A stretch of DNA of 64,000 nucleotides from Polyangium spumosum (GTDB taxonomy: Bacteria > Myxococcota_A > Polyangia > Polyangiales > Polyangiaceae), in contig NZ_WJIE01000013.1 in assembly GCF_009649845.1 (NCBI RefSeq), positions 62,001-126,000 of the forward strand, in the 5' to 3' direction. A program made the translations under genes and the position numbers. The notes under the pieces were generated by a model, which made no database searches, was not told the origin of the DNA, and was given only the letters and a program-made list of their open reading frames with translations. This document shows, one piece after another, positions 1 to 64,000 of the stretch (positions are counted from its first letter, which is position 1; each line of letters starts with the position of its first letter).

Positions 1-193
1 CGCGATCGCGGCCATCGCCGCGTACCGTTTGACCTCGAAGGATCGCGGGGCTCGCATCGCCCGCGCATCTTGGAAAGAGAGGCGGGAGGCGTCAAGTCGG
101 CGGCTCGATGCAACAAAGTTGCAAAAGCATCCGAGCTGGTTTAGAAGGCGGATGGGGCACGGCGGTTCGTTGGTCGACCGCCGTGCGTCACGG
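1..193. other. Gene-free left edge, probable 3' flank of an upstream plus-strand gene
   Basis: No convincing gene lies here. If a plus-strand gene enters from the left, it could end at TGA 30-32 (frame 3) or TAG 142-144 (frame 1), or before base 1. The strong plus-strand terminator that follows argues that such a gene exists, but there is too little coding sequence to name it. Confidence 0.3.
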
Positions 194-255
194 CGCTCGC
201 GGGGGCGCGGGCTTCCCGGACCCCTTCTTCTCCCGCGCCCTCGCGAGCGTTTTTT
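194..255 (+). terminator. Strong intrinsic terminator
   Basis: The arms at 194-211 and 232-249 form an 18-bp stem with a single mismatch and a 20-nt loop. Six T follow directly at 250-255. This is the classical rho-independent layout on the plus strand, so it should end a plus-strand transcript that comes from left of the window, convergent with the reductase gene. Confidence 0.75.
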
Positions 256-289
256 CCCGAGAGAGGCGAGCTCGCTGCGCGACCTCGCG

Positions 290-313
290 GAGCGCCGAAC
301 CAGTTCGGCGCTC
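290..313 (-). terminator. Hairpin just past the reductase stop codon
   Basis: GAGCGCCGAA (290-299) and TTCGGCGCTC (304-313) form a perfect 10-bp stem with a 4-nt loop, 4 nt beyond the stop codon of the minus-strand reductase. No T-run follows on the minus strand, so it may be an mRNA 3'-end stem or a weak terminator. Confidence 0.5.
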
Positions 314-317
314 CGTT

Positions 318-1418
318 TCAGCGCGTTTCGTTCGGCTGCACCAGGCCCTTGAAGCGGCCGAGGTAACGGACGAAGCCGTCGCTGAGGCCACGCGCGCGCA
401 GGTCTTCGGGCGACATCGGAGGGCGCTTCGGCTCCCAGGCCGCGTCACGCGCGGCGCGGGGCCAGTCGGGGTTCAAGATGGCGGAGCGGCCGAGCGCGAC
501 GGCGTCGGCGCCACGCTCGAGGAGCGACTCGGCCTCGGCGCGTGTCCAGATCTTGCCCGCGACGAGGAGCGGGATCCCGTCCGGGAGAGCGCGGCGGAAG
601 AGCGGGACGGGATGCTCGTCCGGGCGCTTCTTCGTGTTCGCGAAACTGTCCCAGAGCGAGACGTGGAGGAAGTCGATCCCGTCGTCGGCGAGCCATCCGG
701 AGAGGGTGAGGTTCTCGTCGAGGTCGAGGCCCTTCGACTGGGCCATGTCCTCGGGCGAGATCCGCACGCCGACGAGGAAGGAGGCGGGCACCGCGGCGCG
801 GACGGCGCGCGTGGCCTCGCGCAGGAGGCGCGCGCGGTTCTCGAAGGAGCCGCCGTAGGCGTCGTCGCGCTTGTTGCCGGTCGCGCTGAGGAACTGGCCG
901 AGGAGGTAGCCATGCGCGCCGTGCAGCTCGACGCCGTCGAAGCCCGCGTGGTGCGCGCGGACGGCGGCGTCGCGGAAGGCGGCGATCACGCGCTCGATGT
1001 CCTCGCTCGTCGCGGCGCGCGGGTTCGAGGGATCCTCGGGCATCTCGCTCGCGCTCCACGGTCGCGCGCCGGTGAGGCGGGCGTCGGCGCGGGCGCCGCC
1101 GTGGAAGATCTGGACCATGGAGACGGTGCCGCGCTCGCGGAGCGACGTGGCGAGGCGCGTGAGGCCCGGCAGGAGCTTGTCGTCGTAGATGCCGAGCTCG
1201 CCCTCCCAGCCCTGACCGTCGAGCAGGACGTGCGACGCGCAGGTCGCGACGACGCCGAAGCCACCCTCGGCCCGGAGCTCGAGCCAGCGGAGCTCGTCGT
1301 CGGAGAGGGTGCCGTCAGCGTGGCTCTGGAGGTTCGTCATGGGGGCGAGCGCGACGCGATTGCGCGCCGTGCGGCCGTTCCGGAACGTGAGCGGAGCGAA
1401 GAGGTCTTTCGAGGCCAT
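318..1418 (-). CDS. NADH:flavin oxidoreductase, Old Yellow Enzyme family
   Basis: FMN-dependent cytoplasmic ene-reductase that should use NAD(P)H to reduce activated C=C bonds; the substrate cannot be predicted. The ATG at 1418 (MASKDLFAPLTF) is preferred to the GTG 24 nt upstream and gives 366 residues, normal for the family. Visible TIM-barrel motifs are GVELHGAHGYLLGQFLS followed by YGGSFENRARL in the middle, LVGVRISPED, and the C-terminal phosphate-binding stretch PLLVAGKIW with GADAVALGRSAI. The gene stands alone, convergent with an unseen gene to the left and divergent from the next gene, with an inverted repeat about 40 bp upstream that may be its operator. Confidence 0.93.
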   Translation of the reverse strand: MASKDLFAPLTFRNGRTARNRVALAPMTNLQSHADGTLSDDELRWLELRAEGGFGVVATCASHVLLDGQGWEGELGIYDDKLLPGLTRLATSLRERGTVSMVQIFHGGARADARLTGARPWSASEMPEDPSNPRAATSEDIERVIAAFRDAAVRAHHAGFDGVELHGAHGYLLGQFLSATGNKRDDAYGGSFENRARLLREATRAVRAAVPASFLVGVRISPEDMAQSKGLDLDENLTLSGWLADDGIDFLHVSLWDSFANTKKRPDEHPVPLFRRALPDGIPLLVAGKIWTRAEAESLLERGADAVALGRSAILNPDWPRAARDAAWEPKRPPMSPEDLRARGLSDGFVRYLGRFKGLVQPNETR

Positions 1419-1457
1419 CGTGCGCGAGGCTAGCAGCGTCACGGCCTCGGTTCATCA

Positions 1458-1476
1458 TCGGACATACAACGTCCGA
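1458..1476. promoter_or_regulatory. Inverted repeat, candidate operator upstream of the reductase
   Basis: TCGGAC and GTCCGA are separated by 7 nt, about 40 bp upstream of the reductase ATG in the divergent intergenic region. OYE genes are often controlled by a small repressor, but none is encoded nearby. Confidence 0.35.
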
Positions 1477-1583
1477 GCCGACGCGCTCGTTCATTGAAAT
1501 GAGCCTGGGGATCCATTAAAGAAAGCAGACGTACCGCGGCCGGCAGAGGGGCGCGGCGAGGGCGGGCCGGACGCGCCGGCTGC

Positions 1584-1603
1584 CCGCGCCGCGCGCGGCG
1601 CGG
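1584..1603. promoter_or_regulatory. Perfect 20-bp GC palindrome in the leader of the next gene
   Basis: CCGCGCCGCGCGCGGCGCGG is its own reverse complement. It lies 30 bp upstream of the ATG at 1633 and is followed after a short gap by a T5 run (about 1613-1617). In RNA it could fold as an attenuator-like hairpin; in DNA it could be a protein site. A chance palindrome is possible in such GC-rich sequence. Confidence 0.35.
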
Positions 1604-1632
1604 ACGCCAAGCTTTTTCCCCACGAGGCTCGC

Positions 1633-2856
1633 ATGAACCTTGCTGCACAGCGCTCGCCCGCCGCGCGCGCGGGCGCTTCCGATCGATTCGTCGCCGATGA
1701 ATTCTTGAGCATTCGCGGCCGCGCGGTTCGATGGGAGCTCGCCGCATGGTCGGCGTCGATCACGCAGGCGCTCGCCCGAGCGCTCGCGCGGAGCCGCGAG
1801 GAGCGCCTCCCCGCGCTCGCCGCGTGCTTCGAGGAGGCGACGCTCGTCGCAGGTCACCTCGGCCGGCACGAGGACGCGCGCCGGATCGCGGAGGCGGCCG
1901 TCCGGTGCTTCGGGGCGATCGCCCGGCAGAAGCGCTCGGCCGAGGCGCTCGCGTTCGCCGTCTCCGCGCTCGCCTCGGTGGGCGCCGCGGAGCGCGCGGC
2001 AGGCAGGCTCGACGAGGCGCTCCTGCACCTCGGCCGCGTGCGTTCGCTCGGCCTCGGCGCGGAGATCGGCGCGGGGCTGCTCCGCGTGACGCGCGCGCAA
2101 TGGGAGAGCGTGCTCGCGCTCGAGCCGGCCGCGGCGCGGGCGATCGCGCTCGCTTCGGCGACGGAGGCGCTCTCGGCGCTGCTCGCGGCGCGCAGGCTCG
2201 AGGACGTCGTCTCGCTCGCGCTCGTGTCGCGGCGCGGCGCGACCGATCCCCCGGCGCTCGAGTGGGCGCGCAAGGAGGCCGCGCTCTCCGCGCTGTGCCA
2301 CCTCGGCCGCCCCGACGAGGCGCTCGCGCTCGCGGCGCGTTACACCGTGGAGGCGGGCGAAGGCGAGCGGCTCGTGTTCGAGCTGCGCCGCGCCGAGGCG
2401 CTCGCGTGTTTCGGCGACGCCGGAAAGGCGCGCGCGCTCGCCGAGGTGGTGCTCGGGCAGCTCGAACGAAAATGGCGGGCGCGGCCCGGGACGCTCGAAG
2501 ACGTGCGGCTGGCCGCGCGGGTGGCGCGGCTCTGCGCGCTGCTCGGGGAGGCGTCGTCGGCCGATTTTTGCTGGGCTGCGCTGGCGGAGGCGCTCGCAGT
2601 GGGCGATGTGCCGCTGCAGGCGGAGCTGCTCGTGCACATCGTCGAGACCGACTGGGACGAGGAGCGACGCGAAGACGCGGGGGAGCTCTTGCGCGCGGTG
2701 GCGCTCGCTTCCGGTTATCGATTGCCCGCGGCCGAGCGTGTCCTCTCGCCCGAGGACGGCCCGCGCTCGGCGCGCCCGGCGGACGAGCGCGCTCCTGGTT
2801 TCTCCTCGCTCGTCGCCTCGCTCTGCGCGCTCGATCCGGGGCGGCGCACGTCGTAA
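1633..2856 (+). CDS. Hypothetical helical-repeat (TPR-like) protein
   Basis: 407 residues with no specific family recognised. The sequence is a long series of amphipathic helices rich in Ala, Leu, Arg and Glu, with TPR-like spacing (for example GRLDEALLHLGR and GRPDEALALAARY), so it probably forms a superhelical scaffold. There is no signal peptide or membrane segment, so it should be cytoplasmic. The ATG at 1633 is preceded by a GAGG ribosome site. It is divergent from the reductase, and the sensor kinase follows after 127 bp. A regulatory or adaptor role is only an inference. Confidence 0.7.
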   Translation: MNLAAQRSPAARAGASDRFVADEFLSIRGRAVRWELAAWSASITQALARALARSREERLPALAACFEEATLVAGHLGRHEDARRIAEAAVRCFGAIARQKRSAEALAFAVSALASVGAAERAAGRLDEALLHLGRVRSLGLGAEIGAGLLRVTRAQWESVLALEPAAARAIALASATEALSALLAARRLEDVVSLALVSRRGATDPPALEWARKEAALSALCHLGRPDEALALAARYTVEAGEGERLVFELRRAEALACFGDAGKARALAEVVLGQLERKWRARPGTLEDVRLAARVARLCALLGEASSADFCWAALAEALAVGDVPLQAELLVHIVETDWDEERREDAGELLRAVALASGYRLPAAERVLSPEDGPRSARPADERAPGFSSLVASLCALDPGRRTS

Positions 2857-2936
2857 TCGTCGAAATCGCGAAAATCCGGGCGCCCGCCCGGAAACCTGGC
2901 GAGCGCGCCTCGCACGGTGCGCATTCTTTGCGCCAC

Positions 2937-2979
2937 GCATGTTCATTGCATGTTCAATTTTATGACACATCCTTGAACA
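2937..2979 (+). promoter_or_regulatory. AT-rich control region of the CHASE kinase
   Basis: Two direct copies of GCATGTTCA start at 2937 and 2948, 11 bp apart (one helical turn). The end of the second copy, TGTTCAA at 2951, pairs as an inverted repeat with TTGAACA at 2973-2979. The stretch is AT-rich against a GC-rich background and ends 4 bp before the start codon, so it looks like a regulator-binding promoter region. Confidence 0.45.
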
Positions 2980-2983
2980 AACC

Positions 2984-4732
2984 ATGATGCTCGTGTACCC
3001 GGAGCGGGCGCGCTCGGCATTGAATGCTGGACAGACCCCCCGTCCTCGTCTCCCCGGCATTCCGTGGTCCGCTCTCCTCGTCTCGATCGCGCTCGTGGTC
3101 ACGGCGGCCGCGGCGGCCGCGGTGGTGATGGAGCTCCGCTCCCGCAATCGCACCGAGCGGGCGACCGCCGAGGTCGTCGCCTCGGTCGAGCGTCGCATGG
3201 ACATGTACGTGGCGCTGTTGCGCGGCACCGCGGGGCTTTACGCGTACGACCCCGGCGTCGATCGGGATGGCTTCCGGCGCTTCGTTTCGCGCCTGCGGCT
3301 CGACCAGTATCCCGGCGTTCAGGGCATAGGCTGGACGCTCGTGCTCACGCCGAGCGAGGCGAGCCGCGTCGTCGAGGAGGCGCACGCGGCCGGCGTCACC
3401 TCTTTCCACCTCTGGCCCGAGCACGACGAGGTGGAACGGCACGCCATCGTGTTCCTCGAGCCGAGCGACGCCCGGAACCTCGCCGCGCTCGGCTACGACA
3501 TGTACAGCGAGCCGGCGAGGCGCGCCGCCATGGACCGCGCGCGCGACGAGGGCAGGCCGGCCGCGACAGGGATCGTGCGCCTCGTGCAGGAGATCGAAGG
3601 CGACGCGCAGCCGGGTTTCCTCGTCTACGTGCCGATGTACGCGGGCGACGAGATTCCGCGCACCGTGGAGGAGCGCCGCGCGCGCCTGCGCGGCTTCGCG
3701 TATGCCCCGTTCCGCGCCGGCGATCTCTTCAACACCATCTTCGCCGAGCAGAACGCGCCGCCGGCCCTCACCATCGACGACGGCCCCGTCCCCGACCCCG
3801 CGCAGCGCCTCTTCGAGCTCGATGCGCCGGGCCGGTACACGGACCCGACCGTCGCGCGTGTGGTCGTCGCGGGGCGGGAATGGACGCTCGAGGTGCGGAC
3901 GCCGTGCGAGCTCATCTCGGACGCGCGCGTGGTCACGATCGTCATCGTCTTCGTCGGCGCGCTGCTCACGGCCTTCGTGGTCCGCTCGTCGCGCGCGCGG
4001 CTGATCGCCGAGGCCGAGCAAGCGAAGGCCGCCGCCGCGCTCGCGGCCGAGACGGAGCAGGCGCAGATCCGCGAGACCTTCCTCGGCGTGCTCGGCCACG
4101 ACCTGCGCAACCCCCTCTTCGCGGCGAAGGCGAACGCGCAGCTCATGCTGCGGAGCGCGTCGTTCCCCGAGGAGCGCAGGGCCGGGCTCACGCGTATCGT
4201 GACGAGCGTCGAGCGCGCCAGCCGGCTCGTCGAGCAGCTCCTCGACATCACGCGCGCGCGGCTCGGCGGCGGGATCAAGATCGACGCCCGGCCGCTCGCG
4301 CTCGCGCCCCTCGTGCGTGACGTCGTGGAGGAGGCGTGCGTGGCCCACCCGAGGCGTGTGCCGATCGAGCTCGCGCTCGACGATTCGCTCGTCGTGCTGG
4401 CAGATCCGGACCGCCTCGCGCAGATCCTCTCGAACCTCATCACGAATGCGCTCACCCACGGCAGCCCGCCCCTCCGCGTCACCGCGCGGGCGAGCGAGGG
4501 ATGGGCGAGGATCGAGGTCACGAACGGAGGCGCGCCCATCCCGAAGGAGGTGCTCGCGACGCTCTTCGACCCGTTCAAGCGTGGCGACTCGGCGCGCGAC
4601 CATGCCCCCGGCGGGCTGGGCCTCGGGCTCTACATCTCGCACGAGCTCGCGCTCTCGCACGGCGGCTCGCTCGAGGCCCTCTCCGACGCGGAGAACGGCA
4701 CGCGCTTCGTGCTCCGCCTGCGGCTCGCGTGA
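2984..4732 (+). CDS. CHASE-domain membrane sensor histidine kinase
   Basis: 582 residues. A first membrane segment (about 27-52) and a second (about 314-332) flank a periplasmic CHASE sensor domain (KLRG-like opening VASVERRMDMYVALLRG, then GVQGIGW). The cytoplasmic part holds a HisKA dimerisation helix with the phospho-accepting His372 in LGHDLRNPLF, then a HATPase domain with the N box NLITNALTHG near 483 and the G box GGLGLGLYIS near 543. CHASE domains usually bind small extracellular ligands. No response regulator gene is adjacent, so it is an orphan kinase. The start ATGATG has no clear Shine-Dalgarno and lies 4 bp after a repeat-rich AT island. Confidence 0.9.
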   Translation: MMLVYPERARSALNAGQTPRPRLPGIPWSALLVSIALVVTAAAAAAVVMELRSRNRTERATAEVVASVERRMDMYVALLRGTAGLYAYDPGVDRDGFRRFVSRLRLDQYPGVQGIGWTLVLTPSEASRVVEEAHAAGVTSFHLWPEHDEVERHAIVFLEPSDARNLAALGYDMYSEPARRAAMDRARDEGRPAATGIVRLVQEIEGDAQPGFLVYVPMYAGDEIPRTVEERRARLRGFAYAPFRAGDLFNTIFAEQNAPPALTIDDGPVPDPAQRLFELDAPGRYTDPTVARVVVAGREWTLEVRTPCELISDARVVTIVIVFVGALLTAFVVRSSRARLIAEAEQAKAAAALAAETEQAQIRETFLGVLGHDLRNPLFAAKANAQLMLRSASFPEERRAGLTRIVTSVERASRLVEQLLDITRARLGGGIKIDARPLALAPLVRDVVEEACVAHPRRVPIELALDDSLVVLADPDRLAQILSNLITNALTHGSPPLRVTARASEGWARIEVTNGGAPIPKEVLATLFDPFKRGDSARDHAPGGLGLGLYISHELALSHGGSLEALSDAENGTRFVLRLRLA

Positions 4733-4755
4733 TGTAGCATCGGCGAAGGCCCGCC

Positions 4756-7700
4756 ATGATCGAGACCACGACCGACCGAATCACCCAGGGCACGATGCGA
4801 ACGACGAGCGGCGCGCCCCTGCCGCTCGAGCACACCAGCATCGAGGCCAAGATCAACGGCCCCGTCGCGAGCGTCACGCTGAAGCAGCGCTTCCGCAACA
4901 CGACGGGCGGTCCCATCGAGGCCGAATACCTCTTCCCGCTCCCGCACGAGGCGTCGGTCCACACGATGCGCTTCCGGATCGGCGAGCGCACGGTCGAGGC
5001 CGTCGTCAAGGAGAAGGAGGAGGCGAAGCGCGCCTACGAGGCCGCGCGGCGCGAGGGGCGCAGCGCGACGTTGCTCGAGCAGGATCGGCCGAACCTGTTC
5101 ACGCTGAGCGTCGCGAACATCCCGGACGGCGAGACGATCGAGGTGACGCTCGGGTACCAGGAAAAACTCGCGTTCGACGAGGGCGAGTGGCGCTTCGTGT
5201 TCCCGATGGTCACGACCGAGCGTTACCAGGCGAGGACCGCCGACGAGGCGCCGGACGCCACGAAGATCCGACCGCCGCGCGCCGCGACGGGCGAGCGGAA
5301 GGCCGACGTGAGCGTCTGCGTGGAGATCCGCGCCGGCGCGCCGATCGAGCCGCCGCGCTCGCCCTCGCACCGGATCGACGCCGAGCCCCTCGAAGGCGGG
5401 GCGTTCCGCGTGAAGCTCCACGAGAGCGAGACCGTGCCGAACCGCGATTTCGTGCTCGCTTATCGGGTGCAGCACGACAGCGGCGTGCGGCCTCGGGCTT
5501 ATTTCGAGCGGCAGCCGGACAAGATGGGCACGTTCTTGCTCGTCGTGACGCCGCCCGTCGCGCCGCTCGAGGATCTCTCGCTCGCGGAGGCCGGCCCGGC
5601 CGGGGATCACCGGACGTTCCGCTGCAACAACTGCGGCGGCGCGCTCCGGGATCCTTCGGTCGTGAAGGAATGGCCGGGCCTCGGGCCGGCGTGGAAATGC
5701 GAGTATTGTGGCGTCGTCGTCGCCGCGACACGCGAGCTCGCCAAGGTCGGCCTGCCGCGCGACGTCGTCTTCCTCGTCGATCGATCCTGCTCGATGCGCG
5801 GCCAGAGCTTGCCGCAGGCGCGGCGCGCGGTGCGCTTGATCCTCGATCACCTCGGGCCGGACGATCGCGCGCAGGTCTTCGCGTTTGATCACGATCGCAT
5901 CGCCGCGGACCGGCAGGGCGTGGGGTTCCAGTCGATCTCGAAGTGGTGGATCGGGGAGATCGACGGGTTCCTGCGGGGCATGACGGCGCGTGGCGGCACG
6001 GAGCTCGAGGAGGCGCTCGTCCACGCGGCGAAATTGCCCACCGAGAAGGGGCGGACGCGGCTCGTCGTGCTCTTGACCGACGGCGCCGTCGGCAATGAGG
6101 GCCGGCTCTTCCGGCGCGCGCCGGAGATCCTCGGCAAGGAGACGCGCCTCTACGTGCTCGGCATCGGTCCCTCGGTGAATCGGTATCTCGTGGAGCGGCT
6201 CGCGCGGGCGGGCGGAGGCGCGAGCGACGTGCTCTTGCCCGGCGAGGACGTCGAGACCGTCGTGCCCCGCTTCGCGCGCCGTGTCCGCCAGGCCGGCCCG
6301 GTCCTGACGAACCTGCGTTTGTCCTGGGATGACGCCATGCCCGTGGACGTCTATCCGAGCCCGGCGCCCGAGCTCTTCGGAGGACAAACGGTGCAGCTCC
6401 TCGGCCGGTTCGCCGGGTCGGGCGAGAGTCGCCTCGTGCTCACGGGCACGCGCGCGTCGGGCGAGCCGTTCCGGCAGGAGGTCGACGTGGAGCTGCCGGA
6501 GCGATCGGAGCAGATCCCGGGCCTCGAGAGGCTCTGGGCGCGGCTGCGGATCGACGCGCGTTTGTCGCGGCTCGCCGAGGCGCCCGGGGAGGCGGCCGAG
6601 GTGCGGATGGAGGTGCTCGCGCTCGCGCTGAAGCACAAATTGCTGAGCCCGTACACGGCGCTCGTGGCCGAGGACAGCGAAAAACGCGTGGAGGGGCCGG
6701 CGAAGAAGGTGCAATTGGCGGCGATGGCCGAGCCCGAGGTCGAGGAGGAGCCGGCCGCGGAGGGGGGCGCGCTCGGCACGCCCCTGGGCATCCGGCATGC
6801 GGACGTGGAGGAGGACGAGGGGGATGCATTCGCGCGCACGCGCGCCGGCGTCGTCCGAGGGTATGCGCCGTCCATGGCCGCCGCCGCGCTGCGCGCCTCG
6901 ACCGGAGCGCCGCCGCCCACGCCGGGGTTTGGCCCGCCGCCGCCCGCGCCTGCGTTTGGCGCGCCACCCCCGCCCGCGCTTGGCGCTCCGCCGCCCACGC
7001 CTGGTTTTGGCCCGCCACCCGCGCCTGCTCCGGGCGCGCCGCCCCCGCCAGGGTTTGGCCCGCCGCCCCCCATGGCGGCGGCGTTCGTCCCGGAAATGCC
7101 CCTCTCGGCCAAACGTGGCGGCGGCGGAGGGTTCTTCTCGAAGGTCAAGGAGGCCTTCGGGATCGGCGGAAGCGCCGAGGAGGAGGCGCCGCCGCCGCCG
7201 GCCTTGGAGTCGTTCGCGGCGACCGAGGACGACGACGCGCCGCCGCCCACGCCGCCGGGGTTCCCGTCCCTCAAATCGTTCAAGTTTGCCCCGCCGCCGC
7301 CCGAGGCGCCGCCCCCCCCATTGCCGGCGCCCGCGCCGCAGAGCCGATGGCAAGGCCCGCCGCACGTGCAATCGAGCGACTCCGAGGCCTACACCCCCGA
7401 GATGCTGGACCGCGTGCAAGGCGCGGGCGTGGGCGAGCTCGACCTCGTGTTCCTCGTCGACGAGACGGGCAGCATGGGCGCATACATCGAGCAGGTAAAG
7501 CAGAGGCTCGTTGGGATCATCGAGGCCCTGCGGAGCGCGCCGCTCTGCCGCAGCTTGCGCCTCGGCCTCGTGAGTTATCGCGACCATCCTCCGCAGGATC
7601 GCTCCTTCGCGAGCCGCGTCGTGCCCCTCACCGAGGACATCGCCTCGATCCAGAAGGGCGTCGAGCGTATGCAGGCCTCGGGCGGCGGCGACGGGCCCGA

Positions 7701-8298
7701 ATCGGTGACGGACGGGCTCTACGACCTCGTTCGGCTCGAATGGCGGCCCCGCGCGGCGCGTGTCGTCGTCTGGGTCGGCGACGCGCCGCCGCACGGCGTG
7801 GAGCCCTCGGGCGACGCATTCCCCAATGGGTGCCCTTGCGGGCACCACTGGTATGCGCAGGCCGAGAACGCCCGCGAGATGGGCATCGTCATCCACGCCG
7901 TCGGCTGCCTCCCCACGCTGCGCCAGTACGTGGGCGCCGAGGACGTGTTCAAGACCGTGGCGAAGACCGCGCGTGGCCTCTATTTGCCGCTCGAGCGCGC
8001 GAGCCTCTTGATCCCCATCATCACGGGCGTCGCGGAGACCGAGCTCGACAAGCAACGCATCGAGGAGCACATCGCCGAGGTCCTCGCGAAATACGAAAAC
8101 GTGCTCACGCCAGCCGATCAAGACGAGCGCGTCCGTTTCGTGACCGACGTCCTCCGCCAGGAGAACGTGCGCCCGCGTGGGCTCGTCTACGACCCCAAGA
8201 GGTCGGGCCCCTCGCCGCTGCGTTTCCGCGAGATCACGCCGTCGGACGTGGAGGAGGGGATCGAGCGGCTCCGGCGCGTCTCGCGCACCTCGCTGTAA
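4756..8298 (+). CDS. VIT / zinc-ribbon / double-VWA protein
   Basis: 1180 residues. An N-terminal VIT domain (about 8-135, as in inter-alpha-trypsin inhibitor heavy chains) is followed by a CxxC...CxxC zinc-ribbon-like insert (about 289-318), then a first von Willebrand A domain (about 336-500) with MIDAS start DRSCSM. Next come the LLSPYTALVAED segment typical of VIT-VWA proteins and a Gly/Ala/Pro-rich linker (about 710-880) with repeats such as PPPTPGFGPPP. A second VWA domain (about 895-1080) carries DETGSMGAYIEQ. No signal peptide or membrane helix is evident. The role is probably metal-dependent protein binding; the partner is unknown. The start ATG lies about 8 nt after GAAGG. Confidence 0.85.
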   Translation: MIETTTDRITQGTMRTTSGAPLPLEHTSIEAKINGPVASVTLKQRFRNTTGGPIEAEYLFPLPHEASVHTMRFRIGERTVEAVVKEKEEAKRAYEAARREGRSATLLEQDRPNLFTLSVANIPDGETIEVTLGYQEKLAFDEGEWRFVFPMVTTERYQARTADEAPDATKIRPPRAATGERKADVSVCVEIRAGAPIEPPRSPSHRIDAEPLEGGAFRVKLHESETVPNRDFVLAYRVQHDSGVRPRAYFERQPDKMGTFLLVVTPPVAPLEDLSLAEAGPAGDHRTFRCNNCGGALRDPSVVKEWPGLGPAWKCEYCGVVVAATRELAKVGLPRDVVFLVDRSCSMRGQSLPQARRAVRLILDHLGPDDRAQVFAFDHDRIAADRQGVGFQSISKWWIGEIDGFLRGMTARGGTELEEALVHAAKLPTEKGRTRLVVLLTDGAVGNEGRLFRRAPEILGKETRLYVLGIGPSVNRYLVERLARAGGGASDVLLPGEDVETVVPRFARRVRQAGPVLTNLRLSWDDAMPVDVYPSPAPELFGGQTVQLLGRFAGSGESRLVLTGTRASGEPFRQEVDVELPERSEQIPGLERLWARLRIDARLSRLAEAPGEAAEVRMEVLALALKHKLLSPYTALVAEDSEKRVEGPAKKVQLAAMAEPEVEEEPAAEGGALGTPLGIRHADVEEDEGDAFARTRAGVVRGYAPSMAAAALRASTGAPPPTPGFGPPPPAPAFGAPPPPALGAPPPTPGFGPPPAPAPGAPPPPGFGPPPPMAAAFVPEMPLSAKRGGGGGFFSKVKEAFGIGGSAEEEAPPPPALESFAATEDDDAPPPTPPGFPSLKSFKFAPPPPEAPPPPLPAPAPQSRWQGPPHVQSSDSEAYTPEMLDRVQGAGVGELDLVFLVDETGSMGAYIEQVKQRLVGIIEALRSAPLCRSLRLGLVSYRDHPPQDRSFASRVVPLTEDIASIQKGVERMQASGGGDGPESVTDGLYDLVRLEWRPRAARVVVWVGDAPPHGVEPSGDAFPNGCPCGHHWYAQAENAREMGIVIHAVGCLPTLRQYVGAEDVFKTVAKTARGLYLPLERASLLIPIITGVAETELDKQRIEEHIAEVLAKYENVLTPADQDERVRFVTDVLRQENVRPRGLVYDPKRSGPSPLRFREITPSDVEEGIERLRRVSRTSL

Positions 8299-8310
8299 AA
8301 ACCGCCCATC

Positions 8311-9093
8311 TCAGGCCATGAGCTCGGGCCGCGAGCTCCGCGGATTCGACGACGAGCGCTCGCCCGTGATCGCGCGGGCGCTCGCGCGGGCCGCCTGCAC
8401 GCATTCGCGCAGGAAATGCCGGTAGATGTCGAGCGCGCCCGCGCCGATCTCCGCGAGCGGCTCGGCGGCCTCGGGGCTCGCTTCGAGGATCTGCGCGAGC
8501 GTCTCGGCGTGGAGCGCGGCGCGCTCGACCCCGAGCGGGGCGCGTTTTCGCAGCCACGGCAGCCGCTCGGCCACGTCCGCGCCGAGCACCCGCTGCGCCT
8601 GGATCAGGAGCGCGAGGGAGAGGGCGCTCGTGACGCGCTCGATCTCGTACTGGATCGCCGCATAACCGAGCGGCAGATCCGCGCCGAGGACCTCCTCGTT
8701 GAGCACGCGATAGGCCCGCATGACGACCGTCGGCCGCTCGACGAGCATGGCGACGTCGATCGAGACGCCCGAGCGAATGCAGACGACCTGGGCGACCGTC
8801 CGGGCGTCGCGCAAGACGAGCGAGGCGCGCGCCTCGTCGTGCGCCGCGTGCTCGCGGAACGAGCGGGCGATGGCCTCGAGCCCGAGTTTGTCGCATTGCT
8901 CGGCGGCGCGCCTCGACCAGCGCGCCGTCGGCTGCGCGAGGTAGGGCGTCCGGGCGAACCATTCGAGCAGAAAACACTCGACCAGGACGGGGGAAGCGTC
9001 GGCGGCGAGGATCTCGCCGAGGACGTGGTCATTCTCGACCTCGGAGCGAAGGGAAAGGACGCGGGGCTCGTAAAGGGTCTTCAAGCTGTTCAT
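8311..9093 (-). CDS. Heme-oxygenase-like (TenA/iron-redox superfamily) protein
   Basis: 260 residues and all helical. A stretch reading FREHAAHDEARA, with spaced Glu and His residues, resembles the helical-bundle iron enzymes of the heme oxygenase / TenA superfamily; a precise family cannot be assigned by eye. The ATG at 9093 is chosen over an upstream GTG because GGCGAGG precedes it. The gene is convergent with the VIT-VWA gene (12 bp between stops) and divergent from the FHA activator. A diiron redox role is an inference. Confidence 0.5.
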   Translation of the reverse strand: MNSLKTLYEPRVLSLRSEVENDHVLGEILAADASPVLVECFLLEWFARTPYLAQPTARWSRRAAEQCDKLGLEAIARSFREHAAHDEARASLVLRDARTVAQVVCIRSGVSIDVAMLVERPTVVMRAYRVLNEEVLGADLPLGYAAIQYEIERVTSALSLALLIQAQRVLGADVAERLPWLRKRAPLGVERAALHAETLAQILEASPEAAEPLAEIGAGALDIYRHFLRECVQAARASARAITGERSSSNPRSSRPELMA

Positions 9094-9249
9094 GGTCACC
9101 GCCTCGCCCGGAGCAATTGCATTCGCCGTGCCACGCAGAAAAAAGCCGGAAAAATGGGGCCGTCAGCGGGTTGTCGCGCCGATCCTGCTCGATTGGAGCG
9201 GCGCGGATCCCGATTCGCGCGGAAACGGGATGACGCGGCTGCCCTGGGT

Positions 9250-9310
9250 GATGCTTCGCCTCATCAGGCAAACGCCGAAGGATCCTGCCTTGATGTTTCG
9301 TCTCCTCAGG
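9250..9310. repeat. Pair of imperfect 19-bp direct repeats in a divergent intergenic region
   Basis: GATGCTTCGCCTCATCAGG (9250-9268) and GATGTTTCGTCTCCTCAGG (9292-9310) match at 16 of 19 positions, 42 bp apart (four helical turns). They lie in the 560-bp gene-free stretch 9094-9655 between two divergent genes, which otherwise holds only the inverted repeat at 9380-9411. Confidence 0.5.
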
Positions 9311-9379
9311 GATGCGGCAAAAGCTCCCCACCCCGCCACGTCCTCCCGGTTGCGCCCGTTGCGTGATAGCCGTCACGTT

Positions 9380-9411
9380 CGAAAAAGCTGTTGACAAGGC
9401 AACGTTTTTCG
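9380..9411 (+). promoter_or_regulatory. Candidate promoter/operator with -35-like TTGACA inside an inverted repeat
   Basis: CGAAAAA (9380-9386) and TTTTTCG (9405-9411) form a 7-bp inverted repeat that encloses a consensus -35 hexamer TTGACA at 9391-9396. No good -10 is obvious. It could control the FHA activator 245 bp downstream. Confidence 0.35.
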
Positions 9412-9655
9412 TGCCCGCGGCGCGGCGGGCGCCGTCCTGGTCGGGGTGCAGGGATGCGCGACGTCCTGGAAAGGAAAGCGAGATCACGCTGGCTGTGCGG
9501 GGCGGCGCTTCCGCGAGGGGACGCACGGCCCGCGCCCACCAGGAGGGTCGCGTGAAGCGAACACGCAGGCGCATGGCGGCTTGCGTTTCGGGGCAAGCTC
9601 GACCTACGGTTCCGCGAGCGGTGCTTTCCATCGGAACGAAGGGAACGACGAGAAC

Positions 9656-11101
<1,446 letters not shown>

Positions 11102-11155
11102 AAGGGGTTCGCCAGACGGCGGTGGGGGATCGGATCGTCCGCGGAGCGCAGGATC

Positions 11156-11186
11156 TTGGTCCAGGGCGCCGGAACTCTGGCATAAT
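11156..11186 (+). promoter_or_regulatory. Weak promoter candidate before the Ser/Thr kinase
   Basis: TTGGTC at 11156 and CATAAT at 11181 are separated by 19 bp, about 20 bp ahead of the kinase ATG, with GAGG in between. The spacing is longer than ideal, so the kinase may also be read from the upstream activator gene. Confidence 0.3.
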
Positions 11187-11207
11187 GGGGGATAACCCGA
11201 GGACGGC

Positions 11208-12644
11208 ATGGGCGCCCCGAGCGTGGTCTTTCTCCCGACTGGAACGCTATTTCACGAGCGTTATCGTGTCCTTCGGGGCATCAAAGCGGGCGCGATGGGC
11301 GCGGTCCACGAGGCGCGCGACGAGCGCACCCACGGCCTGTGCGCGCTCAAGGTGATGCTGCCCGGCGTGCTCGAGGACGCGGTCTTGCGGGAGCGCTTCG
11401 CGCAGGAGGCGCGGATCACCGGCGAGCTCCGGAGCGATCACGTCGTGCGCGTGACCGACGCGGGCATCGACCAGACCACGAGCATGCCGTTCCTCGTGAT
11501 GGAGCTCCTGCACGGCGAGGAGGTCGGCGCGATGCTGAAGAAGCGCGGCCACATCCCGATCGACGAGGCGCTCGTCTACCTCGGCCAGGTCGCGTTCGCG
11601 CTCGACAAGGCCCACGCCGCGGGCATCGTCCACCGTGATCTCAAGCCGGGCAACCTGTTCATCACGGAGCGCGACGACGGCTCGCCCTGCGTGAAGATCC
11701 TCGATTTCGGCATCGCGAAGATCGTCTCCGAGGGCACGAACTCGAACATGACCCAGGCCGTTGGTACACCAACGTACATGGCCCCCGAGCAGATCGCCGG
11801 CAAGTCGAGCCAGATCGGGCCGGCGACCGACATCCACGCGCTCGGCCACATCACCTACACGATGCTCACCGGCGAGGCGTACTGGCAGGAGGACGCGCGC
11901 GAGCACGGCGTGTACGCGCTCATCCGCCGCGTCGTCGAGGGGCCGGAGGAGATGCCGTCGGCGCGCGCGCTTCGCCGCCGCGGCATGGTCTTGCCGGCCT
12001 GGTTCGACGGCTGGTTCGCGCGCGCGACGGCCTTGCACCCCGAGGATCGGTTCCAGCGCGCGACCGAGGCGATCGCCGAGCTGCGCGATCAGTACGCGGA
12101 GTCGGGGCCGGACTCGTTCCGCATGAACCTGACGATCCCGCTCGTGCGGCGCTCGGACGCGCCGGAGCGTCCGCTCGAGGAGGCGTCCACGACCCGCGCG
12201 TCCGTGGCCTTGATCCAGGCCTCGACGCCGCCCGCGCCGCCGCCGCGGTCGCGCTGGACGACGGCGGGGCTCGTCGCGCTCGCTTGCTCCTTGCTCACGG
12301 TCGTGAGCGGCGTCGTGGTGCTGAAGGCGGTGGGCGTCGAGGCGCCGCTCTCGGTCGCCCGCGCGGGTTTGCCCGAAGCCGTGCGCCTGCCGCCGATCGC
12401 GCCGGGCGAGGCGCCCACCGTGCCCGCCGCGGCCACGACGCAGGCCGCCGTCGCGCCGCTGGACCTCGCCCCTCCCCCTCCGGCGCCCGAGGCGCCCACG
12501 GCCGCGCCCACGACGGTATTGCCCGGAAAAACCAATTCGTACACGCAGCCGGCTCGTACGGCTTCCCCCTTCCCGAAGGGCACGGCGACGGCGACGACGA
12601 AGCCGCCCCGGAAGCCCTTCGAGCCCCCGGCATCGATCGATTAG
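11208..12644 (+). CDS. Membrane-anchored Ser/Thr protein kinase (PknB-like)
   Basis: 478 residues. The kinase domain covers about 16-275: ATP loop IKAGAMGAV (the first loop Gly is Lys, a departure from GxGxxG), VAIK-type ALKVM, catalytic HRDLKPGN with His142 and Asp144, DFGIAK from Asp166, and the activation-loop end GTPTYMAPEQ. A Pro/Ala linker leads to one membrane helix (about 347-372) and a roughly 100-residue Ala/Pro/Thr-rich extracytoplasmic tail with no recognisable domain. It sits between the FHA activator and a secreted TPR protein whose TTG start overlaps its stop region, so all three probably act together. Confidence 0.92.
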   Translation: MGAPSVVFLPTGTLFHERYRVLRGIKAGAMGAVHEARDERTHGLCALKVMLPGVLEDAVLRERFAQEARITGELRSDHVVRVTDAGIDQTTSMPFLVMELLHGEEVGAMLKKRGHIPIDEALVYLGQVAFALDKAHAAGIVHRDLKPGNLFITERDDGSPCVKILDFGIAKIVSEGTNSNMTQAVGTPTYMAPEQIAGKSSQIGPATDIHALGHITYTMLTGEAYWQEDAREHGVYALIRRVVEGPEEMPSARALRRRGMVLPAWFDGWFARATALHPEDRFQRATEAIAELRDQYAESGPDSFRMNLTIPLVRRSDAPERPLEEASTTRASVALIQASTPPAPPPRSRWTTAGLVALACSLLTVVSGVVVLKAVGVEAPLSVARAGLPEAVRLPPIAPGEAPTVPAAATTQAAVAPLDLAPPPPAPEAPTAAPTTVLPGKTNSYTQPARTASPFPKGTATATTKPPRKPFEPPASID

Positions 12645-12653
12645 GAGACGCCC

Positions 12654-13784
12654 TTGCCCAAGACGTCCGGAAAACCCAGCGCGTGGTTCGTTCGTTCGTT
12701 CGTCGCGCTCGGGGTCGTCCTCGTCGCGGCGGGCGCGGGCGCGGCCGATCCGGCGGGCGACGCGAAGGTGAACGCGCTCTTCCAGGAGGCGCGCGCGGCC
12801 TTCATCGCGGGGGATTACGCGACGGCGTGCCCGAAATACGAGGAGGTCGTGCGCTTGCGCCCCGGGCTCGGCGCGCGCGTGGGCCTCGGCGATTGTTATC
12901 GCAAAATGGGGCGGCTCGCGCGGGCCTGGGAGACGTATCGGGCCATCGTGGACGACGCGGCGCGTATCGTCGCGACGTCGAAGAGCTTCACCGAGACGTC
13001 GACGGCCCGCAAGCGCGGGGACGAGGCGAAGGCGCGGATGGGCGAGCTCGAGCCGCGGCTCGGCTGGATCACGATCGCCGTGCCGGAGGCGGTCGCCGCG
13101 CTGCCAAACTTGGTGGTCACGCTGGACGGGGTGCCGATCACGCGAGAGGTCTTCGGGACGCGTATCCCGACCGAGCGTGGCGAGCACGTGATCGACGCGA
13201 GCGCGCCCGGCAAGAAGCCCTGGGAGAAGGGCCTGGCGATCGCCGAGGGCGCGGAGCTCACGGTCGCGGTGCAGGCGCTCGAGGACGAGGCTGCTCCGCA
13301 GCCCGAGCCGAAGAAGCCGCCGGAGGCGCAGCAAAACGAGCCGGCCTCGGGCCTGGGGACGCCGCCCTCGACGCCGTTTCTGGACCCTGCCCAAGGGCCC
13401 CGGGTGAGCCCTGCGCCCGATCGGATCCCGGAGGCGCCGAAGGACGGTTTTTTCAGCACCCAGCGCGCCATCGGCCTCGGGCTCGGGGTCGCGGGGCTCG
13501 GCGCGGGCGCGGTGGGCGCGTATTTCGGCGTCCGGGCGATGCAGAAGCGCGACGAGAGCGAGATCGACGGGCATTGCAATGGCAACGTCTGCAACGAGCT
13601 CGGTTACGACGCGCGGAAGGACGCCTATCAATCGGGCAACCTCTCCACGGGGCTCTTCGTGGCGGGCGGCGTCGCGTTCGCCGGCGGGCTCGCGCTCTTC
13701 TTGACCGCGCCGAAGCGTTCGAAGACGCAGACCTCCTCGATCATCCTGGGTCCTTCTTCTTTTCTTTGGACGGGTCGGTTCTAG
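12654..13784 (+). CDS. Exported TPR-containing protein with C-terminal membrane helices
   Basis: 376 residues from TTG 12654; AGGAG at 12643-12647, which overlaps the kinase stop, decides the start. A signal-like helix is followed by AAD, then a TPR-like block (ALFQEARAAFIAGDYATACPKYEEVVRL...GLGDCYRKMG) and a PEGA-like beta segment (VVTLDGVPI). After a Pro-rich linker come two hydrophobic Gly/Ala segments (about 278-298 and 328-352) separated by a short loop with two Cys. This layout is frequent next to kinases in myxobacteria, and the protein may be an envelope partner of the kinase. Its exact function is unknown. Confidence 0.75.
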   Translation: MPKTSGKPSAWFVRSFVALGVVLVAAGAGAADPAGDAKVNALFQEARAAFIAGDYATACPKYEEVVRLRPGLGARVGLGDCYRKMGRLARAWETYRAIVDDAARIVATSKSFTETSTARKRGDEAKARMGELEPRLGWITIAVPEAVAALPNLVVTLDGVPITREVFGTRIPTERGEHVIDASAPGKKPWEKGLAIAEGAELTVAVQALEDEAAPQPEPKKPPEAQQNEPASGLGTPPSTPFLDPAQGPRVSPAPDRIPEAPKDGFFSTQRAIGLGLGVAGLGAGAVGAYFGVRAMQKRDESEIDGHCNGNVCNELGYDARKDAYQSGNLSTGLFVAGGVAFAGGLALFLTAPKRSKTQTSSIILGPSSFLWTGRF

Positions 13785-13805
13785 CGCCCGAAAGGGAACT
13801 CGGTC

Positions 13806-16526
13806 ATGCGGCGTGCATCGGTGCTTGGGCTCGTGCTCGTGGGGGTTGGGGCGGGGGCTTTCGGGTGCAATGCAGCCCTGGGCGTCGACGAGCCGGTGCT
13901 CGTGCAGACGGGGTCCGGCGGGACGAGCGGCGCGGGCGGCATGGGCGGTCTGGGCGGCGCCGGAGGTCAAGGCGGCAGCGGCGGGGCGGCGTGCGCGGCC
14001 GTGGAGACGGCCTGCGACGGGGTCGACGACGATTGCAACGGCACGATCGACGACCTGCCGCTCGTGAGCTGCGGAGATGGCGTCTGTCAGGTGACCGTCG
14101 AGGGCTGCGTGGACGGCATGACCGTGCCGTGCGTGCCGGGTTCGCCTCCGGAGGACGAGCTCTGCGACGACGTCAACAACGGCATCGACGACAACTGCAA
14201 TGGTCAGGTCGACGAGGGGTGCCCTTGCAAGGTCGGCGATACGCAGGCCTGTTACACCGGCGCGCCGGACACGCGGAACATCGGCGCGTGCAAGGACGGC
14301 TCGCAGACCTGCGTCGCGGAGAACACCTGGGGGCCCTGCGCGGGGGACGTGCTCCCCGCGGCGGAGACGTGTAATGCGCTCGACGACGATTGCGACAACG
14401 TCGTCGACGACAGCTTCCCGGAGATCGTCTGCGGCGAGGGCGCCTGCCAGGTGACCGTGTCCACCTGCAACCCCGGCGGCGGCGAACCCGAATGCACGCC
14501 GAAGGACCCCGCCCCGGAGATATGCAACGGCCAGGACGACGACTGCAACGGCGTCGTCGACAACGGCGACCCGGGCGGAGGTGGGTCCTGCATGTCGGGA
14601 TTGCCCGGGCAATGTGCCATGGGGACATACCATTGTGAAGGCGGCGGCCTCTACTGCGTGCCCGACGCGAAGCCCACGATGGAGACGTGCAACGGCGCGG
14701 ACGACGATTGCGACGGCATGTCGGACGAGGAGAACCCCGGCGGCGGCATCACCTGCCCGACGGGTCAGCTCGGCGAGTGCGGGTTCGGCTCGACGCTCTG
14801 CTTCATGGGCTCCTTGATCTGCGCCGCGCCGGGCCCGAAGGACGAGATCTGCGACGGCAAGGACAACGACTGCGACGGCGAGATCGATACGCACGGCGTG
14901 GACGCGGACATGCCGTGCACGACGGGGATCCCGGGCGAGTGCGCCGACGGGTTCACGCTCTGCGTGATGGGCGAGCTCCAGTGCAAGCAGAAGAAGCTCC
15001 CCGAGATGGAGTATTGCGACAACAAGGACAACGACTGCGACGGGCAAATCGACGAGGGGAACCCGAACGGCGGCGCCGCGTGCACGCTCTCCTTCAACAA
15101 GGGCGTCTGCGCGGCGGGCACCGAGACGTGCCAGGGCGGCGTCCTCACCTGCGTGCAGAACGTGCAGCCGTCGGCGGAGGTCTGCGACGGCCTCGACAAC
15201 GATTGCGACGGCGACGTCGACGAGGCCCTCGCCTGCGGCGCGTGCGGGTCGAGCACGATCCCCTCGGGGAGCTGCACGAGCTTCGCGATCCCTGGTCAAA
15301 GCCCGCTCACGACGAGCTGCGAGCAGGTCTTCCCGCCCAGCGCGAGCCTGCCCATCTCGATCGCCGAGACGGCCGTGAAATATTACGTTAATGCCTCGGG
15401 CGGCAATGACAACAACGACGGCAAGAGCCCCGCGAAGGCCTGGTCGACGCTCTGCAAGGCGATCGCGATGGCGCCCGCGGGCAGCACCATCCTCGTCGCG
15501 CAGGGCGGCTACGCGTCGACCTCGGTCGTCGTGGCCAAGGAGCTCACGATCAAGGGCGGGTTCAGCTCCAATTTCGTGAACTGGAGCCCGGACACCTACC
15601 CCACGGCGTTTTACGGGCAGCTCACGCTCGACCACAACAAGGCGGTCTGGGGCGGCTTCCGGATGATGGCGACGCCCACGACCTCGGGCACGCAGCACAA
15701 CCTCCGCGCCGGCACGTTCGTGCGCAATTACGTGCAGACCCTGTTCGGCGGGAGCGCCACGAACTCCGCGGCCCTCGGCGCGACGGCCTGCCCGGGGAGC
15801 ACGTCGAAGATCTTCGGCAACGACGTGTATGCCCGCTCCACGACGTCGAACACGCACGCGGCCATCCAGTTCGGCAATCAGCGGGGCGCGACGATCCTCG
15901 ATTCGAATCGCATTTGCGTCGAGGGCAAGAGCAGCGGCGCCACGACCTACGTGATCAACGGGTCGGGCCCGAATACGACGAGCGTGGCCTCCCTCGTCGC
16001 CAAGAACAACCTGCTCGAGGCGGCGAGCAACAATGCCTACATCGTCAATTTCCTGGGCAGCACCGGCGGCGTCGATTTCAACCTGATCTTCACGAACAAC
16101 ACGATGCTCGCCCGGACCTACGGCCTCTGGGGCACCGGCGCGTCGAGCGGCAAGATGCGCTGGCGGCTGACGAACAACATCCTCTTCAGCATGACGGGCG
16201 GCAGCACGGCGGTGAACCTCGGCTCGGGCGCGGGCGTATCGTTCGACTCGGCCGAGAACAACCTCGTCTTCGGGTTCACCAACAACCTCTTGAGCACGCC
16301 GGCCCCGGTGATCGTGAGCGGCAACGAGACGCCGGGCTCGGCCACGGTCATGAGCGTCTTCGTCAACGCGACGGCCGGCGATTTCAACCTGAAATCGGGC
16401 GGCCAGGGGGACGGCACCGGGAAAAACGTCTACAACCAGGCCACGTACGGCTCGGTCACGACGGACCTCGTGCAATTGCCGCGGCCCCAGGCGGGGGCCT
16501 GGGATCGCGGTGCGTTCATGAACTGA
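13806..16526 (+). CDS. MopE-like repeat lipoprotein with C-terminal beta-helix
   Basis: 906 residues. A lipoprotein signal ends in GAFGC (Cys21), followed by a Gly/Ser-rich spacer. Residues about 60-480 carry eight copies of the calcium/metal-binding motif CDGxDNDCDGxxDE (for example CDGVDDDCNGTIDD and CDGKDNDCDGEIDT), the MopE / putative metal-binding motif family, mixed with other Cys-rich loops. From about 526 a right-handed parallel beta-helix follows (YYVNASGGNDNNDG, GSTILVAQGGYAST, LTIKGGFS). It is probably an outer-membrane or surface lipoprotein that binds metal and an extended polymer; no enzymatic residues were recognised. GAAAGGGA precedes the start. Confidence 0.85.
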   Translation: MRRASVLGLVLVGVGAGAFGCNAALGVDEPVLVQTGSGGTSGAGGMGGLGGAGGQGGSGGAACAAVETACDGVDDDCNGTIDDLPLVSCGDGVCQVTVEGCVDGMTVPCVPGSPPEDELCDDVNNGIDDNCNGQVDEGCPCKVGDTQACYTGAPDTRNIGACKDGSQTCVAENTWGPCAGDVLPAAETCNALDDDCDNVVDDSFPEIVCGEGACQVTVSTCNPGGGEPECTPKDPAPEICNGQDDDCNGVVDNGDPGGGGSCMSGLPGQCAMGTYHCEGGGLYCVPDAKPTMETCNGADDDCDGMSDEENPGGGITCPTGQLGECGFGSTLCFMGSLICAAPGPKDEICDGKDNDCDGEIDTHGVDADMPCTTGIPGECADGFTLCVMGELQCKQKKLPEMEYCDNKDNDCDGQIDEGNPNGGAACTLSFNKGVCAAGTETCQGGVLTCVQNVQPSAEVCDGLDNDCDGDVDEALACGACGSSTIPSGSCTSFAIPGQSPLTTSCEQVFPPSASLPISIAETAVKYYVNASGGNDNNDGKSPAKAWSTLCKAIAMAPAGSTILVAQGGYASTSVVVAKELTIKGGFSSNFVNWSPDTYPTAFYGQLTLDHNKAVWGGFRMMATPTTSGTQHNLRAGTFVRNYVQTLFGGSATNSAALGATACPGSTSKIFGNDVYARSTTSNTHAAIQFGNQRGATILDSNRICVEGKSSGATTYVINGSGPNTTSVASLVAKNNLLEAASNNAYIVNFLGSTGGVDFNLIFTNNTMLARTYGLWGTGASSGKMRWRLTNNILFSMTGGSTAVNLGSGAGVSFDSAENNLVFGFTNNLLSTPAPVIVSGNETPGSATVMSVFVNATAGDFNLKSGGQGDGTGKNVYNQATYGSVTTDLVQLPRPQAGAWDRGAFMN

Positions 16527-16535
16527 GGTGCTCGG

Positions 16536-17078
16536 ATGAATCGACGCGTCGCTCTTCAGAACCTCCTCCTCGCGGTGGCCGCGGCCGCCGTGACGAGCTG
16601 CGACGACCTCGACAATTTCGAGGTGGACGTCGCCGCCAAGGCCACGATCCCCGCCGGGACGGTCCTCGACGAGCTGCTCGGCGTCCTCGCCTTCGAGGAA
16701 TTTCAGAGCATCAACCTGACGCAGGAGCTCGACAACCAGGGCGTCACGAAGGACGACGTCGATTCGGTGCGCATGATCTCCCTCGCGCTCGTCATCGACG
16801 GGCCCTCCGGGGCGAATTTCGATTTCCTCGAGTCGCTCGCGTTTTACGCCGAGACCGAAGGGCAAGAAAGGGTGCTCGTGGCCGAGCTCGCCCCCGTGCC
16901 CAAGGGTCAGACGTCGATCGAGCTCGTCATGTCCGGGGCCGAGCTGAAGCCTTACGTCGTCGCGCCCTCCATGAAGCTCACCACCGCGGCGAAGGGCAAA
17001 CGTCCTCCCCAGGAGACGCGCGTCACGGCCGCGGCGGTGCTCGACGTCGACGTCACCGTGCCGGGCTGCGGAGCTTGA
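16536..17078 (+). CDS. Hypothetical lipoprotein
   Basis: 180 residues with signal MNRRVALQNLLLAVAAAAVTSC, lipobox AVTSC. The mature part is beta-rich with no recognised domain. It starts 9 bp after the MopE-like lipoprotein gene, so the two are probably co-transcribed and may work together at the envelope. Confidence 0.7.
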   Translation: MNRRVALQNLLLAVAAAAVTSCDDLDNFEVDVAAKATIPAGTVLDELLGVLAFEEFQSINLTQELDNQGVTKDDVDSVRMISLALVIDGPSGANFDFLESLAFYAETEGQERVLVAELAPVPKGQTSIELVMSGAELKPYVVAPSMKLTTAAKGKRPPQETRVTAAAVLDVDVTVPGCGA

Positions 17079-17109
17079 CGCGGAGGCGCAATCCGTATTT
17101 CATCGCCGC

Positions 17110-19035
17110 GTGAGGATCGTCTCGTTCGTCCTGTTTTCGGCTCTGCTCGTCGATGGATGCGCGGAGGCGCCTCCCCCCGCGACGCCCCCGCGCGCGCCGC
17201 GCCCGCGCGAAGCTTGCGCCGAGAGCGTGCCCACGAAGGTCCCGCTCTACGGCGACCTCCACGTGCACACGGCATTCTCCTTCGACGCGCGCTCCTACGA
17301 CACCGTGGTCACGCCGGCCGACGCGTATCGTTTCGCGCGCGGCGAGGCCACCTTGTTGCCTCCGCTCGACGCGGCGGGGAAGGGGACGCGCGAGGCGCGG
17401 ATCGACAGGCCGCTCGATTTCGTGGCCGTCACCGATCACGGCGAGTTCCTCGGCGAGATGTACCATTGCATGACGCCGAGCTCGCCCAAATACGACACGT
17501 TCACCTGCCAGACGTATCGCGAGGAGGTCGGGCAGGGGGCCTCCACGTTCGCCGTGCGCCTCTCCCAGCCGAACCCGACGCGCGTGGCGGAGCTCTGCGG
17601 CGAGGGCAAGGACTGCGAGGCCGCGGCGAAGGAGCGCTGGCAGGCCATGCAGGACGCGGCCGAGGCGGCCTACGATCGAAGCGCGGCCTGCTCGTTCACC
17701 ACGTTCGTCGGGTACGAATACACGAATACGTTCGGCATCTCGAACCTGCACCGGAACGTCATCTTCGCGAACGACGTCGTGCCCGAGTTGCCCGTCACCT
17801 ATTTCGAGGCCCCGACGCCGCTCGACCTCTGGGAGCAGCTCCGGGACGGCTGCAAGGGCGCGGAGAATGGCTGCGACGTGCTCGTCCTCCCGCACAACTC
17901 GAACCTCTCGAACGGCCGGCTCTTCGATCCCACCTACCCGGGCGGCGCGACGATCGAGGAGGAGGCCGCGCGCGCGTCCCTGCGGGCGGAGATGGAGCCC
18001 GTCGCGGAGATCTTTCAGCACAAAGGATCGAGCGAGTGCCGCAATGGCTTCCTCGACGTCGAGGCGGACGTCGATCCGCTCTGCGAGTTCGAGGAGCTCC
18101 GGCCCCCCGAGGACCTGCAATGCGGGGACAAACCCGGCTCAGGGGGCATGCGCCTCTGGGGCTGCACGCACCGGCACGATTTCTTGCGGTACGTCCTGAA
18201 GACCGGGCTCCTCGAGGCCGAACGCCTCGGGACGAACCCCTTTCGATTCGGCCTCATCGGCTCGACCGACACCCACAACGGCACGCCCGGGAACACCTCC
18301 AGCGTGGGTTTTCCCGGGCACGTCGGGCTCGTGGACGACACCCCGGACAAACGCCTCGGCGCCGGCACGGAGACACACGACGGCGTCATCAACAACCCCG
18401 GCGGGCTCGCCGCGGTCTGGGCCGAGGAGAACACGCGCGAGGCCATCTTCGCGGCGATCCGCCGCCGCGAGACCTTCGCCACGAGCGGCCCCCGCATTCC
18501 GATCCGCTTCTTCGGCGGCTTCGGGTACGACGCGGGCCTCTGCGGCCGGCCCGAGCGACTCGAAGAGGCCTACGCGGCGGGCGTGCCCATGGGCGGCGCG
18601 CTCGGCGCCTCGTCGGGCTCGGAGCCGACCTTTTTCGTGCAAGCGAGCGCCGATCCGGGCACGGCGAGCTGGCCGGGCCGGCCCCTCGAGCGGCTCCAGA
18701 TCATCAAGGGGTACGTGCGCGAGGGGAAGGTGTACGAGAAGGTCTACGACGTCGCGGGCACGCCCGCCGCGGAGCCGGCCGTGGATACCTCGACCTGCGC
18801 CGTCCTGGCCCAGGGCGCCGACGAGCTCTGCGTGGTCTGGGCCGACCCCGATTTCGACCCGAAGGAGCGAGCTTTTTATTATGCGCGCGCCGTCGAGGTG
18901 CCGAGCTGTCGTTACAGCACGTACGAATGCAACGGGCTCGATCCCGCAGCGGCGCCCCCGGCGTGCGCGGACCCGAGCGTGCCGAAGACCGTGCAGCACC
19001 GCGCCTGGAGCTCGCCGATCTGGTACGGGCCGTGA
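17110..19035 (+). CDS. DUF3604 family lipoprotein (PHP-like metal-dependent fold)
   Basis: 641 residues from GTG 17110; the signal sequence ends LVDGC, so it is a lipoprotein. PHP/DUF3604 metal-site motifs are visible: LYGDLHVHTAFSFDA near the N-terminus, DFVAVTDHGEFLGEM, the FVGYEYT block, and GSTDTHNGTPG towards the C-terminus. The family is annotated as DUF3604 in many bacteria without a firm biochemical role; a secreted metal-dependent hydrolase or phosphoesterase is the usual guess. It lies 31 bp after the small lipoprotein gene on the same strand. Confidence 0.88.
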   Translation: MRIVSFVLFSALLVDGCAEAPPPATPPRAPRPREACAESVPTKVPLYGDLHVHTAFSFDARSYDTVVTPADAYRFARGEATLLPPLDAAGKGTREARIDRPLDFVAVTDHGEFLGEMYHCMTPSSPKYDTFTCQTYREEVGQGASTFAVRLSQPNPTRVAELCGEGKDCEAAAKERWQAMQDAAEAAYDRSAACSFTTFVGYEYTNTFGISNLHRNVIFANDVVPELPVTYFEAPTPLDLWEQLRDGCKGAENGCDVLVLPHNSNLSNGRLFDPTYPGGATIEEEAARASLRAEMEPVAEIFQHKGSSECRNGFLDVEADVDPLCEFEELRPPEDLQCGDKPGSGGMRLWGCTHRHDFLRYVLKTGLLEAERLGTNPFRFGLIGSTDTHNGTPGNTSSVGFPGHVGLVDDTPDKRLGAGTETHDGVINNPGGLAAVWAEENTREAIFAAIRRRETFATSGPRIPIRFFGGFGYDAGLCGRPERLEEAYAAGVPMGGALGASSGSEPTFFVQASADPGTASWPGRPLERLQIIKGYVREGKVYEKVYDVAGTPAAEPAVDTSTCAVLAQGADELCVVWADPDFDPKERAFYYARAVEVPSCRYSTYECNGLDPAAAPPACADPSVPKTVQHRAWSSPIWYGP

Positions 19036-19233
19036 GCGCTCGGCGGCCCGCGCCGGGTGGCCCGCGTATGGATGGGGGCGTCCGTCCGCGTGGAAGGTGC
19101 GACCCTCCCTCGACAACTCCCGCTGTCGATACCACGTCCCTCACGGGGTACGCAGGAGCGAGCGCGAGCGTAGCGAGCGGATTCACTGTTGACGCGGGAT
19201 GTATTCGCGTGCGAGGAGCGCTGCGAGGAGCTC

Positions 19234-20862
19234 ATGGCGGAAGACGTCTTCTCCAGCGTTCGTGAACTGCAAGCGGAGATCGCCCTTGTCCGTGGCGCCC
19301 TCGACGTTCTGGACGAGGCGATCATCGTGGCCGACGAGACCAAGCGGATCGTCGCGTGGAACCGCGCCGCGGCGCGCCTGATCGGGCTCCCGGTCGACGC
19401 CCCGGCGGGAGCGTGGGTCGAGGCTTTTGGCATTTTCTTGCCGGACGAACGGACGCCTTGCCCCACCCATGACGTCCCGCTCCTGCGGGCGCTCTCGGGC
19501 GAGCGCGTGGACGACGTCCTCCTTTATGTGAAAAACCCGCGCGCGCCGCAGGGGATCCACGTCGTCGTCTCTGCCCGGCCGATCGTGGGCGAGGGGGGCC
19601 GGGTCCGCGGGGGCGTCGTGACCTTCCAGGACGCCTCGGCGGCGCAGGTCGCGGCGGCGGCGGTCGACCACGCCGAGGCGCGGCTCCGCGCGATCGTCGC
19701 AAATACGCCGAGCGTCGCGATCGAGGGGTATGACGCCGAGGGCCGCGTGCTCTACTGGAACCGCGCCGCCGAGCGCCTTTTTGGCTGGTCCGAAGTGGAG
19801 GCTGTCGGCAAGACGCTCGACGCCGTGATGCTGGACGAGGCCTCGACGCGGACGTTCGTGGAGACGCTCGCGGAGATCGGGCGCACGGGCAAGCCGAGCG
19901 GGCCCACGGAATGGTCGTGCCACCGCAAGGACGGCCGCGAGGTCTGGGTGTACTCGACGATCTTTTCGATCCCCACGATCACGGGGGCCTGCGAGTTCGT
20001 CTGCATGGACGTGGACGTGACGCCGCTCAAGCTCGCGGAGAATCGCATCCGTGAGCAAGCCGAGCGGCTGGAGGCGCAGGCCATCGGCAATGCGACCCGC
20101 TTCCACGAGGCGATGGAGGCGATCTCGGCGCGCGACGATTTCCTCGCCATTGCCTCGCACGAGCTCCGCACGCCGCTCACGCCGCTCAAGCTCCAGCTCG
20201 AGCGCCTCGTGCGCGACGCGCGCGCCGGGGTCCACCAGGAGCGCATGGGGCCGGCGCTCGAGGTGGCCTACCGGCAAGCCGTGCGGCTCGCCGCGCTCAT
20301 CGATCGCCTGCTCGACGTCTCGCGTATCACGGCCGGCAGGCTCGATCTCTGCCTCGAGGAGGTCGACCTCTCGGCGCTCGTGCAGGACGTGGTGACGCGT
20401 TTCGGTCGCGAGGCCGAGGAGGCCGGGTGCTCGATCACGTTCCAGCATGACAAACCCGTCCTCGGCACGTGGGATCGGCTGCGGATCGAGCAGGTGGTCA
20501 CGAACCTCCTCGGCAATGCGATCAAGTATGGCCGCGGCGAGCCGATCGAGATCGCTCTCGAGGCCGACGAGGCCGCGGCGCGCCTCACGGTCCGCGATCA
20601 CGGCGTCGGCATTGCGCCCGAGGACCAGGGCAAGATCTTCGAGCGATTCGAGCGCGCCGTCTCCAACCAGTCGTTCGGCGGCCTCGGGCTCGGCCTGTGG
20701 ATCGTGCGGCAGATCGTGGAGGCGCACGGCGGCTCTGTCCGCGTGGAGAGCGTGCAGGGCGAGGGATCGACCTTCCGGGTGGAGCTGCCGCGGTGGGGGC
20801 GAGCGCCCTCCGAATCACGCGGCGCGGCGCCCTCGCCAGGCGAGACCACGAGAGGTGGGTGA
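19234..20862 (+). CDS. Cytoplasmic PAS-PAS histidine kinase
   Basis: 542 residues from ATG 19234, which has GAGGAG nearby; an upstream TTG at 19189 is less likely. Two PAS domains (about 15-125 and 145-265; FGWSEVEAVGKTLDAV is typical) are followed by a HisKA helix with His309 in IASHELRTPLTPLK and a HATPase domain with NLLGNAIKYG, DHGVGIAPEDQGKIF and GGLGLGLWIV. There are no membrane segments, so it reads an internal signal, perhaps redox or a small ligand. No response regulator is adjacent. It is convergent with the methylase gene, with 3 bp between the stops. The 198 bp before it hold no gene. Confidence 0.9.
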   Translation: MAEDVFSSVRELQAEIALVRGALDVLDEAIIVADETKRIVAWNRAAARLIGLPVDAPAGAWVEAFGIFLPDERTPCPTHDVPLLRALSGERVDDVLLYVKNPRAPQGIHVVVSARPIVGEGGRVRGGVVTFQDASAAQVAAAAVDHAEARLRAIVANTPSVAIEGYDAEGRVLYWNRAAERLFGWSEVEAVGKTLDAVMLDEASTRTFVETLAEIGRTGKPSGPTEWSCHRKDGREVWVYSTIFSIPTITGACEFVCMDVDVTPLKLAENRIREQAERLEAQAIGNATRFHEAMEAISARDDFLAIASHELRTPLTPLKLQLERLVRDARAGVHQERMGPALEVAYRQAVRLAALIDRLLDVSRITAGRLDLCLEEVDLSALVQDVVTRFGREAEEAGCSITFQHDKPVLGTWDRLRIEQVVTNLLGNAIKYGRGEPIEIALEADEAAARLTVRDHGVGIAPEDQGKIFERFERAVSNQSFGGLGLGLWIVRQIVEAHGGSVRVESVQGEGSTFRVELPRWGRAPSESRGAAPSPGETTRGG

Positions 20863-20865
20863 GGC

Positions 20866-23079
20866 TCAGGGCCGGATCCAGCGCTCGATCGGGCCGCGCT
20901 CCGGGCACGAGAGCCCGAGCGCGAGGGCGACGAGCTCGTCGAGCTTTTCCTGCTCGGCCCGGGTGATCCCCTGGTTTCGCGTGCCAAACTCGTCGGCGAG
21001 CGCCTCGATCGCGGGCATGTACTGGAGATCCGCCGGGGCGGGCAGCGCGCGCAGGTGGGTGATCTTCACCTGCGGCATCCCTTGCCGGGCGTCGCGGTGC
21101 CGCATGTAATGGTACCAGCGGATCGGCGTGGCGTTGAGCCAGCCGAGGAGGAACGCGGCGCTGTGTCGTTCGTCCGAGAAACCCGCCAGGATCGAGTTGC
21201 GGAAGGCGAGGCCGTCGGAGGGCGCGACCATCGGGAAGCGGGCCGTCTGCCGGATGAGCAGGCGCACGGCGAGCCATTCGGCGTCCTTGCGGAATCGCCC
21301 CGAGAAATCGGCCGGGTCGCAATAGAGGCGCGGAGGGCGCCTCGCGAAAGGCTCGATGTCCCCGCCCACGCGTACGCCCACGCGGAAGCGCTCGTCGGGC
21401 GCCTCGCGCTCGTGGAGGTGCCGGACGTCGTCGCCGGTGCTCTGAAAGCCCCGCTCGCCGAAGAGGTGCGGGGGGAGCTTCGGCAGGGCCGAGAGCCGCT
21501 CGAGCAGGGCCGTGGCCTCGGCGTCGAGGTCCGAACGCGAGAGGGGCCAGGCGCCGGCCGATTCGAGGGCCAAGGGCGCGCTCCTTCGCGTGGAGATGAG
21601 CCCCATGCTCGGCTGGAAGACGCCCTCGAATGCGTCCCCGAAATCGGGCAGATCCTCGTCGCAGGCGCAGAGCGCGTCGTGCGCGCGGCGCGTGGGCTCG
21701 TATCCGCCGAGATCGGACATGGAGGTGGGCAAGACGAGCCCGAGCCGGCCTCCCGGGCGCAGCATGCGGGCGCATTGGTACACGAACAGGCCCTGCAAAT
21801 TGCGATACCCCGCGAAGGCCGGGTTCGTGCTTCGATAAAACGCGCGCAGCTCGGCCGCGAGCGGCTGGGCCGCCCGGCCCGCGTACGAGACCCAGGGCGG
21901 GTTTCCCACGAGCGCGTCGAAGCCGCCGCGGCCGAAGACCTCGGGGAGCTCGATCTCCCAGTGAAACGGAGAGCGCGCCGCGATCGCTGCGGCGCCGAGC
22001 AGGGCGTCGCCCATAGCTCGGAGCGGCGCGAGGGCGCGATCGGCGTCCGCGAGGCATTCTGGATCGGACGACGCGAAGAATCGCCTCCGGCGCGCCTCGG
22101 CCTCGGCCACGCGCTCGCGGACGGCCTCGGGCGAGGCGGCTTCGATGGCGTCCCGCCCGAGGCCGACGAGCGAGTCGCCGTGGCGCAGGGTGGCTTCGAG
22201 GAACGAAGAGGGGTGCTCCGGGGCGGCCGTGAGCAGCCATAACGAGACGCGGGCGAGGTCCACGGCGATCGGGTTGCGATCCACGCCGTAGAGGCAATGC
22301 CTCGCGGCGAGCCTGCGCGCCTGCGATCGTGGATCCTCGCCCGCCGGCGCGCCCGCGGGGGAGCGCTCCCAGGCGGAGACGAGGCGATCGCCGAGCCACC
22401 GACAAACCTCCACCAGAAACGCGCCCGAGCCCATTGCGGGATCACAGACGGAGAGGCGCAGGATCCCCTCGGGGCTCGCGTCCGGGGGGACGAGCGGCGA
22501 GAGCGTGCGCTCGACCATGATCCGCGTGAGGAGCGGCGAGGTATAATGGGCGCCGGTGCGGCGTCGCTCCTCGGAAAAACCCATCAGGGTCTCGTAGACG
22601 GTGCCGATGCCCTCGACCTCGAGCTCGCCGAACGCGAGGGGCTCGCCCGAAGCGAGGAGGAGTTTGTCGAGGACGCGCAAGACGACGGCGTCGGAGAGCC
22701 GCCCTTCCAGGAAAGGATGGGCGTCCGCGTCGAAGAGCGAGCCGCGCCGGGCGGGTTTGTCGGGGCCGGTTCGTCCGAGGGCCCCGTCGTGCAGGCGGCG
22801 GAACAGGCCGGTGATACGGTGCCAGGCTTCGTGACGATCTCCAAGCGGCGCGCGGGCGCGCTCGGCCGCGGTGAGCTCGGCGTGCAGGCGCCCGAGCTCG
22901 TCCTCGGACAAACGCCCCCGGGACGCGGCGAAGAGAACGACGACGAGGCGCATGATCGCGCTGACGAGACCCGCGTGATCCGCCCCCGGAAACCCGGCGG
23001 CGAGCTCGCGCAGGGCGAGCGGCGCCTGCTCGCGCAATGCGCCCGCGCCTCGGGCTGCCTTTGCCCCGCTCTCCGTCAC
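20866..23079 (-). CDS. N6-adenine DNA methyltransferase (Eco57I/N6-Mtase-like)
   Basis: 737 residues from GTG 23079, chosen because it overlaps the upstream stop codon as GTGA, the coupling used elsewhere in this window; a TTG at 23091 is the alternative. SAM-binding motif I DPAMGSGAFLVEV and catalytic motif IV NPPW are intact, with VDRNPIAVDLARVSLWL between them, and the C-terminal half resembles target-recognition regions (HLHEREAPDERFRVGVRVGG). It should methylate adenine in DNA. No nuclease motif was seen and no restriction gene is nearby, so it may be a solitary methylase. The start is abrupt compared with most Eco57I-type proteins, so loss of an N-terminal part is possible. Confidence 0.85.
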   Translation of the reverse strand: MTESGAKAARGAGALREQAPLALRELAAGFPGADHAGLVSAIMRLVVVLFAASRGRLSEDELGRLHAELTAAERARAPLGDRHEAWHRITGLFRRLHDGALGRTGPDKPARRGSLFDADAHPFLEGRLSDAVVLRVLDKLLLASGEPLAFGELEVEGIGTVYETLMGFSEERRRTGAHYTSPLLTRIMVERTLSPLVPPDASPEGILRLSVCDPAMGSGAFLVEVCRWLGDRLVSAWERSPAGAPAGEDPRSQARRLAARHCLYGVDRNPIAVDLARVSLWLLTAAPEHPSSFLEATLRHGDSLVGLGRDAIEAASPEAVRERVAEAEARRRRFFASSDPECLADADRALAPLRAMGDALLGAAAIAARSPFHWEIELPEVFGRGGFDALVGNPPWVSYAGRAAQPLAAELRAFYRSTNPAFAGYRNLQGLFVYQCARMLRPGGRLGLVLPTSMSDLGGYEPTRRAHDALCACDEDLPDFGDAFEGVFQPSMGLISTRRSAPLALESAGAWPLSRSDLDAEATALLERLSALPKLPPHLFGERGFQSTGDDVRHLHEREAPDERFRVGVRVGGDIEPFARRPPRLYCDPADFSGRFRKDAEWLAVRLLIRQTARFPMVAPSDGLAFRNSILAGFSDERHSAAFLLGWLNATPIRWYHYMRHRDARQGMPQVKITHLRALPAPADLQYMPAIEALADEFGTRNQGITRAEQEKLDELVALALGLSCPERGPIERWIRP

Positions 23080-23921
23080 AGCTTCTCGCAATGAATCAGC
23101 TCGAGGAAGGGGAGCGCCGCCTCGCTCGCGTCCGTCTGCGTCGCGCTCGTGTATGTATCGTTTCGCGCGTACCCCGTCGCGGCGCCGTTGCTCACGAGGC
23201 CGATCCCGTGCGAGGCCGTGGCGAGCGAGGTGTCGCCGCCGTGGGTATGCGCGCGCGGGGCCGCGCTCGAGAGGGGCTCGCCGCCGAAGGAGAGATCCGC
23301 GGGTGCGCCTTTCGGCAGGCCCACGACGAGCCGGCCTTGCGTCGCGGCGGCCTGCTGGAAGCCGGACGGACAGGTCGGGCCGTCATAAAAAATCTGCATC
23401 CCTCTCGGCAAGGGTTTGCCCCCGGCCACGGGCTCCGCCAGCTTCTTGCACGCGAGGAGCTGCACGTAGGGCAAACCCGTGGTGGCTTCCTCCGAGGTCG
23501 TCTCGAACACGGCCGTTCCGGCCGCCGCGACGCCCGCGTTCCCGCCGCCCGAGACGCCCGCATACGAAATGGGGACGAGGTCGAACGTCGCATTCACCCG
23601 GTGCGAATGGGCCCGCTCTTCGCCGCTCACGAGGGGCTCGCCCACGGTCGTCCCGCCGGCCGCGTCGCCGATCGTCGGCAGGAGGGTCCGGCCCGCCGCG
23701 GCCTTGTAGGGCTCCCACCCGCTCGGGCAGGCCGGTACCTGGAAAAACCCGATCGTGCTCCGCGGCAATGCGTCCCCGCGCGCCCCGGGGCCACCTCCCG
23801 CGCCGCCGCTGCCGCCGCTGCCATCCCCGCCGGCGCCCTGCGAGCCGCCGCTCGTGGAGGAGGTGCCGGCCGCGCACGCGGTGACGAGGGCCATCGCAAT
23901 GGCGGCGAGCGTGCTCTTCAT
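23076..23921 (-). CDS. Lipoprotein with two copies of a Cys/His module
   Basis: 281 residues from ATG 23921, which overlaps the upstream stop as ATGA. The signal has lipobox LVTAC, then a Gly/Ser-rich spacer. Two modules of roughly 100 residues follow. Each opens with CPSGW or CPSGF, continues with a GR(T/L)(L/V)(L/V) strand, GEPL and AHSH or AHTH, and closes with LP(Y/F)(V/L)(Q/E)L followed by a short Cys-Lys end (LLACKK, LIHCEK). The arrangement recalls phage tail-collar-type proteins only loosely, and I do not recognise a named family. It is coupled at both ends, to a one-module homologue upstream and to the DNA methylase downstream. Confidence 0.72.
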   Translation of the reverse strand: MKSTLAAIAMALVTACAAGTSSTSGGSQGAGGDGSGGSGGAGGGPGARGDALPRSTIGFFQVPACPSGWEPYKAAAGRTLLPTIGDAAGGTTVGEPLVSGEERAHSHRVNATFDLVPISYAGVSGGGNAGVAAAGTAVFETTSEEATTGLPYVQLLACKKLAEPVAGGKPLPRGMQIFYDGPTCPSGFQQAAATQGRLVVGLPKGAPADLSFGGEPLSSAAPRAHTHGGDTSLATASHGIGLVSNGAATGYARNDTYTSATQTDASEAALPFLELIHCEKL

Positions 23922-24364
23922 TGCTTCACGCATGCCATCACCTGCACGAAAGGGAGGCCCGAGACGCCCGGGCTCGTGGTCCCGGAGAGGCCGTAGGTCT
24001 GCGCCTTCGCCCCGGCCTGGTTGTCCCCGTTGGCGGCCGCGATCGATTTCGAGGGCAAGGCGAGCTCGCCCTCGTAGGCGTGGGTATGTGTGCGGTCCTC
24101 GCGGTCCGCGAGGGGCTCGCCGACCTGCACGCCGACGTCCTTGCCCTCGGCGACCGCCACGACGAGCCGTCCTTCGACGTTCGGCGCGGGCGCCCACCCG
24201 GGGGGACAAACGCCGCCTTCGACGTGTGCCATCATGCCTGCAGGCACACCATCGTCCTCCGCGGGCTCCCCGGACGCGCTCCGGCTCGCGACGAGACCGA
24301 GGCCGAGGCCGAGGCCGAGGAGCAGAAACCTGCCAGCCTTCGCACCCGAGATTGGTTCCTTCAT
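23918..24364 (-). CDS. Exported protein with one copy of the Cys/His module
   Basis: 148 residues from ATG 24364. The hydrophobic core of the signal peptide is a run of Leu-Gly repeats encoded by a hexanucleotide repeat. A single module follows: CPPGWAPAPN, GRLVVAVAEG, GEPLADREDRTHTHAY, and the closing LPFVQVMACVKQ, homologous to both modules of the downstream gene. The stop overlaps that gene's start as ATGA. No ribosome site is obvious. The function is unknown; an exported, disulphide-stabilised binding domain is plausible. Confidence 0.65.
   Translation of the reverse strand: MKEPISGAKAGRFLLLGLGLGLGLVASRSASGEPAEDDGVPAGMMAHVEGGVCPPGWAPAPNVEGRLVVAVAEGKDVGVQVGEPLADREDRTHTHAYEGELALPSKSIAAANGDNQAGAKAQTYGLSGTTSPGVSGLPFVQVMACVKQ
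24297..24320 (-). repeat. Hexanucleotide tandem repeat (4 x CCGAGG) in a signal peptide
   Basis: Four perfect copies of CCGAGG read on the minus strand as alternating Leu-Gly codons in the hydrophobic core of the exported module protein. Gain or loss of units would keep the frame and only change the length of the signal-peptide core. Confidence 0.7.
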
Positions 24365-24509
24365 GGTTCGAGGGGTAAAGGCCCGCTCCGGCGGCGTCAA
24401 CGGGAAGCAGATGACGCACCGCTGCGAAGCGCGCCGTCCCCTTCCCGCGCGTGGGCCATCCCTATTTTTCTCCATCGATCCCGCGTCTTTTGGGATAGGC
24501 TCCGGCGCG

Positions 24510-27083
24510 ATGCAAATCCTCTCGGTCGGTCCCCTGCGCACGGGGTCCCTCGTGTGGCAGAAGCGCGCCGGGGGCTTCGTCCTCACGGTCGTTTGCAAGG
24601 CCACGTATTGGCTCCAGCCCGGCGAGGCCATGCTCTCGAACGAGCAGGAGGCCCTCAATGAGGCCGACGACCACTGGGACGACGACCCGAACCGGAGCCT
24701 GCGCGCCGCGAGTGACCTCGTCCCCCAGAAGCCGCGCCCCGAGGTCACGCTCGTCGGTTATGCCTACGCCCCGGGACAGCAGCCGGTCCGCTCGCTCGTG
24801 GCCCGCATGGTCGTCGGCGAGGTCGACAAGGCGATCGAGGTGTTTTGCGACCGCTCCTTCCTGCCCGACGGCTCGCTCCAGGAGGGGACACGCTTCACGC
24901 GCATGCGCCTGACCTGGGAGCGCGCAGGCGGCGGGCCCGGGACGCACAACCCCGTGGGCATTCGCGCCGATGTGCGTGACGGTTATGGCAGGCGTACGCT
25001 GCCGAACCTGCAGCCCCTCGGGGTGTATGTCTCGCAGCCCGACGATTTCGTGCCGCCCATTTGTTTTGCGCCAATCGCGATGAGCTGGCCCTCGCGGGCC
25101 GATCTCGTGGGCCGCGCGCCGCCGCCCGCGGGCGTGGGGCTCGAGGGGCCGAGCGAGGCGTACTTCAATGCGGCGCCCTCGGATCAGCTCCTCTCGGCGC
25201 TGCGCGACAACGAGCGTATCGTCCTCGAGAACCTGCACCCGGAGCATCCGCGGCTCATCACGAACCTGCCGGGCGTGCGCCCTGCGATCTTCGTCGACCG
25301 AGGGCAGGGGGCGGCGCAACGCCAGAAGGTGCGCGCCGACGCCCTCTGGATCGACACCGATCGCGGGATCGCCACCCTCACCTGGCGCGTGCAGATCCCG
25401 CTCGCCCGGCCCGACGAGCCGGGGCGCGTGATCGTGGGCATGGAGATGCCCGGCCACGAATTGAGCTGGGGCGAGATCGTCCAGGCGATGGCCGCCTCGG
25501 AGTCGAAGGGTTTTTCCGAGGAGGACCATACCCAGACGAACGTGATCTCCCAGGTCGAGGCCGACGCGGCGCGTCGGGCGGCGTTGCCCTTCTCGGCGTC
25601 GCCCCTGCACCCGGGGGCCCGCGAGCCGCAGCCCTCCCTCTCGGGCGATTTGCCATTTCAATCGTCGGTCCTCCAGCCGCCGACCTCGGCGCCGCGCCCC
25701 TGGGGGCAGCCGCTCCAGACGCCGCCGCAGCCGCCGACGATGAAACCTCCGCCCGTGCCTGCGGCGGCGCGTGGCTCCTTGCCGGGGACCGTGGTCTCGC
25801 CCGCGCCCGTGCCGCCCGTGTCCAAGGTCTCGCCTTCGGTGTCGCCGCCCGCGCCCAAGCCCGCGCCCATTTCCACGCCGGCGTTCGTCCCGCCCGTCGT
25901 GTCCGCGCCCGTCGCCGCGCCGCCGCCCGTGCCTGCGCCCGTCGCCGTCTCCACGATTCCCGCCGCGCCTCCGACGCGGACCCCGCCCGTCCCGCCGCCG
26001 GTTCGTCCGGGCACGACGTCGTCCGAGGGCGGCCGTGGTCCGAGCCCGTGGGTCGGCGGCGCGCCCGGCGGCGTGGCTCCGGGGCGCGAGACGCTCGGCA
26101 CGGCGGCGGCCGCGGCGGCGGCGGCGGTCGCGGAGGCGCCCAAGGACTCGGCCTCCGACGGCGGCGCGCTCGGCGCGTCGAACGAGGCGGCGGGCGTGCG
26201 CCCGTGGAGCGCGCCGCGCCGGGAGATCCGCTCGCTCGTCGCGGAGGAGGAGGCGCAGAAGCCCGTCATCGTCCGCGAGCTCTTGCACCTCGTGTGGTTC
26301 GAGCCGAGCTTCGTCCCGCGCATCCGGCGCGTCCCTTCGTGGAAGAGGCTGCTCTCCGAGCTCGAGCAGCGCGGCGCCGACAAGGAGATCGACGACGTCC
26401 TCGCCGGCAAGGAGGCCTGGGAAATCGAGGATCGCCGCGAGATTTTCGAGATCCTGGCCCGCGCCGATCGAATGGACGAGCGCGGCCTCGTCGAGCTCAT
26501 GGACCAGTCGATCCGCGACGATGGCAAATACGCGACGCCGATCGTGCTCGTGGCGGGCGAGCTCGAGACGCCCTTCGACGAGATGGAGACCTTGAAGGCG
26601 CTCTCGACCGCGGCGGCGCCGCTCGTCGGGCCCACGGACGAGGGGCTCAAGGCGGCCGTCGAGGCGGCGGACAAGTTCGTCGCGCGCTCGGGTTTGTCCT
26701 GGGCGCCGGTCGTGCCCGAGGGTTTGTCGAACCGGATCCGGGAGGCGTTCGCCCGGGAGAAGAAGGGTTTGCCCGCGGACGCGCTCGATACGCAGGCGGA
26801 GCGGGCGCTGCTCGGCGGGCGGCATTATCAGAAGCGCGAGGTGCTCGGCGGGACGTACCTCCGGCTCTTGCTGCGGCTCACCGCGGAGGCGACGCCGATC
26901 GTGGCGTACGCGCCGGAGGCCGTGGCCCGCAAGCTGCCGATGTTCCGCAAGTTCCGGACGCGCCTCGTGGGCGAGCTGCACCCGGCGCAGGACCAGTACG
27001 AGGCGCGGGGCGAGGCGCTGCGCGCGCTCGCGATCGGGACGGTCACGACGCCGGAGCGGGGGACGGCCGGGGCGAAGAGCTAG
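24510..27083 (+). CDS. DUF2169 domain protein, T6SS accessory
   Basis: 857 residues from ATG 24510 (MQILSVGPLRTGSLVWQKR). The N-terminal DUF2169 domain (about 10-310) shows GGFVLTVVCKATYWL and VTLVGYAYAPG. A Pro/Ala/Val-rich linker (about 370-570) follows, then a helical C-terminal domain (about 580-850; PVIVRELLHLVWFEPSFVPRI). DUF2169 proteins occur in type VI secretion clusters, where they are thought to help load or recognise VgrG/PAAR cargo. The VgrG island starts 440 bp downstream on the other strand. There is no signal peptide, which fits a cytoplasmic adaptor. Confidence 0.8.
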   Translation: MQILSVGPLRTGSLVWQKRAGGFVLTVVCKATYWLQPGEAMLSNEQEALNEADDHWDDDPNRSLRAASDLVPQKPRPEVTLVGYAYAPGQQPVRSLVARMVVGEVDKAIEVFCDRSFLPDGSLQEGTRFTRMRLTWERAGGGPGTHNPVGIRADVRDGYGRRTLPNLQPLGVYVSQPDDFVPPICFAPIAMSWPSRADLVGRAPPPAGVGLEGPSEAYFNAAPSDQLLSALRDNERIVLENLHPEHPRLITNLPGVRPAIFVDRGQGAAQRQKVRADALWIDTDRGIATLTWRVQIPLARPDEPGRVIVGMEMPGHELSWGEIVQAMAASESKGFSEEDHTQTNVISQVEADAARRAALPFSASPLHPGAREPQPSLSGDLPFQSSVLQPPTSAPRPWGQPLQTPPQPPTMKPPPVPAAARGSLPGTVVSPAPVPPVSKVSPSVSPPAPKPAPISTPAFVPPVVSAPVAAPPPVPAPVAVSTIPAAPPTRTPPVPPPVRPGTTSSEGGRGPSPWVGGAPGGVAPGRETLGTAAAAAAAAVAEAPKDSASDGGALGASNEAAGVRPWSAPRREIRSLVAEEEAQKPVIVRELLHLVWFEPSFVPRIRRVPSWKRLLSELEQRGADKEIDDVLAGKEAWEIEDRREIFEILARADRMDERGLVELMDQSIRDDGKYATPIVLVAGELETPFDEMETLKALSTAAAPLVGPTDEGLKAAVEAADKFVARSGLSWAPVVPEGLSNRIREAFAREKKGLPADALDTQAERALLGGRHYQKREVLGGTYLRLLLRLTAEATPIVAYAPEAVARKLPMFRKFRTRLVGELHPAQDQYEARGEALRALAIGTVTTPERGTAGAKS

Positions 27084-27138
27084 CGGCTCGATCCACGCGA
27101 AGGGGTTTCACCCTGGCGAACGCGGCGCCCGGCCCCAG

Positions 27139-27157
27139 ATGCGCCTTTAGGCGCATG
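27139..27157 (+). promoter_or_regulatory. Hairpin over a start codon, with a three-codon upstream reading frame
   Basis: ATGCGCC (27139-27145) and GGCGCAT (27150-27156) form a 7-bp stem with loop TTTA, and the second arm includes the first two bases of the ATG at 27155. The same bases encode ATG CGC CTT TAG, a complete Met-Arg-Leu reading frame that ends just before the real start. No Shine-Dalgarno is visible. Confidence 0.4.
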
Positions 27158-27517
27158 ACGGAGCTCATTGGCTGGATCAGCTCGCTCGTTCTGCTCGCGA
27201 CGCTCGCCGGGCAAAACTGGAAACAATGGCGCAGCCGCTCCGTCGAGGGCGTCTCGAAATGGCTGTGGGTCGGTCAGACCGCGGCCTCGGTCGGGTTCAC
27301 GAGCTACAGTGTCCTGCTCGGGAACTGGGTCTTCACGGTCACGAACGCGCTCTTGCTCGTCAATGGCCTCATCGGCTTCGTGATCGTCTCCCGTCACCGC
27401 CGAAGGGCGCGAAGGAGGGAAGAGGCCGTCCCGCGCGCGGGCGCGCTCGGCGTCGCGCGGGGGCTCGACGAGGGCACGTTCGAGCATGCCGCGGCGAAGC
27501 GCGCGCGATCGGTCTGA
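27155..27517 (+). CDS. SemiSWEET / PQ-loop-type small membrane protein
   Basis: 120 residues. Three membrane helices (about 4-20, 38-56, 60-80) and a basic cytoplasmic tail match the half-size SWEET/PQ-loop layout; the segment GQNWKQWRSRSVEGVSKWLW corresponds to the PQ-loop turn between helices 1 and 2. Such proteins dimerise and move sugars or similar small solutes. The start ATG lies in a hairpin (27139-27156). It is convergent with the amidase gene, with 3 bp between the stops. A role as an immunity protein to that amidase cannot be excluded but has no support. Confidence 0.7.
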   Translation: MTELIGWISSLVLLATLAGQNWKQWRSRSVEGVSKWLWVGQTAASVGFTSYSVLLGNWVFTVTNALLLVNGLIGFVIVSRHRRRARRREEAVPRAGALGVARGLDEGTFEHAAAKRARSV

Positions 27518-27520
27518 CCG

Positions 27521-28303
27521 TCAGAGGTTGGCAGGCCTCGGCCGCGGGATGGGCACGTTCTGGGGCAGGTCCCGGTCGGTGGGCCGGGGCCGCGGGAGGG
27601 GCACGTTCTGGGGCGTGCTCCCGGCGCCCGAGAAGATCGCCTTGTTCGCCAGGATGAAATCGGCGATGCCGTCGGCGATCTCCTGGGCGATCGCGTCGGC
27701 TTGCGTCAGGCACGCGTTTCTGTCGGACTCGTTCGAGATGAACCCGAGCTCGACCAGCACGGCGGCCTTCGTGTCCGGGCCGAAGTGCGCCATCTTGATC
27801 ACGTAGAGGTTGTCGCGGGGCTTCGGTCCGCCGCTGCTGCGGGGCTTGACGACATTGGCGCGCGCCGAGACCGCCACCGCGAGCGACTTCGAATTGGCTG
27901 AATTCGGGTGATAGAGGACCGACTGGCCCTTGGCCGAGGCGTTGTCCGACGCGTCGAGGTGGAGGCTGATGAAGATGTTCGCCTTCTTCTCCTTGGCGAT
28001 GGCGACGCGCCACGCGAGCCGCTTGCGGACCTCGCTGATGTCGCCGTCGCGCGTCAGATACACCGCCTGGATGCAGTCGGTCTTCGCCTCGAGCTTCGGC
28101 TTCAGCTTGTTGCTGACGTCGAGCGCGATGTCCTTCTCGTAGACCTTGCCCGAGACCGCGCCCGGATCGATCGGGTTTCCCGCCTCGAGCCGGTCGCCGT
28201 GGCCGGGGTCGATCACCACGATGACGGCGCATGGCTGGACGGCGCTGCCGTCGCCCTGCGCCCCTGCCAGTGCCTGCTCTTGCTCGGTGGATACGGTGGT
28301 CAT
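27521..28303 (-). CDS. N-acetylmuramoyl-L-alanine amidase (Amidase_3), putative T6SS effector
   Basis: 260 residues from ATG 28303, which overlaps the vgrG stop as ATGA. Zinc-amidase motifs are VVIDPGHGD near 29-36, FISLHLDAS near 120, and VELGFISNESD with the catalytic-type Glu near 195. It should cleave the bond between MurNAc and L-Ala in peptidoglycan. There is no signal peptide, so export by T6SS rather than Sec is likely given the tight coupling to VgrG. The C-terminus carries two proline-arginine stretches (NVPLPRPRP, NVPIPRPRP) resembling the N-terminus of the M15 peptidase at 49 kb. No immunity gene is evident next to it. Confidence 0.87.
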   Translation of the reverse strand: MTTVSTEQEQALAGAQGDGSAVQPCAVIVVIDPGHGDRLEAGNPIDPGAVSGKVYEKDIALDVSNKLKPKLEAKTDCIQAVYLTRDGDISEVRKRLAWRVAIAKEKKANIFISLHLDASDNASAKGQSVLYHPNSANSKSLAVAVSARANVVKPRSSGGPKPRDNLYVIKMAHFGPDTKAAVLVELGFISNESDRNACLTQADAIAQEIADGIADFILANKAIFSGAGSTPQNVPLPRPRPTDRDLPQNVPIPRPRPANL

Positions 28304-30453
28304 GACGGGATCGAGCCTCCTCCGATGGCATCGAGCATTGCGGCGAGCGTGAACTGCGGCGGGGGCGCGTGATCGTCCGGGCTCTCGCCGGAGTCGGCGC
28401 GCTCCTCGGCCTCCGGCGGATCGAACGGCGCCTGGGGCTTCGAGCCGCTGCCGTCGCCGGGCTCGCCGCGCTCGTTGATCCACACCATCGTGCCTGAAAT
28501 GGTGACGCCGGCGCCGTCGATCTTGATGAAGCCGCCCGGGGCCTTGATCGTGGCCGCGCCGCCCGCCTCGCCGACCCACTCCTCGCCGGCCACGTGGTGA
28601 ATCTCCTGGCCCGCCCGGAGCGCGCTGCGGCCCTCCACCTTCTCGTGGCGGCTCTTCTTCACGGTGAGGGATTGCTTGCCGTCGATCCGCTCGCGCCGGC
28701 TGCCCTCCACCACGAGGTGCACGTCGGCGTTGTACGTCTCGTTCTTGTTTTTCTTCGTGACCTCGTCGTAATCCTTGCCGACCCAGAGCTTGCGGTTGCC
28801 CATCGTCTGCTCGGACTCGTCGTTCTTCACGAGCTTCTGCCGGTCGTGGACGATGGTCGCGAACTCGTCGTTGTTGACGTTCCGATTGCGATCCTTTTGC
28901 GCCTGCTGCCAGACGAGCTCCTTCTGGGCGAGGTCCTCGAACATGATCTCGTTGAACCCGTCCGAGCCGATCGACGAGTCGCTCTTCCACGTGCTGCGCG
29001 TCTTGTCCTGCGGCAGCTTGTACGGCACCTGCTGCGCGGCGTTGTAGACGCGGCCGATGACCGTCGGGTGGTCCGGGTCGCCCTCGAGGAACGCGACGAG
29101 CACCTCGTGGCCGATGCGGGGCAGGGTGATCATTCCATACCCCATGCCGCCCCAGCCCTGATTGACGCGGATCCAGCACGAGCTTTGCTCGTTCCGCCCG
29201 CCCTCGCGATCCCAGTGGAATTGCGCGCGTACCCGGCCAAACTCGTCCGTGTGGATCTCCTGGCCCGGCGGGCCGACGACCGTGGCGCTCTGCAGGCCGT
29301 GGATCTTCGGCTTCGGGGTCTGGCGCGCCGGACGGTAGGGCGCGTCGGCGAAAAACGCGTGGCCATGGAAGCTGAAATCGCCCGTGTCCGTGCCTTCGAG
29401 CGAGGCGCCGACGAGGAGGAGCCTCTGGCTCTCGGGCAGCGCCGAATGCGGGTGGCGCGACATCGAGAAGACCACGCCCGGCGCGAGGTCGAAGGTATTG
29501 GCGGCGAACGAGACCATCCGCTCGCCGGTGCGCTCGGCCTCGAGCACCCGGACCGAGAGGTCGGTCCCGTACTTGCCGTCGTGCCGCGCGAACCCTCGAT
29601 CGTCGGCGTTCGGCGTGCCCTCGGCCTTGCCCGTCTCGACGAGGAAGGAGCCCGCGTCGTAATGGTACTGCTCCAGCTTGCCCTCGACGCCGCCCCTCGG
29701 CTCGGCCTTGCCGAAGAGCTGAAGGTCGGGCTTGCGAGGGTCGTAATCGCGGAACGTCGCGGCGCCGGGGCGGACCTCGCGGCCGAAGCGCACGCGGCTG
29801 ATGTACTCCTTCTCGGCCGCCTCGCTCGGGTTGTCGACGTAAGGGATGGGCGGGCCGGAGCGGGGCGCGTTCGTCTGGATCCGATCGCCGAAGACGAGCG
29901 TGGTGCCGCGCTCGGGGTGCTCGCTCAAGGTATACGCGATGCCCGCCTCCTCGAGGAGGCGGCACAGGAAGGCGTAATCGGTCTCCCGGTACTGGACCTT
30001 GTAGTCGAGCGTCGGGTACTGGTCGCGCTGGATGCGCCAGACCGGCCGGATCTGCCATTCTCCGAGCAGGCGATCGATGATGTCGGGGATCGAGAGCTGC
30101 TGGTAGATGCGGTTGTTCTGGCGAAACGTGAGCAGCCAGAGCTCGGGCACGATGTGGATGTGGTACGTCGAGAGCCCCTCCTCGGCCGTGACCTCCTGCA
30201 GCGCGTGGCTCTGCTCGGCGCGGGCCACGATGCCCGTCCACGTGCGCTGGGCGCCGCCCTGCACGTGGGCATAACCCGCGTGCAGGCGGAAGCCCGCGGG
30301 GTGGCCCACCGCGGCCCCGAGGTCGAGGCTCGGGTCGGGCGAGCGGACGAGGAGGTGAATGGAGAAGAGGTTCGAGACGGATTCCCGGACGGAAAAACGC
30401 CGCACGTAGAGGTCGCGTTGACCGGAGGCGAGGGAGAGCTCGAGGTTTGCCAC
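28300..30453 (-). CDS. vgrG: T6SS spike protein VgrG (type B, module 2)
   Basis: 717 residues from GTG 30453 with GGAG upstream. It has the usual VgrG plan: a gp27-like N-terminal part, an OB-fold gp5-like part (EIHTDEFGRVRAQFHWDREG, SCWIRVNQGWGGMGYG, EVLVAFLEGDPDHPTVIGRVYN) and a C-terminal repeat needle. It forms the trimeric tip that carries cargo through the target cell wall. The C-terminal tail (about 650-717) is longer than in the paralogues and contains PPPQFTLAAML, possibly an adaptor segment for the amidase encoded next with an ATGA overlap. Confidence 0.93.
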   Translation of the reverse strand: MANLELSLASGQRDLYVRRFSVRESVSNLFSIHLLVRSPDPSLDLGAAVGHPAGFRLHAGYAHVQGGAQRTWTGIVARAEQSHALQEVTAEEGLSTYHIHIVPELWLLTFRQNNRIYQQLSIPDIIDRLLGEWQIRPVWRIQRDQYPTLDYKVQYRETDYAFLCRLLEEAGIAYTLSEHPERGTTLVFGDRIQTNAPRSGPPIPYVDNPSEAAEKEYISRVRFGREVRPGAATFRDYDPRKPDLQLFGKAEPRGGVEGKLEQYHYDAGSFLVETGKAEGTPNADDRGFARHDGKYGTDLSVRVLEAERTGERMVSFAANTFDLAPGVVFSMSRHPHSALPESQRLLLVGASLEGTDTGDFSFHGHAFFADAPYRPARQTPKPKIHGLQSATVVGPPGQEIHTDEFGRVRAQFHWDREGGRNEQSSCWIRVNQGWGGMGYGMITLPRIGHEVLVAFLEGDPDHPTVIGRVYNAAQQVPYKLPQDKTRSTWKSDSSIGSDGFNEIMFEDLAQKELVWQQAQKDRNRNVNNDEFATIVHDRQKLVKNDESEQTMGNRKLWVGKDYDEVTKKNKNETYNADVHLVVEGSRRERIDGKQSLTVKKSRHEKVEGRSALRAGQEIHHVAGEEWVGEAGGAATIKAPGGFIKIDGAGVTISGTMVWINERGEPGDGSGSKPQAPFDPPEAEERADSGESPDDHAPPPQFTLAAMLDAIGGGSIPS

Positions 30454-30469
30454 GGGCGTTTACTCCGAA

Positions 30470-31330
30470 TCAGTGAGGCCTTACGAGCGCCGAGAGCGAG
30501 AGGTCCTCTTCCTCGACGAAGAGTTCCTCCATCCCGGCCGAGAACTCCTGGCATTGCGAGGGGCTGCAGGTCGGCCAGAAGACGCGCAGCACGCCCGGAT
30601 CGTAGAAGCGGAAGTACACCTTCTCGTTCGTCGATTCGAGCGTCACCATCAAGAAGCGCCGAAAGTGTCGCCGCACCTCCACGAACTTGTCGTAGCTCGT
30701 GAGGAACATGCCCCAGCGATTGCCGAAGCCCTCGGCGAGCAGCCGGTCGAGCAGCGCCGAGTCCTTGCGGAACGGGCCCACGAGGTACGGCGCGACGTCC
30801 TCGAGCGTCTCGCCCTGGAGGCCGTCGTAGAGCGATTGGTGCGGCTCGACGTGCTCGCGGATCACCTCGAGGATATGCCGGTCACGCGCGCCGTCGACGA
30901 TCGCATACAGCGGCACCTTCGCCGCCTCCGCGCGCAAGAGCTCGCACGCCTCTCTCGCGGCCGACACGCGCGCCGCCTCCTCCTCGGGTGATCGCGCGAG
31001 CTTGCGCCGCGGCGGCTTCGTCCGGCCCTCGACGTACACCAGAAAATCGGTCTCGCCCGCCTGGATCCAGCCGCCGTGCGGGACCTCGCCTTGCGTCGTT
31101 ACCTGCCCGCCGAGGCGCGTCCCGCCCTGGCTCTGGAGGTCCCGCAAGAGACAACTCGCGCCGTCCCATTGCAGCTCGAAATGCGTGCCCGACATCTGCC
31201 CGTCGTGCCCCACGACGAGGTCCGCGAGCTCGGTCCGGCCGACCCGGAGCGCGCGGCCGGCCTCGACGGCCCGCTTCGTGCCGCCGAGCTTGCCATAACG
31301 CACCTCGACGATGAGCCGAGGCTCGGTCAC
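30470..31330 (-). CDS. FHA-DUF4123 fusion, T6SS effector chaperone (module 2)
   Basis: 286 residues from GTG 31330, overlapping the PAAR stop as GTGA. The FHA domain (about 5-105: LRVGRTELADLVVGHDGQMSGTHFELQW, DLQSQGGTRLGG) is followed by a DUF4123 domain (about 130-275: PLYAIVDGARD, HQSLYDG, PYLV, FRFYDPGVLRVFWPTCSP). DUF4123 proteins are cytoplasmic adaptors that load effectors on VgrG or PAAR. The added FHA domain would let phosphothreonine signalling control loading. It lies between the PAAR and VgrG genes, as a loading chaperone should. Confidence 0.88.
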   Translation of the reverse strand: MTEPRLIVEVRYGKLGGTKRAVEAGRALRVGRTELADLVVGHDGQMSGTHFELQWDGASCLLRDLQSQGGTRLGGQVTTQGEVPHGGWIQAGETDFLVYVEGRTKPPRRKLARSPEEEAARVSAAREACELLRAEAAKVPLYAIVDGARDRHILEVIREHVEPHQSLYDGLQGETLEDVAPYLVGPFRKDSALLDRLLAEGFGNRWGMFLTSYDKFVEVRRHFRRFLMVTLESTNEKVYFRFYDPGVLRVFWPTCSPSQCQEFSAGMEELFVEEEDLSLSALVRPH

Positions 31331-31689
31331 GACCCGTCCCTCCCGGCCTTCTGCCGCGCGGCGCGCTCGGCCGCCTTCTTGGCGCAGTCCTCGCAGAAAG
31401 GTTTGTCCGTCTGGAGCACGGCCATCGGGTTGGAGCCGATGATGACCGTCGGGCAGCCCGAGGCGATGCTGCCCCCGTGGTTCGTGGGGTCGCCTTTTCG
31501 CGCGGCGTCCTTGCCGCCGATGATGACCGTGGGCTCGCCGGCCGAAATGGCGGCGCCACAGGCCTCGGCGTCGCCGACGCGCGCCTGGGGCTGAAAACCC
31601 ACGATGACCGTGGACTCGCCCTGGACGATGACGTTCGGCGGGTGAATCGGGCAGACGTGACGATCGGTGATTCGTGCGGCAGGAGGCAT
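31327..31689 (-). CDS. PAAR-domain spike-tip protein
   Basis: 120 residues. The PAAR fold covers about 1-95 with repeated TVI(V/I)G turns, ARVGDAEACGAAI and CPTVIIGSNPM, and His/Cys residues for metal binding (HVCPIHPPN). PAAR proteins sharpen the VgrG tip. A short C-terminal extension has FCEDC and is basic. The stop overlaps the FHA-DUF4123 start, and the gene lies 12 bp after a vgrG. It is the only PAAR gene in the window. Confidence 0.9.
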   Translation of the reverse strand: MPPAARITDRHVCPIHPPNVIVQGESTVIVGFQPQARVGDAEACGAAISAGEPTVIIGGKDAARKGDPTNHGGSIASGCPTVIIGSNPMAVLQTDKPFCEDCAKKAAERAARQKAGRDGS

Positions 31690-31701
31690 CTCTCGGCTCC
31701 T

Positions 31702-33786
31702 TTATTGCGCGATGAGCGTCTTGCTCACGTCGTCCACCTCGGCCTCGATCGCCTTGTCGGGGGCCTCGGGCGACGCGCCCGAGCCCTCGCCGGCCGAGCC
31801 GCCGCTGTTGATGTAGACCTTCGTCCCGCGGATCGTGACGCCGCTCCCGTCGATGCGGATGAACCCGCCCGGGCCCTTCAGCGTGAGGTCCTCGGCCTCG
31901 ATCACGAGCGCCGTGCCGGCCTTGATGTGGAGCTCCTTCGTCACCGCGAGCGCGTGGTTCTCGCCGATGAGCTCGTGCCGGTCGCCCTTCACCTCGAGCG
32001 ATTGGTTGCCCTCGATGCGCTGGTTGCGCTTGCCCATCACGTGCAGGTGGCTGTTGCCCTCGACCCGCTCGCGTTTGTCCTGCTTGACGACGATGTCCTG
32101 GTCTTTCCCGACGAACACTTTTACGTAGCCGAGCGTCTTGTCCTGCTCGTCGTTCGAGACGAGCTTCTGCCTGTCGTGGCCGATCGTGATCGTCTCGTCG
32201 TTCTTGACCAGCCTGCGCCGGTTCTTCTGCGCCTGCTCCCAGACGAGCTCCTGCCCCTTGAGATCCTCGAACATGATCTCGTTGAAGCCCTCGGAGCCGA
32301 GCGACGAGTCGCTCTTCCACGTCGAGCGCGTCTTGTTGTCGGGCAATTTGTACGGCACGGCCTGCTTCGCGTTGTACACGCGGCCCACGATGATCGGCTG
32401 ATCCGGGTCGCCGTCGAGGAAACCAACCATCACCTCGTGGCCGATACGCGGGATCACGATCATCCCGTACCCCGTGCCCGCCCAGCCCTGGCTCACGCGG
32501 ATCCAGCAGGAGCTGCCGTCGTCGTTGTTCCCCTCGCGATCCCAGGGGAACTGTACGCGCACGCGGCCGAACTCGTCCGTGTGGATCTCCTGCCCCGCAG
32601 GGCCCACCACGACCGCGCTCTGCACGCCCTCGACGCGTGGCTTCGACGTCTTCTGCTGCGGCCGGTACGGCGCGTCGGTGAAGGCGGCCTGCCCCGACAT
32701 GGTCCACTCCTCGCCCGGCGTGCCCTCGACCGAGAACTCCGTCACGAGCAGGCGTTTGTCGTCGCCGAGCTCGGCGTGCGGGTGTTTGTCCACCGAGAAG
32801 ATTTGCCCGGGCCAGAGGTCGATCGTGTTCGTCTCGAAGGCGATCGTGCGCTTGTCCGCCCGCGCCCCGCCGAGCATCCGATCGGCGCGCTCCTTGCCGA
32901 ACCCTTGATCGTACCGGGCCGTGCCCTTGTCGTCCGCGGCCGGCGTGCCGCCGCCGCCCTTGCCGTTCTCCACGAGCGTGGCGCCCGGCTGATAATGATA
33001 TTGCTCGTACTTCGCCTCGGGCCCCTCGGCCTTCGGCGCCTCGCCGAAGAGCGCGAACATCGGGTTCCGGAAATCGTAATCGCGGATCGTGTGCGCGCCC
33101 GGGCGGACGATGTGCGTGAGCCGGACCTTCGAGAGGTACTCCTTCTCGGCCTCGCGGTTCGGGTTGTCCACGTAGGGCAACGCGCCGCCGGGGCGCGCGG
33201 GGCCCGCCTCCAGGCGATCACTCAGCGTGAGCTTCGAGCCCTTCGCGTCGTCGTCCGGGAACGTGTACGAGATGCCCGCCTCCTCGAGCAGGCGGCTCAC
33301 GAACGCGAAATCGGTCTCGCCGTACTGGACCTTGTACTCGAGCTTCGGATAACGGCCCCGATCGACCTCCCACTTCGCCTCGACGCTCCACTCGCCGAGC
33401 AGGCGATCGACGATGTCGGGGATGGAGAGGTGCTGGTAGATACGATACCCGCGCCGCTGCGTGAGCAACCACAAAGTCGGCACGATGCGGAGCGAATACG
33501 TCGAGAGCTCCTTGCCAACGCCCCCCGGCTGCACCGCGTGCACCTGCTCGATCGAGCTCACCACGCCCGTCCAGAGGCGCGCGCCGCCGAGGCGCGCATG
33601 GGCCCAGCCGCTCACGACGCGCAGGCTCGCGGGCTGCCCGACGATCGCCTCGAGGTCGATCGAGGGGCTCTCCGAGCGAGCCATCACGTTCACGCTGAAC
33701 AAGCTCGAGACGGCCTCCTGCACCGAGAAATGGCGCACGGAAAGCGAGGTCTCACCAGATGCGAACGATAGCTCCAAGATCGGCAT
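31702..33786 (-). CDS. vgrG: T6SS spike protein VgrG (type A, module 2)
   Basis: 694 residues from ATG 33786, with GAGGAGG upstream and the same leader and first residues (MPILELSFA) as the vgrG that starts at 39007. gp27- and gp5-like parts are intact (EIHTDEFGRVRVQFPWDREG, SCWIRVSQGWAGTGYG), with a needle and a short tail INSGGSAGEGSGA. An in-frame GTG/ATG further upstream is less likely. It heads the second module, followed by PAAR, FHA-DUF4123, VgrG and amidase genes, with its own promoter candidate upstream. Confidence 0.93.
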   Translation of the reverse strand: MPILELSFASGETSLSVRHFSVQEAVSSLFSVNVMARSESPSIDLEAIVGQPASLRVVSGWAHARLGGARLWTGVVSSIEQVHAVQPGGVGKELSTYSLRIVPTLWLLTQRRGYRIYQHLSIPDIVDRLLGEWSVEAKWEVDRGRYPKLEYKVQYGETDFAFVSRLLEEAGISYTFPDDDAKGSKLTLSDRLEAGPARPGGALPYVDNPNREAEKEYLSKVRLTHIVRPGAHTIRDYDFRNPMFALFGEAPKAEGPEAKYEQYHYQPGATLVENGKGGGGTPAADDKGTARYDQGFGKERADRMLGGARADKRTIAFETNTIDLWPGQIFSVDKHPHAELGDDKRLLVTEFSVEGTPGEEWTMSGQAAFTDAPYRPQQKTSKPRVEGVQSAVVVGPAGQEIHTDEFGRVRVQFPWDREGNNDDGSSCWIRVSQGWAGTGYGMIVIPRIGHEVMVGFLDGDPDQPIIVGRVYNAKQAVPYKLPDNKTRSTWKSDSSLGSEGFNEIMFEDLKGQELVWEQAQKNRRRLVKNDETITIGHDRQKLVSNDEQDKTLGYVKVFVGKDQDIVVKQDKRERVEGNSHLHVMGKRNQRIEGNQSLEVKGDRHELIGENHALAVTKELHIKAGTALVIEAEDLTLKGPGGFIRIDGSGVTIRGTKVYINSGGSAGEGSGASPEAPDKAIEAEVDDVSKTLIAQ

Positions 33787-33893
33787 GGAAGCCGCCTCCT
33801 CGACGTGCCCGCCCGAAGCGATACGCACACTGCCCGATTTTTGACACGGGCACCCTAAACCGGCTCCGCGGTCGGGCTCAAGATCAAAATGGT

Positions 33894-33922
33894 TTAAAAA
33901 TGGCCGTGTCGCTCTGCGTCAA
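33894..33922 (-). promoter_or_regulatory. Promoter candidate for the second T6SS module
   Basis: Read on the minus strand, TTGACG (33922-33917) and TTTTAA (33899-33894) are 17 bp apart. The -35 overlaps the stop codon of the upstream vgrG, and the -10 is just over 100 bp before the next vgrG start. The 130-bp gap is unusually AT-rich for this DNA. It would let module 2 be expressed apart from module 1. Confidence 0.45.
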
Positions 33923-36024
33923 TGCGGGCAGCCCGCCTCCTCGTCGCCGAGCTGACCGGACGTGTCGCTCACGTCCTCTTCGAGCTTGGGGCCCTGGGCC
34001 TCGCCGAAGTCGGGCCCCTCGGGCTTCGAGCCCCGCCCCTTGCCCGGCGATCCACGCTCGTTGATCCACACCATCGTGCCCGCGATCGTGATGCCGCCGC
34101 CGTGAATACGGAGGAAGCCGCCGGGCCCCTTCACGGTCGTGTCGCCCCCGCCCTCGCCGACCCAGCTCTCGCCGGCCACCTCGTGCACGTCGCCCCCCGC
34201 GCGTAACGCGAAGCTGCCATTCACCTTCTCCTGGAGGTCCTTCTTCACCGTCAGTGAATGTTTGCCCCCGACCTGTTCACGTCGGCTGCCTTTCACGACG
34301 AGGTGAGCGTTCTTTTCGATCCATTCGTGCTTGTTCGTTTTCGTGACCGCATCGAGGTCCTTGCCGACCCAGAGCTTCTGGTGGCCCTCGATGTGCTCCT
34401 GCTCGTCGTTCTTCACGAGCTTCTGCCGGTCGTGCACGATGGTGGCGAACTCGTCGTTTTCGACCTTGCGCCGGCGGTCTTTTTGCGCCTGCTGCCAGAC
34501 GAGCTCCTTCTCGGCGAGGTCCTCGAACATGATCTCGTTGAAGCCCCCGCCCCCGAGCGAGGAGTCGCTCTTCCACGTGCTGCGCGTCTTGTGCTCGGGC
34601 AGCCTGTAGGGGACCTGCTGGATCGCATTGAACACGCGGCCCGCGACCTCGGGCCTGTCCGGATCGCCTTCGAGGAAGACGACGAGCACCTCCTGGCCGA
34701 CTCGCGGCAGGTTCAGCATTCCATACCCGAGGCCACCCCAGCCTTGATTGACGCGGATCCAGCAGGAGCTGTCCTCGTCCCGTTTGCCCTCGCGATCCCA
34801 GGGGAGCTCCACGCGGACGCGGCCATATTCGTCGGTGTGGATCTCCTGCCCCGCGGGCCCGACGACCGTGGCGCACTGCACGCCGTGGATGACGGGTTTC
34901 TCCGTCTTCCGCGGCGGCCGATACTTGTACTCCGCGAAGAAGGCGCGCGCCGTCATCTCGAACTCGCCGGTGTCGTCGCCGGAGAGCGTGCTCTCGACGA
35001 CGAGCAACGAGCGGCCCTCGCCGATCTCGGGGTGCGGGTGGCGGGCGATCGAAAAGATCACGCCGGGCGCGAGGTCGAGCGTGTTGCCCTCGACCCGGAC
35101 CTCGCGATGATCCGCGCGGGCGGCCTCGAGCGTGCGCCGGGCGAGGTCGTAGCCGTATCCCTGGTCGTGCCGGGCGAACCCCTTGTCGTCGGCGACGGGC
35201 GTGAAGCCGGCCTTGCCGGTCTCGACGAGGAAGGCGCCGGCGTCGTAATGGTACTGCTCGAGGCGCTTCTCCACGTTGGTGTGCGGCGAGGCGTGCGCGG
35301 AGAGGTCGAGCTCGGGGTGGCGCGGATCGTAATCGCGGTAGACGACGCGGCCGGGGCGCACGGCGCGGCCGAGGCCGACGTTCTTCACGTATTCGTTCTC
35401 GGCGGCGGCGTTCGGGTTGTCGACGTAAGGGATGGGCGGGCCCTTGCGCTTCGGCCCCGCCTCGAGCGCGTCGCTGAAGACGAGCCTCCCGCCGTCCTCG
35501 AAGACGAACGCGATGCCGGCCTCCTCCAGGAGGCGCGAGACGAAGGCGTAATCCGTCTCCGCGTACTGGACCTTGTATTCGAGCTTGGGATATGCCCCGG
35601 CGTCGACGCGCCATTCGCCCGCGACCCCGAGCTCGCCCAGGACTTTTCGTACGATGTCGGGGATCGAGAGGTGCTGGAAGATCCGGTTGCCGCGGCGCTG
35701 GGTGAGCAGCCAGAGGTCGGGGACGATGCAGAGGACGTAGGTGGAGAGGCCCTCCTCGGCGCTGCCCTCCTGCAGGGCCTCGACCTGCTCGGCATAAGAG
35801 ACGAGCCCCGCGAGGGAGCGGGCGCCGCCGCCCGCGACGTTTTCGTAGCCGGCCTGGACCCGGAAGGAGGCCTTCTTGCCCACGATGGAGGAGAAATCGA
35901 GGCTATGGTCGCGCGAGCGCACGAGGAGCGAGGCCGAGAAGAGCTCGCTCACGCCCTCTTCGAGGGTGAAATGGCGGACGAAGAGCTCGTGTTCTCCGGC
36001 GACCTTCAAATCCAGGATGGCCAT
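33919..36024 (-). CDS. vgrG: T6SS spike protein VgrG (type B, module 1)
   Basis: 701 residues from ATG 36024 with GGGAG upstream. It has the full VgrG plan with EIHTDEYGRVRVELPWDREG and SCWIRVNQGWGGLGYG, and is closest in sequence to the vgrG at 28300-30453 (shared INERG tail start). It ends module 1 with no cargo gene behind it; the C-terminal acidic tail (EEDVSDTSGQLGDEEAG) has no recognisable toxin domain. Confidence 0.93.
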   Translation of the reverse strand: MAILDLKVAGEHELFVRHFTLEEGVSELFSASLLVRSRDHSLDFSSIVGKKASFRVQAGYENVAGGGARSLAGLVSYAEQVEALQEGSAEEGLSTYVLCIVPDLWLLTQRRGNRIFQHLSIPDIVRKVLGELGVAGEWRVDAGAYPKLEYKVQYAETDYAFVSRLLEEAGIAFVFEDGGRLVFSDALEAGPKRKGPPIPYVDNPNAAAENEYVKNVGLGRAVRPGRVVYRDYDPRHPELDLSAHASPHTNVEKRLEQYHYDAGAFLVETGKAGFTPVADDKGFARHDQGYGYDLARRTLEAARADHREVRVEGNTLDLAPGVIFSIARHPHPEIGEGRSLLVVESTLSGDDTGEFEMTARAFFAEYKYRPPRKTEKPVIHGVQCATVVGPAGQEIHTDEYGRVRVELPWDREGKRDEDSSCWIRVNQGWGGLGYGMLNLPRVGQEVLVVFLEGDPDRPEVAGRVFNAIQQVPYRLPEHKTRSTWKSDSSLGGGGFNEIMFEDLAEKELVWQQAQKDRRRKVENDEFATIVHDRQKLVKNDEQEHIEGHQKLWVGKDLDAVTKTNKHEWIEKNAHLVVKGSRREQVGGKHSLTVKKDLQEKVNGSFALRAGGDVHEVAGESWVGEGGGDTTVKGPGGFLRIHGGGITIAGTMVWINERGSPGKGRGSKPEGPDFGEAQGPKLEEDVSDTSGQLGDEEAGCPH

Positions 36025-36042
36025 CCCAATGCTCCCAGTTCG

Positions 36043-36909
36043 TCAGCGTGGCAGGCGGAGGAGCGAGAGGTCCTTGCCCTCGACGTACAGGTCCCCGAGC
36101 GTCCCATACAGCTCGGCCCGTTGCGCGGCGTTACACGTCGGCCAGAAGGCCCGGGCGACGCCGGGATCATAAAAACGGAAATAAACCTGCTCGTTCGTGT
36201 GGTCGAGCTCGACCATCAAGAAGCGCCGGAAATGGCGGCGCACCTCGACGAACTTCTCGTCGCTCGTGCAATAAATGCCCCAGCGCTTGCCGAAGCCCTC
36301 GCGCACGAGCCGGTCGAGCAGCGCGGAGTCGCGCCGCATGGGGCCCACGAGGTACGGCGCGACGTCCTCGGCGAGCTCGCCCTGCGCGCCGTCGTAGAGT
36401 GATCGATGTGGCTCGACGTGCTCGCGGACGAGGCCGAGGATGCGCCGATCCCGGGCCATGTCGAGCACGGCATACAGAGGCTTGTCGCCCGCCAGCGATC
36501 GTAACGAAGGGAGCGCCCTCTCGGCCGCGAGGAGACGCGCCTGCTCCCGCGCGAGCTCGTCGCCTTCGAGCAGGTCCGCCGGGGCTTCCGTCTTCCCCTC
36601 GACGTACACCAAAAAATCGGTCTCGCCGGCCTGAACCCAGCCGCCGTGCGGGACTTCGCCTCTCTCGACGGCCTGCCCGCCGAGGCGCGTGCCGCCCTGG
36701 CTCTGGAGGTCCCGCAAGGCGCAGCGGGCGCCGTCCCATTGCAGCTCGAAATGGACGCCCGACATCCCGAGGTCGTGCGCGATCACGAGGTCGGCGAGGT
36801 CCGTCCGGCCCACGCGCAAGGCGCGCCCCGCGTCGAGCACGGTCTTCGTGCCGGCGAGCTTGCCATGTCGCACCTCGACGATGAGCCGAGGCGCGGCGAC
36901 GGAGTCCAT
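36043..36909 (-). CDS. FHA-DUF4123 fusion, T6SS effector chaperone (module 1)
   Basis: 288 residues from ATG 36909 (a GTG directly before it is possible), with GAGGAGG upstream. It has the same two-domain plan as the module 2 copy: FHA (LRVGRTDLADLVIAHDLGMSG, DLQSQGGTRLGG) then DUF4123 (PLYAVLDMARD, HRSLYDGAQGE, FRFYDPGVARAFWPTCN). It lies between two vgrG genes, 10 and 18 bp away, so it is co-transcribed and probably serves one of them. No cargo or PAAR gene is in this module, so its client may be encoded elsewhere. Confidence 0.88.
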   Translation of the reverse strand: MDSVAAPRLIVEVRHGKLAGTKTVLDAGRALRVGRTDLADLVIAHDLGMSGVHFELQWDGARCALRDLQSQGGTRLGGQAVERGEVPHGGWVQAGETDFLVYVEGKTEAPADLLEGDELAREQARLLAAERALPSLRSLAGDKPLYAVLDMARDRRILGLVREHVEPHRSLYDGAQGELAEDVAPYLVGPMRRDSALLDRLVREGFGKRWGIYCTSDEKFVEVRRHFRRFLMVELDHTNEQVYFRFYDPGVARAFWPTCNAAQRAELYGTLGDLYVEGKDLSLLRLPR

Positions 36910-36922
36910 CACCCGCGCCTCC

Positions 36923-39007
36923 TCATTGCCCGATGAGCGTCTTGCTCACGTCGTCCACGACCGCCTCGATCGCCTCGGCCGGCGCCTCGGGCGACGCGCC
37001 CTTCCCTTCGCCCGGCGAGCCGCCGCTGTTGATCCAGACCTTCGTGCCGCGGATCGTGACCCCGCTCGAGTCGATCCGGATGAACCCGCCCGGGCCCTTC
37101 AGCGTGAGATCCCGCGCCGCCTCGATGACGAGCGCCGACCCGGCCGCGACGTGGATCTCGGCCACGGCGGCGAGCGCGTGGTTCTGGCCGACGAGCTCGT
37201 GCCTGTCGCCCTCGACCACGAACGAGCGATTGCCCTCGACGGCCACGCTCTGCTTGCCCCAGACGCGCAGGTGATCGTCGCCCTCGACGCGCTCGCGTTT
37301 GTCCTGCTTGATGACGATGTCCTGGTCCTTGCCGACGTGGACCTTGAGATTGCCGAGCGTCTTCTCCTGCTCGTCGTTTTGCACGAGCTTCTGCCTGTCG
37401 TGGCCGATCGTGATCGTCTCGTCGTTCTTGACCAGCCTGCGCCGGTTCTTCGCCGCGTGCTCCCAGACGAGCTCCTTGTCTTTGAGATCCTCGAACATGA
37501 TCTCGTTGAAGCCCGCGCCGCCCTCGGAGCTATTCGTCTTCCACGCCGAGCGTGTCTTGTTCTCGGGCAGCTTGTACGGCACGGCCTGCTTTGCGTTGTA
37601 GACGCGGCCCACGACGATGGGCTGATCGGGATCACCTTCGAGGAAACCGACGAGGACCTCCTGCCCGACGCGCGGGATCACGATCATCCCGTACCCCGTG
37701 CCCGCCCAGCCCTGGCTGACGCGGATCCAGCAGGAGCTATCGTCGTCGCCCTGGCCGTCGCGATCCCAGGGGAATTGCACGCGCACGCGGCCAAATTCGT
37801 CGGTATGGATCTCCTGGCCGGAGGCGCCGACGACCCGCGCGCTCTGCACGCCCTCGACGCGTGGTTTCGGGTTTTTCTGCTGCGGCCGGTACGGCGCGTC
37901 GGTGAAGACGGCCTGCGCGGACATGTGCCACTCCTCGCCCGGCGTGCCCTCGACGGAGAAACGCGTGACGAGCAGGCGCGTCTCGTCGCCGAGCAGCGCG
38001 TGGGGGTGTTTGTCGATGCGCAGGACCTGGCCCGGCCAGAGGTCGATGGTATTCGTCTCGAAGGAGACGACCCGCCTGTCGCCGCGCGCGCCGCCGAGCA
38101 TCCGCGCTGCGCGATCCTTGCCGTGGGCCTCGGTGTACCGCGCGGTGCCCTTGTCGTCGGCCGCGGGCGTGCCGCCGCCTTTGCCGCCCTCGATGAGCGT
38201 GGCGCCGGGCTCGTAATGATATTGCTCGAGCCTGGCCTCGTTGCCTTCGGCCTTCTGGGCGTCGCCGAAGAGCGCGTAGCTCGGGTTGCGGAAATCGTAG
38301 TCGCGAAGCACGTGCGCGCCGGGGCGCACGGCCTGCGCGAGGCGGACCTTGGAGACGTACTCTTGTTCGGACTCGCGGTTCGGGTTGTCGACGTAAGGAA
38401 GCGCGGGGCCGGGGCGGAGGGGGTTCGCCTCGAGGCTGTCGCCGAGCGTGAGCTTCGAGCCCTTCGCGTCGTCGTCGGGGAAGGTGTACGAGATGCCGGC
38501 CTCTTCGAGCAGGCGGCTGACGAAGTGAAAGTCGCTCTCGCCGTACTGGACCTTGTACTCGAGCTTGGGATACCGGCCCCGATCGACGTTCCAGGCGCGC
38601 TCGATGCCCCACGCGTCGAGGACCCGATCGACGATGTCGGGGATCGCGAGGTGCTGAAAGATTTTGTAGTTGCGGTTCTGGGTGAGGAGCCAGAGCTCGG
38701 GGACGAGGGTGAGCGAATAGGTGGAGAGCTCCTTGCCTTGCCCGCCGGGCTGGACGGCATGGACCTGCTCGATCGCGTTGACGATCCCGGACCAGAGCCG
38801 CGCGCCGCCGAGGCGGGCGTGGAGCCAGCCGCTGACGACGCGCAAGCTGGCCGGCTTGCCGATGATCGCCTCGAGGTCGATGCCGGGGCTCTCGGACCGA
38901 GCCATCACCGACACGGTGAACAAGCTGGAGACGGCCTCCTGCACCGAGAAATGGCGCACGGACAAGGACGTCTCACCACACGCAAACGAAAGCTCGAGAA
39001 TCGGCAT
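36923..39007 (-). CDS. vgrG: T6SS spike protein VgrG (type A, module 1)
   Basis: 694 residues from ATG 39007 with AGGAGG upstream. It is near-identical in plan and close in sequence to the vgrG at 31702-33786, down to the final SKTLIGQ versus SKTLIAQ. gp27-like, OB-fold (EIHTDEFGRVRVQFPWDRDG) and needle parts are intact. It is first in the leftward-transcribed island; a weak promoter candidate lies just before it (TTGTCC and CTAGAC, 17 bp apart). Confidence 0.93.
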   Translation of the reverse strand: MPILELSFACGETSLSVRHFSVQEAVSSLFTVSVMARSESPGIDLEAIIGKPASLRVVSGWLHARLGGARLWSGIVNAIEQVHAVQPGGQGKELSTYSLTLVPELWLLTQNRNYKIFQHLAIPDIVDRVLDAWGIERAWNVDRGRYPKLEYKVQYGESDFHFVSRLLEEAGISYTFPDDDAKGSKLTLGDSLEANPLRPGPALPYVDNPNRESEQEYVSKVRLAQAVRPGAHVLRDYDFRNPSYALFGDAQKAEGNEARLEQYHYEPGATLIEGGKGGGTPAADDKGTARYTEAHGKDRAARMLGGARGDRRVVSFETNTIDLWPGQVLRIDKHPHALLGDETRLLVTRFSVEGTPGEEWHMSAQAVFTDAPYRPQQKNPKPRVEGVQSARVVGASGQEIHTDEFGRVRVQFPWDRDGQGDDDSSCWIRVSQGWAGTGYGMIVIPRVGQEVLVGFLEGDPDQPIVVGRVYNAKQAVPYKLPENKTRSAWKTNSSEGGAGFNEIMFEDLKDKELVWEHAAKNRRRLVKNDETITIGHDRQKLVQNDEQEKTLGNLKVHVGKDQDIVIKQDKRERVEGDDHLRVWGKQSVAVEGNRSFVVEGDRHELVGQNHALAAVAEIHVAAGSALVIEAARDLTLKGPGGFIRIDSSGVTIRGTKVWINSGGSPGEGKGASPEAPAEAIEAVVDDVSKTLIGQ

Positions 39008-39091
39008 GAAAGCCGCCTCCTGGGGGGAGGCCGAGTCTAGAGCGTGGGTTTGCGGGAGGACAAGGGGAAACTGGGAGGGAAGGGGGAAGAA

Positions 39092-39119
39092 CCACGCTCT
39101 CCGCGGGGGGAGAGCGTGG
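39092..39119 (-). terminator. Terminator hairpin between the hypothetical gene and the VgrG island
   Basis: CCACGCTCTCC (39092-39102) and GGAGAGCGTGG (39109-39119) form a perfect 11-bp stem with a 6-nt loop, 23 bp past the stop of the minus-strand gene at 39143. TTCTTCCC follows on the minus strand. It separates that gene from the VgrG island. Confidence 0.6.
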
Positions 39120-39142
39120 GCGAGGGTGTGCGCGGGGCGGGG

Positions 39143-39643
39143 TCAGGGCTGGGAGGGGGTTTCGGCGGCTTCGGCCTGCGCGGCATTTTTCGCCCGCGTC
39201 TTGACGGCTTTCAGGGCGATGGCCGAGCGGTACTTGCGCGTCCGCTCGTACTTCGCGAGCAGGTTCTTGTCGCCCATCGTCCTGGCGCGGCGGTCGACCG
39301 AATCGGCGAAGGCGTGCGCCAGCCGCTGCCGCTTGTCGTCTTCGAGGGCGCGGGTCTCTTCCATCCTCTCGACGAGCTTCTTGATGGCGGGCAGGTGCGC
39401 GTCGATCATGGCGACGCGGGTGTTGGACTCCTGAAAGGCGTCGAAATCGGCCTTCGTGATCCCGGCCTTGTCGCCGAGGGCGGCCTGATTCGTGTGGATC
39501 TCGGAGACGACGTCGAAGAAGCCTTCTTGCTCCGAGCGCATGCCCCGGCGGGCACCTTCCGGCAGGTCGACGAGGAAGGGCGCGAGCGCGGTGCAATCAT
39601 GAACGAGGACGTCGAGCGCGATGGGCTCCAGATTGTTCGGCAT
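39143..39643 (-). CDS. Hypothetical helical protein
   Basis: 166 residues from ATG 39643, with a strong GGGAGGAG ribosome site 8 nt upstream. It is predicted helical throughout, with no signal peptide, membrane helix or Cys. The middle (ERMEETRALEDDKRQRLAHAFADSVDRRARTMG) looks like a four-helix-bundle protein; the C-terminus is basic then Ala-rich. I do not recognise the family. The open frame extends into the CACGTG repeat array, but the ribosome site places the start after it. It has its own terminator, so it is a single-gene unit. Confidence 0.65.
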   Translation of the reverse strand: MPNNLEPIALDVLVHDCTALAPFLVDLPEGARRGMRSEQEGFFDVVSEIHTNQAALGDKAGITKADFDAFQESNTRVAMIDAHLPAIKKLVERMEETRALEDDKRQRLAHAFADSVDRRARTMGDKNLLAKYERTRKYRSAIALKAVKTRAKNAAQAEAAETPSQP

Positions 39644-39780
39644 GGTGGTCTCCTCCCCAAAAGGGGGGCATGGGTGCAATGCGATCTCCACGCGCAACGG
39701 CGCGAGGTGGATGGGCATGATGGGCATGGTGGATTTGTTTGCAAGGGTCGGAATCTTGCTCGCGGACGAGGTCGATCGAT

Positions 39781-40117
39781 CACGTGGGCGAGGTCGAGGA
39801 CCACGTGGGCGAGGTCGGGGACCACGTGGGCGAGGTCGGTGATCACGTGGGCGAGGTCGATCCATCACGTGGGCGAGATCGGTGATCACGCGGGCGAGGT
39901 CGGCGACCACGTGGACGAGATCGACGACCACGTGGACGAGGTCGATCCATCACGTGGGCGAGGTCGGCGACCACGTGGGCGAGGTCGATCCATCACGTGG
40001 ACGAGGTCGGTGACCACGTGGACGAGGTCGATCGATCACGTGGGCAAGGTCGGTGACCACGTGGACGAGGTCGGCGACCACGTGGACGAGGTCGGCGACC
40101 ACGTGGGCGAGGTCGGA
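39781..40117. repeat. Array of 16 tandem 21-22 bp CACGTG repeats
   Basis: The unit is CACGTGGGCGAGGTCGGNGAC or a near variant. Units start at 39781, 39802, 39823, 39844, 39866, 39887, 39908, 39929, 39951, 39972, 39994, 40015, 40037, 40058, 40079 and 40100, plus a degenerate part-unit before 39781. Fifteen of the 16 keep the palindrome CACGTG (39887 has CACGCG). The steps are 21 bp, or 22 bp after units ending GATCCAT or GATCGAT, so no reading frame runs through the array. It fills most of the divergent region between genes starting at 39643 (minus) and 40205 (plus). Confidence 0.9.
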
Positions 40118-40168
40118 TGGTTTGCGTCTCGTCCAGGTGGGCCAAGGCAAGGTTCCGCGCCAGTGGTG

Positions 40169-40196
40169 TTGACGCCCACGCCGTTGCACCTGTAAT
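40169..40196 (+). promoter_or_regulatory. Sigma70-type promoter of the neprosin-like gene
   Basis: TTGACG (40169-40174) and TGTAAT (40191-40196) are 16 bp apart. Transcription would begin at about 40203-40205, at or next to the ATG (40205), so the mRNA would be leaderless or nearly so. The CACGTG array ends about 50 bp upstream. Confidence 0.5.
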
Positions 40197-40204
40197 CTCC
40201 GAAG

Positions 40205-41569
40205 ATGGTCTTGAAGGGGGTCTCGATTGTCTTGATCGCGCACATCCTCAGCGGTTGCGTGATTCGCTTCGGTCCTCTGGACGAGGACGGGGACGGGACG
40301 AGCGTGAACGACGAGCGCCCCACGCTGCCGACGCCGAAGCCACCCGGCGGCGGCACGCCTGCGCCGAGCGAGGAGGAGCCAGTGCTCGACGACGCCGCGC
40401 AGGCGCGACAGGCCGAGGTGGACGAGTACATTCGAGACACGATTTACGATGGCGCCACGATCGTCGATTCGTTCATGCTCCCATCGGGGGATGTGGTCGA
40501 CTTTCTCGATCGGAATACGCTCCCGGCCGTTCCGTACGAGCCTCCGGTGCTGCCATTCTCCCAGGCGGACCTGACCCTGCCGCCTGGCGTCGAGCTCGGC
40601 AAGAGTGAGCTCGAGCAGATCCCTCAGCTTTTGGCTCTCGCAGAGACGGCCACACCCATGCACAGGCCGACGTTCTGGCCCTATGTCCTGGGCGAGACGG
40701 ACGCGACGTCGCTCCAGGACTACCTCGACCGTCATCAGCTCGGCGGGGAGCCCGGGGGCAGCGAGCATCTCCATGCCGGCATCTCCGTCGACGTGCCGAA
40801 TCGCGGCGTAGGCGGTTTCGTGAACCAGTTTCGTCCGGAGGTGCAGCCGGGCAGCTTCAGCCTCATCGAGTTCGCCGTCGGCTGCCCGGCCAAAGGCATA
40901 CCGCAGGAAATGGTCGGCGTGGCCATCTCCATCGACAAGGTGAACGGTTTTGGCAAGAACAATACGACGCTCACGGACAACCACGCGCGGCTGCACGTCG
41001 AATATGCCATAACGAACCCGAGCACCGGGAAACTCGAGTACACGTGGGACCACAAGGATGGAAAGTTCAAACCGAACAAGTTGCCCCATCTTCATTATCC
41101 CGGGGAAAAAGTGGATGTCTCGGAGATCGGCGGGAAGCAGGTCGAGCATCTCCTCGCTATCTACCAGGATTTGATGGGCAACTGGTGGATCGCATACCAG
41201 GGGCACATCCTGGGGCATTATCCGGCGGATTTGTTCAAATCGCTCAACAGCCAGGCGTGCCGAGCGGACTGGTACGGCGAAGTCGCCCGGTTCAAGCCGA
41301 AGGCGCCCACGCCCTGGCCCGCGACCGAGATGGGCAGCGGGAAGTTTCCGAACATCAACGACCTTTCCAACACGGCCTACGTGCGCAATCCCGCATTCGT
41401 CGAATCGTTCGGGCTCGTCGCCCCTGCGTACAGCATGGTGCTCGACTCGCTGACGGAACAGGCGTCGTGCTACAACCACTCGGAACCCCAGGACGGTACC
41501 TTGCTGGGAGATCGCCTCCTCTATCTCGGAGGCCAAGGCGGCAAGGCCCAAGGGTGCGTATGGCCATGA
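40205..41569 (+). CDS. Neprosin-family (DUF239) lipoprotein, putative glutamic peptidase
   Basis: 454 residues with signal ending LSGC, so a lipoprotein. After a Pro-rich spacer the neprosin domain spans about 140-425: HLHAGISVDVPN, QDLMGNWWIAYQGHILGHYPADLF, WYGEVARFKP with Glu359 at the position of a conserved neprosin Glu, and TEMGSGKFPN followed by TAYVRNPAF. Neprosins, best known from plants, cleave after proline using two glutamates; the second Glu cannot be placed with certainty here. The downstream Cys-rich lipoprotein is coupled by an ATGA overlap and may be its partner. Confidence 0.8.
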   Translation: MVLKGVSIVLIAHILSGCVIRFGPLDEDGDGTSVNDERPTLPTPKPPGGGTPAPSEEEPVLDDAAQARQAEVDEYIRDTIYDGATIVDSFMLPSGDVVDFLDRNTLPAVPYEPPVLPFSQADLTLPPGVELGKSELEQIPQLLALAETATPMHRPTFWPYVLGETDATSLQDYLDRHQLGGEPGGSEHLHAGISVDVPNRGVGGFVNQFRPEVQPGSFSLIEFAVGCPAKGIPQEMVGVAISIDKVNGFGKNNTTLTDNHARLHVEYAITNPSTGKLEYTWDHKDGKFKPNKLPHLHYPGEKVDVSEIGGKQVEHLLAIYQDLMGNWWIAYQGHILGHYPADLFKSLNSQACRADWYGEVARFKPKAPTPWPATEMGSGKFPNINDLSNTAYVRNPAFVESFGLVAPAYSMVLDSLTEQASCYNHSEPQDGTLLGDRLLYLGGQGGKAQGCVWP

Positions 41570-42234
41570 AGACGATGTTCCTCGCGCGCATGGTCGGGCG
41601 CAGCCTTCTTCTTTGCATGCTCGCCTGCTCGTCGGTCGAGGAACGGCCTTCGGGGGGGCGCGTCGAGCATCCGGCGCAGCCCACACCCTCTGCAATCAGC
41701 TCGGTAGCGGCCCTCCCGCCGCCCGACGTCTTCACCCCGCTCGATCATGCAATCGCCAACGATGGTCGTCCCTACGACGGGAACAACCCCCCCCTTTTCC
41801 CCCGCGCTTGGTCCCGGAACGTGCCGCAGCGTGATTGCACGAAGGATGACGAGTGCGGCGACGGGTTCTGCGACCGCGGGCGGTGCGCCGCCATCTGGAC
41901 CTACTATGAGCGGTACGGGCAGCGATGCATCGACGGGAAGACGGCGCCCGGCGCGAATCCCAGGAGGGTCCAGTGTAATGGCGTGTGCCTGGATGGACGT
42001 TGCCGGTCCTGCCTCTCCGACGAGGAGTGCGTGAAGGAGCTCGGCTCTCCGAAGGCCCAATGCAGACCCCCGACAGGCATCGACAGTCGAAGCCGATCGT
42101 GCGTTCGACCTGGTACGGCCCTGACCACGAACCGTACCTTCCTAGTACCGAACAATCCCCCTTCTGACGCACCGAGCGGCGGCGCGTCGAGCACCCCGTC
42201 GAGCACTCCATCGAGCGCGCCTCCCTCACCGTAA
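41566..42234 (+). CDS. Cys-rich lipoprotein coupled to the neprosin-like gene
   Basis: 222 residues from ATG 41566, which overlaps the upstream stop as ATGA; an ATG at 41560 is possible. The signal ends MLAC. The centre (about 90-180) holds many Cys in short loops (CTKDDECGDGFCDRGRC, CNGVCLDGRCRSCLSDEEC), similar to the Cys-rich knots of other myxobacterial surface lipoproteins, and the C-terminus is Ser/Pro-rich. Probably envelope-anchored and disulphide-stabilised. Function unknown; the coupling suggests it works with the neprosin-like protein. Confidence 0.7.
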   Translation: MKTMFLARMVGRSLLLCMLACSSVEERPSGGRVEHPAQPTPSAISSVAALPPPDVFTPLDHAIANDGRPYDGNNPPLFPRAWSRNVPQRDCTKDDECGDGFCDRGRCAAIWTYYERYGQRCIDGKTAPGANPRRVQCNGVCLDGRCRSCLSDEECVKELGSPKAQCRPPTGIDSRSRSCVRPGTALTTNRTFLVPNNPPSDAPSGGASSTPSSTPSSAPPSP

Positions 42235-42402
42235 AAAGACCGGGGTCGGCCGGGAGGACGCAGAGGAACCGGACTTCTTCGCGAGCCGGAGGTCATCCCG
42301 ACGAACGACGGCGATCGGGTCCTTGATGAAGCGGGCGTTCGTGTTCGGAATACGGCCCGCGGGGAGTGGGTGGCGGCGGGAAGGATCGGAGAGGGGCCGG
42401 CC

Positions 42403-42585
42403 CTATCGCCCGTTCGTCGCCGCGAGCCAGAGAGCGAGGGCCTCCGGGGAAAGGTCGAGGGCCATGTCGGCGACGCGATCGGCGCCGTCCCTTTGAAGCC
42501 GCTCCGCCAGGGAACCGCGCTCCTCCACGGCCGCAGGCTCGACCGCCTCCCCTTGAATCCGCTCCCCTCCCGTGTGTACCCTCAC
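42403..42585 (-). CDS. Possible small protein
   Basis: 60 residues from GTG 42585 in the otherwise gene-free stretch 42235-42592. The C-terminal half (SLAERLQRDGADRVADMAL and onwards to ALALWLAATNGR) reads like a folded helical protein rather than a shadow. No clear ribosome site is visible. It runs head-to-head with the outer-membrane protein gene. No family recognised. Nothing else was seen in 42235-42402. Confidence 0.3.
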   Translation of the reverse strand: MRVHTGGERIQGEAVEPAAVEERGSLAERLQRDGADRVADMALDLSPEALALWLAATNGR

Positions 42586-42592
42586 GCCCCGT

Positions 42593-43672
42593 ATGCGCGC
42601 CTCCTGCCTTTCCCCCGCCCTCCTCGCGTTCCCCCTCCTCCTCGTCGCCCCCGCCCACGCGCAGCCTGAACCGGAGCCGGCGCCCGCGGAGGCCCCACCC
42701 ATACCCGCAGAGCCGCTCCGGTGGGCAGGCACCACCCTCTCCTGGGACCATTCTCTCACCGCTTCCACGCTCGGAATCGGTCGGGATCCCATCCGTGCAT
42801 CCGAGGAGTCCTACGTCATGGGCGCCTCCCTGAACCCGGGGTTCTTCTTGTTGCGACGCCCTCGGCACTTGCTTCGCGCGTCCACTTCGATCGCGCTCGT
42901 CGCGCCCGTCTGGGACAACGATACGTATGGCGGCGAGGACGTGAGCCTCGCCGATATCCCCATCCTGCTCACGTACACGGCCCTGCCCTTCATCGTGGGC
43001 CGCGGCGCGGCGCCGGGCGGGCTCGCGGGGATGCGGGATCCCACGCTCGCCGGGGCAGGGGATCATCGGACGTGGTTGTCGTTGACGTCGGGGGCGTCGC
43101 TCCCGGCCTCCCGATGGAGCCGATCTCGAGGCCTCGACGCCTCGACGCACCTCGGCGCCGCCGCCCGGCAACAGATCAAGCTCCTGGGCGACGATGCGGC
43201 GGGGCTCAACTGGGTTTTGATTTCTCTTTCATTCGATTGGCAGCACGATTTCTACGGAGCTTCCCCCGTCGTCCCTGCGGGCGTGGACTCGTTCGGCGAG
43301 GCGGCCTCGATCCTGTTTCCCCTCTATCGATCGCTGCAACTGGCGGTCGCGTATCGACTCTCCCAGCGCCTCCTCCCACCCCCGCCGTCGAGCCCGTGTG
43401 TCGTCGTGGTGGCGGGTTGCGTCACCCCGGAACGGGTCGATTCGCCCACGAGTACGGCCATGGGCCACGGGGTTCGCCTGGAGCTTTCGTACCTCTTCGT
43501 GCCGGAGCTGGGCGCCTCTCTCGCCTATGCCAACGAGCAGCGTCGTATCGGCCTGGATGGCAAGACGAGTCATCCCTTCGTGGGCCTCGAGGCAATCGTG
43601 CAAGCGTCCGTCGAGCTCTCGATCGACCGCCTCTACCAGCGCATCCAGGGGCCACCCAGCGAGGGACGTTAA
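42593..43672 (+). CDS. Probable outer-membrane beta-barrel protein
   Basis: 359 residues from ATG 42593; a GTG 21 nt earlier would precede the signal peptide (MRASCLSPALLAFPLLLVAPAHA). The mature part has an alternating hydrophobic pattern and many aromatic strand ends typical of a barrel (VRLELSYLFVPELGASLAYA, LSFDWQHDFYGASPVV). No named porin family recognised. Its TAA stop overlaps the convergent uvrC stop. Confidence 0.6.
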   Translation: MRASCLSPALLAFPLLLVAPAHAQPEPEPAPAEAPPIPAEPLRWAGTTLSWDHSLTASTLGIGRDPIRASEESYVMGASLNPGFFLLRRPRHLLRASTSIALVAPVWDNDTYGGEDVSLADIPILLTYTALPFIVGRGAAPGGLAGMRDPTLAGAGDHRTWLSLTSGASLPASRWSRSRGLDASTHLGAAARQQIKLLGDDAAGLNWVLISLSFDWQHDFYGASPVVPAGVDSFGEAASILFPLYRSLQLAVAYRLSQRLLPPPPSSPCVVVVAGCVTPERVDSPTSTAMGHGVRLELSYLFVPELGASLAYANEQRRIGLDGKTSHPFVGLEAIVQASVELSIDRLYQRIQGPPSEGR

Positions 43673-45705
43673 GCTTCGTCCTTGCGCTCTTCCGGAGGAG
43701 GCGCGTTTCCTTCCGCCCCCGCCTCCACCCCCGGCCCCGCAATCACCTTCCGGATCGCCGTCAAATGCCGCTTCGTCACCCCCGTGACCGCCAGGATCTG
43801 CGCGTCCGTCGCCGCCCGCAGCGCCGCCATCGAGCCTAGCTCCCGCAAGAGCGCCTTCCGCACCGCGTCCCCGAGCCCCGGGATGTCCTCGATCTCCGAC
43901 CGCAGCCGCCGCGCTTTGCCGAGCTTTTCGCGGATGTGGTTCGCGAATCGGTGCGCCTCGTCGCGGGCGCGCGCCAGGAAAAACAAGGACGAGCTCCCGG
44001 GACGCAGCAAGATGCCATTCTTTTGCCCGGGCAAATACACGCGGTCGACCATCTTCTCGCCGATCACGCTCTCCCGCTCCTTCGCCAGGCCCACGATCGG
44101 CAAATCGTGCAAGCCGAGGTCCCGCGCCGCCGAGAGCGCCACGCCAAGCTGGCCACGGCCGCCGTCCACCACGAAGAGGTCCGGCAAATCCCAGTCGGTC
44201 TCGGCTTTTTTGCCCGACGACGGCGGCGCCTCCGCCTCCACTCCCGCCTCCGCTTCCTCCTCCGCGATGACCTCGGCCTCCTTGGCCTCCTTCGCCGTCT
44301 TGCCGCGCCGGAAGCGGCGGGCGAGGACCTCGTACATCGCGAGGTAATCGTCACCCTCGGTCTTCGTGCGCACCCGGAAGCTGCGGTAATGCTTGCGGTC
44401 GGGCTGGCCGTCCTTCAATGCGACGATCGAGCCCACCGTGTCGCCGCCGCCGAGGTGCGAGATGTCGCAACACTCGATGTGGTGCGGGAGCGAGGGCAAA
44501 CGCAGTCGCTCGCGCAGGTCGTCGAGCCGCGCTTCGATGTCGTCCGAGGCGCGTTGTTTCTCCTTGAAGGCGTGCTCGGCATTCTCGCGCGCCATCGCGA
44601 GCAGCTCGACGCGAGGGCCCCGCTGCGGCACGACGAGCGCGACCTTGCGCCCACGCCGATCGCCGAGCCACTCGCTCACACCCTCGGCGCCGTCCGGCAG
44701 GACCGGCAGGAGGATCTCGTCCGGGATGACGTCGACCGGGACCTCGGCCTCGTCGCCGTAATATTGCGCGAGGAAATTGCCGAGGATCTCCTCGTCCGGC
44801 AGCTCGACGCCACGCAAGGAGAACGAGACGGTGTCGGCGACGCGGCCGCTGCGCACCTTGATGAGCTCGACCTCGGCGATCGAGCCCTCACGGTAAAGGC
44901 CAACGACGTCCTGATCGACGTCCTTCACGGAGACGACACGTTGCGATTCCCGCGCGCTCTCCACGGCCTTGAGCTGGTCGCGGTAGATCGCCGCGCGCTC
45001 GAACTCCATGGACCGCGCGGCCTCCTTCATGCGGCGCTCGAGCTCGCCCGTGAGCTCGTCGTGACGGCCCTCGAGGAAAAGCGAGACGGAGCGGACCTGC
45101 TCGGCGTACTCGTCGCGATCGATCTCGTAAACACAAGGCGCCGGGCAACGCTTGATCTGGAACTGCAAGCACGGCCGGCGGCGCGAGGCCATGTCGAGGT
45201 CGGTGCAGGTGCGGAGCTTCCAGTGTTTGTTGACGAGGTGCAGCGTGCGGCGCGCGCTCGTCGCCGAGTGGAAGGGGCCGAAGTAACGCGCGCCGTCGGG
45301 CGAGGGGCGGCGCACGGTCTCGAGGCGTGGCCACGCGCTCTTCGTGTCGATACGAAGGCAGAGGAAGTCCTTGTCGTCCCGGAGCTTCACGTTGAAGCGC
45401 GGCTTGTGCTTCTTGATGAGCTCGTTCTCGAGGACGGCCGCTTCCTTCTCCGTCGACGTGACGACCGTCTCGAGGTCGCGCACGATCTTGCGCAGGATCG
45501 GGATGAAGTACCGCGAATCGCTGCCGCCCTCCTGGAAGTAGCTGCGCACGCGCGAGCGAAGGCTCTTCGCCTTGCCCACGTAAATCGCCGCGCCAGTCTT
45601 GTCGTAGAAGAGGTAGCAGCCGGGCTTTACCGGGAGCGTGTCGAGCTTCGCGAGGACCGGATCGGTCTCGGTCTCGGGCTCGGGAGCTCGGGCGTCGTCG
45701 GACAC
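43669..45705 (-). CDS. uvrC: Excinuclease ABC subunit C
   Basis: 678 residues from GTG 45705 with GAAGGA before it. It makes both incisions in nucleotide excision repair with UvrAB. The N-terminal GIY-YIG nuclease shows PGCYLFYDKTGAAIYVGKAKSLRSRVRSYF; Cys residues in CLQFQIKRCPAPC are typical; a UvrB-interacting UVR motif is near 210-240; the RNase H-like C-terminal nuclease has ECCDISHLGG and FVVDGGRGQL; a helix-hairpin-helix ends the protein (IEDIPGLGDAVRKALL). An acidic Ala/Glu-rich insert (about 470-505) and a Pro/Glu tail are extra to most homologues. Confidence 0.97.
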   Translation of the reverse strand: MSDDARAPEPETETDPVLAKLDTLPVKPGCYLFYDKTGAAIYVGKAKSLRSRVRSYFQEGGSDSRYFIPILRKIVRDLETVVTSTEKEAAVLENELIKKHKPRFNVKLRDDKDFLCLRIDTKSAWPRLETVRRPSPDGARYFGPFHSATSARRTLHLVNKHWKLRTCTDLDMASRRRPCLQFQIKRCPAPCVYEIDRDEYAEQVRSVSLFLEGRHDELTGELERRMKEAARSMEFERAAIYRDQLKAVESARESQRVVSVKDVDQDVVGLYREGSIAEVELIKVRSGRVADTVSFSLRGVELPDEEILGNFLAQYYGDEAEVPVDVIPDEILLPVLPDGAEGVSEWLGDRRGRKVALVVPQRGPRVELLAMARENAEHAFKEKQRASDDIEARLDDLRERLRLPSLPHHIECCDISHLGGGDTVGSIVALKDGQPDRKHYRSFRVRTKTEGDDYLAMYEVLARRFRRGKTAKEAKEAEVIAEEEAEAGVEAEAPPSSGKKAETDWDLPDLFVVDGGRGQLGVALSAARDLGLHDLPIVGLAKERESVIGEKMVDRVYLPGQKNGILLRPGSSSLFFLARARDEAHRFANHIREKLGKARRLRSEIEDIPGLGDAVRKALLRELGSMAALRAATDAQILAVTGVTKRHLTAIRKVIAGPGVEAGAEGNAPPPEERKDEA

Positions 45706-45764
45706 ATCCTTCGTCTAGCGCCGGATCGCCGCCCCTAGCAAGCTCTGGCTTGACGCCACGCCGA

Positions 45765-45788
45765 GCGGAGAGCGACGCTCCTCTCCGC
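45765..45788 (+). promoter_or_regulatory. Hairpin in the leader of the protease gene
   Basis: GCGGAGAG (45765-45772) and CTCTCCGC (45781-45788) form an 8-bp stem with an 8-nt loop, 10 nt before the ATG at 45799. A TTGACG hexamer lies at 45750-45755. No Shine-Dalgarno follows the hairpin, so it may modulate translation; the evidence is structural only. Confidence 0.3.
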
Positions 45789-45798
45789 ACGAACGTCC

Positions 45799-47076
45799 AT
45801 GGCAACCCCCAAACCCACGCCCAAGCCAGCACCCAGGCCCACGTCGAGCGAGCCCTCGACAGGCTTCCGCGTCGCCCTGATCCTCCTGAAGATCGTGGCG
45901 ATCGTCGGGGGGTTCGTCGCGACATGGATCTCGCTCATGGCCGCCGTCGGCATGATGACCGAGAACGGCTACGCGCGGGCGCTCATCGCGCTCGCCGTGA
46001 CGGTGCTCGTGCCGCTGGGGATCGCCGACAGGCTGCTGCCCGAGGGCAACACGAAGGGCGCAGGTAGCATCGTCACGGACGTGCTCGCGATCTTCCTGCT
46101 CGTCGTCGGGCTCGCGTTCACGGGCGCCGCGAAGTTCACGGGGTCGCTCTACGTGCGTGAAGGCGACAGGCTCGCCGCCGCAGGTCACGAGCACCTCGCC
46201 CAGGTCGCATACCTGCTCGGCGGCGTGCGCCCCACGTTCCCGGAGCCCACGCCCGCGCCTGCCGTCGACGCGGCCGTCGATGCAGGCGTCGACGCAGAGG
46301 CCACCGTCGACGCAGCCGCCGCCGAAGCGCCGGCCGACGCAGGCGCGGTGGCGCCCGCGGTCGTGGACGCCGACGCAGCCGTCGACGCGAGCGCGCCGGC
46401 CGACGCAGGCGCGATGGGCAAGGCCGAGAAGACGCCCGCCGAGCTCTTCCGCGAGCTCTCGCCGTCGGTCGTGACGATCTTCGTGGAGAAGGGCGCAGGC
46501 CGCGGCGGCGGGACGGGGTTCCTCATCGACGAGGTCGGGGTGGTCGTGACGAACCACCACGTGATCGAGGGCGCGAAGTCGGGGTGGATCAAGTTCGCCA
46601 ACAACGCGGTGTACCCCGACATCGAGGTGCTCGTGGACAACGCCGAGGTCGACCTCGCGTTGCTCGGGATCGACCTGAAGAAGCCACGCGAGGGCGACAA
46701 GGTGCCGGACGCGAAGCCACTCGAGCTCGGCGACTCGGAGAAGATCGTGGTGGGCGAGCGAGCGATCGCGATCGGCAACCCGCTCGGGCTCGAGCACACG
46801 CTGACCGACGGGCTGGTCTCGGCGCGGCGGCTCCACGAAGGGAGGCAGTGGATCCAGATCTCGGTGCCGATCTCGCCAGGAAACTCGGGCGGGCCGCTGT
46901 TCAACATGCGCGGCGAGGTGATCGGGATCAACACGGCCCAGTACGGCGGGGCGCTGGCCGGCGCGCAGAACCTGAACATGGCCGTGCCGGTGAACGAGCT
47001 GAAGCGCCTGATCAAGTCGACGTACGCCGCGCGGCGCAAGCTCGGCGCTCCGAACGCCTCCTCCAGCCAGTGGTGA
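45799..47076 (+). CDS. Membrane-anchored trypsin-like (HtrA/S1C) serine protease
   Basis: 425 residues. Three membrane helices lie in the N-terminal third (about 25-50, 58-75, 92-112), then an Ala/Asp/Val-rich linker (about 150-210, repeats such as VDAAVDAGVDAEATVDAA), then the chymotrypsin-fold protease. The catalytic triad is visible: His in VVTNHHVIEG, Asp in NAEVDLALLG, Ser in GNSGGPLF. No PDZ domain follows, unlike DegP. It probably cuts damaged or specific envelope proteins. The stop overlaps the next start as GTGA, so the substrate-binding-like protein is its likely partner. Confidence 0.88.
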   Translation: MATPKPTPKPAPRPTSSEPSTGFRVALILLKIVAIVGGFVATWISLMAAVGMMTENGYARALIALAVTVLVPLGIADRLLPEGNTKGAGSIVTDVLAIFLLVVGLAFTGAAKFTGSLYVREGDRLAAAGHEHLAQVAYLLGGVRPTFPEPTPAPAVDAAVDAGVDAEATVDAAAAEAPADAGAVAPAVVDADAAVDASAPADAGAMGKAEKTPAELFRELSPSVVTIFVEKGAGRGGGTGFLIDEVGVVVTNHHVIEGAKSGWIKFANNAVYPDIEVLVDNAEVDLALLGIDLKKPREGDKVPDAKPLELGDSEKIVVGERAIAIGNPLGLEHTLTDGLVSARRLHEGRQWIQISVPISPGNSGGPLFNMRGEVIGINTAQYGGALAGAQNLNMAVPVNELKRLIKSTYAARRKLGAPNASSSQW

Positions 47077-48605
47077 GTCCCTTGCGCCAGAAAATCGTCT
47101 TCGTCTTGCTCGTTTGCCTCCTCGGAGGGTACGGCGCGATCTTCGTGACGCGGAGCCGCGCGCAGCACACCGCGCCCGCGCCGGAGGGCGGCGGCGCCGA
47201 GGCGAGTTTGCCCGCGCCGAGCGAGAGCACGAGCGCAGCGGCGAGCGCCGCGGCGAGCGTCGCGCCCGCGCCGAACGGGAGCACGAGCGCAGGCCCCGCG
47301 CCCGTGGCGAACGGGAGCACGAGCGCGAGCGCGCCCGCCGCCGACGCAGGGACGGCGCCGCTCATGGATCGGCCGCTCAAGGTGGTCTCGCTCGGCTGGG
47401 AGCTCGCGGCGCCGGCCTTGCTCGCGAACGAGGGGCAAGCGCCGGGGCCGAAGAGCGTGTTCACCACGGCAGGGCTCGACGTGCGGGTCTCCGTGGCCGA
47501 CGCGATGAGCGTGGTCGAGGAGGCGCTCGCGCGTGGCGGCGGCGACGAGAAGGGCGCGGACGTGGCGGTGTTGCCGCTGCCGACGTTCGTCGCAGCCTAC
47601 GAGCGGCTGCGGGCGCTGTCGCCCGAGGTGTTCTTCGTGGTCGGGTTTTCCCAGGGGCGGGAGGCGTTCGCGGCGGCCGAGACGCCCAAGAAGGGCGCGC
47701 CGATCCTCGTGGGGACGCCGGGATCACCGGCGACGTTCGTCGGGTTGTTCATGCTCGACATCCAGGGCGTGCCGGCTTCGTCGGTGAAGATCGTCGCGCC
47801 GGGCAGCCGCGAGGAGAAGGACGCGTCGTACGTCGCGTTCGACCGGATGGAGATGGGCGCGGACGCGGCCGCGGGGCACAAGATCGTGCTGACGACGGCG
47901 GACACGCCGAAGCTCGTGCCGCTCGTGGCCGTCGCGCCGCGTGGGCTCATCGCGGACAAGGAGCGCGCGCTCGCGGCGCTCGCGGACGGGTTCTCGAAGG
48001 GGCAGAGCATGCTCGCCAAGGATCCGCCGGGCGGGGCGCGGATCGTGGCGGCGGCGAAGGGCGCGCCGGAGCCACTCGCGCTGCTCAGGCGGCTCGGGGA
48101 CATGAAGTCGGCGTCGCTCCGGGACAACACGAAGCTCGCGGGGCTCGCGGGGCGCGGGGCGCTCACGTTGCAGACGTTGTTCGGGCGGACGTGGCAGCTC
48201 TATCGCGCGGCCTCGCTCCTCGCGACGCCGCCGCCATCGCCGCCGCCGATCGCGACGAGCGTGATCGCGACGCTCGCGCGATCGGGCTTCGGCACCCTGC
48301 CCGAGATGAGCGGCGAGGGGGGCGGCGACCTGGAGGGCACGAAGTCGCTCGTGGAGTTCCGCCAGGAGAAGCTCGACGAGGAGGCGCTGATCGACACGAT
48401 CGGGCTGCTCGCGGCGGTGTTCGAGCGGAACGTGCTGCGCGTGGCGGTGGCGGGCGCGGCGGGCCCGGGGAGCGTCGACGCGGCGAAGACGAAGAAGGTG
48501 ATCGAGGCGGCGGCGGGGCGCTACAACCTCCAACCTTGGCGGCTCGTGGCGCAGAAGAGGACCGGCTCGAAGGGCGCGGTGGTGATGGTGATGGAGCGGC
48601 CTTGA
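47073..48605 (+). CDS. Exported substrate-binding-like protein
   Basis: 510 residues from GTG 47073 (GTGA overlap with the protease stop). An uncleaved-looking N-terminal helix (about 5-25) leads to a Ser/Ala/Pro-rich spacer with NGSTSA repeats, then a domain resembling NMT1/taurine-type periplasmic binding proteins (LKVVSLGWELAAPALL, ADVAVLPLPTFVAAYE, ILVGTPGSPATFVGLFML). No ABC transporter genes are adjacent, so the binding domain may serve as a sensor or adaptor for the coupled protease. The ligand is unknown. Confidence 0.6.
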   Translation: MSPLRQKIVFVLLVCLLGGYGAIFVTRSRAQHTAPAPEGGGAEASLPAPSESTSAAASAAASVAPAPNGSTSAGPAPVANGSTSASAPAADAGTAPLMDRPLKVVSLGWELAAPALLANEGQAPGPKSVFTTAGLDVRVSVADAMSVVEEALARGGGDEKGADVAVLPLPTFVAAYERLRALSPEVFFVVGFSQGREAFAAAETPKKGAPILVGTPGSPATFVGLFMLDIQGVPASSVKIVAPGSREEKDASYVAFDRMEMGADAAAGHKIVLTTADTPKLVPLVAVAPRGLIADKERALAALADGFSKGQSMLAKDPPGGARIVAAAKGAPEPLALLRRLGDMKSASLRDNTKLAGLAGRGALTLQTLFGRTWQLYRAASLLATPPPSPPPIATSVIATLARSGFGTLPEMSGEGGGDLEGTKSLVEFRQEKLDEEALIDTIGLLAAVFERNVLRVAVAGAAGPGSVDAAKTKKVIEAAAGRYNLQPWRLVAQKRTGSKGAVVMVMERP

Positions 48606-48636
48606 GCGAGGGCCGCGGCGAGCGGAGGGCGAGGGC

Positions 48637-49029
48637 ATGTTGAGGATCCTGCGCGAACAGGTCGATGCGCTGCGCCAGGAGGAGCTCGAGGCATACCGGG
48701 AGCGCGTGCTCGGGCAGATCCGCGAGATTTTTCCGGCGCAATGGTCCGCGCTCGGCGAGGAGGGCGCGGGCGCGCTCGTCGACCGGGGGCTCGGGCGCGC
48801 GGCGCGGCATGGATGCAAATCGGAGGGGGACGTGTTCCGCTACGTGTCGCTGATGCTGGTGCTCGGCCCCGATTTCGAGGAAGATCCGGCCCTGCCCTGG
48901 GTGCGCGAGATCCTGGGCGAACCCGAGGCGAGCGGCTGGCAGAAGATGAGCGCTCTCATGGACCGAGCCATCGAATGGGTACGCGAGCGCGACGCGCCGG
49001 CGTGTGAACACGAGGTGGGTCATGAGTGA
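48637..49029 (+). CDS. Small T6SS-linked accessory protein
   Basis: 130 residues, helical, opening MLRILREQVDALRQEELEAYRERVL with the later block SLMLVLGPDFEEDPALPWVREIL. Proteins of this size and pattern (REQ... helix, LMxxxGxDFxxDPxLPW) are often found beside PAAR, LysM or effector genes of type VI secretion loci. Its exact job is not established; cargo loading or adaptor is the likely role. The stop overlaps the next start by 8 bp (ATGAGTGA), tying it to the M15 peptidase. Confidence 0.6.
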   Translation: MLRILREQVDALRQEELEAYRERVLGQIREIFPAQWSALGEEGAGALVDRGLGRAARHGCKSEGDVFRYVSLMLVLGPDFEEDPALPWVREILGEPEASGWQKMSALMDRAIEWVRERDAPACEHEVGHE

Positions 49030-50128
49030 AGGCGATGTGCCGATCCCGCTCCCGCGGCCGCGGCCGGAGCGGCCGGAGGATCAGCTCCAGAACGCGAACC
49101 AGGCCGCCTCGCAGATGCCGGCGTCCGAGGCCGGCGCGTGCACCGGGGATTGCCCGCAGGGCTTCAAGCTCGAATACAAGAGCCGCTACACGGAGCAGGG
49201 GCAGACGGACACGACGCCGAACCGGTACACGAAAGAGGTATGGGTGCCGGCGAAGGAGTTCATCTTCCTCATCGGGCAGGATCGAAAGATCTCGGTCCGG
49301 ACGAACCCGCCGCAGGCCGACGCGGAGTGGGAGGTGAAGCCGATCGGGAGCCACAGCGGGACGCCGACGCCGAACAAGGGAAAGGGCGCGGAGTTCACGT
49401 TCGTCCCGAAGGTGACGGCGTCGCAGCGGCCCGTGCAAGGGTCGAAGACGCGGAACCAGCCGGTGGGTTACGAGATCACGGTGAAGCTGACGAGCGGGCG
49501 GTCGGCGACGCTGACGGAGAAGATCGAGCAGGACGTGCGCGACATCATCCGGCAGGAGTACGTCGATTATCGATCGCTGCCAGCGAAGAAGACGTCGCTG
49601 CACGTGCCTTATCGGGACCAGATCGTGACGGCGCCGCGGCAGGAGTTCCTCAACAACAACAACTACGCCGCGGACAGGGTGGTGCTGAACTCCGGAATGC
49701 TCGAGCTCCTGGAGGCCGTCGAGGCGGAGTACGGGGAGACGGTGACCGTGAACAGCTCCTGGCGGTGCCCGCAACGCAACAAGGCGGTCGGGGGCGTGCC
49801 GAACTCGAACCACCAGCACGGCGGCGCGATCGACATGAAGCCCAACGGGTACACCGCGGGGACGCAGGCAGGCCGGATCGCAATGCTGAACCTCTACCGG
49901 GCGGCCTTGCGGGCGAAAGACAACGCCGGCGGTCGAATGGTGCTGCTCGAGAGGAACTCGAAGGCGCTGCACACGGGCAATACGGATCTGCCGCAGCCGA
50001 ACGCAGCGAACCCGGACAAGAACAGCGACGGGCTCCGGGACAACGACGCGGCGTCGATCACGAAGCTGAACAACGCGTCGCACGTGCACATCGACAAGGA
50101 GCCGCCGGGCGGCGGGAATGACGATTAG
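49022..50128 (+). CDS. M15-type peptidoglycan peptidase, putative T6SS effector
   Basis: 368 residues from ATG 49022 with GAGGTGGG upstream. The N-terminus carries DVPIPLPRPRP, then a Cys pair (GACTGDCPQ) and a beta-rich middle domain. The C-terminal Peptidase_M15_3-type domain shows VNSSWRCPQRNKAVGG and the metal site SNHQHGGAIDM (SxHxxGxAxD type), with a final HVHIDKE. It should cut D-amino-acid bonds in peptidoglycan. It has no signal peptide, which fits T6SS delivery with the accessory protein encoded just before. No immunity gene is visible next to it. Confidence 0.75.
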   Translation: MSEGDVPIPLPRPRPERPEDQLQNANQAASQMPASEAGACTGDCPQGFKLEYKSRYTEQGQTDTTPNRYTKEVWVPAKEFIFLIGQDRKISVRTNPPQADAEWEVKPIGSHSGTPTPNKGKGAEFTFVPKVTASQRPVQGSKTRNQPVGYEITVKLTSGRSATLTEKIEQDVRDIIRQEYVDYRSLPAKKTSLHVPYRDQIVTAPRQEFLNNNNYAADRVVLNSGMLELLEAVEAEYGETVTVNSSWRCPQRNKAVGGVPNSNHQHGGAIDMKPNGYTAGTQAGRIAMLNLYRAALRAKDNAGGRMVLLERNSKALHTGNTDLPQPNAANPDKNSDGLRDNDAASITKLNNASHVHIDKEPPGGGNDD

Positions 50129-50162
50129 GCCCGTTCCATATCGATCGACCCAGGAGAACCTC

Positions 50163-50789
50163 ATGAGCAAGCCGTATACCCGCCTCGACAAGAACAACGC
50201 CGCCGTCCTGCTCGTCGACCACCAGGCCGGCCTTCTGTCGCTCGTCCGCGATTTCGATCCGGACAAGTTCAAGAACAACGTGCTGGCGCTCGCCGACCTG
50301 GCGAAATATTTCAAATTGCCGACGATCTTGACGACGAGCTTCGAGGAGGGACCAAACGGCCCGCTCGTGCCGGAGCTGAAGCAGACCTTCCCCGACGCGC
50401 CGTTCATCGCGCGGCCGGGGCAGATCAACGCCTGGGACAACGAGGACTTCGTCGCGGCCGTCAAGGCGACGGGGAAGAAGCAGCTCATCCTCGCGGGCGT
50501 CGTCACCGAGGTCTGCGTGGCATTCCCGGCGCTCTCGGCGATCGCGGAAGGTTATGAGGTCTTCGTCGTCACGGACGCCTCGGGCACGTTCAACGAGGTG
50601 ACCCGAGACGCCGCGTGGAATCGTATGGCCGCCGCCGGCGCGCAGCTCATGACCTGGTTCGGCGTGGCCTGCGAGCTGCACCGCGATTGGCGCAACGACG
50701 TGGAGGGCCTCGCCGCCCTGTTCTCGAACCACATCCCGGATTACCGGAACCTGATCACCGCCTACACGACGCTCAAAGCGAGCAAGTAA
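50163..50789 (+). CDS. Isochorismatase-family hydrolase
   Basis: 208 residues from ATG 50163 with AGGAG 7 nt upstream; an upstream in-frame ATG at 50118 overlaps the previous gene and is less likely. Family features are the catalytic Asp in AVLLVDHQAG and the nucleophilic Cys in VVTEVCVAFP after LILAGV. It is close to YcaC-like members; the substrate is unknown. Despite its position after the M15 peptidase, nothing suggests immunity. Confidence 0.9.
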   Translation: MSKPYTRLDKNNAAVLLVDHQAGLLSLVRDFDPDKFKNNVLALADLAKYFKLPTILTTSFEEGPNGPLVPELKQTFPDAPFIARPGQINAWDNEDFVAAVKATGKKQLILAGVVTEVCVAFPALSAIAEGYEVFVVTDASGTFNEVTRDAAWNRMAAAGAQLMTWFGVACELHRDWRNDVEGLAALFSNHIPDYRNLITAYTTLKASK

Positions 50790-50820
50790 CCCGCGCGCCC
50801 CGAGGCCGCCGCGCCGCGCC

Positions 50821-51732
50821 TCACTGCGATTCGACGGCGATCTCGTTGCCCCTCACGTCCGTGGCCACGGCCCGGACGCGGAGGAGGCCGCTCGTGACGG
50901 TGCCGACGAGGCCCGTGAACGTGAAATCGATCTCGGACGCGGACATCGTATTGTTGTATTTTTGCGGGCGCACGAGGATGCCCTCGTGGTTCGGGTCGTC
51001 GACGACGGCGTCGGACGCGGGCGCGGTATAGGCGCGGTTCCACGCCTCGATGTCGTAGACCCGCTCCGAGAGGGGCCTGAGGCCCGAAAGGACGGCCCCG
51101 GCGTCGGCCTCGAAGGTGGCGACCGAGACGCTGCGCAAATCGAGCTCGCCGGCAGGCACGCGGGTCGTGATCGTGATCCGGGGCTCGAGGGGGTTCGTCA
51201 TGTCCACCTTGCCGATCTCCAGCGTCGGCGCGCCCTTGTCGGCGTAAGGCAGGACGTCGAGCGGGTGGACGCAGTCCTTCCGGTCGTCGCCGGGCTTGCG
51301 AATCTCGAAGTGCAGGTGCGCAAAGCCATTCGTGGCCTTGCCGCTGAGGGCGATGACGTCGCCGGGGTCGACGCTGTCCCCGACGTCGACCTCGACCGAG
51401 GAGCAATGAATGTAGGTGCTGTAGTAGTCGCCGTGATCGACCTTGACCATCATGCCGCCGGCGCTCGTGTTCTCCTGAACCTCGGTCACCCTGCCCGCGG
51501 CGATGGCGTGGACGTCGGTCCCCTCGGGCACGGCGATGTCGATGCCACGATGAAAGTCGTAGACGTCGTCGTCCGTGCGGACACGAGGGCCGAACGTGGA
51601 GGAGAGCGGAAAATCGCCCCCGGTCTCGGCGCTGACCGGCCAGACGACCGATCCATCAGCGCCACACCCGGCGAGGAAAAGCGCACTCGAACATACGAGG
51701 ACCCAAGAACCCCGCAACCATAAGGAACTCAT
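50821..51732 (-). CDS. M23-family metallopeptidase lipoprotein (LytM)
   Basis: 303 residues with signal ending LFLAGC. The LytM zinc site is complete: HRGIDIAVP (His...Asp) and HLHFE (HxH), with SAGGMMVKVDHGDYYSTYIH between. A beta-sandwich C-terminal half follows (about 175-303). It probably cleaves peptide cross-links in peptidoglycan or acts in cell-wall remodelling. A TACAAT hexamer lies one base before the ATG; if it is the -10, translation may begin a few codons later. Confidence 0.9.
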   Translation of the reverse strand: MSSLWLRGSWVLVCSSALFLAGCGADGSVVWPVSAETGGDFPLSSTFGPRVRTDDDVYDFHRGIDIAVPEGTDVHAIAAGRVTEVQENTSAGGMMVKVDHGDYYSTYIHCSSVEVDVGDSVDPGDVIALSGKATNGFAHLHFEIRKPGDDRKDCVHPLDVLPYADKGAPTLEIGKVDMTNPLEPRITITTRVPAGELDLRSVSVATFEADAGAVLSGLRPLSERVYDIEAWNRAYTAPASDAVVDDPNHEGILVRPQKYNNTMSASEIDFTFTGLVGTVTSGLLRVRAVATDVRGNEIAVESQ

Positions 51733-51804
51733 GATTGTAGGATATCATTCGCAGTCGGCGCGGGGAGAGAAATGCACTTTCCGGGCGTCGTCGCCCAGGG
51801 CTGA

Positions 51805-54048
51805 TCAGGGAAGGGCGGCGCCCTGAGGCAGCTCCGCGCGAAAAATCGGCGCGAGAAGGTCCCGCGCGAGCTGGACCTCGACGAGATCGAGGACCGGGCT
51901 CTCGGCGACCTTGCGCAAGCGGTCCTTCGCCGCAGGGTCGCCGGACGCGCGGCGCGACATGGCCGTGTAAAACTCCGCCTCGACGCGCTGCGCCTCGTTC
52001 TGGGCAGAGGCGCGCAGGCCGTCGTCGGTCATCCGCCCGAGCGCCCACTGCGCGAGCTTCACGACCCACGCGTCCCGATCACCGTTCGTCGAGAGCGCAC
52101 GCAAGGTCGTGTCGTCCGGGGCGGCGCGGAGCTCTCGTTCGAGCAGGTAGAGCCACAGGCCGCCGTAGATGCGCTCTTCCTGGTCGACGTCGGCTTCGAG
52201 GCCCTGGCGGACGGCCGCACGCGCAGCCTCGAGGTCACGCCGCACGAGCGCACGCGAGGCGACCTGGAGGACCGTTGCGCCGAGCGCAGGACGATCGGTG
52301 GCCGCCACGGCGAGGGCCCGATCATGGGCGCGCCGCGCCGCCTTGGCGTCGCCGTACGCCTCGAGCACGCGGCCGAGCAAGGTCTCGGCCCGCGCGCGTC
52401 TCCCCGCGTCGCCGCGTTGCGTGCGCGAGGCGAGCGCCGCCGAGAGCGCCTCGGAGAGCTCGGCCTTGGCCGCGTCGTGGGCCTTGAGGTCGCGCTGGAT
52501 CTCGAAGGCGAGCAGGTGCGCCTCGGCGAGGTCGCCGAGCGCGACACGCGCGTCGGGCGCGCCGTACGCGCGGCGCAGGTTGTCGAGCGCGGCCGTCGCG
52601 TCCTTGGCTTGTCGATCGGCGCGCGCGACGGCGAGCCACGCAGAGACGGAGGGCTCGCCCTTCGCCGCGGCCACATAGAGCGGGCGCGCCGCTTCGAGGT
52701 TGCCCGTGCGCACCTCGACGGAGGCCATGAGCCAGCGCAGGCGCGCCGGCGTGGGTTCGAGGCCGGCGTTCGTGATCTCGGGGCGATCGGCCGCGGCGAG
52801 CAGGGGCCCCGCGGCGCGGAAGGTGCGGCGCACGGCGTCGATGTCGCCCGCGTCGGCGTCGACGGCCATGCCCTCGAGGACGATGCGGGTCGCAGCCGCG
52901 ACGAAGCGCGGGTTCGGCTGCGCGCCGAGCGCGCCCGCGAGCACGGCCGGCGCGCCCTCGGACATGCCGAGCTGCACGAGCTGCTCGGCGAGCAGGGCCG
53001 AGAGGCGGAGGTTCTTCGGGTCCTTGCGGTAGGCCTCGAGCACGCTGCCCCAGACGCCCGCCTCGACGAGGCGCGGATCGAGCCGCTCTTCGCGGTCGTC
53101 CTCCTCCGTCGTGGGCGCGCCCTCGCTGGCGAAGGCCGCCGCGAGCATCTCCCACGCCTGCGCGTCGCCCTCCTCCGAGGCGACGATGAGGCTGCGGCGG
53201 AGCATGGGCTCGGTGATGAGGCGGACCTCGGTGCTCTCGATCCGCGACAAGGCGCCCTGGGCGTCGCCGTGGCGGGCGAAGATCGACGCGAGCATCGCCG
53301 CGCCCGTCTCGATGGAGCGGGCGGCCTCCATGCCCTCGGCGCGCTCGGGGCGCTTGCCGGTCTGCCGGAAGATGCGGTTGATCTCGATGCCCCGCCCGAC
53401 CCAGGCCTCGATCGCTTTCGCCGCGGCGTCGAGCGTCTCGCCGGAGGGATCCACCATGGCGCGGGCGGCGAGATAACGCGCCTCGGCGCCGAGACGAACG
53501 CCGGGGCTGCCCGCGTGGGTGTCGCCGATCCAGCGCTCGAGGTTCTTGATGTGCTCGTCGAGCTCGGCGCGGCCAGGCGCGCTCTCGCCGAGCGCGGCGG
53601 CGCGCATGCGCATGAGCGCGTGGACGCGCCCCTCGTCGCCGAGCGCCGAGAGGTGCTTGATCGCGCCGTCGAGCGCGCGCGCGCCGGCCGCGTCGACCAT
53701 CGCGCCTTGCCCCTCGCCGACGCGGACGAGGTAGAGGGCGCCCATCACGCTGGAGGTCCCTCGCTCGGGCTCTCCGAGGGCGAAGCGACGCTCGGCGTGC
53801 GCGAGCTGGCGGCGCACGACGCCCGCGACGAGGCCGAGGCGCTCCGGGGTGCGGGAACCGTCTTGCAGGACCTTGGCGAGCGAGCTGGAGAAGTCCGCGT
53901 CCTGGACGTCCACCGGGCGGACGGGGCCCTCGATGGTCGGCACGGGGGTCTTCGCGGGTTGTGCCGGCGCCCCGCAGCCCGCGGCGAGGAGCGAGACGAG
54001 GATGGCTCGGGCGAAAGCGCGCGCGCGGGGCGAAGATCTCGGAGGCAT
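51805..54048 (-). CDS. TPR-type lipoprotein
   Basis: 747 residues from ATG 54048 with a signal ending LLAAGC (the frame is open to a GTG at 54084). The mature protein is a long run of helical repeats of TPR spacing (for example GAMVDAAGARALDGAIKHLSALGDEGRVHALMRM, AYGDAKAARRAHDRAL; quoted in parts only), with no enzymatic motif. It probably acts as a scaffold in the periplasm or outer membrane. The 72 bp after it lead into the M23 gene; the PilZ gene lies 102 bp upstream on the same strand. Confidence 0.75.
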   Translation of the reverse strand: MPPRSSPRARAFARAILVSLLAAGCGAPAQPAKTPVPTIEGPVRPVDVQDADFSSSLAKVLQDGSRTPERLGLVAGVVRRQLAHAERRFALGEPERGTSSVMGALYLVRVGEGQGAMVDAAGARALDGAIKHLSALGDEGRVHALMRMRAAALGESAPGRAELDEHIKNLERWIGDTHAGSPGVRLGAEARYLAARAMVDPSGETLDAAAKAIEAWVGRGIEINRIFRQTGKRPERAEGMEAARSIETGAAMLASIFARHGDAQGALSRIESTEVRLITEPMLRRSLIVASEEGDAQAWEMLAAAFASEGAPTTEEDDREERLDPRLVEAGVWGSVLEAYRKDPKNLRLSALLAEQLVQLGMSEGAPAVLAGALGAQPNPRFVAAATRIVLEGMAVDADAGDIDAVRRTFRAAGPLLAAADRPEITNAGLEPTPARLRWLMASVEVRTGNLEAARPLYVAAAKGEPSVSAWLAVARADRQAKDATAALDNLRRAYGAPDARVALGDLAEAHLLAFEIQRDLKAHDAAKAELSEALSAALASRTQRGDAGRRARAETLLGRVLEAYGDAKAARRAHDRALAVAATDRPALGATVLQVASRALVRRDLEAARAAVRQGLEADVDQEERIYGGLWLYLLERELRAAPDDTTLRALSTNGDRDAWVVKLAQWALGRMTDDGLRASAQNEAQRVEAEFYTAMSRRASGDPAAKDRLRKVAESPVLDLVEVQLARDLLAPIFRAELPQGAALP

Positions 54049-54150
54049 CTTCGCGGAGTGTACACGGCGGCGGCGATCCTGCACGAGGCGACGAGGCGCT
54101 CGCGTGCTCGGAGACCAGGAGAGACGAAACGAGCTCCTTCGAGCTTACGT

Positions 54151-54543
54151 CTACATGTTCGGCTTGTGTCCGAGCAGCTTGCCGGCGAGCTCTTCACCGA
54201 GCTCGTTCGCCATGAGCCGCTCGACGATGGCCTCGGTCTCGCGCCGCTCTTTGTCGTCGTTGTACTGGAACTCGATGCCCATGCCGGCGGGAGAGTCGGG
54301 CGTCGCGTCGACGGGGCGCACGATCCACTTGACCCGGCCGCGCAGGCGGAGGGGCTCGGCGAGGTTCTTGATGCTGAGCGCGAAGACGAACTCGGTGTTC
54401 ACGTCGAGGGGCCGGTCGGTGCGGATGAACGTGCCGCCCTTCGAGATGTTGCGCGTGTAGTCGGCGAAGAACGTGTTGAGCCGCTTGTACTCGACGTTCA
54501 GCTCGATGGCCGCGCGGCCTCCGGTACTTCGCCGGTCGCTCAC
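54151..54543 (-). CDS. PilZ-domain protein of the myxobacterial paralogous type
   Basis: 130 residues from GTG 54543. The PilZ core (about 8-105) has RAAIELNVEYKRL, NISKGGTFIRT (the N/DxSxxG part of the cyclic-di-GMP site) and GMGIEFQY. The second Arg motif (RxxxR) is present only as RRSTGGR at the start, so c-di-GMP binding is possible but not certain. Short single-domain PilZ proteins of this type are numerous in myxobacteria and often tied to motility and surface behaviour. It is divergent from the acyl-CoA ligase, with only 42 bp between. Confidence 0.85.
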   Translation of the reverse strand: MSDRRSTGGRAAIELNVEYKRLNTFFADYTRNISKGGTFIRTDRPLDVNTEFVFALSIKNLAEPLRLRGRVKWIVRPVDATPDSPAGMGIEFQYNDDKERRETEAIVERLMANELGEELAGKLLGHKPNM

Positions 54544-54573
54544 GGGAGTAACCTATCCGCAACGTCGCGAGAC

Positions 54574-54579
54574 TACAAT
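54574..54579 (+). promoter_or_regulatory. -10 element placing the transcription start at the ATG (leaderless)
   Basis: TACAAT (one mismatch to TATAAT) ends 6 nt before the ATG of the acyl-CoA ligase (54586). The transcript should begin at or next to the A of the start codon, so the mRNA would be leaderless. No clear -35 is visible. Confidence 0.45.
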
Positions 54580-54585
54580 CCGGGC

Positions 54586-56286
54586 ATGCACTGGAAGGAG
54601 AGGCTCGAGGCGCTCGAGCAGGCCGCCAAGGACGTGGTGTTCGGGGCGCGTACGGTGGGCCGCGTCGCGATCCAGACCAAGATGACGAGTCACGTCCGCT
54701 GGGCCGGGCTCGAGGCCGCCGCGCGTGAGGTTTTACGAGGCGGGAAGGCGACGCCTCCGCTGCTCTTCCACTTCATGGCGCACAACGATCCCGACACCGT
54801 GGGCCTCGTCGGGCTGCACGCGCTGCCGAGCGGCAGGCTCGTGGAGGAAAGGGCCTACTCGTTCTCCGAGATGAACGAGCGCGTGACGCGTATCGCCGCG
54901 GGCCTCGCCGAGCGGGGCGTCCGGCCCGGCGACAGGATCGCGCTGATGATCAAGAACCGGCCGGAGTTCGTGCTGCTCCAGATCGCCGCCGGCAAGCTCG
55001 GCTGCGGCGCCGTGAGCTGTTCGTACCGGTCGACGCCGAGCGAGCTCGAGTACGTGGTGACGCACTCGGGGGCACGCGCGCTCATCTTCGACGCGGACGT
55101 CGCCGAGGTCGCGCGCGTGGTCGCGCCGAAGCTCGCGCGTGTCGAGGATCGACTCTTCTCCGTCGGCGGCGCGGTCGAGCCGTTCGCGACGCTCGAGGCG
55201 CTCGTCGCGTCGGCGAAGGGCGCGCCGCCGAAGGGCGGAGAGGAGCCCGCGGTCGTGATGTACACCTCGGGCACGACGGGCAAACCGAAGGGCGCGGTGC
55301 GGCAGTTCGCGCGGGGATTGACGGCGGCGGCGCTCGCGTTCATCGGGGAGACGCCGATGGAAGTGGGCGAGGTGCACCTCGCGGTGTGCCCGCTCTATCA
55401 CGCGACGGCGTTCGGGTTCATCACGATGTCGTACATCGTGAACAGCACGGTGATCGTGCTGCGCGAGTTCCGGCCCGAGTCGTTCCTCGAGGCGATCGAG
55501 CGCTACCGCGTGACCACGACCGCCGTGGTGCCGACGATGCTGCACCGGATCGTGGAGCTCGGGGAGGAGAAGATCCGGCGTTACGACACGTCGTCGCTGA
55601 AGGCGATCTTCACGGGCGGCGCTGCGCTGTCGATCCCGCTGGCGAACGAGGTGCTGCGTCTGTTCGGGGACAAACTGTTCAACTTCTACGGCGCGACGGA
55701 GACGGGCGTGGTGACGCTGGCCAAGCCCGCGGATATGCGGGCGGCGCCGGGCACGATCGGCCGCGTGATCCCGGGCGCGGAGGTGCGGCTCTACGACGAG
55801 GCGGGGCGGATCTGCGGGCCGGGGGAGGTGGGCGAGCTCTACGCGCGGAGCGGGCAGCTCTTCTCGGGGTATCACGACGACGACGCGGGCACGCAGGAGG
55901 CGAGGCGCGAGGGGTTCTTCTCGGTCGGCGACCTCGCGCGGAGGGACGAGCGCGGCTACTTCTTCCTCGAAGGTCGCAAGCGCGACATGATCATCTCGGG
56001 CGGCGTGAACGTGTACCCGGCCGAGGTGGAGGCCACGCTGCACGAGCACCCGGCGGTCGCGGACGTCGCGATCGTGGGCGTGCCGGACGAAGCGTGGGGC
56101 GAGCGGGTGCGCGCGTTCGTGGTGCTGAAGGAGGGCGCGAGCGCGGAGGCGAAGGAGCTCGATGCGTACTGCCGCGCGCGGCTCTCGGGCGCGAAGGTGC
56201 CGCGCGAGTTCGTGTTTCTTCCGTCCTTGCCGCGCAACCCGACGGGCAAGGTGCTCAAGCGCGAGCTGCGCAGCATGGCCGTGTGA
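54586..56286 (+). CDS. AMP-dependent synthetase/ligase (acyl-CoA synthetase type)
   Basis: 566 residues from ATG 54586. ANL-family core motifs are the P-loop MYTSGTTGKPKGAV, FYGATETG, the YxRSGQLFSGY / GDLARRDERGYFFLEGRKRD hinge, and the closing catalytic Lys in PTGKVLKRELR. It should adenylate a carboxylic acid, probably a fatty acid, and pass it to CoA. The start is supported by a -10 placed 6 nt before it. The ATP-grasp gene follows after 31 bp with a good GGAGG. Confidence 0.92.
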   Translation: MHWKERLEALEQAAKDVVFGARTVGRVAIQTKMTSHVRWAGLEAAAREVLRGGKATPPLLFHFMAHNDPDTVGLVGLHALPSGRLVEERAYSFSEMNERVTRIAAGLAERGVRPGDRIALMIKNRPEFVLLQIAAGKLGCGAVSCSYRSTPSELEYVVTHSGARALIFDADVAEVARVVAPKLARVEDRLFSVGGAVEPFATLEALVASAKGAPPKGGEEPAVVMYTSGTTGKPKGAVRQFARGLTAAALAFIGETPMEVGEVHLAVCPLYHATAFGFITMSYIVNSTVIVLREFRPESFLEAIERYRVTTTAVVPTMLHRIVELGEEKIRRYDTSSLKAIFTGGAALSIPLANEVLRLFGDKLFNFYGATETGVVTLAKPADMRAAPGTIGRVIPGAEVRLYDEAGRICGPGEVGELYARSGQLFSGYHDDDAGTQEARREGFFSVGDLARRDERGYFFLEGRKRDMIISGGVNVYPAEVEATLHEHPAVADVAIVGVPDEAWGERVRAFVVLKEGASAEAKELDAYCRARLSGAKVPREFVFLPSLPRNPTGKVLKRELRSMAV

Positions 56287-56317
56287 CGAGCGCGAGCGTT
56301 TGGTGTAGGAGGGCTCC

Positions 56318-57253
56318 ATGGTCCTCCGCGTTGGCCTGCTCGTCGGACGTGAGCGCTCCTTTCCCGATGCCCTGATCGCCGAGGTCGCGCGCCGCGACGC
56401 CGGCGTCGTCGTGAGTTACGCCGAGCTCGACATCACGTCGATCGATCGGCCGCCGGCCTACGACGTGCTCGTCGATCGCATCTCGCACGAGGTGACGTGT
56501 TACCAGCCCGTGCTGAAGCTCGCGGCGCTGCACGGCACGCGCGTGGTGAACAACCCGTTCTGGCGGATCGCCGACGACAAACTCTTCGGCACGGCGCTCG
56601 CGGCGCGGCTCGGGGTGCGGGTGCCGAAGACCGTGGTCTTGCCGTCGAAGTCGTACGTCGAGGGGGTGTCGAGCGAGACGCTCTGCAACCTGCGTTTCCC
56701 GCTCGACTGGCAAGGTGCGGCGCGCGAGCTCGGCTTCCCGATGTTCATCAAGCCGCACTGGGGCGGAGGGTTCCGCGACGTGTACCGCGTGAGCTCGCTC
56801 GAGGAGCTGTGGCGCGCCTACGACCGGACGGGGACGCTCACGATGATCGCGCAGGAGGCGATCCCGTGGTCGCAGTACGTGCGTTGCATCGTGATCGGCA
56901 AGGAGCACGTGCTACCCGCGCTCTGGGATCCGCGGCTCGGGCACTTCGACAGGTACGTGCGGGCGAGCGAGACGATGCCGCCGCTCGAGCCCGCGCTGCT
57001 CGCGCGATGCGTGGAGGACGCGCGCACGCTCTGCGGGGCGCTCGGCTACGACATGAACACGGTCGAGCTCGCGATCCGCGACGGCGTGCCGTACGCGATC
57101 GACTTCATGAACTCGGCGCCCGACTTCGACATCACGTCGCTCGGGCCCGAGCACTTCAAGTGGACGGTGGAGAAGATGGCCGACCTCGTGATCAAGCTGG
57201 CCCACGAGGGGCCGCCGAAGCCGGCGATGAGCTTCAAGGATGTGATGCGGTAG
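56318..57253 (+). CDS. ATP-grasp family ligase (RimK-like)
   Basis: 311 residues. N-terminal Rossmann-like lid region, then the ATP-grasp domain: FPMFIKPHWGGGFRDVYRV (ATP-binding Lys), MIAQEAIPW, and the metal-binding stretch ELAIRDGVPYAIDFMNSAPDFD. Such enzymes join a carboxylate to an amine or thiol through an acyl-phosphate. Close in plan to RimK-type ligases, but the substrate is unknown. GGAGGG precedes the start. The stop abuts the convergent regulator's stop (57253/57254). Confidence 0.82.
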   Translation: MVLRVGLLVGRERSFPDALIAEVARRDAGVVVSYAELDITSIDRPPAYDVLVDRISHEVTCYQPVLKLAALHGTRVVNNPFWRIADDKLFGTALAARLGVRVPKTVVLPSKSYVEGVSSETLCNLRFPLDWQGAARELGFPMFIKPHWGGGFRDVYRVSSLEELWRAYDRTGTLTMIAQEAIPWSQYVRCIVIGKEHVLPALWDPRLGHFDRYVRASETMPPLEPALLARCVEDARTLCGALGYDMNTVELAIRDGVPYAIDFMNSAPDFDITSLGPEHFKWTVEKMADLVIKLAHEGPPKPAMSFKDVMR

Positions 57254-58267
57254 TCACTCCGCGTCGGCGTGCGCCGACTGCAGCTCCGCCTTCACGGCGA
57301 ACGCGCCCGGCTTGCGGACGCCGGTCGGAGGCGCGAGGCGCTTGCGCTTGATCATCTCGACGAGCGTCGTGCGGTTCAGGCCGAGCAGGCGCGAGGCGCG
57401 GTTCTTGTTCCAGCCCGTGCGCTCGAGCGCCTGGAGGATCATACGCGTCTCGAACTCCTCGACCGCGGCGCGCAGGTCGAGCCCCTGCACGGGTAACGCG
57501 CCGAGCAGGAGCGGCAAACTCGTGGGCTTCGCGCCGCGGATCTCCTCGGGAAGGTCCGAGGCGGTCACGTAGGGGCCTTCGGCGAACGCGATCGCCTGGT
57601 CGATCGCGCGCTCGAGGCTGCGCACGTTCTCCGCGAAGGCGTGGCCCTCGAGCAGCGCGACCGCCTCCGGGGAGATGCCGCGCAGGTCGTTGCGACGGGC
57701 GCGCGTCGCGTGGAGCTCGAAGAAGTGCTGCGCGAGCTCGGGCATGTCCTCGCCGCGTTGCTCCAGCGTCGGGACCTCGACCGTGCTCGTGGCGAAGAGC
57801 GCGACGAGCGCGGCGCAGGGGAGGCTCGGGTCGAGCGGCGCGGCGGAGGTGCAGACGAGGCGCGCCTCGCCGCGGCTGGCGAGCGCGACGAGCTCCTCGT
57901 GGAGCTCGGGGGCGAGGTGATCGAGCCCGGCGACGACCAGCGTCCCGCCGCGGGCGCTGTCGGCGGCGCTGCGGAGCGCGGCGAGGTCGATCGGCGCTTC
58001 GGCGCCGGAGAGCACGACGAGCGGGCCCTGGGCGGCCGTCTCGTGCAGGACCCGGGCGAAGAATCGCTTGCCGGTGCCGGGCTCGCCCGCGAAGAGCGCG
58101 GGCGTGCGGGAGAGGGCGAGGCCTTCGAGCGCGCGGACGACCTCCTGGATCGCGGCGCTCTTGCCGACCACACGAGATCCCAAGGAGGTGAGCGCCTGGC
58201 GTACGGCGCGGGTCTGCGAAGAGGGCTGGGTTTCGTGGTTGTGCTGGTCCTGCGTGGCCGTCGACAT
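57254..58267 (-). CDS. AAA-Fis regulator that lacks the sigma54-contact loop
   Basis: 337 residues with GGGGAG before the ATG. It has the AAA+ and Fis layout of sigma54 activators: Walker A GEPGTGKRFF (about 60-70), a degenerate Walker B-like GGTLVVAGLDHL, and a C-terminal Fis helix-turn-helix (NKNRASRLLGLNRTTLVEMI). The GAFTGA loop that touches sigma54 is absent, and the domain is shorter than usual. It is therefore more likely a DNA-binding modulator than a true activator. The gene itself lies behind a near-consensus sigma54 promoter with a palindromic upstream site. Confidence 0.88.
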   Translation of the reverse strand: MSTATQDQHNHETQPSSQTRAVRQALTSLGSRVVGKSAAIQEVVRALEGLALSRTPALFAGEPGTGKRFFARVLHETAAQGPLVVLSGAEAPIDLAALRSAADSARGGTLVVAGLDHLAPELHEELVALASRGEARLVCTSAAPLDPSLPCAALVALFATSTVEVPTLEQRGEDMPELAQHFFELHATRARRNDLRGISPEAVALLEGHAFAENVRSLERAIDQAIAFAEGPYVTASDLPEEIRGAKPTSLPLLLGALPVQGLDLRAAVEEFETRMILQALERTGWNKNRASRLLGLNRTTLVEMIKRKRLAPPTGVRKPGAFAVKAELQSAHADAE

Positions 58268-58311
58268 ATCAGGAACTCCCCGAGTCTGAAGTCAGGTCCG
58301 CAATGGAGTTT

Positions 58312-58327
58312 AGCAACGAGCATGCCA
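58312..58327 (-). promoter_or_regulatory. Sigma54 promoter (TGGCATG-N4-TTGCT)
   Basis: On the minus strand this reads TGGCATGCTCGTTGCT, matching the sigma54 consensus TGGCACG-N4-TTGCW at all key positions. Transcription should start near 58301, about 33 nt before the ATG at 58267, leaving room for the GGGGAG ribosome site. Confidence 0.85.
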
Positions 58328-58346
58328 GCCAAGGAATTGGCGGAGA

Positions 58347-58365
58347 TTTGCGCAATCTGCGCAAA
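58347..58365. promoter_or_regulatory. 19-bp palindrome upstream of the sigma54 promoter
   Basis: TTTGCGCAATCTGCGCAAA has perfect 8-bp arms around a 3-nt centre. It lies about 45-65 bp upstream of the inferred transcription start, where upstream activator sites of sigma54 regulators often lie. It is the best candidate binding site for an activator, perhaps the encoded Fis-type protein itself. The rest of 58366-58470 shows no feature. Confidence 0.6.
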
Positions 58366-58470
58366 CAGGGGGTCGTCGGAGACCCATGGTAACGCCTGTG
58401 ATCTAGCGAAATGTCGCGCGTGTTGATCCGGTGACAGCCGCGCGGGGGGGTCCGTGGGTACCCGGGGAGG

Positions 58471-59871
58471 TCAGCGCCGACCCACCTTACGGGAGCGCCG
58501 CACCATCGCCGCGGCCCCGGCGAGGGCGGTGAGGGCGAGGCCCGCGGGCGCGGGGCTCTTGGTGTCGTCGCCGCCCGCGGCGCGGCAGGCGCAGCCGCTC
58601 TCCTGCGAGATGTCCTGCGAAGCGGAGGGATCGACGGGGCCGCCGAAGCCCACGCCCTTGAGGAGGATCGTCTGGACCGGGTCGCTCGGGTCGTTCGAGG
58701 CGATGAACAAGGTCGCCTCGAAGGGGCCATTTTTCTTGGGCATGAAGCGCACGGCCGTATCGGCGGTGATGCCGGGCTCGATCTCGAGGCCCGGGTCCCA
58801 CGCGGGGAAGAGCTCGGGGTTGCTCGAGACGATCGTGAGCTTCGCCCGCGCCTCGCCCGCGTTCCACAAGCCGAAGCTCTCCAGGCTCTTCTGCCCGACC
58901 TCGACCTCGCCGAAATCGATCTCTTCCTTCGGGAGCACGACGTCGGGCAGCGGGACGTGCACGCGTTGCTTCGGGAAGACCCACTTCGTCTGCGTGATCG
59001 GGAAGGAGATGGGGATGTCGAAGAGGTCGAACGCGAAGTTCTGGCCGAGGATCTCGATCCACATGCCCGGGATGATGTGGATGATGCCGTCGTAATCGAC
59101 GTGCCCCTCGGGGTGCACGTCGAGGTCGATCGCAGGGCCGTTGAGGTAACTCGCCTTCGTCTCGCCGCCCTCCTCGGTGATGTCGCCGCCGACGACGGTC
59201 TTGCCCTCGGACTCGACGACGATCCGCTCGGTCGTGTACGTCGCCGCGAGCTCCATCTGCACGTCGACCTTGAGGCCGCCGTCGACGAAGACGCTGGGGA
59301 TGCTGATGATGTCGCCGAGGCCAACCTCGATGATCGTCTGCGGCTGGGTCTTGCTGGAGAGCGTGGCGCCGGGCTTCCACCCCCACGCGTCGAAGATCTG
59401 CTCGCCCTCGACCTGGAAATCGATCTGCGGGACGTACGGGATGTCGCCGACCCAGTCGTACGGGATGCCGCCGATCTTCACGTGGAGCTGCGCCTGCGCG
59501 CCGAGCTCGACGCCGTAGTGGAAGCCGAGCAGGCCGCCGCTCGGGGTGCCCGGCGCGCGCACGAGCAGGGCCTCGGGCCAGCTCGTCTCGAGCGCGCCTT
59601 TCAGCGAGACACGCGTCGTCGCATAGACGCCCGCCCAGACGTGGACCTGCACGGGCGAGCCCTGAGGGACCCAGCCAGTGTCGAAGCTCCATTCGATCGG
59701 GAGCGAGTCGCTCTCGGAGAAGGAGATCGGGGCGGTCTTGCACCAGTCGGGATCGACGTCGCAATCGACGGCGACGACCTCGGCAGACGCCTCGCCAGAA
59801 AAAAGGGCGACCGCGAGGGCAAACGTGGTGGCCGCGAGAAAACAAGGTTTCGAAAGGAAGCGCGTTCTCAT
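58471..59871 (-). CDS. Exported MYXO-CTERM surface protein
   Basis: 466 residues. A cleavable signal ends ASA|E, followed by a long beta-rich body; a C-terminal sandwich domain (about 330-415; EEIDFGEVEVGQKSLESFGL, LKGVGFGG) resembles HYDIN/ASH or choice-of-anchor-type domains. The end is a MYXO-CTERM signal: a Cys-containing start GCACRAAGGDD, a membrane helix (ALTALAGAAAMV) and a basic RRSRK tail. Such tails are processed by a myxosortase and anchor proteins at the cell surface. Function otherwise unknown. Confidence 0.85.
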   Translation of the reverse strand: MRTRFLSKPCFLAATTFALAVALFSGEASAEVVAVDCDVDPDWCKTAPISFSESDSLPIEWSFDTGWVPQGSPVQVHVWAGVYATTRVSLKGALETSWPEALLVRAPGTPSGGLLGFHYGVELGAQAQLHVKIGGIPYDWVGDIPYVPQIDFQVEGEQIFDAWGWKPGATLSSKTQPQTIIEVGLGDIISIPSVFVDGGLKVDVQMELAATYTTERIVVESEGKTVVGGDITEEGGETKASYLNGPAIDLDVHPEGHVDYDGIIHIIPGMWIEILGQNFAFDLFDIPISFPITQTKWVFPKQRVHVPLPDVVLPKEEIDFGEVEVGQKSLESFGLWNAGEARAKLTIVSSNPELFPAWDPGLEIEPGITADTAVRFMPKKNGPFEATLFIASNDPSDPVQTILLKGVGFGGPVDPSASQDISQESGCACRAAGGDDTKSPAPAGLALTALAGAAAMVRRSRKVGRR

Positions 59872-59909
59872 GATCGCAGCGCATTATCGCCGCGATGGAG
59901 GCGCCGCGT

Positions 59910-61046
59910 CTACCTCGCGCCGGCCATCGCGCCGACGATGATCGCCACGGCCGCGAGCACGACCCCGAGGACGATCCACAACCACCTCGAAGGCTGTCCC
60001 GGGCGCTCCGCGGGCGCCTTCACGGCCGGCGCGGCCTTCGCTTCGAGCGTCACGGCCTTGGCGACGGCCCCGCGCAGCTCGAGCTCGGTGTCGCCGGTGG
60101 CGAGCGCGTCGGCGTCGTCGACGGCCGAGGGCGCGATGACGTGAGGCGCGTCGCGCGCCGCGGAGAGGGCCTCGGCGAAGGCGCGCGCCGTCTCGTAGCG
60201 CTCGTCGGGGTTCTTCGCGAGGGCGCGGTGGACGACGGCCTCGAGCGCGGGCGGGATGTCGCGATCGGGGCTCGACGCGCGCGGCGAGGGGACCGGCTCG
60301 GTGAGGTGCGCGGTCATGGCCGCGATGGGCGTCTTGCCCCCGAACGGAGCGCGGCCCGTGAGCATCTCGAAGAGGATCACGCCGGCGGCGTAGATGTCGC
60401 AGCGATGGTCGACGTCGTCGCCGCGGACCTGCTCGGGCGACATGTACTCGGGCGTGCCGAGGATCATGTTGCGCTCGGTGAGCGAGGTGCCGGAGGGGTC
60501 GCGGTGCAGGGCCTTGCCGAGGCCGAAGTCGACGACCCAGACCATGGGGACACGACCCGTGCCGAGCTCGCCCTGGATGATCACGTTCGCGGGCTTGAGG
60601 TCGCGGTGCACGAAGCCGCCCGCGTGCGCGGCGCCGAGCGCGGCGCAGATCTGGAGCGTGATCTCCACGGCCTCCTCGAGCGAGGGCCGGTGCGCGCGCA
60701 AGATCGCGTCGAGCGAGGCTCCATCGACGTACTCGAGCACGAGCACGGGCAGGCCTTCGTCCTCGGTGACGTCGAGCAGGCGGACGATGTGGTTGCCCTC
60801 GAGCGCCTTCAGGATCGAGGCCTCACGCGAGAAGCGGCGCGAGAAGAGCGGATCGAAGCAGAGGCTCGCGTGGATGACCTTCAGCGCGACACGCGCGCCC
60901 GTCTCGCCGTCCGTGGCGACGTAGACGATGCCGCTCGCGCCCTCGCCGACGACGGACTCGACCGTGTACCGCGAGGCGACGATCCGGCCCGACGGCAGGC
61001 GCGGAGCGCTCTCGGAGGTCGGGGCGCTCGTCTCGCTCGGCTCCAC
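59910..61046 (-). CDS. Ser/Thr protein kinase with C-terminal membrane anchor
   Basis: 378 residues from GTG 61046, with GGAGG 8 nt before it, inside the end of the LysM gene. The kinase domain (about 25-300) is complete: loop VGEGASGIVYVA, ALKVI, HRDLKPANVI, VVDFGLGKA and GTPEYMSPEQVRG. A short linker ends in one membrane helix (about 355-375), with only a few residues beyond, so there is no extracellular sensor domain. The start lies 2 nt past the LysM gene's stop, so the two are translated together, and the LysM protein may be the missing sensor. Confidence 0.9.
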   Translation of the reverse strand: MEPSETSAPTSESAPRLPSGRIVASRYTVESVVGEGASGIVYVATDGETGARVALKVIHASLCFDPLFSRRFSREASILKALEGNHIVRLLDVTEDEGLPVLVLEYVDGASLDAILRAHRPSLEEAVEITLQICAALGAAHAGGFVHRDLKPANVIIQGELGTGRVPMVWVVDFGLGKALHRDPSGTSLTERNMILGTPEYMSPEQVRGDDVDHRCDIYAAGVILFEMLTGRAPFGGKTPIAAMTAHLTEPVPSPRASSPDRDIPPALEAVVHRALAKNPDERYETARAFAEALSAARDAPHVIAPSAVDDADALATGDTELELRGAVAKAVTLEAKAAPAVKAPAERPGQPSRWLWIVLGVVLAAVAIIVGAMAGAR

Positions 61047-61048
61047 GC

Positions 61049-62080
61049 CTACCGACCTCCAGCGGGCGCGCGGCGTGGCGCCGCGGGGGCTGCGGAGGCG
61101 GAAGCCGAGGGGACGGCCGACGCGGGCGGCGCGGCGGCGCCGAGGGTGCTCGCGTTCGTGCAGGCGCGGAGGATCTTCGGGGAGAGCTCGATCGGGTCGA
61201 GCACGAGCGAGGGATCGGCCTCGCGCCAGGCGAGGCAGGAGGTCTCGGCGAGGCCCTGCGAGTCGAGCGCGACGTAGGCCTCGACGAGGCGCTGGTGGAT
61301 CTGCGCGAGCTGGGTGCGCGAGAGGTCGCCGGAGCCGAGCAGGCGGTTGCCACGCGTGACGGCGTCGACGTAGCGGCCGTTGCGGACGTCGGCGGCGAGC
61401 TGCGGCAGCTCGACCTCGGCGCGGCGCTGGGCTTCCCGCGCCTGGCCCGCGCCCTCGGAGCGGACGAGCGCGCCGGCGCTCGCGGCGAGGACCTTCCCTT
61501 CGGCCGTGAGCTCGAGCTCGGTGAGCGGCACGAGCACCACGTCGCCGCGGTGGAGCGGCTCGCCGCCGAGGCGGTTGTACCGATCGAGCATCCACGCCTT
61601 GTCGCGGTGGCCGAGGAAGCGGTAGGCGACCGTCAGCGTCGAGTCGCCCGGCCCCGCCACGAAACGCAGGTTGTAGGGGACGAGGATCTCCTCGCCTTCG
61701 GTGGGCTGGATCCAGGGCTTGGCGTTGTTCGAGATGGCGAGGACGTCGCTGCGATCGGGGTGGCCGAGCAGGGTGTCGGCGAGCGAGGTCCAGGTCTCGC
61801 CGGCGGCGACGCGGTGGTGCCCGACCGAGGGGATTTCGAGGCGCATGCCTGGCACGATCGACAGGCCCCTGCCTGCGTCGAGGGCGTTGGCCGCGACGAG
61901 GATCTGCTCCATCTCGACGCGGCCGTACACGCGCTCGGCGATCTGGGCGAGCGTCTCGCCCGAGCGGACGACGTGCGGGAACGCGCCTGCGTGCCTTGCG
62001 GGGGCGAAGGTGAAGGCGAGCGCGGTCGCCAAACACGCGAGGGTGATCCCGCGCCGGCGACCGAAACCATGGCGAAGCAC
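61049..62080 (-). CDS. Exported LysM-domain protein
   Basis: 343 residues from GTG 62080. A signal (GITLACLATALAFTFAPARHAGA) is followed by three LysM-like repeats: HVVRSGETLAQIAERVYG (about 36-80), HRVAAGETWTSLADTLLG (about 88-135) and a weaker VAGPGDSTLTVAYRFLGH. A helical C-terminal part and an Ala/Ser/Pro tail follow. It should bind peptidoglycan in the periplasm. It is tightly linked to the downstream kinase gene (2-nt gap). Confidence 0.85.
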   Translation of the reverse strand: MLRHGFGRRRGITLACLATALAFTFAPARHAGAFPHVVRSGETLAQIAERVYGRVEMEQILVAANALDAGRGLSIVPGMRLEIPSVGHHRVAAGETWTSLADTLLGHPDRSDVLAISNNAKPWIQPTEGEEILVPYNLRFVAGPGDSTLTVAYRFLGHRDKAWMLDRYNRLGGEPLHRGDVVLVPLTELELTAEGKVLAASAGALVRSEGAGQAREAQRRAEVELPQLAADVRNGRYVDAVTRGNRLLGSGDLSRTQLAQIHQRLVEAYVALDSQGLAETSCLAWREADPSLVLDPIELSPKILRACTNASTLGAAAPPASAVPSASASAAPAAPRRAPAGGR

Positions 62081-62135
62081 GCTTCGAGCGTACCAGACGG
62101 ACGCCAGGCGTGGCGAACGCTTACGCGCGGGGGGT

Positions 62136-62184
62136 GTGGGGGGCAGAGGAAGGACTGCAAAGCAGTCCGACCGGAGCCCCCCAC
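62136..62184 (-). terminator. Nested double stem-loop after the TerB-like gene
   Basis: The outer arms GTGGGGGGC (62136-62144) and GCCCCCCAC (62176-62184) pair over 9 bp, and an inner 7-bp hairpin GGACTGC-AAA-GCAGTCC (62152-62168) sits within the loop. It starts 2 nt beyond the TerB-like stop codon and lies about 55 nt before the LysM start. A terminator or an attenuator for the LysM-kinase pair is possible; no T-run follows. Confidence 0.5.
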
Positions 62185-62186
62185 CA

Positions 62187-62513
62187 TCAAGCCAGGAGCT
62201 GTTCGAGCAGGGACAGGCTCTCCTGCTCCTCCGGGTCCACGTTCCCGTCGGCCTTGATCATGCGGCGCGCGGCATCGAGCACCATCTGCCGGTGCGCGCG
62301 TGGGATCGCGGCCGGGTCGACCTCCTCGGCGCGCGGCGGGACCTTCAGCCAGCCCTCGACCTGCTTCGCCTCGTCCGGCTCGAGGTGCAGCTCCTTGACC
62401 ATCTTGTGGACGAGCGCGCGCTCCTTGGGCTTGATCTCGAGGTCCGCCCAGGCGAACGAGCACACGAACCGCATCACCCGGAGACGATCCTCGCGGCTCA
62501 GGTTCTTCAGCAT
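62187..62513 (-). CDS. TerB-like helical protein
   Basis: 108 residues. The pattern of a TerB/DjlA-N-type helical fold is clear: MRFVCSFAWADLEIKPKERALVHKMVKEL and AARRMIKADGNVDPEEQESLSLLEQL (parts of the repeats with acidic metal-site residues). Members sense or hold metals or act in stress units, but a lone copy like this has no firm role. It lies 22 bp after the glycosyltransferase gene on the same strand. Confidence 0.75.
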   Translation of the reverse strand: MLKNLSREDRLRVMRFVCSFAWADLEIKPKERALVHKMVKELHLEPDEAKQVEGWLKVPPRAEEVDPAAIPRAHRQMVLDAARRMIKADGNVDPEEQESLSLLEQLLA

Positions 62514-62535
62514 GAAGGTACTCTATCAGACCTGA

Positions 62536-63981
62536 TCAGGGCCGTGGGGCAACGTCTGCAGCCGCGGTCGACGGGCGGAGCGCGAGCGCCGCGAGCAGGC
62601 AGAGGACCGGCGTGATCACCATGTGATAGCGGTCCTCGCCGAAGAAGATCGCGTGCGTCAGGGCCACGGTGGCGACGGCGAAGACGAGGTAACCCGTCGT
62701 GGCGTTGCGCGCCGGCGCGCCCGGGAGCGGCAAGGCGCCGAAGAGAACGATCAACACGGCGAGCGGCCAGAACGGATGCGCGTCGGCGAGCACGCCGTGG
62801 AGCACGAAGCCGAGGACGGCGAGCAACGCGGCGAGCTGCGTGAGGCGCGCGCGCAGCGGCAAACGGCCGAGCGGAGAGGCGACGAGGCCAAGCGCGGCGA
62901 GCGCGAGCAGCGCGACGTGTGACGTGGTGAGCAGGGCGCGGCCCTGGGCTTTGCGTTCTTCGGGCCAGGCCGCGGGGTTCGCCTCGCCGAGGTAGCCCAT
63001 CGGGAACGACTCGTGATCGAAGGTGTGGCCGAGCTTCTTCGGCACGAGCGAGAGCCAGCGGACGGGATCGTCCGCGATCCAGCGCAGGCCCTCGTCGCGC
63101 CAGCAACGGTCCTGCTGGACCTGGCCCGTGACGACCTTGCATCCGTCGCTCGCGCGTAACGTCTCGAAGCGGCCCGTCGCGCGTGGGGAGGCGCCGATCG
63201 CCAGGTTCCAGCCGCCGTTCGTGGAGACGAAGGCGCAGCCGTCCATCACGCGGCAGTTACGCGCGGTCCAGGGCAGGACGATGAGCACGGCGGTCACGAG
63301 CGTGATTCCGGCCGTGACGAGGCCCTTCTTCACCTTCGCGCGGAGCGTTCCGTCGCCCATCGTGAAGAACCCGAGCGCGGGCGCGACGAGCAAGGTCTGC
63401 GGCCGGACGAGCGTGGTCAGGCCGAGCGCGAGGCCCGCGAAGAGGGCGCCGCGCAGGGGCTTTTCCTTCGCGTCACGCGCGACGAGCCACCCCGCGGCGA
63501 CGAGCCCCAGCGCGGCGAGTGGCTCGGTCATGACCAGCGCGGCGTAGACGATGAGGCCCGGGTCGAGCGCGCAGAAGAGGCCCGCGGCGCGGGCGCGGTT
63601 CTTCGTGGTCGCGTACCGCGCGAGCCGGTGCACGAGCACCACGACGAGGGCGCCCGTGACGGCGTTGACCACGGGCGCGGTGGTCGGGCCGGCGCCGAAG
63701 ATCCGGTAGAAGATCGCGAGAAAGCCGCTGTATCCGACGGGGTAGTGGCACCACGGGTGCCAGACACGCGCGCCGCCGACGACCACGTCGTCCGAGTAGC
63801 CGAGGCCCTCGGCGATGCGGCGGGCGCCGAAGTCGTAGTAGTGCCCGTCCCATACGGGCTCGCGGGCCCAGGCGATGGCGACGTAGAGGCGCAAGAGCAG
63901 CGCCAGCACGAAGAGGGCGGCCGAGAAGAGCCGATCCCGTCCTTCGTCCGAAGGCTTATCCACTGCCCCTCGCGCGCCCAT
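62536..63981 (-). CDS. Membrane glycosyltransferase, GT-C / PMT-like
   Basis: 481 residues with about ten membrane helices. The first luminal loop after helix 1 carries the acidic pair region AREPVWDGHYYDFGARRIAEG and ARVWHPWCHYPVGYSGFLAI, as in GT-39/GT-83-type enzymes that take sugars from a polyprenyl carrier. A large loop (about 250-340) precedes the last helices. It probably glycosylates a lipid or surface polymer. The ATG at 63981 leaves only 19 bp to the window edge, so the promoter is outside. Confidence 0.83.
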   Translation of the reverse strand: MGARGAVDKPSDEGRDRLFSAALFVLALLLRLYVAIAWAREPVWDGHYYDFGARRIAEGLGYSDDVVVGGARVWHPWCHYPVGYSGFLAIFYRIFGAGPTTAPVVNAVTGALVVVLVHRLARYATTKNRARAAGLFCALDPGLIVYAALVMTEPLAALGLVAAGWLVARDAKEKPLRGALFAGLALGLTTLVRPQTLLVAPALGFFTMGDGTLRAKVKKGLVTAGITLVTAVLIVLPWTARNCRVMDGCAFVSTNGGWNLAIGASPRATGRFETLRASDGCKVVTGQVQQDRCWRDEGLRWIADDPVRWLSLVPKKLGHTFDHESFPMGYLGEANPAAWPEERKAQGRALLTTSHVALLALAALGLVASPLGRLPLRARLTQLAALLAVLGFVLHGVLADAHPFWPLAVLIVLFGALPLPGAPARNATTGYLVFAVATVALTHAIFFGEDRYHMVITPVLCLLAALALRPSTAAADVAPRP

Positions 63982-64000
63982 GGGAGAGGTCCCGGAGCCT

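Follow-up and report, generated by a model that had tools for sequence, protein, structure and literature searches.

The window analyzed here, a 64,000-nucleotide stretch of the Polyangium spumosum genome, carries on its reverse strand a gene for a protein of 337 residues built like a sigma54 enhancer-binding protein and, upstream of it, a sigma54-type promoter, a conserved leader, and several inverted repeats (Table 1). A Pfam scan of the protein assigned a Sigma54_activ_2-type AAA core to residues 34 to 168 (the best match for the core), AAA_lid_14 to residues 170 to 249, and a Fis-type HTH_8 domain (PF02954) to residues 269 to 304 (E value of 6.9e-14), and returned no receiver domain. The first-pass annotation of this DNA, made from the letters alone, had described a product that keeps Walker A and a Fis-type helix-turn-helix (HTH) and lacks the GAFTGA motif, and both the Pfam scan and an alignment of the six Polyangium orthologues agree with this description. 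Orthologues with 74 to 77% identity and a shared gene order were found in all five other Polyangium genomes searched, the reading frame is unbroken in each of the six species, and Walker A reads GEPG[AT]GKR across the genus.

Table 1. Coordinates of the relic gene, its protein motifs, and the elements upstream of it in the window
Feature	Position	Strand	Remarks
Relic enhancer-binding protein gene	57254-58267	-	ORF, 337 aa; decayed AAA+ core and Fis-type DNA-binding domain
Linker and Fis-type HTH	57332-57514 (residues 252-312)	-	Mean identity of 99.5% over six species, dN/dS of 0.07
Former Walker B, GGTLVVAGLD for GGTLFLDE	57920-57949	-	From alignment; GAFTGA loop before it deleted
Walker A, GEPGTGKR	58064-58087 (residues 61-68)	-	Retained; coordinates computed from residue numbers
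Expected 5' leader, 34 nt	58268-58301	-	Highly conserved; no variation at 36 of the 44 columns of 58268-58311
Sigma54-type promoter, TGGCATG-N4-TTGCT (TGGCATGCTCGTTGCT)	58312-58327	-	Consensus match and conservation; expected start at about 58301
Dyad, GCCAA-TTCC-TTGGC	58328-58341	-	Abuts the -24 element; conserved in six of six species save one base in one species
19-bp palindrome, TTTGCGCAATCTGCGCAAA	58347-58365		Present; species-specific, single copy, not conserved
Candidate operator copy 3, GGGTCTCCGACGACCC	58370-58385	-	Center at about -77; 10 half-site bases invariant in six of six species
Candidate operator copy 2, GGGTACCCACGGACCC	58448-58463	-	One mismatch in P. spumosum; center at about -155
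Candidate operator copy 1, GGGTCGGCGCTGACCT	58468-58483	-	One mismatch in P. spumosum; center at about -175

Several motifs characteristic of a working activator have been lost throughout the genus. GAFTGA is missing from all six Polyangium orthologues, in which the loop 1 segment is deleted; all 24 first-line homologues that come from other genera have a loop of the GAFTGA type (GAFTG or GSFTG). The Walker B segment reads GGTLV[VL][AV][GDA][LI]D in place of the GGTLFLDE[IV]G of the homologues, so that the DE pair is gone, and the six proteins have also lost the segments that we take, from general knowledge of the protein family, to be loop 2, the sensor I asparagine, and the arginine finger (FREDLYYRLN). 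Across the genus, the AAA core (residues 31 to 160) shows a mean amino acid identity of 0.76 and a dN/dS of 0.69, and the lid shows values of 0.745 and 0.41, dN/dS being the ratio of Nei-Gojobori means over the 15 pairs of the six species. An AF2 model of the protein has a mean pLDDT of 81 and a pTM of 0.64, and its best match among solved structures is the sigma54 activator ZraR (1ojl; E value of 4.3e-16); this fairly confident model suggests that the AAA+ fold has outlived its working parts.

The promoter that the first-pass annotation had placed in front of the gene is the sole exact match to TGGCAYRN4TTGCW within the window, where up to one mismatch yields three matches, this one counted, against 0.54 expected; the two other sites, with one mismatch each, lie at 1629-1644 (forward strand) and 9118-9133 (reverse strand). 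It is kept in all six Polyangium genomes in an upstream alignment, and an 18-bp block overlapping it (58322-58339) is invariant in all six, a conservation which argues that the promoter is real and leaves the expected start where the annotation had put it. We also considered GCCAA-N4-TTGGC as a separate motif and rejected it, since it belongs to the promoter block and, taken with the adjoining TGGC, occurs without excess in the six genomes.

The same annotation had pointed to a 19-bp palindrome and proposed that the protein binds this TTTGCGCA sequence and thereby represses or tunes its own activator. The palindrome is indeed there, and its position, -46 to -64 relative to the expected start, and its symmetry speak for such a model. 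Upstream alignment shows, however, that it is missing from the other five Polyangium genomes, although the DNA-binding end of the protein is nearly identical in them, and all six species agree at 7 of its 19 columns, which is similar to the surrounding spacer (25 of 62). The search for further copies that had been suggested as a check found a single one in the 10.76-Mb genome at zero to one mismatch, and at up to three mismatches 28 sites, counting the palindrome, with 39 for the reversed control; copies being no commoner than those of the control, nothing points to a regulon. When 58268-58470 was shuffled 500 times by mononucleotide, 18 of the shuffles contained an inverted repeat with arms of 8 bp and a spacer of up to 12, so that the palindrome lies only weakly beyond chance. 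We therefore rejected it as the operator and regard the model built on it as very improbable.

The conserved candidate operator appears instead to be an array of three copies of the inverted repeat GGGTC-N6-GACCC, found with zero to one mismatch at the same places in all six Polyangium genomes, their starts lying about 216, 196, and 118 nt upstream of the ATG. Copy 1 lies partly within the upstream gene (58471-59871), at its 3' end, and in copy 3 exactly 10 of the 16 columns are invariant across the six species. The fifteen sites of the five sister species hold one mismatch between them, and P. spumosum has one in each of two copies. When the six whole genomes were searched for paired copies, five contained a single match apiece, at this gene's promoter, and the control gave none; the P. 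spumosum genome is not matched by the pair pattern because its sites carry mismatches. Of the first-pass design, a sigma54-type promoter ahead of an AAA-Fis protein without GAFTGA stands, as does control of its own promoter as the likeliest role; the palindrome as the site does not, the conserved GGGTC-N6-GACCC copies taking its place as candidate operator.

Such a protein could also have been recruited to other genes as a regulator of sigma70-dependent promoters, in the manner of the NtrC proteins without GAFTGA of Rhodobacter or Caulobacter, self-control then being incidental. Several GAFTGA-less proteins are reported to have taken this course (PMC10274813), and such a role would agree with the strongly conserved HTH; the genomic distribution of the motif, on the other hand, argues against it. 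Exact single copies in the P. spumosum genome number 9 against 10 for the control, without any genome-wide excess, the paired site occurs only at this promoter in the six genomes, and no clear promoter link was seen at the eight other exact sites, near which the best sigma54-like score is 12.3 (L133 and L137) versus 14.6 at the gene itself, on a simple weight scheme devised for this analysis from the consensus. A regulon on exact copies of this motif in the protein's own genome was rejected on these grounds, and we regard the sigma70 role as quite unlikely; in Polyangium, the array is particular to this one gene. No close paralogue able to share the sites was found in the P. spumosum genome, and the NRTTLVEM helix of the protein was not seen, by eye, at the C termini of 17 paralogues from the same genome, taken from 62 matches.

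A further reading is that the gene is on its way out, core and promoter decaying together without function. The fast-evolving core, the lost catalytic motifs, and the weakened sites in P. spumosum would fit this. The intact frame in six of six species, the low dN/dS of the HTH, and the conservation of both promoter and candidate operator do not, and we hold this reading to be highly unlikely.

By sequence comparison, the gene falls in a distinct family of homologues. When an intact homologue was used as the query against the six Polyangium genomes, the best match (51%, 304 bits) was to generic activators, versus 65% and 455 bits for an orthologue from another genus (G019), and no intact member of the family was found in the six genomes. 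In a tree built by a quick method on the lid and HTH (85 rows and 148 columns, few columns for the number of rows), the six Polyangium proteins group together (support of 100) inside the family, and 17 hand-picked own-genome paralogues fall outside it, the family branch having an SH-aLRT value of 95. Within the family, they belong to a group of 17 rows with L017, L018, and nine others; their place there rests on a support of 87 and a long branch (0.91). By this sequence comparison, the gene would be the representative of the family in Polyangium and not a stray paralogue. Three genomes, G017, G047, and G091, yielded a pair of family loci apiece (L029/L173, L024/L162, and L033/L184, respectively).

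The arrangement of promoter and upstream sites recurs among the intact homologues. Upstream regions were taken from 55 of 63 homologue loci. Of the eight dropped, L199 was in the wrong frame, L161, L169, L188, L197, and L167 gave no match to Walker A (some being cut at contig ends), and L187 and L037 had too little upstream sequence; the 55 regions are not independent, as they include near-identical relatives (e.g., L164/L165 and L177/L178) and three genomes contribute two loci. With up to one mismatch, GGGTC-N6-GACCC was found at 31 sites in 20 of these regions, compared with 2.0 in shuffles (maximum of 5 in 30 shuffles), and exact copies numbered 8 compared with 0.03. When the spacer between the same half-sites was varied, counts peaked at a length of 6 (31 sites), followed by 11 at a length of 5 and 0 to 4 at the other lengths from 0 to 12. 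The motif at zero to one mismatch is not visible in the remaining 35 regions, and subclades of the family may use other sites. Sigma54-type promoters with a score of at least 12.5 were present in 30 of the 55 regions versus 1.5 (maximum of 4) in shuffles; thresholds on this score are arbitrary, counts being set against shuffles, and its antisense control was high as well, with 12 of the 55 regions reaching a score of at least 13. Eighteen of the 20 motif-bearing regions have a sigma54-type promoter (score of at least 12), always downstream of the motif, by 58 to 268 nt, so that a sigma54-type promoter with upstream motif sites, as in Polyangium, is a feature of 18 of the 55 intact members tested. 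The distances from site to promoter are 131 and 58 in L019 and 136 and 58 for copies 2 and 3 in Polyangium.

Searched on one strand of 108 family genomes, the bare paired motif showed no excess (34 places versus 32 for the control), and 9 of the 34 places lie at the activator (five in Polyangium and one each in G001, G024, and G031) or beside flgB (G008:C635). The last of these (G008:C635:708-744; L145) is a paired GGGT-N8-ACCC about 270 bp upstream of flgB (1018-1383; L248) on a short contig, which probably forms one split locus with the activator of the same genome, itself cut at the end of another contig.

The neighborhoods of the intact homologues are flagellar. Over 700 bp, an antisense sigma54 site scoring at least 13 was present at 25 loci out of the 55, and in 21 of these the divergent frame (about 130 residues) looks FlgB-like by eye; the three divergent genes tested by NCBIfam were all FlgB (69 to 73 bits; cutoff of 59), and the divergent gene of L021 matched FlgJ at 35 bits, far below the cutoff of that model. 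The flgB-like divergent genes (at L025, L034, L038, L168, L177, and others) have a sigma54-type promoter of their own, mostly (T/C)GGCAC-N5-TGCT, near that of the activator, and one set of sites could serve both genes. Ten neighbors from four loci were scanned. Two exceeded the curated cutoff for FliF, two that for FlgI, and one that for a flagellar motor protein; one neighbor is best described as FlgE, being above the FlgE/F/G subfamily cutoff, and two as FliI, being above the FliI/YscN subfamily cutoff with type III secretion ATPase models scoring close, and the flagellin and FliD matches were both below their cutoffs. By tblastn, every one of the 15 intact neighborhoods (L075 to L089) carries flagellar genes close to the activator, the queries having come from L075, L083, and L086, themselves among the 15, and the matches in L082 being weak (27 to 31%); none were found in five Polyangium neighborhoods (L070 to L074) or in the window. 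Taken with the promoters and sites, this context argues that the intact homologues constitute a family of flagellar activators, part of which would be self-regulating by the same signs as seen here.

Across whole genomes, the FlgB model was the sole flagellar marker sought; the search for other flagellar genes covered the window and regions, at most 20 kb long, surrounding the gene. At an E value of 0.001 or lower, the FlgB model matched in 56 of the 108 family genomes (44 above the curated cutoff), and in 4 of 14 genomes of a control set; the six Polyangium genomes gave no match. Members of Polyangium are described as gliding and nonflagellated. Decay of the activator goes with the absence of flgB: 46 genomes have an intact activator and an FlgB match, one (G013) has an intact activator without a match, none has a decayed activator with a match, and seven have a decayed activator without one, the tally covering 46 of the 56 genomes with an FlgB match and 8 of the 52 without one. 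Since the seven decayed genomes represent only two lineages, we claim no significance for this association. Of the 46 matches, 37 are above the cutoff, 8 are just below it (48 to 55 bits), and that of G033, perhaps another rod protein, scores 28.5 bits; two of the 46 activators (L161 of G008 and L169 of G090) are cut at contig ends, so that the loop is not visible. In the exceptional G013, FlgG, FlgI, and FlgK matches adjoin the activator, and its flgB may have been missed by the search.

The second decayed lineage is a single genome of another genus, G069, whose family member (G069:C342; L167; L255) is separately without GAFTGA and has a serine in place of the Walker B aspartate (FVSEL). In two other genomes of that genus, G068 and G070, the family member (62 to 65%) keeps the GAFTGA loop (L025 and L037) and the FlgB model finds a match; G069 has no FlgB match in its genome, and no flagellar genes were found in the 18.9 kb around L167. 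The best sigma54 score within 700 bp upstream of L167 is 11.3, which is not strong, and no operator copy was found there at up to one mismatch; this homologue, which at first sight seemed to retain the promoter-operator module, is therefore not counted as doing so.

Because the gene lies outside a flagellar cluster, in a genome without an FlgB match, we call it a relic, and we are highly confident that it descends from a flagellar activator. Taken as a whole, the explanation that we consider moderately likely is that the relic now acts as an ATP-independent autoregulator, probably a repressor, and it would run as follows: (i) the ancestor was a flagellar sigma54 activator that switched on its own gene within the flagellar cluster, of a type whose own promoter was often of the sigma54 class with GGGTC-N6-GACCC upstream and, in many genomes, faced flgB with its own sigma54-type promoter; (ii) the Polyangium lineage would have lost its flagellar genes; (iii) the activator would have shed the parts that remodel polymerase, namely, loop 1 with GAFTGA, loop 2, Walker B, sensor I, and the arginine fingers, while retaining the DNA-binding end, the sigma54 promoter, and the three upstream sites; (iv) the relic most likely occupies these sites without ATP hydrolysis, as the intact family presumably does when self-activating; and (v) it would limit its own sigma54 promoter, which another ATPase would have to activate. 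Binding of the relic to the three sites is likely; whether the net effect on its promoter is repression we judge to be evenly balanced.

A sigma54 promoter requires an active ATPase, and an activator without ATPase machinery is not expected to open complexes. The need for GAFTGA in sigma54 open-complex work is described in PMC7175178, and the relic, having neither loop nor ATPase, should be unable to open sigma54 complexes. Bound at about -77, -155, and -175, it could thus only hinder or help another activator, and we prefer hindrance, that is, autorepression, by analogy with Caulobacter NtrC. Two observations bear on this preference: two of the three sites in P. spumosum carry one mismatch, which counts against it, and the six-species alignment shows no conserved enhancer for another activator upstream of the promoter, so that either activation of this promoter comes from elsewhere or something is missing from the repression model. 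The latter observation bears also on a split activator, in which the relic would be a DNA anchor on the three inherited sites and would recruit, through its retained AAA fold, a separate ATPase bearing GAFTGA and lacking a site of its own there, DNA binding and ATP hydrolysis residing on different chains. The sigma54 promoter is conserved, the presumed sites of the relic are the sole enhancer-like conserved elements seen upstream, and the AAA fold persists together with Walker A, as the match of the model to ZraR indicates; FlgR of Helicobacter pylori activates without binding DNA (PMC3930126), which would make the two jobs separable. The fast evolution of the AAA core argues, however, against a conserved protein interface, and no partner was identified, and we consider such an arrangement unlikely. 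Were it true, a promoter would have survived though its own activator can neither hydrolyze ATP nor touch sigma54.

In several respects, the autorepression favored here has known counterparts. Proteins without GAFTGA include NtrC of Caulobacter and of Rhodobacter capsulatus and VspR of Vibrio cholerae, and Caulobacter NtrC represses its own operon and has dozens of binding sites (PMC10274813). Common to these and the relic is the loss of the sigma54 loop from an enhancer-binding protein, with DNA binding kept there and predicted here. Those proteins carry a conserved aspartyl phosphorylation site, whereas the relic has no receiver domain, additionally lacks Walker B, sensor I, and the arginine fingers, and has as its sole detected clustered site its own, at a promoter that is itself of the sigma54 type. 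The myxobacterial Nla28 likewise has multiple sites upstream of sigma54 promoters of enhancer-binding protein genes and is autoregulatory (PMC9765219), but it is proposed to act on tandem imperfect 8-bp repeats, unlike the inverted repeat GGGTC-N6-GACCC. Xanthomonas FleQ, when introduced into the nonflagellated predatory Lysobacter, represses in an HTH-dependent manner (PMC9927559); both cases turn a flagellar activator into a repressor in a nonflagellated bacterium (predicted, in ours), but in Lysobacter fleQ was lost and was reintroduced experimentally, whereas in Polyangium the descendant stayed and decayed.

The comparison extends to the intact family. Flagellar sigma54 activators are known under the family names FleQ/FlrA, FlbD, and FlgR. 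Like these (PMC3930126), the intact homologues lie in flagellar clusters beside flagellar sigma54-type promoters; they differ in showing no receiver domain, by eye, in the sequences read, and the Polyangium protein differs further in being without the activator machinery. Searches of the literature, judged from titles and abstract openings, found no description of this flagellar regulator family, nothing joining enhancer-binding protein, GAFTGA, and myxobacteria, and no related-looking sigma54 enhancer-binding-protein paper on GGGTC/GACCC, and did not bring up the combination seen here, an activator without its engine that is kept after the loss of flagella together with the sigma54 promoter and enhancer of its own gene. 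The locus would offer a natural case in which the engine of an activator is lost and its DNA-binding end and own switch are kept, tied in Polyangium to the loss of flagella, and it supplies GGGTC-N6-GACCC as a candidate operator motif for a flagellar regulator family. It also poses the question of how a sigma54 promoter works while its sole visible enhancer belongs to a nonactivating protein. With genera that still bear the flagellar genes and a second, separate decay at hand, the switch from activator to binder is open to experiment.

Some smaller features were seen along the way. The leader contains CTGACTTCAG, a small dyad on the same strand as the gene, which could be a further control element. 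The C-terminal end of the product of the upstream gene (58471-59871, reverse strand) resembles, by eye, a MYXO-CTERM sorting tail, and at about 10001 on the forward strand of the window lies another stretch resembling an enhancer-binding protein, which matches an intact homologue at 38.8%.
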